In this document: positions 1 through 31,225 of the stretch, in pieces
How positions within the stretch are numbered: the first letter of the stretch is position 1
Layout of the letters: every line of letters starts with the position of its first letter
Origin: a virus
Reading direction: 5' to 3' (one strand)
DNA: 31,225 nt
IMG/VR virus record: IMGVR_UViG_3300033182_000531
Location: 1 to 31,225 of that record
Program-made: the position numbers and the translations under genes
Notes under the pieces: generated by a model
The model's input: the letters and a program-made list of their open reading frames with translations, nothing else
Databases searched by the model: none
What the model was told of the DNA's origin: nothing

Positions 1-2952
1 CTTGCTCAGTCATACTCTTCAACATCAGATATTTTAAACGTTGACACTGCATCTCTGTCAGCACAAGCAAGAGGAGATTTCCATGGATTTGTTGCCTCTG
101 GTATGGTTCTTAAGGGTCAATCAAGTGGAGCACAAGCAACAATTAATAATGTAAGACTTATTTCAGATTTGTCTGCAACACTTATTGGAAGTTACTATAT
201 TCCAAATCCAAATAATGTAAACTTCCCCAAATTTGAAACAGGAACCAAAGTATTTACTTTGATTAATGACCCAGATAATAATCCAGATCTCGCAACTACA
301 ATTGCCGAGGAATCATTTACATCTGCTGGAACTTTAGAAACTGTTCAAGAAAATATTATTTCAATTAGAAATGCTAGAGTTGAACTTAAACAGGAATTTC
401 AGGAAAGAAACGTAAGTAGAGAGCTTGGAACAGAAACACTTAATTCAAGAATAGTTTCTGAACAAACTAGAAGGCAAGGGGTCCATTTTTGGTATGATCC
501 ACTTGCACAATCTTTCTTGGTCGAAGATGAAACAGGTGTCTTCATGACTAGTTGTGATGTTTTCTTTAGATCTAAAGATGACATGGATATTCCTGTTGTC
601 TTCCAACTGAGAACCATGGAGGGTGGTTTCCCAACACCAAGAATTTTACCATTCTCTGAAATTGTTTTGGATCCAGATGATGTTCAAACTTCTTCAGATG
701 GATCTGTTGCTACTAATATTCAATTTAAAGCACCAGTTTATCTTGAAGGTGGCAAAGAATATGCTATTTGTTTAGCATCTAACTCAACCAAATATAGTGT
801 CTATATTTCTAGAGTTGGTGAAAACGATCTTTTATCTGATACATTCATTTCAAACCAACCAACACTTGGATCTCTGTTCAAGTCACAGAATGCTTCTACA
901 TGGGAACCAAGTCAATGGGAGGATCTTAAGTTTACTCTTTATAGGGCAGATTTTGTTGAAAATGGAAGTGTTGAATTCTATAGTCCAGAGTTGACTGAAG
1001 GTAACAGTCAAATTCCAACATTGCTTCCTAATCCAATTAATCTTACTTCTAGACAAGTTAGAGTTGGTCTTGGAACAACAGTTGCTGATGTTTATGAAAT
1101 CGGTAATACTTTCTTCCAGGAAGGAACGAATGCAACTGGTGATCTCGTAGGAACTGCAGGAACTGCTACAGGTAATCTCACAATTACTAATGCAGGAATT
1201 GGATACACTCCTCTTGACGGCAACCAAACCTTTAGTGGAGTAAATCTTGTAACTCTCTCTGGAAATGGTAGAGGTGCTACTGCTGATATTACTATTAACA
1301 GTGGTTCTATTGTTGCAGGTGGAGCTACTATTGTAAATGGTGGTTTTGGATATCAAGTTGGAGACGTTGTTGGTATTAATACGATTGGTGTTGCAACTCT
1401 TGGTAGAAATGCAAGATTGACTATTCCAGGCATTGGTCAAACTAGTGAACTTATCCTCAACAATGTTCAAGGTGAATTTGTTGTTGGTGCAGCAAAAACT
1501 CTGTTCTTCTTCAATAGTTCTGGCATTTCGACAGAACTTAATTCCTCCGGTGCTGCTGGACTTGGAACTGGTGGAGATGTTCAGATATCTAATATCAAGG
1601 TTGACACTGATGGTCTTCACATCAAAGTCAATCATCAAAATCATGGAATGTATTTTGCAAACAACCAGGTCAAGATTTCTGGAATTACACCTGACGTAAA
1701 AGCAACCACTCTCTCTGTAGAGTATCCTGCTGATTCAACTGATGGAATTTCTGTAAACCAGGCATCTAGTTTTACCACTTTTGAAAATGTCGGAGTCGGA
1801 ACAACTAACGTTGGATTACTCATTATTGGTGATGAAGTTATTGAATACACAAATGTCAATGGAAACACCATTGGTGGTGACATCACAAGGGGAGCAAATT
1901 CAAAATCATATCCAGTTGGAACCCCTGTTCAAAAATATGAATTTGGTGGAATTAGTTTGAATAGAATCAATAGAACTCATGATCTAGGTGACACAACAGA
2001 ATCTGATCAGTTTACCTTCGATTCTTATAAAATTAAATTGGATACAAGTTCAACTACTGGAACTGATAGAAGCACTGACGTTGGTTTCCCCAAACTCTAC
2101 GTCAATAAAACCAGATCTTCTGGTGGATATCATGTGAAGGCAACACAAAACATTCCATATGATCTCATCACACCAAATGTTCAAACTCTGAACGTTCCTG
2201 GAACTGTAATAACTGCAGAACTTAGAACCACTAGCTCGAAGAGTTTCAGTGGAACAGAGATCCCATATGTTGATCAGGGATTTGATGATATCATACTTAA
2301 TCAAAAGAATTATTTTGATTCTCCAAGAATGATTGCATCTAAGATTAATGAAGATGCACAACTAACCACCATTCCTGGATCTAAATCAATGAACATGAGA
2401 CTTTTCTTGAATACAACAGATTCAAGAATCAGTCCTGTCTTGGATGGTCAAAGAGTTAGTGCTATCCTCACCTCAAATAGAGTGAATGATGTGATTACAG
2501 ATTATGCGACAGATCCTAGAGTTGATTCTCCATTAGAAGATCCTACAGCATGTCAATATGTGTCTAAGGAGATTACTTTAGAGAATCCTGCATCTTCAAT
2601 TAAGATTATTGTATCTGCTCACATTAATGAAGATGCTGATATTAGAGCATTGTATGCGATTAATAATAAAGAGGGTCAAGATCCAATCTTCACACCATTC
2701 CCAGGTTATTCTAATCTGAATAATAGAGGTGGAATTATTAATCCTGAGGATAGTAATGGACTTCCTGACAGTTTTGTGGTAAAATCAAATTCTTATGTTT
2801 TTGATGCATATCAAACTGACTATAAGGAGTATACGTTCACTATTGATCAGTTACCCTCCTTTAGAAATTATAGAATTAAGTTGAATCTTACATCTAAGTC
2901 GCAATGTTATGTTCCTAAAATTAGAGAGTTGAGAGTAATTGCTTTAGCATAA
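1..2952 (+). CDS. Large virion structural protein, baseplate/tail associated (5' end outside window)
   Basis: The frame is open from base 1, so this is the C-terminal ~984 residues of a larger protein; the ATG at 103 is internal. It is rich in beta-strand-type sequence with many Gly, Thr, Ser and Asn. A block around bases 480-960 (a DPLAQSF motif, then FRTMEGGFPTP-like and YLEGGKEYAI stretches) is typical of very large structural proteins in T4-like cyanophages. Repeat modules shared with other virion genes of this window occur at 88-170 (SGAQA type), 1171-1400 (GIGYTP type) and 1780-1940 (IIGDEVIEYT type). It lies just upstream of the neck genes, where T4 has baseplate wedge and fibre genes, so a baseplate or tail-fibre role is inferred. 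I cannot assign a T4 number. Start and N-terminal domains are not visible. Confidence 0.8.
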   Translation, partial: LAQSYSSTSDILNVDTASLSAQARGDFHGFVASGMVLKGQSSGAQATINNVRLISDLSATLIGSYYIPNPNNVNFPKFETGTKVFTLINDPDNNPDLATTIAEESFTSAGTLETVQENIISIRNARVELKQEFQERNVSRELGTETLNSRIVSEQTRRQGVHFWYDPLAQSFLVEDETGVFMTSCDVFFRSKDDMDIPVVFQLRTMEGGFPTPRILPFSEIVLDPDDVQTSSDGSVATNIQFKAPVYLEGGKEYAICLASNSTKYSVYISRVGENDLLSDTFISNQPTLGSLFKSQNASTWEPSQWEDLKFTLYRADFVENGSVEFYSPELTEGNSQIPTLLPNPINLTSRQVRVGLGTTVADVYEIGNTFFQEGTNATGDLVGTAGTATGNLTITNAGIGYTPLDGNQTFSGVNLVTLSGNGRGATADITINSGSIVAGGATIVNGGFGYQVGDVVGINTIGVATLGRNARLTIPGIGQTSELILNNVQGEFVVGAAKTLFFFNSSGISTELNSSGAAGLGTGGDVQISNIKVDTDGLHIKVNHQNHGMYFANNQVKISGITPDVKATTLSVEYPADSTDGISVNQASSFTTFENVGVGTTNVGLLIIGDEVIEYTNVNGNTIGGDITRGANSKSYPVGTPVQKYEFGGISLNRINRTHDLGDTTESDQFTFDSYKIKLDTSSTTGTDRSTDVGFPKLYVNKTRSSGGYHVKATQNIPYDLITPNVQTLNVPGTVITAELRTTSSKSFSGTEIPYVDQGFDDIILNQKNYFDSPRMIASKINEDAQLTTIPGSKSMNMRLFLNTTDSRISPVLDGQRVSAILTSNRVNDVITDYATDPRVDSPLEDPTACQYVSKEITLENPASSIKIIVSAHINEDADIRALYAINNKEGQDPIFTPFPGYSNLNNRGGIINPEDSNGLPDSFVVKSNSYVFDAYQTDYKEYTFTIDQLPSFRNYRIKLNLTSKSQCYVPKIRELRVIALA

Positions 2953-2953
2953 T

Positions 2954-3178
2954 ATGGAATTTTATGAAATGGAAGGTCATAAGGATCTCGCAAGAGATCC
3001 TGTGACAAATTCAATAGTTAATGTAAATAAACTTGAACATCAACAGTATCTCTCAACCCGTGAGGTTAAATCTAAAGAGAAGCAAAAAGAACAGACAATT
3101 GAGAAAGAACTTGCTAATGTAAAGGATGACATTAACGAAATTAAATCATTACTAAAGGAGTTACTAAATGGATCCTGA
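2954..3178 (+). CDS. Small conserved cyanophage protein with C-terminal coiled coil
   Basis: A 74-aa protein starting one base after the stop of the large structural gene, which suggests translational coupling. The N-terminal half is polar and carries a HKDLARDP-like motif. The C-terminal half (about residues 38-72) is Lys/Glu-rich with heptad-like spacing of I and L, as in a short coiled coil. It overlaps the next gene by 11 bases. Small proteins of this kind sit between the large structural protein and gp13 in T4-like cyanophages. No function is recognised; a small baseplate or assembly factor is a guess from position. Confidence 0.7.
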   Translation: MEFYEMEGHKDLARDPVTNSIVNVNKLEHQQYLSTREVKSKEKQKEQTIEKELANVKDDINEIKSLLKELLNGS

Positions 3179-3350
3179 CACAATCGAACTAAAGAATCTA
3201 TCTAAAAGTTTTGCATATCAACAGATTGCAACTGATATAGATAATTGTAATGATAGTGACATGCTTAAAAATATCGCAAAATCTTTTGCAAAACTTTATT
3301 ATAAACAGCAAGAAACCATGCAAGTAATAGGTATTCCAGATGGCAACTAA
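3168..3350 (+). CDS. Small conserved hypothetical protein
   Basis: A 60-aa protein, probably helical, beginning MDPDTIELKNLSKSF and containing a second NIAKSF stretch around residue 35, so the two halves may be a weak internal repeat (LSKSFAYQQ against IAKSFAKLY). It overlaps the gene before and the gene after by 11 bases each, which is the tightly packed layout of translated late genes. No enzymatic motif is present. Function unknown; position suggests a minor virion or assembly component. Confidence 0.6.
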   Translation: MDPDTIELKNLSKSFAYQQIATDIDNCNDSDMLKNIAKSFAKLYYKQQETMQVIGIPDGN

Positions 3351-3720
3351 TAACGTAACGTTCGACCCAGATTCTGGAGTTCCCTTTGGAGTAAATATGA
3401 CCATCTATGGTGGGTCAGACTTCAAACAAAATTTGAACGTTAAAACAACATCAAATAGTAATTTTGATCTGACTAGTTACACTGGGTCGGCAGCAATGTC
3501 CAAAAGTGTTGCTGTTGGTGCTACACTAGGAATTACTACATCATTTACTGTTGGATTTACTAGTGCCTTTGACGGTACAATGAGTATTTCACTAACTGAT
3601 ACTCAAACCAGAAATTTAACAGAGGGTAGATATGTTTATGATGTATTAGTTACTCTTGGATCAACAACATATCCATTGACCCGCGGAAATGTTTATGTTT
3701 ACAGTCCAGTTTCTTCTTGA
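3340..3720 (+). CDS. Small beta-rich virion protein
   Basis: A 126-aa protein with alternating polar and hydrophobic residues throughout, few charged residues, and a C-terminal pattern (EGRYVYDVLV, then a strand ending VYVYSP) like that of small beta-sandwich domains in phage baseplate or tail adaptor proteins. It overlaps the previous gene by 11 bases. The stop at 3718-3720 is followed at once by a late promoter box for gp13. The beta-sandwich reading is from sequence character only; the exact family is not recognised. Confidence 0.65.
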   Translation: MATNNVTFDPDSGVPFGVNMTIYGGSDFKQNLNVKTTSNSNFDLTSYTGSAAMSKSVAVGATLGITTSFTVGFTSAFDGTMSISLTDTQTRNLTEGRYVYDVLVTLGSTTYPLTRGNVYVYSPVSS

Positions 3721-3721
3721 C

Positions 3722-3729
3722 CCTAAATA
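3722..3729 (+). promoter_or_regulatory. Late promoter box for gp13
   Basis: CCTAAATA matches the T4-type late promoter core (NNTAAATA) read by host RNA polymerase carrying gp55. It lies 23 bases before the gp13 ATG, in a 32-base gap. Confidence 0.6.
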
Positions 3730-3752
3730 CACTTAGGAAACTTGTGGAATAA

Positions 3753-4598
3753 ATGGCACAACCAGCAAGTAGAACAGATTTAATAAACTATTGTAAAAGG
3801 CAACTAGGGGCTCCTGTCCTGGAGATTAATATTGCTGATGAGCAAGTAGATGACTTGGTGGATGATGCTCTTCAAATTTTTCATGAAAGAGATTATGATG
3901 GAGTATCCCAAACATTTCTAAAATATAAACTAACTCAAGAGGATATTGATAGAGGTAGAGCTAGAGGGGGAAGTACCTCTGCAGGAATAACAACCACTAC
4001 AAATACCGACACCATTAATGGTTCTACAATTACATTTTCTTTTGAAGAAAATAGTAATTATCTGAAGGTTCCACCTGAAGTTCTTGGTGTAAATAAGATA
4101 TTTAAGTTTGATGGATCAAACACTGTAACAAATAATATGTTCAGTGTAAAATATCAGTTATTTCTCAATGATATTTACTATTGGGGATCAACTGAAATTT
4201 TAACTTATGCAATGACAAAACGATATCTTGAAGATATTGATTTTGCACTGAGTACTGAAAAGATGATTAGATTTAATCAGAGATCTGATAGATTATATCT
4301 TGATATAGATTGGGGATCTGCCACAAAAGATGACTACATTATCATCGATTGCTATCGTTTGTTAGATCCAAATACTCATACAAGAGTTTGGAATGATTCA
4401 TTCTTAAAACGATATTTGACTGCTCTAATGAAGAGACAGTGGGGTCAGAACTTAATCAAATTCCAAGGGGTCAAACTACCTGGTGGAATTGAACTTAATG
4501 GCAGACAGATTTATGATGATGCTGAAAGAGAGTTGCAGATAATTAGAGAACAAATGTCTAATACATATGAACTTCCACCTTACGATATGATAGGTTGA
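3753..4598 (+). CDS. gp13: Neck protein gp13 (head completion)
   Basis: A 281-aa protein (T4 gp13 is about 309) with the N-terminal pattern of the cyanophage gp13 family: a short helix (RTDLINYCKRQLGAP), then an acidic stretch (DEQVDDLVDDALQIFHERDYDG). In T4, gp13 and gp14 form the neck rings that close the filled head at the portal vertex and receive the tail. The gene is followed four bases later by gp14, so the two are surely co-translated. The late box at 3722-3729 serves them. Assignment rests on sequence recognition plus order 13-14-15-16-17. Confidence 0.9.
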   Translation: MAQPASRTDLINYCKRQLGAPVLEINIADEQVDDLVDDALQIFHERDYDGVSQTFLKYKLTQEDIDRGRARGGSTSAGITTTTNTDTINGSTITFSFEENSNYLKVPPEVLGVNKIFKFDGSNTVTNNMFSVKYQLFLNDIYYWGSTEILTYAMTKRYLEDIDFALSTEKMIRFNQRSDRLYLDIDWGSATKDDYIIIDCYRLLDPNTHTRVWNDSFLKRYLTALMKRQWGQNLIKFQGVKLPGGIELNGRQIYDDAERELQIIREQMSNTYELPPYDMIG

Positions 4599-4602
4599 TA
4601 TC

Positions 4603-6054
4603 ATGGTATTAAATCCGTATTTTACACAAGGAACCTCTGGTGAACAGAATCTGGTTCAAGATTTAATAAATGAGCAACTGAGAACGTATGGTGTAGAAAT
4701 ATTTTATCTGCCCAGAAAATACCTGACAGAGAATACTGTCATAAGAGAAGTTGTTCAATCTAAATTTGATTTAGCATTGCCCCTTGAGGCATATGTCGAT
4801 AATTATGATGAATATTCTGGTGCAGGAAATCTTCTTTCAAAGTTTGGAATTCAATCTCAAGATGAAGTTAGATTGATTATCTCCAGAGAGAGATTTGAAA
4901 ATTATATTACTCCTTTGATTCAAGATCAAGCAAACGTAAAACTATCGACCAGACCTAAAGGTGGAGATCTTATTTGGTTTCCTCTTGACGATAGAATTTA
5001 TGAAATCAAAGATATTGAGTATGCAAAACCATATTATCAATTACAAAATCTCTACGTTTATGAGTTGTATTGCGAACTCTTCCGTCTTGAGGATGAAGTT
5101 ATCGCAACTGGTATTGAAGACATCGATAATAACCTCATCGGTGAAGAGTATGATGGACTTACTGAAGATGGAATCAACACCATTCAAGGTCCGACACAGA
5201 CACTTACATTGGTTGGTGCAGCTGTCACTGCTACTGCTGGTGCTGCAATCTTCAATGGTGGTGTAAGGTTCTTTACTGTTACTAATAGAGGTGGTGGTTA
5301 CAGTCAGATTCCAACAGTTGGTGTTACTTCTGCTCCTTCAGGAGGAACTACAGCAGTCGGAGTTGCCACTATGATTGGTGGTATCAATGTTTGTAACTTG
5401 AATGCTAATCCAAAACTACAATCAGTACAGGCAGTAAATGTTGTTAACTCTGGTGCAGGGTACACTGTAGCACCAGGAGTTATATTTTCCAATGGTGGCA
5501 CTAGTGGTGCAGGTGCTGCTGCTACAGCAACTATCGGTGATGGTGTTGTTGGTATTATTACCATTACATCTGGTGGTGGAGGATATACAGAGGCACCAAC
5601 CGTCACGTTTACTAATGAAGTATTTGAAACGGGAGTAACCACTGCATCTGCTGTTGCATATCCAATTGTAAGTGCTGCTGGAACTATTTCTGCGATTCAC
5701 CTTTCAAATACGGGTGTTGGATATTCTGTTGCACCTACACTTGTTATTGGAAATCCAGAAAGTTCTGGTTCTGGAACATTCCAGTTTAATGAAATTGTAA
5801 CTGGATCTTCTAGTGGAACAACAGCAAGAGTCAGAGTTTGGAATTCTGAGACAAACACTCTTGAGGTTGGATCTGTCTCTGGTGAATTTAGTCGTGGAGA
5901 AACAATTACAGGAGCTACATCTGGTGCATCATATGCAATGAGAACAGTTGATGTACAACCAGCAGATGATGGATTTGCTGATAATATCAATATTGAAACT
6001 GAAGCAGATGCTATCTTAGATTTCTCTGAACAGAATCCATTTGGCATTCCCTAA
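4603..6054 (+). CDS. gp14: Neck protein gp14 with long beta-repeat extension
   Basis: The N-terminal ~200 residues are the gp14 neck family (NPYFTQGTSGEQNLVQDLI near the start, then YGVEIFYLPRKY). gp14 forms the neck collar above the portal with gp13. At 483 aa it is nearly twice T4 gp14 (about 256). The extra part, roughly residues 205-455, is low in charge and contains four GxGYxxxP motifs at residues 230, 284, 324 and 371, then two SG(A/T) modules near residues 390-450 (TGSSSGTTARV and TGATSGASYAM). The same module types occur in the large structural protein (bases 1-2952) and the fibre protein (7558-10890), so this neck probably carries an elaborate surface decoration. The start ATG lies four bases after the gp13 stop. 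Confidence 0.9.
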   Translation: MVLNPYFTQGTSGEQNLVQDLINEQLRTYGVEIFYLPRKYLTENTVIREVVQSKFDLALPLEAYVDNYDEYSGAGNLLSKFGIQSQDEVRLIISRERFENYITPLIQDQANVKLSTRPKGGDLIWFPLDDRIYEIKDIEYAKPYYQLQNLYVYELYCELFRLEDEVIATGIEDIDNNLIGEEYDGLTEDGINTIQGPTQTLTLVGAAVTATAGAAIFNGGVRFFTVTNRGGGYSQIPTVGVTSAPSGGTTAVGVATMIGGINVCNLNANPKLQSVQAVNVVNSGAGYTVAPGVIFSNGGTSGAGAAATATIGDGVVGIITITSGGGGYTEAPTVTFTNEVFETGVTTASAVAYPIVSAAGTISAIHLSNTGVGYSVAPTLVIGNPESSGSGTFQFNEIVTGSSSGTTARVRVWNSETNTLEVGSVSGEFSRGETITGATSGASYAMRTVDVQPADDGFADNINIETEADAILDFSEQNPFGIP

Positions 6055-6057
6055 ATA
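6050..6057 (+). promoter_or_regulatory. Late promoter box for gp15, containing the gp14 stop codon
   Basis: CCTAAATA fits the late consensus. The TAA at 6052-6054 within it is the gp14 stop. It lies 35 bases before the gp15 ATG; AGGA at 6083-6086 is the likely ribosome binding site. Confidence 0.6.
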
Positions 6058-6092
6058 GAATTACTTAATGGTAAGGCATTGTAGGATTAGAC

Positions 6093-7094
6093 ATGTTTGA
6101 GTATTTTTACAACGAAATTTTGAGGAGAACCATTATATCTTTTGGAACCCTCTTTAATGACATTAGCATTAAGCACAAAGATTCTTCTGATGATGTTGCC
6201 AGTGTTATAAAGATCCCCTTAGCATATGGTCCTACTCAAAAGTTTCTGGCAAGAATAAACCAATCACCTGATCTGAATAAACCATTTGCCATCACTTTGC
6301 CGAGGATGTCATTTGAGTTTACTGGTCTTACTTACGATCCTACTAGAAAAGTAACGACTACTCAAACTTTTATTGTTAAAGATCCTAATGATGGATCTGA
6401 GACCAAAAAGCAATACATGCCAGTTCCATATAATATGCAATTTGAGTTGTCAATCATGACCAAATTGAATGATGATGCTCTTCAAATTGTAGAACAAATT
6501 TTACCATACTTTCAACCAGCATATAATCTCACTGTTCAGTTGGTTGAAACAATTCAAGAAAAAAGAGATATTCCTGTGGTGTTAGAAAACATCACTATGC
6601 AAGATGACTATGAAGGTGATTTTTCTAGCAGGAGAGTTCTTCTTTATACTTTAAGGTTTACAGCAAAAACTTACCTGTTCGGTCCTACTACTTCTGCAAG
6701 CAAGGATATTATCAAGAAGGCAACTATCAATTATCGTACAGGTGTAGATTCATCAAATACGCAAAGAGAGGTTACTTATTCTGTCACTCCAAGGGCAATC
6801 AAGAACTACGATGGAGATGTTGCAACTCAACTTACTAGTGATATTACAGTCAGTACGAAAACATTCGACGTTGATGATGGAAGCACACTGACTGCTGATT
6901 CTTATATTGTCATTGGTGAAGAGCAAATGTATATTAAATCCATTAGTGGAAATAAAATTACAGTCAGACGTGGTGAAGATAGTACCACAGCAACTGCTCA
7001 CGTTGGGGGTGCTGCGATTGGTAGAATCACTGCTGCTGATAATGCACTTATTGAGACGGGAGATGATTTTGGATTTGATGGTAGTACGTTCTGA
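6093..7094 (+). CDS. gp15: Proximal tail sheath stabiliser gp15, with C-terminal extra module
   Basis: The N-terminal ~215 residues match the gp15 family of T4-like phages (FEYFYNEILRRTIISFGTLF, then IPLAYGPTQKFLAR). In T4, gp15 caps the finished tail as a hexamer, holds the sheath, and joins the tail to the neck. Here the protein has 333 aa against 272 in T4. The additional C-terminal part (about residues 255-312, with IGEEQMYI, SGNKITV and RRG) closely resembles a module in the large structural protein at 1780-1940. The ATG is preceded by AGGA at 6083-6086. The stop overlaps the gp16 start by one base (TGATG), a usual sign of coupled translation. Confidence 0.9.
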   Translation: MFEYFYNEILRRTIISFGTLFNDISIKHKDSSDDVASVIKIPLAYGPTQKFLARINQSPDLNKPFAITLPRMSFEFTGLTYDPTRKVTTTQTFIVKDPNDGSETKKQYMPVPYNMQFELSIMTKLNDDALQIVEQILPYFQPAYNLTVQLVETIQEKRDIPVVLENITMQDDYEGDFSSRRVLLYTLRFTAKTYLFGPTTSASKDIIKKATINYRTGVDSSNTQREVTYSVTPRAIKNYDGDVATQLTSDITVSTKTFDVDDGSTLTADSYIVIGEEQMYIKSISGNKITVRRGEDSTTATAHVGGAAIGRITAADNALIETGDDFGFDGSTF

Positions 7095-7513
7095 TGTCTA
7101 AATTTGATGAGTTGAATAATACCTTTAATACCTCTGATGATCTTATTCAACCAGAGGTGGTAGAAAAGAAGATTGAAAAAGTAAAAGAAGGTATTGACGA
7201 TATTAAAAAAGATTATGAATATACTAGAGGTAATCTTTACTCTATCATTGAGAAAGGACAAGAGGCATTGAATGGTGTTCTTGAACTTGCTCAAGAAAGT
7301 GAAATGCCAAGGGCATATGAGGTTGCAGGTCAATTAATTAAAAACGTTGCAGATGCAACAGATAAATTGCTAGATTTGCAAAAGAAATTAAAAGATGTTG
7401 AAGCAGAGGAAAAGGTTAAAGGACCATCTACAGTTAATAATGCTTTGTTTGTCGGATCCACAGCAGATTTAGCAAAACTATTGAAAGACGGACTTAAGGA
7501 AGAACCTAAATAA
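7094..7513 (+). CDS. gp16: Small terminase subunit gp16
   Basis: A 139-aa, almost wholly helical, charged protein with heptad-like repeats (residues 22-60 and 85-120), as expected for the small terminase, which forms a ring, recognises concatemeric phage DNA and stimulates gp17. T4 gp16 is 164 aa. The cyanophage family pattern is clear (YEYTRGNLYSIIEKGQEAL). In T4 gene 16 is directly followed by 17; here about 7.5 kb of accessory virion genes plus an HNH gene separate the two subunits, as is common in T4-like cyanophages. It overlaps gp15 by one base. Confidence 0.88.
   Translation: MSKFDELNNTFNTSDDLIQPEVVEKKIEKVKEGIDDIKKDYEYTRGNLYSIIEKGQEALNGVLELAQESEMPRAYEVAGQLIKNVADATDKLLDLQKKLKDVEAEEKVKGPSTVNNALFVGSTADLAKLLKDGLKEEPK
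7505..7512 (+). promoter_or_regulatory. Late promoter box overlapping the gp16 stop
   Basis: CCTAAATA matches the late core and shares its last two bases with the gp16 stop codon (7511-7513). It lies 46 bases ahead of the fibre-like gene at 7558. Confidence 0.5.
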
Positions 7514-7557
7514 TTGGAAAGGGAGAGAAATCCCAAAGTACAAAGGTTACTAATAAA

Positions 7558-10500
7558 ATGTCCAAGGACTTGCCCTCATATGAGGAGTTTGCTGAAGACA
7601 ACAGCAATCTTCCCTCAATAGATGATTATATTACAGAAGAGAATGCAGAGGAACTCCCTTCTGTAGAGGATTATATTGTAGAAGAAGTAGTAGAAGAAGG
7701 AATACAAACAATTGAAGATGCAAATGGTGAATCATTTGCTGAGGTAAAAGATATTGTTCCACCTTGGCCAGAGTTGGTCAAAATGGTCAACGATGTCAGG
7801 GCAGATATACCTGACATTCCAGAAATTAAATACTATGATAAAGAACTTGAGGAACTTGCTGAACAAATCAGTAATCTTCCAGAAGTCAAGTATTATGATA
7901 GAGAAGTAGAAGCAATATGTGACCAGGTTGACCTTATAAGACAGCAGGTAAAAGATTTACCAGAAGTCAAATACTATGATGAGCAAGTTGATGCTATTGA
8001 AGATAGAATTGACTCTCTTCAAACTGATGTTGCAAATTTACCTGAAGTCAAGTATTACGACGCAGAGATAGAAGCAATTTGTGAAGCAATAGATGCAGTC
8101 AAGGTATCGATCCCTAAGTTTCCTAAGTGGATCAATGAAGTAAATGAGGTCCCTGATTTTTCATGGATCGGTAAAACATTTAGTGTCATTGATGATGACT
8201 TTGTAAAAGTCAACGATACAATTGAATCTTTAAAGGATAGTGTAAGACTTGATCTTAAGAAAATTTCAGAAGATAATGAAGTTACACATTTTGAAAATAG
8301 AGTTCAATTTGGCACTGAAGTAAAAGATCTTGATAATAAATTAGGAGAAGAAAAAGATAAGATTTGGAAAGAACTTCGTGATTCTTCCATGAAAATATGG
8401 GAGTATCACAAGGAATTCAAAGATGATGATCGTAAGTTAAAGAAGCAAATTCTTGGAGAATATAATAAGTTAAAAGAAAGTATAAAAGCAGAACTTAAAG
8501 AAGTAAGTCAGGAAAGTGTCAAAACTGATGAACTTCTTCTTAAGTATTTTACTGAGTTAAGAGAGGAGATTACAAATCTTCCTGAGGTAAAATATTATGA
8601 TGAAGATATTGATTATGTAAAATCAGACATTAAAGAACTTTTTGATCTTGTCAAAACTATTAAACAAGAGCAAAAAGAACTTCAAGATATTCAAGAAGGT
8701 TTACTCAATGAACCTCCATCAACACCAGAATCTGTAGATGGTCAAAGTGATCCATTAACTCCAATGGATCAAAAATTTGCAACACTTGATGATCTTGCAA
8801 GTCATTACAGATTATTCATTAATAGAATTCAACAACAGATTTCTACCATTGGTGGTGGTGGTGCTGGATTCATCAAAGACCTTGATGATGTCACCTTCAA
8901 TGAATCAACTGGTGAAAATCAACTTCTCATTTATAATGGATCTAAGTGGGTAGGTATTGCTAGCACTGCTTTAGGTTCTGGTGGTGGAGGAGGGTCCTCC
9001 GTTGGTGCTGCTGGAACATGGGCAGTAAATTCTGCTGGTATTCATACTACTAAGAATATTGGTGTTGGCACAACTGCTAGAAGTGATTATGCACTCTATG
9101 TTGAAGGTGATCAATATGTTGACGGAAACATCACTGTTGGTGGAACAATTACATATGAAGATGTCAAAAACGTAGATTCTCTTGGTATTGTCACTGCAAG
9201 AACTGGTGTTGATGTATTGGCAGGTGGTATTAATGTAGTTGGAATTTCAACCATTAGTGTTGCTGGAGTAGGAACTGTTAGTGTTGGTGTCGGAACTACT
9301 GCACTATTAGTTGATGGTGATGCAAGAGTCATCGGAATCTTAACAGTTGGTAGAGGGTCGGTTACTATTGATGGTGACAACAATACTATTACATCTGGTA
9401 TTGTTACTATTACAAATTCTACTATTAGTATTGGTGATAACGTTACTATTAATTCTTCTGCGACAGGTATTAACTCAGCACCTAATGTTCTTTATGTTGC
9501 AAAAGACGGAAGTGATGATAATAACGGCACATCCATTGATAATGCAAAATTAACTATTGCAAGTGCGGTTTCTATTGCTCAGTCAGGAACGACTATCAAA
9601 GTTCTCTCTGGTAATTATGTAGAATCTAATCCAATTGAACTTCCCGCATTTACTGCTGTCGTTGGTGATGATTTAAGAACAGTTAAGGTTCTTCCAAGCA
9701 CAACAGACAGTGATATCTTCCACGTAAACAAAGGATGTAAACTTGCAAACATGACTTTCTCTGGTCATGTCGCACCCGCAGCAGCAGTTGCTTTCCCATC
9801 AGCAGGAGCAACCAATGTTGGTGGTGGAAAGTGGAAAGGTCCATATATTCAAAACTGTACCAGTGACACCACAACTGGAACTGGTATCTATATTGATGGT
9901 GACAAGGCAGTAAAAACAAAATCAATGAACGTTGACGCATTCACCCAATATAATCAGGGTGGTGTTGGAGTTGCTGTTACTAATGAGGGATATGCTCAGT
10001 TAGTTTCTGTGTTTACTATTTGTTGTGATAAAGCAATTACGGTTCATAAGGGTGGTCAAGCAGATCTAGCAAATAGTAATTGTAGTTTTGGAACTCAAGG
10101 ATTAGTTGCTGATGGAGTCAGTCCTGAGCAGTTTACTGGAATTGTGACTGCATCTGCTGCCGCATCTCAAGATAACGTCACTATTAATGTTGGTGCGGTG
10201 ACAACTAGACCTTATGATGGTCAGGTGGTTTATTTTGATGAGTTGTATAAGTCCATCGAAACCATTACCGTTGGGTCTGGTGGAACTGGATATACCCAAG
10301 CACCAACAGTTACTATTGATGCACCTACAGGTCCAAGTGGAGAAACTGCATCTGCTTTTGCCACCATTGAAAATGGTTCTGTGACAGAGATTTCTATCAT
10401 TAGTAGTGGAAGTCAGTACACCTCTACACCTTCAATCACTATCTCTGGACCTCAAAGTGGAATCAACACTGCGACTGCAACTGCCAATATGGCAGATACT

Positions 10501-10890
10501 TATTACACAATAAATAGTGCTACACCCATCGTTTCTGGAATTACAACATTAACACTTGCAGAAAACTTAATTAATACGGTTGGGGTTGGTTCTACTGCTT
10601 ACTTCTTCCAACAAAGTAAGATCGTTGCAAGTTCTCACACATTTGAATATATCGGTTCTGGTAACACTATTACGTTAGCAACACCAAAACGAGGTGGAGT
10701 TACTGTTCAAGCAAATGAAGTTGTAAGTCAAAATGGTGGAAGAGTAATATATACCAGCACGGACCAAGCAGGTAACTTCAGAATTGGTGATGATCTTCAG
10801 ATCAACCAAGCAACAGGAACTATCAGTGGAAGAGCATTTTCCAAGAGTTTGTTCTCAGAAATAACACCCTTTATCTTAGCACTCAGTTAA
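7558..10890 (+). CDS. Long fibre-like virion protein: coiled coil, triple-beta and beta-helix
   Basis: An 1110-aa protein in three parts. The acidic N-terminus (residues 1-55) has three LPSxx(D/E) repeats. Residues 85-380 are helical with five PE(V/I)KYYD motifs at 88-94, 108-114, 135-141, 162-168 and 342-348, spaced 20, 27, 27 and 180 residues, followed by charged coiled coil. From about residue 430 a Gly-rich linker leads to beta-rich sequence with GVGTTA and YALYVEGD motifs, like the trimeric fibre repeats of phage tail fibres. VLYVAKDGSDDNNGT then opens what looks like a pectin-lyase-type right-handed beta-helix (about residues 645-860). A GYTxxP module lies near 905-980. These are hallmarks of a trimeric appendage, perhaps a whisker or side fibre involved in host contact. 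The first ATG after the late box is used. Confidence 0.82.
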   Translation: MSKDLPSYEEFAEDNSNLPSIDDYITEENAEELPSVEDYIVEEVVEEGIQTIEDANGESFAEVKDIVPPWPELVKMVNDVRADIPDIPEIKYYDKELEELAEQISNLPEVKYYDREVEAICDQVDLIRQQVKDLPEVKYYDEQVDAIEDRIDSLQTDVANLPEVKYYDAEIEAICEAIDAVKVSIPKFPKWINEVNEVPDFSWIGKTFSVIDDDFVKVNDTIESLKDSVRLDLKKISEDNEVTHFENRVQFGTEVKDLDNKLGEEKDKIWKELRDSSMKIWEYHKEFKDDDRKLKKQILGEYNKLKESIKAELKEVSQESVKTDELLLKYFTELREEITNLPEVKYYDEDIDYVKSDIKELFDLVKTIKQEQKELQDIQEGLLNEPPSTPESVDGQSDPLTPMDQKFATLDDLASHYRLFINRIQQQISTIGGGGAGFIKDLDDVTFNESTGENQLLIYNGSKWVGIASTALGSGGGGGSSVGAAGTWAVNSAGIHTTKNIGVGTTARSDYALYVEGDQYVDGNITVGGTITYEDVKNVDSLGIVTARTGVDVLAGGINVVGISTISVAGVGTVSVGVGTTALLVDGDARVIGILTVGRGSVTIDGDNNTITSGIVTITNSTISIGDNVTINSSATGINSAPNVLYVAKDGSDDNNGTSIDNAKLTIASAVSIAQSGTTIKVLSGNYVESNPIELPAFTAVVGDDLRTVKVLPSTTDSDIFHVNKGCKLANMTFSGHVAPAAAVAFPSAGATNVGGGKWKGPYIQNCTSDTTTGTGIYIDGDKAVKTKSMNVDAFTQYNQGGVGVAVTNEGYAQLVSVFTICCDKAITVHKGGQADLANSNCSFGTQGLVADGVSPEQFTGIVTASAAASQDNVTINVGAVTTRPYDGQVVYFDELYKSIETITVGSGGTGYTQAPTVTIDAPTGPSGETASAFATIENGSVTEISIISSGSQYTSTPSITISGPQSGINTATATANMADTYYTINSATPIVSGITTLTLAENLINTVGVGSTAYFFQQSKIVASSHTFEYIGSGNTITLATPKRGGVTVQANEVVSQNGGRVIYTSTDQAGNFRIGDDLQINQATGTISGRAFSKSLFSEITPFILALS
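7819..8061 (+). repeat. Tandem PEVKYYD repeats in the fibre-like protein
   Basis: Four in-frame copies encoding PE(I/V)KYYD followed by a helical segment, with repeat lengths of 20, 27 and 27 residues; a fifth copy lies apart at about 8581-8601. The copies differ at synonymous sites (for example TACTATGAT against TATTACGAC), so they are old rather than recent duplications. They probably form a segmented coiled coil with YYD-marked breaks. Confidence 0.8.
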
Positions 10891-11223
10891 ATGGCACAAT
10901 TAGCACTTAACAGATTTCAAACTGAAACTGCAATTTTGACGACAGATGATCAAACGATCTACACTGCTCCTGCAGGTTACACTGGTATTATCTTGTATGC
11001 CCATATCACCAATTACGGTGCTTCTGCTACAACAGTCACATGTAAGCATGTAAGGTCTGGAACAGAAACAGAAATCATCAACGCAGCAAATGTTCCAGTA
11101 AATGATGCATATATTCCTTTGGATGGAAAATTAGTTTTAGAAACTAATGATTCATTTACAGCAAGTGCTGGTGCGGGAACAACACTTAAAATTCTTCTCT
11201 CAGTTTTGGAGACTGCAAACTAA
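10891..11223 (+). CDS. Small beta-rich virion protein
   Basis: A 110-aa protein beginning directly after the stop of the fibre-like gene. It is beta-rich with few charges: YTAPAGYTGIILYAHI, then alternating strands, a central segment with charged residues, and a hydrophobic C-terminus (LKILLSVLETAN). The pattern 'AP.GyTgii..a.i.N....at.vt' is like small jelly-roll or Ig-like decoration or adaptor domains of phages, but I do not recognise a named family. A short weakly similar style of protein occurs at 22097-22366. Its position behind the fibre suggests an attached or co-assembled virion component. Confidence 0.7.
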   Translation: MAQLALNRFQTETAILTTDDQTIYTAPAGYTGIILYAHITNYGASATTVTCKHVRSGTETEIINAANVPVNDAYIPLDGKLVLETNDSFTASAGAGTTLKILLSVLETAN

Positions 11224-11396
11224 TGCCTAGACTTTTAAGTTCAGTAAACGGATCTAGTCAAGTTGGTATTTCTAGTGACGGAACTGACTTGGGAAATATG
11301 ACACGTTTAAACTATGAAAGTAATAGGGTTCAACTGGATACTACTACTGGAGTAGCAACTGTATTCAGTGACCCTCTTACCATCGTAGGATTATAA
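11223..11396 (+). CDS. Very small protein (57 aa), coupled to the previous gene
   Basis: The ATG overlaps the previous stop by one base (TAATG), and the frame stays open for 57 codons (MPRLLSSVNGSS... ending PLTIVGL). It is rich in Ser, Thr, Gly and Asn, without a membrane segment or metal-binding residues, like the short beta-type proteins around it. The stop TAA lies inside the late promoter of the next gene. Perfect coupling, codon use like its neighbours, and filling of an otherwise empty 200-base gap support a real gene. Function unknown; likely a minor virion component. Confidence 0.6.
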   Translation: MPRLLSSVNGSSQVGISSDGTDLGNMTRLNYESNRVQLDTTTGVATVFSDPLTIVGL

Positions 11397-11399
11397 ATA
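11392..11399 (+). promoter_or_regulatory. Late promoter box containing the stop of the 57-aa gene
   Basis: TATAAATA is the ideal T4 late promoter octamer. Bases 11394-11396 are also the stop codon of the preceding small gene. It lies 21 bases upstream of the ATG at 11421. Confidence 0.7.
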
Positions 11400-11420
11400 T
11401 TTTTATGATCTCTTGTAAAT

Positions 11421-13148
11421 ATGAAAAACGGACGTTGCCCAGCAGGACAATATTACTGTTATACCAACAAGGAGTGTAAACCCATTCCTGCTGGTTTCAT
11501 GGTAGACCCTGAAGGGATGCTCCGCAAAGAGAATGGTGCGACTGTTGATGAAGCAAACAAAAGTGGAGACTCATCTCTCCGTGATTGGTTTAGCAAGAGT
11601 AAATCATCTGACGGAAAACCTGGTTGGGTTCAACTGGGTGGTAAATATGCAGGTAAACCCTGTGCAAGACAACCAGGACAAACCACAAAACCAAAATGTG
11701 GTTCTAGTAAAATGAAGAGAAATCTCTCTAAAGATGAGGAAGAGAGAGCATTCCGTCGTAAAAATCGTAAAGATCCAAATCCAGATAGAAAAGGGAAAGC
11801 AATTAACGTGGCTACTGAAGAATTTACAACACTACCACTTCAAGTTGAAGTTCCTACTGAAATCAGAGACTTTAACTTAGGTTTAATGTTCCGTGAGAGT
11901 TTGGATCAAAACAGTGGGATGCTCTTCATCTTTGATGAAGTAGCAGAACAGTCATTCCATATGAGAGAGACAAGAATTCCTCTTGACATTGCTTTCATCA
12001 CAGAGGAAGGTATCATTGAAAGCATCAAAGAATTAGAACCATTTGACGAGAATCCAGTATACTCAGAAGGAGAGGTACTGTGTGCATTAGAAGTAAACCG
12101 TGGATGGTTCGCAGAAAACAATGTAGAAGTTGGTGACGAGATTGATATTGAAGAAGGCAAGAAAGATGCTTGCTATCATAAAGTCAAGTCACGTTATTCA
12201 GTTTGGCCAAGTGCATATGCATCGGGAGCACTGGTCAAGTGTAGAAAAGTTGGCGCAGCAAATTGGGGAAATAAGACGAAGAAGGAAGAATTTGAACTTG
12301 ATGAAAAGTTTAAAACACAATACGGTGATAAAACTAAACTTTCTCAGTCATCTGAACGTAAATCTTTAGGTAGAGGATCTTCCATTAAGGATGGTTCTAA
12401 AAAGAGTGGTTACGAATCAAAGAAAGAATTTCGTGACCAGTCAATGAAATTAAGAAAACACCGTGAAAGATTTGGTGATTTAGCAAAAGAGGAAACTACT
12501 CTTGATGAAAAGTGTTGGAAAGGTTATGAGAAAAAAGGCATGAAGACCATGTTTGGTAAGAGATATCCAAACTGTGTCAAAAAAGAAGAAGTTGAACAGA
12601 TTGATGAAAAGAAAGGTTGTATGCACAACCATGAAGGTGAAGAGTGTCCAGTACATGGCATTAAAGCATGTCCAGATACGGTAGAGGAAGCAGTAAGAAT
12701 CCCTGCTAAAACTGGTAACATTGTTGATACTTATTTCAATTATAGAGGTAAGTATTATATGTTGAAAATGTTCTTCCCTCAAACTTCTATACCCACAAAA
12801 TCTGATGTTCAACATCAGGTTTCTAAAGTATATCCCGGTGCGAAACTACTAACTTTCAAGGTTTCGGACTATGAACCAGGACAACCACTTCTCCACACAG
12901 AAGGAGCAGCATGGACACGAAAGGCAGGAAAAAATAAAGAGGGTGGACTCAACGAAAAAGGCAGAAAATCTTACGAAAGAGAAAATCCAGGCAGCGACCT
13001 TAAGGCACCTTCAAAGAAGGTTGGAAATCCCCGCAGGGCATCCTTTTGCGCCAGAATGAAGGGTATGAAGAAGAAACTCACCTCTTCTAAAACTGCTAAC
13101 GATCCAGATAGCAGAATCAATAAATCACTTAGAGCCTGGAACTGCTGA
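11421..13148 (+). CDS. Multidomain DUF192 / DUF5872-like / DUF6321-like protein, likely head protein
   Basis: A 575-aa mosaic. Residues 1-115: Cys- and Gly-containing segment (GRCPAGQYYCY, GWVQLGGKYAGKPCARQ, KPKCGSSKMKR). Residues 135-245: DUF192-like domain (FHMRETRIPLDIAFI is the core motif, canonical MWMKNTLIPLDI). Residues 249-285: DUF5872-like motif (CYHKVKSRYSVWPSAYASGA). Residues 355-395: CWKGYEKKGMK with PNCVKK. Residues 400-417: Cys/His cluster (CMHNHEGEECPVHGIKAC), a possible metal site. Residues 431-490: small GKYY...YPGA domain shared with the next gene. Residues 505-575: basic DUF6321-like C-terminus (FCARMKGMKKKL, NKSLRAWNC). DUF names are from memory of motifs. The function is not known; linkage to head genes and protease-like sites between domains suggest an internal head protein. 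Confidence 0.8.
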   Translation: MKNGRCPAGQYYCYTNKECKPIPAGFMVDPEGMLRKENGATVDEANKSGDSSLRDWFSKSKSSDGKPGWVQLGGKYAGKPCARQPGQTTKPKCGSSKMKRNLSKDEEERAFRRKNRKDPNPDRKGKAINVATEEFTTLPLQVEVPTEIRDFNLGLMFRESLDQNSGMLFIFDEVAEQSFHMRETRIPLDIAFITEEGIIESIKELEPFDENPVYSEGEVLCALEVNRGWFAENNVEVGDEIDIEEGKKDACYHKVKSRYSVWPSAYASGALVKCRKVGAANWGNKTKKEEFELDEKFKTQYGDKTKLSQSSERKSLGRGSSIKDGSKKSGYESKKEFRDQSMKLRKHRERFGDLAKEETTLDEKCWKGYEKKGMKTMFGKRYPNCVKKEEVEQIDEKKGCMHNHEGEECPVHGIKACPDTVEEAVRIPAKTGNIVDTYFNYRGKYYMLKMFFPQTSIPTKSDVQHQVSKVYPGAKLLTFKVSDYEPGQPLLHTEGAAWTRKAGKNKEGGLNEKGRKSYERENPGSDLKAPSKKVGNPRRASFCARMKGMKKKLTSSKTANDPDSRINKSLRAWNC

Positions 13149-13149
13149 T

Positions 13150-13464
13150 ATGAAATCATTCAAACAATTTCTCTCAGAAAGCATTACCATTAACGGTGAT
13201 TTTAACGGAATCCTAAATGTAGGTGGTTCTGAACCAGAGCAAGCACAAGAGTCATATTGCGCTGATATCGTTTGGGAAGGAAAGATTTACAGAATGGAAT
13301 TTGAAGGTCACATGATTTCCAAAAATGATTTGGCAGAAGCACTTCAGGGTGAATATCCTGGAGCAATTGTTCATAATGTTTATCCAATGTCAGAACAAAA
13401 AAGTTCTTTGAAAATTAAAAATACGCAAAGATATCAACCAGAAAAATTAACTTGGGGTGACTAA
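13150..13464 (+). CDS. Small protein with T4-type capsid-targeting leader
   Basis: A 104-aa protein whose first ten residues, MKSFKQFLSE, closely follow the leader of T4 internal head proteins (MKTYQEFIAE), which directs them into the prohead core and is cut off by gp21 after the Glu of an (I/L)-x-E site. The expected cut here is after Glu10. The remainder has an acidic stretch and a GKIYRMEF...KNDL...YPGA pattern that recurs in residues 431-490 of the protein encoded just upstream. It begins two bases after that gene's stop, so both are probably made together and packed in the head. It has no catalytic motif. Leader function is inferred from similarity. Confidence 0.75.
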   Translation: MKSFKQFLSESITINGDFNGILNVGGSEPEQAQESYCADIVWEGKIYRMEFEGHMISKNDLAEALQGEYPGAIVHNVYPMSEQKSSLKIKNTQRYQPEKLTWGD

Positions 13465-14771
13465 TGGCTCAGTGGAATAAAAATACACAAGATTATCTAA
13501 ACCAAGAAAGAACACTTTTTGAAGTATATCAAAGAGCCGATAAGTATGGAAACATATATGATGATGTTGGTCAGGGTTTTAATGGTGATTTATTTGGTAG
13601 AGTAAAGATTGCAACTAACTTTACTTTATTTGATGCTCAACACAGATATGAACAGAATGGGCATTTTGATGATGTTATTGTTGGTACTGGTGCAACAGTA
13701 GAACATATTTCAGCAGAAAGTTCTGCAAAATTAGAAGTAGGAACTGCATCCGGTGAATATGTTCATCGTGAGTCCATGAGAGTTTTTCCATATCAACCCG
13801 GAAAATCACTTCAAACTTTGCAAACATTTGTATTTAATGAGGGTAAGGAAAATTTAGTTCAGAGAGCAGGTTATGCTTCCACTGAGAATGGAATCATGCT
13901 GGAACTTAACGGAACTCAACTCAACATCATTAAAAGAACTGCAATTTCTGGTGTAGGAACGACAGTGACGGTTCCACAATCAGAATGGAATCGGGATACT
14001 TTTGATGGTAGTGGTGGATCATCAAATCCAAGTGGAATCACTATGGATATTTCAAAAGCTCAACTTATGTTTACTGAGTATGAGTGGTTGGGTGTTGGAT
14101 GTGTAAGGGTTGGATTTGTTAATTCAAATGGCACATTCCACACTGCACATATCTTTAATCATGCAAATACTTTGGATTCAGTTTATATGACGACAGCAAC
14201 TTTGCCTGTGCGTTATGAAATTGAAAATGTTGGCGTTACTACAGGTTCATCACGAATGAAACAGATTTGTGTATCTGTTCAATCAAATGGTGGATATGAA
14301 AAAGTTGTTAATGAAACAATTATAAGAAGAACATCTGCAACCACTGTTGGAACTTCATTTGAACCACTTGTAAGTGTAAGACTTAAACCAGGATATACTG
14401 ATGGTGTAGCTATCCCTGCACAATTTGGAGCATTCCCAACATCATCTGGTGATGATTTTGAAGTTGTATTAATCAAAAACGCAACACTAACTGGAGCATC
14501 TTTTGGTGATTCGTATTCTACAATTCTTCAACAGGATACATCTGCCACAGCATTAACTGGAGGAACAATTGTAGATACTACATACACTACAGGTGGAGGA
14601 TTTTTCTTTGGACAAGGTTCCTCTATGAGAAAAGAAGCAACATATAATTTTGATATGCAACTTGGAAGAACACAAGCAAAAGAAAGTGATATCTATACAG
14701 TTGCTGCCAGAACATTTACAGGAACTGGAAATATTATTGGATATCTAGGTGTTTACGATCTAACAAGTTAA
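13464..14771 (+). CDS. Virion structural protein of T4-like cyanophages
   Basis: A 435-aa beta-rich protein starting MAQWNKNTQDYLNQERTLFE, a beginning typical of a structural protein present in T4-like cyanophages and absent from T4. It includes blocks such as SAKLEVGTASGEYVHRESMR and RVFPYQPGKSLQTLQTFVF that look like shell or fibre beta-domains, and it has few Cys. Its ATG overlaps the stop of the preceding gene by one base (TAATG). It is followed by the remnant gp17 start and the HNH gene. Role within the particle is not clear from sequence; tail or fibre attachment is possible. Confidence 0.78.
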   Translation: MAQWNKNTQDYLNQERTLFEVYQRADKYGNIYDDVGQGFNGDLFGRVKIATNFTLFDAQHRYEQNGHFDDVIVGTGATVEHISAESSAKLEVGTASGEYVHRESMRVFPYQPGKSLQTLQTFVFNEGKENLVQRAGYASTENGIMLELNGTQLNIIKRTAISGVGTTVTVPQSEWNRDTFDGSGGSSNPSGITMDISKAQLMFTEYEWLGVGCVRVGFVNSNGTFHTAHIFNHANTLDSVYMTTATLPVRYEIENVGVTTGSSRMKQICVSVQSNGGYEKVVNETIIRRTSATTVGTSFEPLVSVRLKPGYTDGVAIPAQFGAFPTSSGDDFEVVLIKNATLTGASFGDSYSTILQQDTSATALTGGTIVDTTYTTGGGFFFGQGSSMRKEATYNFDMQLGRTQAKESDIYTVAARTFTGTGNIIGYLGVYDLTS

Positions 14772-14784
14772 AGAGGTTATTATT

Positions 14785-14808
14785 ATGAGTGAAGTATATC
14801 TTGTATAA
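14785..14808 (+). pseudogene. Remnant of the original gp17 start (MSEVYLV)
   Basis: A 7-codon frame with a good ribosome binding site (AAGAGG at 14771-14776, 8 bases before ATG). MSEVYL resembles the present start of gp17 (MSSSSDVYLG, 15311 on): the stretch AGTGAAGTATATCTTG at 14788-14803 matches 12 of 16 bases at 15323-15338, with differences mostly at third codon positions. It ends inside a late promoter box. The simplest reading is that the HNH gene entered here and cut the first codons off the terminase gene. Confidence 0.6.
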
Positions 14809-14811
14809 ATA
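14804..14811 (+). promoter_or_regulatory. Late promoter box before HNH gene and gp17
   Basis: TATAAATA, perfect late octamer, 21 bases before the GTG of the HNH gene. It is the only late box seen ahead of gp17, so terminase expression may depend on it. It contains the stop of the remnant frame. Confidence 0.65.
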
Positions 14812-14832
14812 TTTTTAGATTGGGATTGAAAT

Positions 14833-15318
14833 GTGTCTGCTATTGTTAAAGTTCCAAAAGAAAGATTGAGTCCAAAAACAGTAAGAAATATTGCTCGCAA
14901 AAACTGGGGACTATCTTGGGAACAAATGGTTGGTATGGATGTCCACCACTTTCCCCCAAGATGTGAGGGAGGTAAAGATATTCCAGAGCATTTATATGTT
15001 TGTAGTAGATATGTTCACAAAAAAATGTGGCACAATGATGCTTGGTTTATGGAAAATTTAAATAAGGCAACACAAAAAAATATTGGCAGAAAACATAGTG
15101 AAGAAACTTGCAGAAAAAAGAGTGAGGCACTAAAAGGTCGTTCTTTTGGGCACAAGTATGAAGGTGGAGAGAAACATCCAAACAGTAAAAAAGTTTCTAT
15201 AAATGGGAAAGTATATGTTTCTCAACAAGAAGCAGCAGATGATGTTGGTATAACAATACAGGGATTATCTTATAGAATGAAACATTGGGGCTCAGAAAGG
15301 GGGTATGAATATGTCTAG
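14833..15318 (+). CDS. HNH homing endonuclease with NUMOD3 and NUMOD1 DNA-binding parts
   Basis: A 161-aa protein starting at GTG; an in-frame stop (14827-14829) just upstream rules out an earlier start. Residues 36-66 hold the nuclease motif (DVHHFPPRCEGG, then NxxxxH-type HKKMWHND), with His38/His39 as likely catalytic residues. Residues 83-106 (GRKHSEETCRKKSEALKGRS) fit the NUMOD3 helical repeat and residues 120-150 (VSINGKVYVSQQEAADDVGI) fit NUMOD1. This is the layout of free-standing homing endonucleases of phages, which cut an allele lacking the gene and spread by repair. Its end overlaps gp17 by 8 bases. Its target is presumably the gp17 start region. The ribosome binding site is weak. 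Confidence 0.88.
   Translation: MSAIVKVPKERLSPKTVRNIARKNWGLSWEQMVGMDVHHFPPRCEGGKDIPEHLYVCSRYVHKKMWHNDAWFMENLNKATQKNIGRKHSEETCRKKSEALKGRSFGHKYEGGEKHPNSKKVSINGKVYVSQQEAADDVGITIQGLSYRMKHWGSERGYEYV
15297..15303 (+). promoter_or_regulatory. Ribosome binding site deciding the gp17 start
   Basis: AAGGGGG ends 7 bases before ATG 15311 but only one base before ATG 15305, so the second ATG (protein MSSSSDVYLG) is the better start. The site lies within the end of the HNH gene. Confidence 0.55.
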
Positions 15319-16969
15319 TTCTAGTGATGTCTATTTGGGCAATCCACTGCTTAAGAAAGCAAATACTGCTATTGAATTTACTCAAGAGCAAGTTCTTGAG
15401 TTTATGAAATGTAAGGAAGATCCTGTTTACTTTGCAAACAATTTTGTTAAGATTGTTTCTCTGGATGAGGGTCTTACTCAGTTTCATCCATATCATTTTC
15501 AAGAAAAGTTAATCAATAATTTCCATAACAACAGATTTAATATCTGTAAGATGCCACGACAAACTGGTAAATCCACTACAGTCGTATCTTATCTTTTACA
15601 CTATGCTGTCTTTAATGACAGTGTGAACATTGGTATTCTTGCAAACAAAGCAGCAACTGCTAGGGAACTTCTTGGAAGGTTACAAACTGCGTATGAGAAT
15701 TTGCCTAGGTGGATGCAACAGGGTATCATATCTTGGAACAAGGGATCTCTGGAGTTAGAAAATGGCAGTAAGATATTGGCAGCTTCTACGTCTGCAAGTG
15801 CTGTCCGAGGTATGTCGTTCAACATCCTCTTTCTCGACGAGTTCGCATTCGTCCCGAATCACGTTGCTGACTCGTTCTTTGCATCTGTTTATCCTACTAT
15901 TACTTCTGGTAAAAACACCAAAGTAATTATTGTATCTACCCCACACGGTATGAATCATTTCTACCGCATGTGGCATGATGCGGAAAGAAAGAATAATGAA
16001 TATGTACCTACTGATGTTCACTGGTCAGAGGTCCCTGGACGTGATGAGAAGTGGAAAGCAACCACAATCAAGAATACATCAGAGGCACAGTTTAAAGTTG
16101 AGTTTGAATGTGAGTTCTTAGGATCTGTTGATACACTAATTGCTCCTAGTAAACTTAGAACACTGGTTTACGAAAATCCAATTCAAAGAAGTGCTGGACT
16201 AGATGTATATGAACCACCAAAAGACAAGCACGATTATATAATGACAGTTGACGTTGCAAGAGGAGTCGGGGAAGATTACTCTGCATTCGTTGTAGTTGAC
16301 ATCACTGAGTTTCCACACAGAGTTGTTGCCAAGTATAGGAACAATGATATTAAACCAATGTTGTTCCCAAATATAATTTACGAAGTAGCAAAAAATTATA
16401 ACAGTGCATATATTTTGTGTGAGGTAAATGATATTGGTGATCAGGTTGCATCTATTCTTCAGTATGACCTGGAATATCAAAATCTGTTGATGTGTTCTAT
16501 GAGAGGTAGAGCAGGTCAGATTGTTGGTCAAGGATTTTCAGGCAAGAAAACACAACTTGGTGTTAAGATGTCCAAAACTGTTAAGAAGGTTGGATCTCTT
16601 AACTTAAAAACATTAATCGAAGAAAATAAACTGATCTTTACTGACTATGAGATTATCTCAGAGTTGACAACCTTTATCTCAAAGCATAATTCATTTGAGG
16701 CAGAAGAAGGTTGTAATGATGACTTGGCAATGTGTCTGGTCATCTATGCTTGGTTAGTCCAGATGGACTACTTCAAAGAGTTAACCGATCAAGACGTTCG
16801 TAAGAGATTATATGAAGAACAGAAAAATCAGATAGAACAAGACATGGCACCATTTGGATTCATGGATGACGGTTTAGGAGGAGATAGTTTTACTGACTCT
16901 GAAGGAGATACTTGGTTTAAAGCAGATGAATATGGAGATAGGTCATTTATGTGGGAGTATTTGTCTTAA
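15311..16969 (+). CDS. gp17: Large terminase subunit gp17 (packaging ATPase/nuclease)
   Basis: A 552-aa protein from ATG 15311 (554 from the less well placed ATG 15305); T4 gp17 is 610. ATPase domain: Walker A PRQTGKST at residues 82-89, Walker B LFLDEF with Asp166/Glu167, coupling motif VSTPHG near 198-203. Nuclease domain (RNase H fold): Asp304 in TVDVARG, Glu361 in CEVND, Asp460/Asp461 in NDDLAM, matching the catalytic triad of T4 gp17 in order and spacing. It pumps DNA into the prohead through portal gp20 and cuts the concatemer. The start overlaps the HNH gene, and the stop overlaps the zinc-ribbon gene (TAATG). Confidence 0.95.
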   Translation: MSSSSDVYLGNPLLKKANTAIEFTQEQVLEFMKCKEDPVYFANNFVKIVSLDEGLTQFHPYHFQEKLINNFHNNRFNICKMPRQTGKSTTVVSYLLHYAVFNDSVNIGILANKAATARELLGRLQTAYENLPRWMQQGIISWNKGSLELENGSKILAASTSASAVRGMSFNILFLDEFAFVPNHVADSFFASVYPTITSGKNTKVIIVSTPHGMNHFYRMWHDAERKNNEYVPTDVHWSEVPGRDEKWKATTIKNTSEAQFKVEFECEFLGSVDTLIAPSKLRTLVYENPIQRSAGLDVYEPPKDKHDYIMTVDVARGVGEDYSAFVVVDITEFPHRVVAKYRNNDIKPMLFPNIIYEVAKNYNSAYILCEVNDIGDQVASILQYDLEYQNLLMCSMRGRAGQIVGQGFSGKKTQLGVKMSKTVKKVGSLNLKTLIEENKLIFTDYEIISELTTFISKHNSFEAEEGCNDDLAMCLVIYAWLVQMDYFKELTDQDVRKRLYEEQKNQIEQDMAPFGFMDDGLGGDSFTDSEGDTWFKADEYGDRSFMWEYLS

Positions 16970-17190
16970 TGGACTTAGATGGTCAAATTAAACTTGGACA
17001 CCTTCTCTTACAAGATAGAAGATGTAGAGTTTGTGGTGAGACAAAAAATTTAATTGAAGGGTTTTATCGAACTAGAAAAGATAGGGGTGCAGTTGCATCG
17101 TCTTACTCATATGAGTGTAAGGACTGCACGATAAAGAGAATGATGAAAAGCAAGAGGTCTAATAATATGTGGGAATACCCAGATTGGTAG
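16969..17190 (+). CDS. Small zinc-ribbon protein (endonuclease VII-like ribbon only)
   Basis: A 73-aa protein from ATG 16969, overlapping the gp17 stop by one base; a GTG at 16951 would give six more residues but lies inside gp17. Two Cys pairs (CRVC near residue 19 and CKDC near residue 50) with GETKNL and FYRTRKDRG between them form a zinc ribbon like those in endonuclease VII/HNH-type phage proteins, but no catalytic half follows. The C-terminus is MWEYPDW, echoing the gp17 end (MWEYLS). It could be a DNA-binding partner of the terminase or a decayed mobile nuclease. Confidence 0.7.
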   Translation: MDLDGQIKLGHLLLQDRRCRVCGETKNLIEGFYRTRKDRGAVASSYSYECKDCTIKRMMKSKRSNNMWEYPDW

Positions 17191-17226
17191 TTCACGTCAT
17201 GTTTCCCCTGTGAAAACCCTGCTTTT

Positions 17227-17234
17227 AATAAATA
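17227..17234 (+). promoter_or_regulatory. Late promoter box for gp18
   Basis: AATAAATA in the 81-base gap before the sheath gene, 37 bases ahead of ATG 17272. GGAG at 17259-17262 is the ribosome binding site with 9 bases spacing. Confidence 0.6.
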
Positions 17235-17271
17235 TTTTCAGTAAAACATTGAGATTACGGAGAAACAAAAC

Positions 17272-19482
17272 ATGGCGACTCCTCAATTATCTCCTGGTGT
17301 ATTAGTCAGGGAGGTTGACCTAACAGTAGGAAGAGCTGATAATGTATTAGATAATATTGGTGCAATTGCTGGACCCTTTGAAATTGGACCTGTCGATGAA
17401 ATCACTGACATCACGACAGAGCAAGAACTGATTAGTACGTTCGGTAAACCAATTTCTACCGACAGTCAGTATGAGTATTGGATGAGTGCTGCAAACTTCC
17501 TTTCTTATGGAGGAGTTCTGAAAGTAGTCAGAACCGCAGATTCAAACCACAACAACGCAAATGCTGGTGTTGGTATTGCTTCTACAACTTCACTGGTAAT
17601 CAATAACTACGACGATTACACTCAAAATCATAAAGCAACAGATAACACCTTTACATATGGTGCTAAGAACCCTGGTTCTTGGGGGAACAATCTGAAAGTT
17701 TGCACAATTGACGACTTTGCAGATCAAACCGTTGGACTTGGCACCACAAGTTTGGTTGGTGCTGGAGCAACAATCGGATTTGGTGTTACCACAACCCTTA
17801 ATGGAGTTGTAATTCCTGGAGCAGGATCTACTTCTTCGTTCAGTGGATATCTGAAAGGAATTATTGTTGGTCTTAGATCAGATTCGACTGGAAGTTCTAG
17901 TGAAATTGACATCAAAGTTGTTTCTCGTGTAGAAACAGTTGGTGGTGGTTCAACTGAAACAAAGATTAGTTATCAAGAAGGAACATCATTTGCAGCATTT
18001 GGAACTGGTGCAGCAATTCACTTCGTTGATAACGATGGTGGATTGGTCACTCCAACGACAGGAACCTTCTACACTCCTGCAACTGCAGTTGACTGGTATG
18101 ATCAGCAAACTCTTGGACTGACTAACGCAACGACTTATTGGAAATCTCTTGCTCCAAGACCTACCACTAACGTATACGTTTCTGACAGACAAGGTAAAAA
18201 CGACGGCATTCACGTTGCAGTTGTTGATGATGACGGTGGTATCACTGGAATCAAAGGAAACATTCTGGAGACACATCTGAATCTGTCTAAAGCAGCAGAT
18301 GCAGTTTCTAATGTAAATGCTCCTGAGAGAATTTACTACAAAGATTATCTCGCAGACAACTCTGCAAACATCTATGCAGGATATAATCCATCTTCTGCAG
18401 CAGATACTTTCCACAGCACTGCTCCTAGAGCATCAGGATTCTCTACAGACTATACTGGAGTAACAACTGCAGATGGTCTCTGGGGTCTGGATGCACAAGG
18501 TGTTACCTTCTCGGTTATTGGTAATGTAAACTACACCCTCGGTGGTGGAGTTGATTATTCCGCAACTGGTGGAATGAAAGCAGAACTTTCTAACCTGATC
18601 ACTTCATACAACCTCTTTAACAACAAAGATGAAACTGAAGTTGATTACCTTATCATGGGTCCTGGTTGTGAGACAGTCAGTCAATCTCAAGCAAAAGCAA
18701 ATCAATTGATTTCAATTGCGAATGAGAGAAAGGATTGTGTGGCTGTTGTTGGTCCACACAGAACAGACCTGGTTGGTGAAACCAACACATCAACTCAGAC
18801 CAATAATCTGATTAACTACTTCTCACCACTGACCTCTTCATCATATGCAGTATTTGATAGTGGTTACAAGTACCAGTATGACAGATTTAACAACGAGTTC
18901 CGTTACGTCCCATGTAACGCAGACGTTGCAGGTCTGATGTGTCGTACTAACCTCATTGCATATCCTTGGTTCTCACCTGCAGGACAGCAACGTGGTGTTA
19001 TCAACAATGCCGTTAAACTGGCATATAACCCAACCAAGGCACAAAGAGACAAACTGTATCCTAACAGAATTAACTCCTTTATCACCACACCTGGTATCGG
19101 AACACTTCTGTTCGGTGACAAAACTGCTCTCGGATATGCTTCCGCATTCGATAGAATTAACGTTCGTCGTTTGTTCCTGACTATCGAGCAAGCACTCGAA
19201 AGAGCAGCACAAGCTCAACTCTTTGAACTCAATGATGAGTTGACAAGAGCAAACTTTAGAAACATCGTTGAACCTTATCTTCGTGACATTCAAGCAAAGA
19301 GAGGACTCTACGGATTCCTTGTTGTTTGCGATGCTACAAATAACACTCCTGACGTTATTGATAATAATGAGTTCAGAGCAGACATCTTCCTGAAGCCTGC
19401 TAAGTCCATCAACTATGTCACCCTCACATTCGTTGCTACCAGAACTGGTGTTTCGTTTGAAGAAGTGGTCGGCAGAGTTTGA
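17272..19482 (+). CDS. gp18: Tail sheath protein gp18
   Basis: A 736-aa protein (T4: 659) with the sheath family N-terminus (LSPGVLVREVDLT) and the conserved C-terminal domain (IEQALERAAQAQLFELND, then FRADIFLKPAKSINYVTLTF). Many copies stack around the tail tube and contract on infection. The middle (about residues 150-290) is a Gly/Thr/Ser-rich beta insertion, the outer domain that varies between phages. Codon choice is richer in C-ending codons than in the accessory genes, fitting high expression. It has its own late box and good ribosome binding site, and is followed by gp19 with another late box. Confidence 0.95.
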   Translation: MATPQLSPGVLVREVDLTVGRADNVLDNIGAIAGPFEIGPVDEITDITTEQELISTFGKPISTDSQYEYWMSAANFLSYGGVLKVVRTADSNHNNANAGVGIASTTSLVINNYDDYTQNHKATDNTFTYGAKNPGSWGNNLKVCTIDDFADQTVGLGTTSLVGAGATIGFGVTTTLNGVVIPGAGSTSSFSGYLKGIIVGLRSDSTGSSSEIDIKVVSRVETVGGGSTETKISYQEGTSFAAFGTGAAIHFVDNDGGLVTPTTGTFYTPATAVDWYDQQTLGLTNATTYWKSLAPRPTTNVYVSDRQGKNDGIHVAVVDDDGGITGIKGNILETHLNLSKAADAVSNVNAPERIYYKDYLADNSANIYAGYNPSSAADTFHSTAPRASGFSTDYTGVTTADGLWGLDAQGVTFSVIGNVNYTLGGGVDYSATGGMKAELSNLITSYNLFNNKDETEVDYLIMGPGCETVSQSQAKANQLISIANERKDCVAVVGPHRTDLVGETNTSTQTNNLINYFSPLTSSSYAVFDSGYKYQYDRFNNEFRYVPCNADVAGLMCRTNLIAYPWFSPAGQQRGVINNAVKLAYNPTKAQRDKLYPNRINSFITTPGIGTLLFGDKTALGYASAFDRINVRRLFLTIEQALERAAQAQLFELNDELTRANFRNIVEPYLRDIQAKRGLYGFLVVCDATNNTPDVIDNNEFRADIFLKPAKSINYVTLTFVATRTGVSFEEVVGRV

Positions 19483-19490
19483 TAATATTA

Positions 19491-19498
19491 TCTAAATA
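19491..19498 (+). promoter_or_regulatory. Late promoter box for gp19
   Basis: TCTAAATA in the 35-base gap between gp18 and gp19, just before an exceptionally strong ribosome binding site. Confidence 0.6.
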
Positions 19499-19503
19499 AC
19501 AAA

Positions 19504-19509
19504 AGGAGG
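19504..19509 (+). promoter_or_regulatory. Full Shine-Dalgarno of gp19
   Basis: AGGAGG, complementary to the 3' end of 16S rRNA, 8 bases before ATG 19518. It is the strongest ribosome binding site I see in the window, suited to the abundant tube protein. Confidence 0.8.
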
Positions 19510-19517
19510 ATTAAAAA

Positions 19518-20120
19518 ATGGCACACTCACTAACCGACTTTAAATCCAAACTTATTGGGGGCGGTGCCCGTCCCAATTTGTTTGAAGTCGAGATCACAAA
19601 TGACGAACTGCCTGACGGTATCACTTCTCTTGATGCTGATACTTTTAAGTACCTTTGTAAAGCAGCACAGTTACCCGCATCAAACGTAGCTTCTATTGAC
19701 GTTCCTTTTAGAGGACGTACCTTTAAAGTTGCTGGAGATCGCACTTTTGACACTTGGACAATCACTATTATTAATGATACTGATTTTGCTATCAGAAAAG
19801 TGATGGAAGAATGGATGCAATTTGTTGCTAACTATCAAGAAGCATCTGGTGGAACTGAACCAGGAAGTTACATGGCATCTGCCGTTGTTAGACAACTTGG
19901 AAGATTGCCATCTAATATCGGTGATGGACAAACCAATTCTGCTGGACAAGGACTTGAGGCAATTGCAGTTTACAGATTTGCAGATATTTTCCCAACAAAT
20001 ATTTCTGCAATTGATGTTTCTTATGACACCACGGATACCATTGAAGAGTTCACTGTAGAATTCCAAGTCAACTACTGGTATCCAGAATCTAAGGACGGAG
20101 CTTCCGGTAATAACGCTTGA
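19518..20120 (+). CDS. gp19: Tail tube protein gp19
   Basis: A 200-aa protein (T4: 163) with the tube family pattern: N-terminal SLTDFKSKLIGGGARPNLFE, a CKAAQLPAS segment, then VPFRGRTFKVAGDRTFDTWT, and a C-terminal VEFQVNYWYPE strand. Hexameric rings stack inside the sheath to form the DNA channel. It directly follows gp18, as in T4. The protein at 25891-26454 has the same fold signature and is treated as a tube-related cap. Own late box and AGGAGG site indicate high expression. Confidence 0.95.
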   Translation: MAHSLTDFKSKLIGGGARPNLFEVEITNDELPDGITSLDADTFKYLCKAAQLPASNVASIDVPFRGRTFKVAGDRTFDTWTITIINDTDFAIRKVMEEWMQFVANYQEASGGTEPGSYMASAVVRQLGRLPSNIGDGQTNSAGQGLEAIAVYRFADIFPTNISAIDVSYDTTDTIEEFTVEFQVNYWYPESKDGASGNNA

Positions 20121-20130
20121 TCTCTGACTA

Positions 20131-20138
20131 GATAAATA
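20131..20138 (+). promoter_or_regulatory. Late promoter box for gp20
   Basis: GATAAATA in the 46-base gap after gp19, 28 bases before the gp20 ATG. No clear Shine-Dalgarno precedes gp20. Confidence 0.55.
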
Positions 20139-20166
20139 CTCTAAGGAAACTTAGATTCATATAATC

Positions 20167-21831
20167 ATGACCAAGTTATTTGGGTTCTCGATAGAGGACA
20201 CCGAACCACTATCTCCAAGTGCAGTCAGTCCCGTTCCTCCTAACAATGAGGACGGGTCTGACCACTATATGAGTAGTGGTTTTTTTGGTTCTTATGTTGA
20301 CATTGAAGGTGTATATCGCACTGAATTTGATCTTATCAAAAGATATCGTGAGATGTCTCTTCATCCAGAAGCAGACAGCGCTATTGAAGATATTGTAAAC
20401 GAAGCAATTGTTTCTGATACAAATGATAGTCCAGTTGAAATTGAACTATCAAATCTCAATGCTAGTGATGGAATTAAAACTAAAATTCGTAAAGAGTTCA
20501 AATATATTCTTGATCTGTTAGATTTTGATAAGAAGGCTCATGAAATCTATAGGAATTGGTACATTGATGGACGCATTTATTACCACAAAATCATTGACTT
20601 AAAGAAACCCGAAGAGGGTATTCAAGAGTTGCGTTACATTGACGCTATGAAGATGCGTTATGTAAGGCAGCAAAAGAAAAAGAAAAACGATGGAAGTGCT
20701 GTAGTAAGATTACAGAGCAATAATCCTATGGATTATGACTTTCCAGAAATCGAAGAATACTTCATCTATAATCCAAAGTCAACGTATCCTACTGGTAATC
20801 CAGCACAAACTGGAGCAACTCAAGGAATTAAAATTGCAAGAGATGCAGTCACATACTGCACATCTGGACTCGTAGATAGAAATAAGGGATCAACTTTATC
20901 ATATCTCCACAAAGCAATCAAATCACTCAATCAACTTAGAATGATTGAGGACTCTCTGGTTATCTACAGATTATCCAGAGCACCAGAACGTAGAATTTTC
21001 TACATTGATGTTGGCAATCTGCCCAAGATGAAGGCAGAGCAATACTTGCGTGATGTTATGATGCGTTATCGTAACAAACTTGTTTATGATGCAAACACGG
21101 GTGAGATCCGTGATGATAAAAAATACATGGCAATGCTGGAAGATTTCTGGCTGCCCAGGAGGGAAGGTGGAAGAGGAACAGAAATTTCAACACTCCCAGG
21201 TGGACAAAACCTTGGAGAAATCACTGATATTGAATACTTTAAGAAGAAACTCTACCGTTCGCTTAATGTTCCCCCATCAAGAATGGATGGAGAAGGTGGG
21301 TTTAACTTGGGGAGATCTTCTGAGATTCTAAGAGACGAACTTAAGTTTACTAAGTTTGTTGCACGTTTGAGAAAGAGATTCTCCAACATGTTTAATGACA
21401 TGCTGAAGACACAACTTATTCTTAAAAACATTATTACTCCCGAAGATTGGGAGATTATGAGTGAGCACATTCAGTATGATTTCCTTTATGACAATCACTT
21501 CTCAGAACTGAAAGATGCTGAATTGTTGAATGAAAGATTAACTCTTTGTCAAGCAGCAGAACCATATGTCGGTAAATATTATTCGCAAGATTATGTAAGA
21601 CGTAAGATTTTGCGTCAAACCGACATAGAAATCATTGAGCAAGATAAGTTGATTGAAAAAGAAATCAAAGATGGGACCATACCTGATCCTGCAACAATTG
21701 ATCCTTCTACTGGATTACCGTTTGCACCCGAATCTACTGCAAACATGGATTTAGGAAAACCTCAAATGGAACCAGAGGTTGATGGATCTGCAGCAGAGGC
21801 ACCAGAATTGCCCAAAGGTGGTGAGATATAA
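20167..21831 (+). CDS. gp20: Portal vertex protein gp20
   Basis: A 554-aa protein (T4: 524) of the myovirus portal family: YRTEFDLIKRYREMSLHPEAD followed by AIEDIVNEAIV is the signature region used as a cyanophage marker, then YIDGRIYYHKIID and LYRSLNVPPSRM. A dodecamer at one head vertex starts capsid assembly, docks the terminase and later the neck. The acidic, Pro-rich C-terminus (residues 505-554) is a variable tail. The gene carries a terminator-like hairpin at codons 32-40. It is followed by gp67 and gp21, the head-assembly order of T4. Confidence 0.95.
   Translation: MTKLFGFSIEDTEPLSPSAVSPVPPNNEDGSDHYMSSGFFGSYVDIEGVYRTEFDLIKRYREMSLHPEADSAIEDIVNEAIVSDTNDSPVEIELSNLNASDGIKTKIRKEFKYILDLLDFDKKAHEIYRNWYIDGRIYYHKIIDLKKPEEGIQELRYIDAMKMRYVRQQKKKKNDGSAVVRLQSNNPMDYDFPEIEEYFIYNPKSTYPTGNPAQTGATQGIKIARDAVTYCTSGLVDRNKGSTLSYLHKAIKSLNQLRMIEDSLVIYRLSRAPERRIFYIDVGNLPKMKAEQYLRDVMMRYRNKLVYDANTGEIRDDKKYMAMLEDFWLPRREGGRGTEISTLPGGQNLGEITDIEYFKKKLYRSLNVPPSRMDGEGGFNLGRSSEILRDELKFTKFVARLRKRFSNMFNDMLKTQLILKNIITPEDWEIMSEHIQYDFLYDNHFSELKDAELLNERLTLCQAAEPYVGKYYSQDYVRRKILRQTDIEIIEQDKLIEKEIKDGTIPDPATIDPSTGLPFAPESTANMDLGKPQMEPEVDGSAAEAPELPKGGEI
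20261..20286 (+). terminator. Terminator-like hairpin within the gp20 coding region
   Basis: ACCACTA (20261-20267), a 6-base loop, TAGTGGT (20274-20280), then T through 20286: a perfect 7-bp stem with a T tract. A second imperfect hairpin lies just before it (CCCGTTCCTC at 20230-20239 with GAGGACGGG at 20248-20256, one bulge). It sits in gp20 codons 32-40 and could cause partial termination. Chance occurrence is possible. Confidence 0.4.
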
Positions 21832-21834
21832 ATA
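21827..21834 (+). promoter_or_regulatory. Late promoter box for gp67, containing the gp20 stop
   Basis: TATAAATA with the gp20 TAA (21829-21831) inside it, 27 bases before ATG 21862. Confidence 0.65.
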
Positions 21835-21861
21835 CCCATAGTCGTGTAATATACATTTTAA

Positions 21862-22062
21862 ATGGATGACCTTTTAGATATGATCATTGCTGATGAGTCA
21901 CCATCTCAAATCAGTGATGCTATTAAAGATGTTCTCTATGCAAAATCAGCAGAGAGAGTTGATACTTTTAGACCATTAGTAGCAAATTCAGTTTTCTCTG
22001 GTGAAGATCCAGTGGAAATTGAAGTTGAAAATGATGAGATTGAATCCACTGAGGGTGTTTGA
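21862..22062 (+). CDS. gp67: Prohead core protein gp67
   Basis: A 66-aa protein, helical in its first half (MDDLLDMIIADESPSQISDAI) and strongly acidic at the end (VEIEVENDEIESTEGV). This size, helix-then-acid layout and place between portal gp20 and protease gp21 match T4 gp67 (80 aa), a minor core protein needed for correct head shape and digested by gp21 during maturation. The stop is TGA at 22060-22062, directly before the next late box. It lacks a clear Shine-Dalgarno. Assignment rests on order and character as much as on sequence. Confidence 0.8.
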   Translation: MDDLLDMIIADESPSQISDAIKDVLYAKSAERVDTFRPLVANSVFSGEDPVEIEVENDEIESTEGV

Positions 22063-22063
22063 T

Positions 22064-22071
22064 TATAAATA
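22064..22071 (+). promoter_or_regulatory. Late promoter box for the 89-aa gene and gp21
   Basis: TATAAATA starting two bases after the gp67 stop and 25 bases before ATG 22097. Confidence 0.65.
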
Positions 22072-22096
22072 ACTTATATTAGGAACTATAAAGCAA

Positions 22097-22366
22097 ATGA
22101 CCAGAACTTTATTAATTGGTACTGGATCTGAGGTTGCACTTAATAGTGCTACAACTTTAGATAATGCGACTGTAGTTAGAGTTATCAATCTTTCTGGTGC
22201 AGATGCAACAGTCAGTATTGCCAAAAGTAGTACCGGTGGTTATATCAGCACTGCCACTGTAACTCTTCCAGATGATCGCGTTGAATTTTTTGAGAAAGCT
22301 GGAGATTCTGTTATCTCTGCATCTTCTTCAAACGTAAAAGGATTTAAAGTAGGATTTACAGGTTAA
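22097..22366 (+). CDS. Small conserved protein in head cluster
   Basis: An 89-aa beta-rich protein (VVRVINLSGADATVSIAKSS, then VTLPDDRVEFFEKAGDSVIS). It reads as a single small beta-sandwich and resembles in style the 110-aa protein at 10891-11223 (an NLSGADATVSI strand compared with NYGASATTVTC), so the two may be related decoration-type domains. It occupies the place of T4 gp68 between gp67 and gp21 but is not like that basic core protein. It is followed after four bases by gp21, so they share a message. Possibly a head-associated or decorating protein. Confidence 0.65.
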   Translation: MTRTLLIGTGSEVALNSATTLDNATVVRVINLSGADATVSIAKSSTGGYISTATVTLPDDRVEFFEKAGDSVISASSSNVKGFKVGFTG

Positions 22367-22370
22367 TCAA

Positions 22371-23021
22371 ATGAAACTCATTAGAGAAGAAATCGAATCA
22401 GTAGAGTTTCTTGTCGAACAAAAGAACGGCAAGAAATCTATGTATATTGAAGGTGTTTTCCTTCAGGGTAATATCAAAAACCGTAATGGTCGTATGTACC
22501 CTATGGAAACTCTCCGCAAGGAAGTTTCTCGATATAATGAAAACCATGTTCAAGCAGGTAGAGCACTTGGTGAACTCGGTCACCCTGATGGTCCTACCGT
22601 TAATCTCGATAGAGTTTCACATAAGATCGTATCCTTAAAGGAATCTGGATCTAACTTTGTTGGTAAGGCAAAGATCCTCAATACACCCATGGGTAAGATT
22701 GCATCTTCTTTGATTGAAGAGGGTGTAAAACTTGGTGTTTCTTCTAGAGGAATTGGTTCTCTCAAAATGACAAGAGAGGGAGTCAATGTTGTTGGTGATG
22801 ACTTCATGTTAGCAACTGCTGCTGATATTGTTGCTGATCCTTCTGCTCCCGATGCATTTGTTGAGGGAATTATGGAAGGAAAAGAATGGGTATGGGATGG
22901 TGGTATTCTTCGTGAGAAGTATGCAGAAAAAACCTATAAAGAAATCAACACTCTGGTAACCCAGAAACAACTTGACGAGAAAAAGTTAAGTCTGTTTAAT
23001 GATTTCCTTGCTAATCTTTAA
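22371..23021 (+). CDS. gp21: Prohead maturation protease gp21
   Basis: A 216-aa protein (T4: 212) with the herpesvirus-like serine protease fold of gp21: IEGVFLQGNIKNRNGRMYP near the start, catalytic His71 in GELGHPD, and catalytic Ser124 or Ser125 in GVSSRG, which matches the spacing in T4 gp21. It cleaves core and capsid proteins after Glu in (I/L)-x-E sites, removing the scaffold and making room for DNA. Likely targets encoded here are gp22, gp67, the gp23 N-terminus (LTE at residues 55-57), and the leader of the protein at 13150. Confidence 0.93.
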   Translation: MKLIREEIESVEFLVEQKNGKKSMYIEGVFLQGNIKNRNGRMYPMETLRKEVSRYNENHVQAGRALGELGHPDGPTVNLDRVSHKIVSLKESGSNFVGKAKILNTPMGKIASSLIEEGVKLGVSSRGIGSLKMTREGVNVVGDDFMLATAADIVADPSAPDAFVEGIMEGKEWVWDGGILREKYAEKTYKEINTLVTQKQLDEKKLSLFNDFLANL

Positions 23022-23024
23022 TTT

Positions 23025-23036
23025 TATAAATAAATA
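23025..23036 (+). promoter_or_regulatory. Overlapping double late promoter box for gp22/gp23
   Basis: TATAAATA (23025-23032) overlaps AATAAATA (23029-23036), and a weaker TTTAAATA follows at 23041-23048. It is the only place in the window with stacked late boxes, ahead of scaffold gp22 and capsid gp23. Confidence 0.65.
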
Positions 23037-23069
23037 TAGTTTTAAATAACGGAAAAACGGAGAGTTAAA

Positions 23070-24173
23070 ATGTCTCGTGGCAAAAAATTACAAGAAATGG
23101 AAGTAAAGACACAGCAATCCCGCACCGCTGTTAATGCTGGAGCAAAAGCTGGAGATCCTATGCCCAAGATGGCAGATCCTGGCACCCAGTTGGGCAGTGT
23201 TGAGGATCTTGGCGGTCCTACTCCAGAAAACTACAAACCCGATGATGACTCAGCAAAGCTGAAGGAACCCGGAGCAACTCTTAAGCAAGTAAGAGATGTA
23301 GTAAACAAAGGCGCAAAAGCCGCAGACCCCATGAAGAAAATGAAGGAAGAAGAAGAACTCTCCACCGAAGAGACCATCGAAGAGGAAGAAGTTTCCACTG
23401 ATGATGTTGTCGCTGAGGAAGAATCCGTAGAAGAAACTGCTGAGTACGACATCGAAGAAGACGTTAATGCTCTTCTCGGTGGTGAAGAACTCTCTGAAGA
23501 GTTCAAAGAGAAAGCAAAAACCATCTTTGAAGCAGCAATCAACTCTAAGGTTGCAGAAATCAAAGAAGGTTTAGAAGCACAATATCAAGAAAAGCTTGCT
23601 GAGGAAATCGAAGCAGCAAAAGAATCACTCGCAGAACGTGTTGATTCTTATCTTGAGTATGTTGCTGACGAGTGGTTTGAAGAAAATGCACTCGCAGTTG
23701 AAACCGGTCTTAAGACCGAGATGACCGAATCGTTCCTTGAAGGAATGAAGAGTCTTTTTGAAGAACATTATGTAACAATCCCTGAAGAGAAGTATGATGT
23801 ACTTGAAAGCATGGTAGAAAAACTAGATGATATGGAGACCAAGCTCAATGAGCAAATTGAGAAGAACATCCAGCTGAATTCCCGTCTCTCCGAGTCGGTT
23901 GCAGAAGGTATTCTCGATGACATTTCCGAAGGTCTTGCACAGACCCAAAAGGAAAAGCTCGCCTCACTTTCCGAAAGTGTTGAGTTTGAAAGTGAAGAAC
24001 AATATCGTGAAAAACTGGAAACACTCAAGGAGTCGTATTTTACCTCCAAGAAAGAGTCTTCCTTTGCTAAAACAGAAACCCTCTCTGAGGGTGTAGACAA
24101 CTCTGCTACTGCTTCAGTATCAGATTCAATGGCTGCATACCTGAGAACCCTGGGTTCTTTTGGCAACTCCTGA
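23070..24173 (+). CDS. gp22: Prohead core scaffold gp22
   Basis: A 367-aa, highly acidic, mostly helical protein (T4: 269). Residues 1-105 contain two related segments (VNAGAKAGDPMPKM and VNKGAKAADPMKKM, near residues 21 and 93). Residues 105-150 are Glu-rich, and 150-310 are long charged helices fit for coiled coil. Several (L/I)-x-E tripeptides (LSE, LAE) are sites where gp21 would chop the scaffold into internal peptides. It lies between gp21 and gp23, as in T4. GGAG at 23059-23062 is the ribosome binding site. Sequence is less conserved than the rest, normal for scaffolds. Confidence 0.9.
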   Translation: MSRGKKLQEMEVKTQQSRTAVNAGAKAGDPMPKMADPGTQLGSVEDLGGPTPENYKPDDDSAKLKEPGATLKQVRDVVNKGAKAADPMKKMKEEEELSTEETIEEEEVSTDDVVAEEESVEETAEYDIEEDVNALLGGEELSEEFKEKAKTIFEAAINSKVAEIKEGLEAQYQEKLAEEIEAAKESLAERVDSYLEYVADEWFEENALAVETGLKTEMTESFLEGMKSLFEEHYVTIPEEKYDVLESMVEKLDDMETKLNEQIEKNIQLNSRLSESVAEGILDDISEGLAQTQKEKLASLSESVEFESEEQYREKLETLKESYFTSKKESSFAKTETLSEGVDNSATASVSDSMAAYLRTLGSFGNS

Positions 24174-24215
24174 ATTTAATATTAAATCAAACGCAAACAT
24201 TACCCTTTAAAGCAA

Positions 24216-25616
24216 ATGTTCCAATCAGAGCATCTGCAGGAAAAGTGGGCACCTCTCCTCAATCATGAGGGTTGCGCTGAGATCCAAGATTCTCATCGTA
24301 GAGCTGTAACCGCAGTCCTGCTGGAAAACCAAGAAAAATTCCTCCGTGAGCAATCTGCCTTCAACGAAGGTGGTATGCTGACTGAGCAACCAAACATTAA
24401 CACCGATCCCTCTGGAACTGGCAATGCTGGTTTCTCTGGTTCGGCTTCTTCACCTGTTGCAGGTTTCGATCCCGTTCTGATCTCCTTGATCAGACGTTCT
24501 ATGCCTAACCTGGTCGCATATGACCTCGCAGGTGTTCAACCAATGAGTGGTCCTACTGGACTCATCTTCGCAATGCGCTCTAAGTACAAAACTCAGAGTG
24601 GCGACGAAACCTTCTTCGACGAAGTAGATACCGCATTCTCTGGACAGGATGCAGGATTCGACCTGACCAACGGCATGTCTGACGCTGCCGCAGGTCTGGG
24701 TACTACCACACAGAGTGGCACCAATCCTTCTGTCCTGAACCCAACTGGTTCCGCAACCTCCACTGCCTACAACGTAGGTCAGGGCATGAGAACCGACGAT
24801 GCTGAAGCATTGGATACTGGTTCTAATGCCTTCAACCAGATGGCATTCTCAATCGAGAAGGTCACCGTTACTGCGAAGTCCAGAGCACTCAAAGCTGAGT
24901 ACTCCTTGGAACTGGCACAGGACCTCAAGGCAATCCACGGTCTGAATGCTGAGGCTGAACTCGCAAACATTCTCTCCACTGAGATTCTTGCTGAGATCAA
25001 CCGTGAAGTCATCAGAACCATCTACAAGATTGCTGAGCAAGGTGCTGCTGTCAACACCGCAACTGCTGGTGAGTTCGACCTCGATATCGACTCAAACGGA
25101 CGTTGGAGTGTTGAGAAGTTCAAGGGTCTCCTCTTCCAGATGGAAAGAGATGCTAACGCAATCGCACAAAGAACTCGTAGAGGAAAGGGCAACATCATCA
25201 TGTGCTCTGCAGACGTTGCTTCTGCACTGACCATGGCTGGTGTTCTGGATTACACCCCTGCCCTCAACGCAAACCTCAACGTTGACGACACTGGTAACAC
25301 CTTTGCTGGTGTTCTCCAAGGTAAGTATCGTGTATACATCGATCCTTATTCTGCAAACAGTGCTGCTAACCAGTACTACGTTGTTGGTTATAAGGGTACT
25401 TCCCCTTATGACGCAGGTCTGTTCTACTGCCCATATGTACCCCTCCAGATGGTACGTGCAGTTGGAGAGAACTCCTTCCAGCCCAAGATTGGCTTCAAGA
25501 CCCGTTACGGTATTGTTGCCAACCCATTCGCAGAAGGAACAACCGTTGGATCGGGTCGTCTCCGTGTCAACAGCAACCGTTACTACAGAAGAGTCACGGT
25601 CAAGAACCTCATGTGA
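24216..25616 (+). CDS. gp23: Major capsid protein gp23
   Basis: A 466-aa protein (T4: 521) of the HK97-fold gp23 family: WAPLLNHEGCAEI at the start, SLIRRSMPNLVAYDLAGVQP and GPTGLIFAMRSKYK in the conserved marker region, and a C-terminus rich in aromatic residues (RVNSNRYYRRVTVKNLM). Predicted gp21 cleavage is after Glu57 (MLTE followed by Q), aligned with T4 FLTE at residue 65. Codon use strongly favours C at third positions (AAC, GAC, TTC, ACC), unlike the AT-ending neighbours, as for a very highly expressed gene. No late box or clear Shine-Dalgarno lies in the 42-base gap before it. A terminator follows. Confidence 0.97.
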   Translation: MFQSEHLQEKWAPLLNHEGCAEIQDSHRRAVTAVLLENQEKFLREQSAFNEGGMLTEQPNINTDPSGTGNAGFSGSASSPVAGFDPVLISLIRRSMPNLVAYDLAGVQPMSGPTGLIFAMRSKYKTQSGDETFFDEVDTAFSGQDAGFDLTNGMSDAAAGLGTTTQSGTNPSVLNPTGSATSTAYNVGQGMRTDDAEALDTGSNAFNQMAFSIEKVTVTAKSRALKAEYSLELAQDLKAIHGLNAEAELANILSTEILAEINREVIRTIYKIAEQGAAVNTATAGEFDLDIDSNGRWSVEKFKGLLFQMERDANAIAQRTRRGKGNIIMCSADVASALTMAGVLDYTPALNANLNVDDTGNTFAGVLQGKYRVYIDPYSANSAANQYYVVGYKGTSPYDAGLFYCPYVPLQMVRAVGENSFQPKIGFKTRYGIVANPFAEGTTVGSGRLRVNSNRYYRRVTVKNLM

Positions 25617-25639
25617 TCTATACTCACAAGAGTTATCTG

Positions 25640-25666
25640 GAGGGTCCTTCGGGACCCTCTTTTTTT
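25640..25666 (+). terminator. Rho-independent terminator after gp23
   Basis: GAGGGTCC (25640-25647), TTCG tetraloop, GGACCCTC (25652-25659), then seven T (25660-25666). This is a perfect 8-bp GC-rich stem with the very stable UUCG loop, ending the head operon. Confidence 0.92.
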
Positions 25667-25667
25667 A

Positions 25668-25675
25668 TCTAAATA
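25668..25675 (+). promoter_or_regulatory. Late promoter box after the terminator
   Basis: TCTAAATA begins one base after the terminator T tract and lies 22 bases before ATG 25698, so the next transcription unit starts anew here. Confidence 0.6.
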
Positions 25676-25697
25676 AGAATGTAGAGAACTAAGTAAC

Positions 25698-25889
25698 ATG
25701 GCTTACCACATTAAAAAAGCAAGTGCCCTTGATCCTAACATCACAGTATATTATGCTGGGGGAAGTAGATGGTCAGATGATTATTCTCAGAGAACAAGTT
25801 TCGCAACAGAGAGTGCCGCAAATGCTAAGATGGTAAATACTGATGGCAAAAACGGTGGATGGACTGGAGCAACTGTTGTAAGCGAGTGA
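25698..25889 (+). CDS. Small conserved cyanophage protein
   Basis: A 63-aa protein beginning MAYHIKKASALDPNITVYYAGG and containing SRWSDDYSQRTSF and GGWTGATVVSE. Aromatic and Gly residues are plentiful; there is no Cys and no membrane segment. Small proteins of this kind occur directly after gp23 in related cyanophages. It is one base from the next gene (stop 25887-25889, ATG 25891), so they are co-translated. No function is known to me; linkage suggests a virion component. Confidence 0.7.
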   Translation: MAYHIKKASALDPNITVYYAGGSRWSDDYSQRTSFATESAANAKMVNTDGKNGGWTGATVVSE

Positions 25890-25890
25890 T

Positions 25891-26454
25891 ATGCCAGACA
25901 CTTCATCAAGGCAGATTGAGAATAGAAATTTTCTTTCACCAACTGGTTTTAGGTTTCTCTTAAAGAGAAGTCCTAAGATCGCATTTTTCTGCAATCAAGC
26001 AAACCTCCCATCATTAGACATGGGAACTGCGATTCAATCCACGTACTTCAAAGATATCGATACTCCAGGAGACAAGGTAACTTTTGGAGATTTGACTATC
26101 AGGTTTTTAGTGGATGAAGATCTTGAAAATTATATGGAACTACAAAGGTGGATCCGTGGTCTTGGTTATCCAGAATCAGAAAAAGACATTAGTGATCTTC
26201 AAAAACTTGGACCTGGTGATATTGGTGGAAGATATAGTAGAGAGGGTCTAAACGTTTACTCAGATGCAACCTTACAAATCTTGAGTAATAATTTAGTTCC
26301 AAAATTTCAAGTGTTCTTTAGAGATGTATTTCCAACATCACTATCAACAGTTACGTTTGATGCCACTGACACGGATATTGAATACTTTACAGCAGAGGCA
26401 ACTTTCAAGTATACTATCTACACTATCAATGATATGAGTGGCAATCCTTTATGA
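25891..26454 (+). CDS. gp3: gp3-like tail completion / tube terminator protein
   Basis: A 187-aa protein (T4 gp3: 176) with the tail-tube fold signature also seen in gp19: FLSPTGFRFLLKRSPKIAFF, an NQANLPSLDMG segment where gp19 has the CKAAQLPAS type, KVTFGDLTIRFLVDEDLENY, and a C-terminal IEYFTAEATFKYTIY strand. In T4, gp3 caps the tube end and, with gp15, completes the tail. In T4-like cyanophages a gene labelled gp3 lies after gp23 and before uvsY, as here. A baseplate-side tube initiator (gp54-like) is the alternative. Its stop overlaps the uvsY start (ATGA). Confidence 0.75.
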   Translation: MPDTSSRQIENRNFLSPTGFRFLLKRSPKIAFFCNQANLPSLDMGTAIQSTYFKDIDTPGDKVTFGDLTIRFLVDEDLENYMELQRWIRGLGYPESEKDISDLQKLGPGDIGGRYSREGLNVYSDATLQILSNNLVPKFQVFFRDVFPTSLSTVTFDATDTDIEYFTAEATFKYTIYTINDMSGNPL

Positions 26455-26885
26455 TCGACCTTGATTCACTTCAAGGAATGTGGGAGAAAGATTCTAAGAT
26501 TGACATGGACAACCTTCATACGGAGTCCACTAATATTCCCACTCTCCATGCGAAGTACTTTGAGTTATATAATACCATCTTTCTTATGAGAAAGAAAGCT
26601 GAACAACAAAGAAAGAATATAAGACATGAACGTTATGAATACTTCAGTGGTAAAGCAGACCCTGAGGTATACATAGAGAATCCATTTCCTAAAAAAATTC
26701 GTGATAAAGATACGATGCAAAAGTATCTTGATGCTGATGAAAAATTATCTACAGTATGTCTGAAAATTGACTATTATGATACAATGCTAGTTTATATTGA
26801 GAGTATACTTAAACAGATAAGTAACAGAACCTATCAAATCAAGAACGCAATAGAGTTCATGCGATTCAACGCAGGATTAGGATAA
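26451..26885 (+). CDS. uvsY: Recombination mediator UvsY
   Basis: A 144-aa, helical, charged protein (T4: 137) matching UvsY in length and pattern: an N-terminal LQGMWEKDSKID, then RKKAEQQRKNIRHERYEYFSGKAD and a C-terminal helical region ending FMRFNAGLG. UvsY loads the UvsX recombinase onto ssDNA coated with gp32. In T4 it neighbours uvsW, as here. The start overlaps the gp3 stop by four bases and the stop overlaps the next ATG by one, so it is expressed from the late box at 25668 with no visible middle promoter. Confidence 0.92.
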   Translation: MIDLDSLQGMWEKDSKIDMDNLHTESTNIPTLHAKYFELYNTIFLMRKKAEQQRKNIRHERYEYFSGKADPEVYIENPFPKKIRDKDTMQKYLDADEKLSTVCLKIDYYDTMLVYIESILKQISNRTYQIKNAIEFMRFNAGLG

Positions 26886-27067
26886 TGGAAGAAGAAGAGT
26901 ATTATCATTTAGAATTGCCAATAGAGGCAATTCGCATTATTCACACAGGTCTTTCTCAAGCATGTGAAAAATGGTCAGGTGGAAAAGCACAAGAACAAGA
27001 AGATTTGCTTGCCATGAGAGATCATTTTTATAGAATCATGCTCGAACATAGGTTCAGCAATATGTAA
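26885..27067 (+). CDS. Small conserved protein between uvsY and uvsW
   Basis: A 60-aa acidic, helical protein (MEEEEYYHLELPIEAIRIIH, then QEQEDLLAMRDHFYRIML) coupled to uvsY by a TAATG overlap. It is found at this spot in T4-like cyanophages, whereas T4 has unrelated small genes near uvsW. It has one Cys and no known motif. Function unknown; perhaps linked to recombination by its place. Confidence 0.72.
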   Translation: MEEEEYYHLELPIEAIRIIHTGLSQACEKWSGGKAQEQEDLLAMRDHFYRIMLEHRFSNM

Positions 27068-27073
27068 TAAATA
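27066..27073 (+). promoter_or_regulatory. Late promoter box for uvsW
   Basis: AATAAATA, whose first two bases are the end of the preceding stop codon (27065-27067). It lies 21 bases before the GTG start of uvsW. T4 uvsW is also a late gene, where its late timing switches replication from origins to recombination. Confidence 0.6.
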
Positions 27074-27094
27074 TTCGTAGATGAATGGATCTAC

Positions 27095-28570
27095 GTGATT
27101 GATACGACAGCAAATCTTGTTATATCAAAATCAAACGAAGTATTTTTAAAAATTAATACAGAACCTCATATTGAGTATGAACTTAGAGACTACTTTAAGT
27201 TTGAGGTTCCTAATGCAAAATTTATGCCACAGTACCGTGGTAGAAACTGGAACGGAGAGATCCATCTCTTTGATATGCGTTCCAAACAAATCTATGTCGG
27301 TCTGTTAGATAAGATTGTCCAGTTCTGTGAGAACTATGGATACAGTTATAAGTTTGAGGATAATAAATTCTATGGCACTCCTTATGAGGAGAATGAATTT
27401 ATTTCTTTTGAAGGAGTAAAGGATTATATTAAATCTATAAGCGTCCACGAGCCACGACAATACCAAGTCGAGGGAGTATACGATGCTCTAAAACACAACC
27501 GAAGACTATTGATATCTCCCACTGCGTCAGGCAAATCTCTGATGATTTATTCATTAGCAAGATATTATGCTGAGCAAGGGAAAAATATCCTGGTAGTTGT
27601 TCCCACGACCAGTCTGGTAGAGCAGATGTATAAGGACTTTGAGGAATATGGGTGGGATTCGGAGTCATACTGTCACAAGATTTATAGTGGGAGAGAGAAA
27701 TATGATGATCGTCCGATCGTCATTACTACATGGCAATCTATCTATAAGTTAGAAAGAAGTTGGTTTGAAAGATTTGAAGTAGTGATTGGTGATGAAGCAC
27801 ACTTGTTTAAATCGAAATCACTGATTCAGATCATGACTAAACTTCATCATGCAAAATATCGTTTTGGATTCACTGGAACTTTAGATGGCACACAGACGCA
27901 TAAGTGGGTGCTTGAGGGTCTCTTTGGTCCATCATATAAAGTAACTAGAACTGATGAATTGATGAGACAAGGACATCTATCTCAGTTAGATATTCAGTGT
28001 CTTGTGTTAAAACATAAACCACAAACTTTTGAAACATATAATGATGAGATTGAATATCTTATCTCTCATGAACAAAGAAATCGTTTCATTAAAAATCTAG
28101 CACTAGATCTTAAAGGGAACACCCTTGTTCTTTTCGCAAGAGTCGAAGCACACGGACAGGTACTCTACGATCAGATAAATAAAAACAAGAGTGATGACCG
28201 TAAGGTATTTTTTGTACATGGTGGTATCGATGCAGAAGAAAGGGAGGTAGTACGAGAGATTACAGAAAGAGAAGACAATGCTATTATCGTCGCCTCCTAT
28301 GGAACTTTTAGTACTGGTATCAATATTAAAAAACTCCATAATGTTATCTTTGCCTCTCCAAGTAAGTCCAGAATCCGCAATCTTCAAAGTATTGGACGAG
28401 TTCTTAGAAAAGGAAAAGGAAAAGTAAAGGCAACTCTCTACGATATCTCTGATGACTGCTCAACAAAATCAAGAAGAAATTACACACTGAATCATTTCAT
28501 AGAAAGAATTAAAACATATAATGAAGAAAATTTTAATTATGAAATAATCACTATCCAATTAAAAACATGA
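27095..28570 (+). CDS. uvsW: DNA/RNA helicase UvsW
   Basis: A 491-aa protein (T4: 503). Residues 1-110 form the small N-terminal DNA-binding domain (YRGRNWNGEIHLFD, as T4 RYGNWDGRIRLLD). Superfamily 2 motifs follow: Walker A PTASGKS 142-148, motif II DEAH 223-226 (T4 has DECH), motif III GFTGTL 248-253, motif VI QSIGRVLRKG 421-430. UvsW unwinds R-loops and branched DNA and branch-migrates recombination intermediates. The start is GTG 27095; the nearby ATGs at 27081 and 27085 are in other frames. The stop overlaps the next gene by four bases (ATGA). Confidence 0.95.
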   Translation: MIDTTANLVISKSNEVFLKINTEPHIEYELRDYFKFEVPNAKFMPQYRGRNWNGEIHLFDMRSKQIYVGLLDKIVQFCENYGYSYKFEDNKFYGTPYEENEFISFEGVKDYIKSISVHEPRQYQVEGVYDALKHNRRLLISPTASGKSLMIYSLARYYAEQGKNILVVVPTTSLVEQMYKDFEEYGWDSESYCHKIYSGREKYDDRPIVITTWQSIYKLERSWFERFEVVIGDEAHLFKSKSLIQIMTKLHHAKYRFGFTGTLDGTQTHKWVLEGLFGPSYKVTRTDELMRQGHLSQLDIQCLVLKHKPQTFETYNDEIEYLISHEQRNRFIKNLALDLKGNTLVLFARVEAHGQVLYDQINKNKSDDRKVFFVHGGIDAEEREVVREITEREDNAIIVASYGTFSTGINIKKLHNVIFASPSKSRIRNLQSIGRVLRKGKGKVKATLYDISDDCSTKSRRNYTLNHFIERIKTYNEENFNYEIITIQLKT

Positions 28571-28959
28571 TAGAAGAAGATTTTTATGCAACTATTAAAC
28601 TTAAATGTGGTGATGAAATATTTGCCAAAGTAGCTGCTTCTGAAGAAGATGACAGAACTTTGCTACTAGTTTCTAATCCAATTATTGTTGGTGAAATAAA
28701 AAACAAACATGGTGTAGTTGGATATAAAGTAGAACCATGGTTAAAGACCACTACAGATGATATGTTTGTAATTAATATCAATGAAGTATTAACTATGTCT
28801 GAATCATCTGATATTGAAATGATTATGATGTATCAAGATTATGTTAGACAGAATGATAAGAACACTACTAACGAATCAAACATAAACCGTAGAATGGGTC
28901 GTATTGGTAATGTAAATGATATGAAAGAGATACTAGAGAAAATATATAAAAGTAACTAA
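28567..28959 (+). CDS. Conserved cyanophage protein, Sm-like in appearance
   Basis: A 130-aa protein with a beta-rich first part (YATIKLKCGDEIFAKVAASE, then LLLVSNPIIVGEI and FVININEVL) whose 'L..G..i.g.v' opening and later strands look like a small Sm-type barrel. A helical C-terminus follows (DIEMIMMYQDYVRQ). It is always near gp55 and uvsW in the T4-like cyanophages I recall, with no known role. The ATG overlaps the uvsW stop. An RNA-binding or transcription-linked role would be a guess. Confidence 0.75.
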   Translation: MIEEDFYATIKLKCGDEIFAKVAASEEDDRTLLLVSNPIIVGEIKNKHGVVGYKVEPWLKTTTDDMFVININEVLTMSESSDIEMIMMYQDYVRQNDKNTTNESNINRRMGRIGNVNDMKEILEKIYKSN

Positions 28960-29007
28960 AGCCTTCCTATCAAACTCCACAAAGTTATTCTACTTGTATT
29001 TTGAAAC

Positions 29008-29036
29008 TTGTCAAGTTTTTCGTAAGATGATATAAT
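29008..29036 (+). promoter_or_regulatory. Bacterial sigma-70-type promoter for gp55
   Basis: -35 TTGTCA (29008-29013), exactly 17 bases of spacer, -10 TATAAT (29031-29036, a perfect match). It lies in the 101-base gap before gp55, about 25 bases from the start codon, and is the best host-type promoter I see in the window. It would allow the late sigma factor to be made before late transcription begins. Confidence 0.8.
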
Positions 29037-29060
29037 TCATACATATTATGAGATAAACTT

Positions 29061-29552
29061 ATGATAAGACCCATGGCAAAAAGAAAAAGGTCGGAACATT
29101 ATGTGAATAATAAGGAGTTCCTGGCTGCTCTTATCAAGTATCGTGAAGATAAAGAGATTGCATTGGCAAAGGGTCTTCCCAAACCTCCCATTCCGCGTTA
29201 TATTGGTGAGTGTTTCTTGAAGATCGCAAATCACCTGTCCTTCAAGCCGAACTTTGTGAACTACATGTTCAAGGAGGACATGATCTCAGATGGAATCGAA
29301 AATTGCGTTCAGTACATTCATAATTTTAATCCTGAGAAATCCCAAAATCCTTTTGCTTACTTTACGCAGATCATTCATTATGCGTTTCTCCGCAGGATCC
29401 AAAGAGAGAAGCGTCAACTAGAAATTAAGAACAAGATTATTGAACGGTCTGGTTACAGTGAGGTGTTTGATGACAACAACACCCTTGACGGATCGAACTA
29501 CAGCGACTACAATAGCATCAAAGACGCCGTGCATTCTAAACTTCGTTATTGA
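29061..29552 (+). CDS. gp55: Late-transcription sigma factor gp55
   Basis: A 163-aa protein (159 if the ATG at 29073 is used; T4: 185). It carries the gp55 sigma-like core: YIGECFLKIANHLSFKPNF, then MISDGIENCVQYIHNFNPEKS and NPFAYFTQIIHYAFLRRIQR, which corresponds to sigma region 2 (core binding and -10 recognition). gp55 with the sliding clamp and gp33 directs host RNA polymerase to TAAATA late boxes such as those listed here. A sigma-70 promoter lies directly upstream. The start choice is not settled; neither ATG has a strong ribosome binding site. The TGA overlaps the gp47 ATG. Confidence 0.93.
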   Translation: MIRPMAKRKRSEHYVNNKEFLAALIKYREDKEIALAKGLPKPPIPRYIGECFLKIANHLSFKPNFVNYMFKEDMISDGIENCVQYIHNFNPEKSQNPFAYFTQIIHYAFLRRIQREKRQLEIKNKIIERSGYSEVFDDNNTLDGSNYSDYNSIKDAVHSKLRY

Positions 29553-30592
29553 TGAAAGTCGCCATTATAACAGACCAGCATTTTGGTTGTCGTAAAAACT
29601 CTAAATTATTTCATGACTATTTTCTAAAGTTCTATAATAATGTCTTCTTCCCATATCTGGAAGAACATGGTATTACTACTGTTATCGACATGGGTGATAC
29701 CTTTGACAGTCGAAAAGGTATTGATTTTTCTGCTCTAGCATGGGCAAAAGATAATTATTATGATCGTCTAGAGAGCATGGGTGTCACAGTCCATACTATT
29801 GTGGGAAATCACACTGCATACTATAAGAATACTAATAAGGTAAATGCAGTAGACCTTCTTCTTCGTGAGTATGATAATGTATATGTCTATGATGCTGCAT
29901 CAGAAGTTACGATTGGTGGTCTAGATATACTATTCATTCCCTGGATTAATAAAGAAAATGAAGAAAGCACTTTCAGATTTATTCAAAGTTCAGATTGCCA
30001 CTGCGCGATGGGGCACCTTGAACTCCACGGATTTAGAGTTAATAAGCAAATCGTCATGGATCATGGTCATCCGAGCGAGTTATATTCAAAGTTCACGAAG
30101 GTCTTCAGCGGTCACTACCACACTAGATCGGATGATGGACGGATCTACTACTTGGGAAATCCATACGAAATGTTCTGGTCAGATGTCGGTGATCGGAGAG
30201 GATTCACCATCTTTGATACAGAAACTGTTGAACATTTTCACGTAGATAATCCTTATCGTCTCTTCTACAATATCTACTATGAAGATACTCCACATCAACT
30301 CTTTGATGCGAGTGAGTATGAAGATAAAATTGTAAAGGTGATTGTTCGTAAGAAAACTAATACGAAAAAGTTTGAACAGTTTGTTGATAAACTTTATGCT
30401 GCTAATGTAGCAGATCTAAAGATTGTTGAAAATTTTGTGGTAGAAGACCCAGAAAAATTTGAGGTATTTGAATCCGAAGACACCCTTTCTATCTTGAATA
30501 GATACATCGAAGAAGCAGAAATTGCACTTGATAAATCTGTTATTCAAAATATAATGAGACAAACTTATCAGGAAGCATGTGAATTAATTTAA
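29552..30592 (+). CDS. gp47: Recombination nuclease subunit gp47 (SbcD/Mre11 family)
   Basis: A 346-aa protein (T4: 339) from ATG 29552, which overlaps the gp55 stop; a TTG one codon earlier is unlikely. Metallophosphoesterase motifs in order: DQH (Asp8, His10), GDTFD (Asp49), GNH (Asn86, His87), GHLELHG (His155), and GHYH (His188, His190), giving the two-metal site. With ATPase gp46 it resects DNA ends to feed UvsX/UvsY recombination and helps degrade host DNA. The C-terminal ~80 residues are the helical capping part. The gene order 55-47-46 is the T4 order. Confidence 0.95.
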   Translation: MKVAIITDQHFGCRKNSKLFHDYFLKFYNNVFFPYLEEHGITTVIDMGDTFDSRKGIDFSALAWAKDNYYDRLESMGVTVHTIVGNHTAYYKNTNKVNAVDLLLREYDNVYVYDAASEVTIGGLDILFIPWINKENEESTFRFIQSSDCHCAMGHLELHGFRVNKQIVMDHGHPSELYSKFTKVFSGHYHTRSDDGRIYYLGNPYEMFWSDVGDRRGFTIFDTETVEHFHVDNPYRLFYNIYYEDTPHQLFDASEYEDKIVKVIVRKKTNTKKFEQFVDKLYAANVADLKIVENFVVEDPEKFEVFESEDTLSILNRYIEEAEIALDKSVIQNIMRQTYQEACELI

Positions 30593-30593
30593 A

Positions 30594-30866
30594 ATGTACA
30601 TTCTAACAATATATGGCAAAGAAACTGAAGGAGCATATTCGGTAACTGACGACGAAGGAGAACAAATTCTTTATTTGTTTGAAGGTGAGGATGATGCTAT
30701 GAGATATGCTATGATGTTAGAGGATGATGGTAGTCCAGAAATGCATGTCATCGAAGTAGAAGATGAATTGATGATAAAGACGTGTGAAATGCATGACTAT
30801 AAGTATGCAGTTATTAGTAAGAATGATCTCGTAATTCCTCCCATAGAAAAACATGATTTTATTTGA
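30594..30866 (+). CDS. DUF3110-like protein
   Basis: A 90-aa acidic protein placed between gp47 and gp46. The run GEQILYLFEGEDDAMRYAMM followed by MLEDDGSPEMHVIEVED strongly recalls DUF3110, a family found in cyanobacteria (and plastids) and in cyanophages; the final part (CEMHDYKYAVI, LVIPP) also fits. The function of the family is unknown to me. It suggests acquisition from a cyanobacterial host. The gene begins one base after gp47 ends and overlaps gp46 by 14 bases, so it is well embedded in the recombination operon. Confidence 0.75.
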   Translation: MYILTIYGKETEGAYSVTDDEGEQILYLFEGEDDAMRYAMMLEDDGSPEMHVIEVEDELMIKTCEMHDYKYAVISKNDLVIPPIEKHDFI

Positions 30867-31225
30867 AAAGGTTCGTTGGAAAAATTTTCTCTCTACAGGT
30901 AATCAAGAAACAGAAATAAATTTTACTAAACACGAAACCAATCTTGTTATTGGATCAAATGGTGCTGGTAAGAGTACAGTTCTAGATGCTCTTACTTTCT
31001 CTCTGTTTGGAAAACCTTTTCGTAAGATCAACAAACCTCAACTAATAAACACTGTCAATGAGAAGGACTGTAGAGTTGAGGTAGAGTTTTCTATTGGCAA
31101 CGTTCAATGGAAAGTTGTTCGAGGAATCAAACCTAACATCTTTGAAATTTATCGAGATGATACTCTTTTAAATCAATCTGCTGCTGCTCTGGATCAACAG
31201 AAGTGGTTGGAGCAGAATGTTCTGA
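30853..31225 (+). CDS. gp46: Recombination ATPase subunit gp46 (SbcC/Rad50 family), 3' end outside window
   Basis: The first 124 residues of the gene are present; the frame runs off the end. MILFEKVRWKNFLSTG followed by Walker A GSNGAGKST (residues 34-42) and FSLFGKPFRKINKPQLIN are typical of the Rad50/SbcC N-terminal ATPase half. With gp47 it forms the end-resecting nuclease complex. The start lies within the end of the DUF3110-like gene (14-base overlap). Confidence 0.93.
   Translation, partial: MILFEKVRWKNFLSTGNQETEINFTKHETNLVIGSNGAGKSTVLDALTFSLFGKPFRKINKPQLINTVNEKDCRVEVEFSIGNVQWKVVRGIKPNIFEIYRDDTLLNQSAAALDQQKWLEQNVL

Follow-up and report, generated by a model that had tools for sequence, protein, structure and literature searches.

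A GYxxxP beta-repeat in the gp14 neck protein and a fibre-like protein of a cyanophage-like virus, with probable diverged copies in a large structural protein

The closest parallel to the repeat described here is provided by the Ig-like domains of tailed phages, which, according to PMC7602432 and the survey cited there as ref. 89, are used in tail proteins, tail fibres and the initiators of baseplate wedges and are thought to aid adhesion. They too are add-on beta domains spread across virion surface proteins of several classes; the GYxxxP unit differs from them in its length of about 40 residues, its GYxxxP turn, and its occurrence in arrays of at least two. We did not file the units as Ig-like because they had no Ig-like Pfam match: Pfam at E up to 1, Ig-like families included, gave no match to the units of gp14, the fibre, or the large protein, and Ig-like families were also absent at E up to 1 from the P-SSM4 gp7 and Yut2 sheath stretches. 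The BACON repeats of crAss-like phages are, by their description, another case of a domain repeated in tandem within a phage protein. T4 gp14 (PF11649; PDB 9lu4 and 9mkb) has a stopper core in common with the gp14 studied here, and its 256 residues lack the unit. The cyanophage-type gp14 family, phrog_460, is catalogued as a family of whole proteins rather than as a mobile repeat. The Laminin_G_3 or ConA-like lectin domain of S-SSM7-type gp14 is an insert in the array, a separate fold that is absent from the window. In the literature searched, which included few subscription papers, the motif was absent in four spellings, and no description of the repeat was among the papers listed.

The window (the whole stretch of DNA analysed, 31,225 bases) is a virus contig with a T4-like structural gene cluster, and its gene order and proteins match those of marine cyanophages, Bellamy and S-SM2 among them. 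Three of its proteins, all encoded on the plus strand, are considered here. The large structural protein is represented by its C-terminal 983 residues (1–2952; phrog_358, E 7e-242); its full length in relatives is about 2110 residues (2110–2122), and its counterparts in other phages sit between gp8 and gp13. The neck protein gp14 (head-closure Hc2; 4603–6054, 483 residues), host of a four-unit array, matched PF11649 (E 3.4e-27; 95.9 bits against a cut-off of 25) and phrog_460 (E 1.1e-121). The fibre-like protein (7558–10890, 1110 residues; phrog_17885 tail fiber, E 3.8e-145) has a conserved N-terminal trunk and a variable C-terminus. The tail sheath stabiliser gp15 (6093–7094, 333 residues) has a Pfam match that stops at residue 247, and its C-terminal extension past that residue adjoins the extended gp14.

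The unit would be a homologous beta-repeat of about 37–44 residues, in which strand a (ITITN) is followed by the turn G-x-G-Y-T-x-x-P, strand b (PTVTI), a Gly-rich loop, and strand c (ATATAI); a tight turn after strand c would lead into strand a of the next unit. The predicted secondary structure of gp14 had the order strand-turn-strand-loop-strand in each unit. Searches of Pfam, NCBIfam, and PDB sequences with the unit returned nothing usable, and because no solved structure resembles it by sequence, its fold is a predicted one. Eight units were cut from the window. Four are in gp14: N1 (GGGYSQIPTV, 5269–5391), N2 (GAGYTVAPGV, 5431–5553), N3 (GGGYTEAPTV, 5554–5691), and N4 (GVGYSVAPTL, 5692–5814). 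Two are in the fibre: F1 (GTGYTQAPTV, 10261–10386) and F2 (GSQYTSTPSI, 10387–10509). The remaining two, L1 (GIGYTPLDG, 1171–1314) and L2 (GFGYQVGDVV, 1315–1437), are diverged and lie in the large protein. An earlier note on this DNA had placed the module in these three proteins, and its coordinates were correct. Profiles were built for each protein from its own units.

The gp14 profile of four units scored the two fibre units at 25.9 and 12.8 bits, whereas the best of 1000 composition-matched shuffles of the fibre segment reached 4.9. Conversely, the fibre profile scored gp14 unit 3 at 19.2 bits and unit 2 at 14.5, against a shuffle maximum of 7.6; units 4 and 1 scored 6.3 and 5.8 bits, within the shuffle range. 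None of the 24 other open reading frames of the window that were scored (27 in all) exceeded 4.9 bits with the gp14 or fibre profiles. The phrog_460 profile matched both the fibre units (residues 897–982, E 6e-7, at F1) and unit-bearing sheaths; thus the gp14 family evidently contains the units. That the resemblance arose by convergence, from a Gly/Thr/Ala-rich beta composition, would be consistent with the similar composition of the units and with the failure of HMM searches to tell the large-protein units from shuffles. We nevertheless consider convergence improbable, since the gp14–fibre scores lay far above 1000 shuffles, the large-protein profile-profile score exceeded its column-shuffle control, and the key positions are widely kept. 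Over 244 phage and bacterial units, gathered by an iterated profile and therefore favoured by selection to appear conserved, conservation was 93% for the first G, 83% for the second G, 94% for Y, and 88% for P; V or I occupied the strand after the proline in 94%.

The large protein required a different comparison. Over positions 1171–1437 it scored 4.4 bits with the gp14 profile, below the shuffle maximum of 9.7, and 6.8 bits, below a maximum of 9.4, with a 70-unit profile made from the units of 11 other phages plus the window; scores with the fibre and joint gp14–fibre profiles were also within the shuffle range. HMM comparison thus did not support L1 and L2 as ordinary members of the family, even with the 70-unit profile. 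L1 reads GYTPLDG and L2 reads GYQVGD, and the proline spacing of GYxxxP is missing in both. An alignment of 19 large-protein homologues showed that unit 1 is mostly GYTPxDG or close to it and unit 2 GYxVGDV, which explains why the sequence profiles miss them. When the 19 homologues were compared with the module by hhalign, a single unit scored 25.2, against a null maximum of 15.7 in 200 column-shuffled controls. Two tandem units, aligned in the correct order and register, scored 38.9 with a probability of 93%, whereas the 200 controls reached at most 17.4. The large-protein units are thus probably a diverged variant of the GYxxxP repeat. The model of the large protein was mediocre (mean pLDDT 65.5), with a best PDB match of Z 4.7 and all PDB matches below Z 5; in BFVD fold searches the gp14 and large-protein models shared a few matches, e.g., H8ZN85_2 and A0A516M3L8. 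An additional hint of a connection comes from the gp14 array of contig L267, in which a stretch with the YVVGD pattern was read by eye beside ordinary GYxxxP units.

The earlier note held that unrelated scaffolds had taken up one module. This was borne out for gp14 (four units) and the fibre (two units); for the large protein it is plausible through profile-profile comparison, and a shared module there is probable. The counter-proposal that the similarity is only generic Gly/Thr composition was rejected for the gp14–fibre pair by the shuffles; by HMM the large protein stays inside the shuffle range. Overall, we judge the GYxxxP repeat to be real, ancient, and uncatalogued, firmly established in gp14 and the fibre and probable in the large protein.

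The gp14 protein was modelled with AlphaFold2 from 88 sequences (mean pLDDT 74.1, overall pTM 0.50). Its stopper core (residues 1–165, 4603–5097) superimposed on T4 gp14 (9lu4_M) with Z 9.8 and rmsd 3.8 over 99 aligned residues. A tether (residues 163–195) had pLDDT below 50, and residue blocks within 201–450 had mean values of 72–93. Domain 3 of eIF2-gamma (8phv_D) matched between model residues 199 and 453, with 67 aligned residues, Z 6.5, and rmsd 2.5, which is under the Z 8 caution line. From this match, residues 197–204 (5191–5214), as strand 1, and residues 393–453 (5779–5961), an SGATA-type segment, probably form an EF-Tu/eIF2-gamma domain 3-like barrel with the units inserted between them. 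Among the fold matches listed for the gp14 model, none was specific to the array (residues 205–392). The protein ends in a conserved tail (5980–6051), in which N478, P479, F480, and G481 were invariant in the 88 sequences.

Comparison with gp14 proteins that lack units shows how the array is placed. In S-PM2 gp14 (292 residues, no units), the stopper is joined directly to the segment GEIVTG...SGTEAEVKSW, the counterpart of 393–453, and to the NPFG tail, which accords with the barrel reading. In T4 gp14, also without units, ESSPFDN aligns to the NPFG tail. By these alignments the gp14 array is a clean insert, for which the S-PM2-type protein gives the empty site. T4 gp14 residues 178–256 are disordered in the in vitro-assembled neck and contact gp15 in the virion, according to PMC12270204. 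The array thus separates the gate-forming core from the region which, in T4, docks on the tail. Nesting in a barrel does not seem to be general, because the fibre flanks were unlike the gp14 barrel (hhalign 7.8, against at most 17.8 in 100 null comparisons), which led us to reject a gp14-type barrel there, and the large-protein flanks were weakly alike (23.0, null maximum 17.7, probability 40%).

Array length in gp14 was variable. Among 424 gp14 open reading frames with a near-complete N-domain, which were fetched with chosen queries so that the counts are not prevalences, 82 had no unit (T4 among them), 12 had three, 233 four, 73 five, and 24 six. Close relatives of the window gp14 had four units in every case (80/80). 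Nine to ten units were found in five N-truncated gp14 frames (L271, L240, L242, L231, and L272), on contigs fetched by similarity to the C-terminus of the window fibre; the stretches that flank the expansion in the L271 protein share 77% and 71% identity with the window gp14. In S-SSM7 gp14 (762 residues; L098, 704–2992), a LamG-like domain lies between GYxxxP units; its Laminin_G_3 match (E 7.6e-6, 26.6 bits) is just under the Pfam cut-off of 27.6. The gp14 proteins of S-SSM7 relatives (L456–L535) are of comparable length. Relatives share the N-terminal trunk of the fibre, and most of them have a different C-terminal part in its place. All 62 fibre frames that combined a window-like trunk with a unit-bearing C-terminus had two units; these came from loci fetched with the module-bearing fibre C-terminus. 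Recent change thus affects the length of the gp14 array and the fibre C-terminus as a whole.

We then compared the units of 18 contigs that carry a four-unit gp14 and a two-unit fibre. For 104 of the 108 units, a figure inflated by near-duplicates in the set, the nearest neighbour occupied the same position in a different genome; for the other four it was a unit at another position in another genome, and for none (0/108) was it in the same genome. Mean identity between gp14 and fibre units was 0.357 within genomes and 0.352 between them. Recombination within a genome, by which the earlier note had explained the units in several genes of one phage, was thus not supported: with no own-genome nearest units and no within-genome excess of identity, there has been no recent gp14–fibre copying, and any such exchange is ancient. 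The presence of the unit in several genes of one genome is what recent copying would predict, and the gp14 tree provides a further argument against it. In a tree of 82 gp14 N-domains, three array states (none, about four, and long) needed only 3 changes, compared with a mean of 27.6 after shuffling. Recent copying between genes is therefore highly improbable. The tree came from a quick search, and long branches meet in it (the S-PM2-type and S-SSM7-type clades); for that reason the sister position of those two clades was not relied on.

A profile search of other cyanophages, a check proposed in the earlier note, located units in gp14, the gp7 region, fibres, and sheath. With the six-unit gp14 plus fibre profile at E up to 0.001, 64 matches were found; they came from every one of the 12 named phage records except T4. 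By our assignment of places to genes from the annotation, 25 of the matches were in gp14, 26 in gp7 or giant baseplate-region proteins (two of them in the S-PM2 hypothetical protein S-PM2d088), 6 in fibres, 2 in sheath, 4 in a protein of the gp9–gp8 interval, and 1 in a hypothetical protein adjacent to the baseplate hub. Giant open frames of the gp7 region were seen in P-SSM4 (57144–79082 of its record, 7312 residues, 9 unit matches) and Syn33 (53719–72849, 6376 residues, 10 unit matches). At E up to 1e-5, the fibre unit pair matched 312 of 50,697 phage records. A sheath version of the unit was present in 17 Stenotrophomonas records and 1 Xanthomonas record of T4-like phages (including L087, 1662–3635); in the one Stenotrophomonas sheath that was aligned, the units form a loop insert relative to cyanophage and T4 sheaths.

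Bacterial sheath loci with units came from Shinella, Pseudanabaena, Ectothiorhodospira, and Cyanobium. All 39 bacterial contigs fetched with the sheath pair had units, as expected from their selection. Ten proteins from bacterial contigs were searched against Pfam: four were phage sheaths, and one each a gp6 baseplate wedge, a beta-helix protein, a SusD protein, and an Ig-like/PATR surface protein; two had no match. The Pedobacter SusD-family protein (L553, 2636–4552) has two units. With a two-unit profile, the Ensifer family had matches in 9 of 151 genomes, the centre genome included, and the Cyanobium family in 1 of 151, this being the centre genome, which had been chosen for having the unit. 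Because the Cyanobium-family match was confined to that centre genome, there is no sign that a host domain is being mimicked. The units were confined to virion and surface proteins in the genomes examined. Single units in untruncated frames occurred only where the frame was shorter than 140 residues. Among 36 clusters of at least two units in untruncated bacterial frames, 28 were even-numbered and 8 odd; 17 of the 28 consisted of just two units, leaving 11 against 8 without them, and an even-number rule is not claimed.

The insertion of units in loops or near ends, the arrays of at least two, the expansion, the exposed host proteins, the lectin-fold partner, and the bacterial surface homologues together make up the pattern of an exposed add-on domain. 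Our preferred reading, to which we give a probability of about 0.6, is that the unit is an ancient, promiscuous beta-repeat of virion surfaces, a copy-variable add-on that offers exposed surface for weak contacts. The repeat would fold independently as a tandem array of at least two units, and repeated insertions of such arrays, all of them ancient, would have placed them in loops or close to the termini of exposed virion proteins. The gp14 array follows the stopper core and precedes the C-terminal tail; it would lie within the small barrel-like domain and on a flexible tether, and a hexameric ring would carry 24 units around the neck–tail joint. In the fibre, the two units lie between the variable middle region and the C-terminus. 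The arrays would probably serve as an exposed surface that can be expanded and makes weak contacts with the host or with other particle surfaces, in the manner of Ig-like domains on other phages. We infer exposure on the particle, independent folding (from the predicted model), and adhesion.

The main rival to weak adhesion, the favoured function, is a structural role in which the array would pad or brace the neck and fibre as a spacer or stabiliser and bind nothing outside the particle. In its favour, the array is flanked by the stopper and the conserved tail, four units are kept in all 80 close relatives, and in T4 the C-terminal region of gp14 docks on gp15 (PMC12270204), so that an insert could strengthen the head–tail joint. 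A spacer is harder to reconcile with array lengths from 0 to about 10 units beside a tail that stays, and with the occurrence of units close to the ends of fibres, in loops of sheaths, and in SusD and Ig-like surface proteins of bacteria, where there is no common joint to brace. We regard bracing as possible, though unlikely. An extension of the adhesion reading, which we offer as speculative, is that the units form an uncatalogued, phage-centred family of recognition domains for the neck, baseplate, sheath, and fibre. The cyanophage neck would then be an adhesion collar of gp14 arrays (0 to about 10 units per subunit, with a lectin-fold insert in the S-SSM7 type), and its binding to surface glycans or to other particles would not depend on the tail fibres. 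If the reading as an add-on domain is right, repeats filed piecemeal under the gp14, gp7, sheath, and fibre families would belong to a single mobile domain that has neither name nor model, many cross-family annotation matches would be explained, and the neck of abundant marine phages would stand out as a contact surface so far unexplored. Natural comparisons are offered by the empty site of the S-PM2 type and by the relatives with 9–10 units. We consider the repeat to be of moderate interest, and of higher interest should the neck array prove to bind.

The fibre also contains a repeat of another kind: five coding repeats around LPEVKYYD are present in its N-terminal region (7813–8624).
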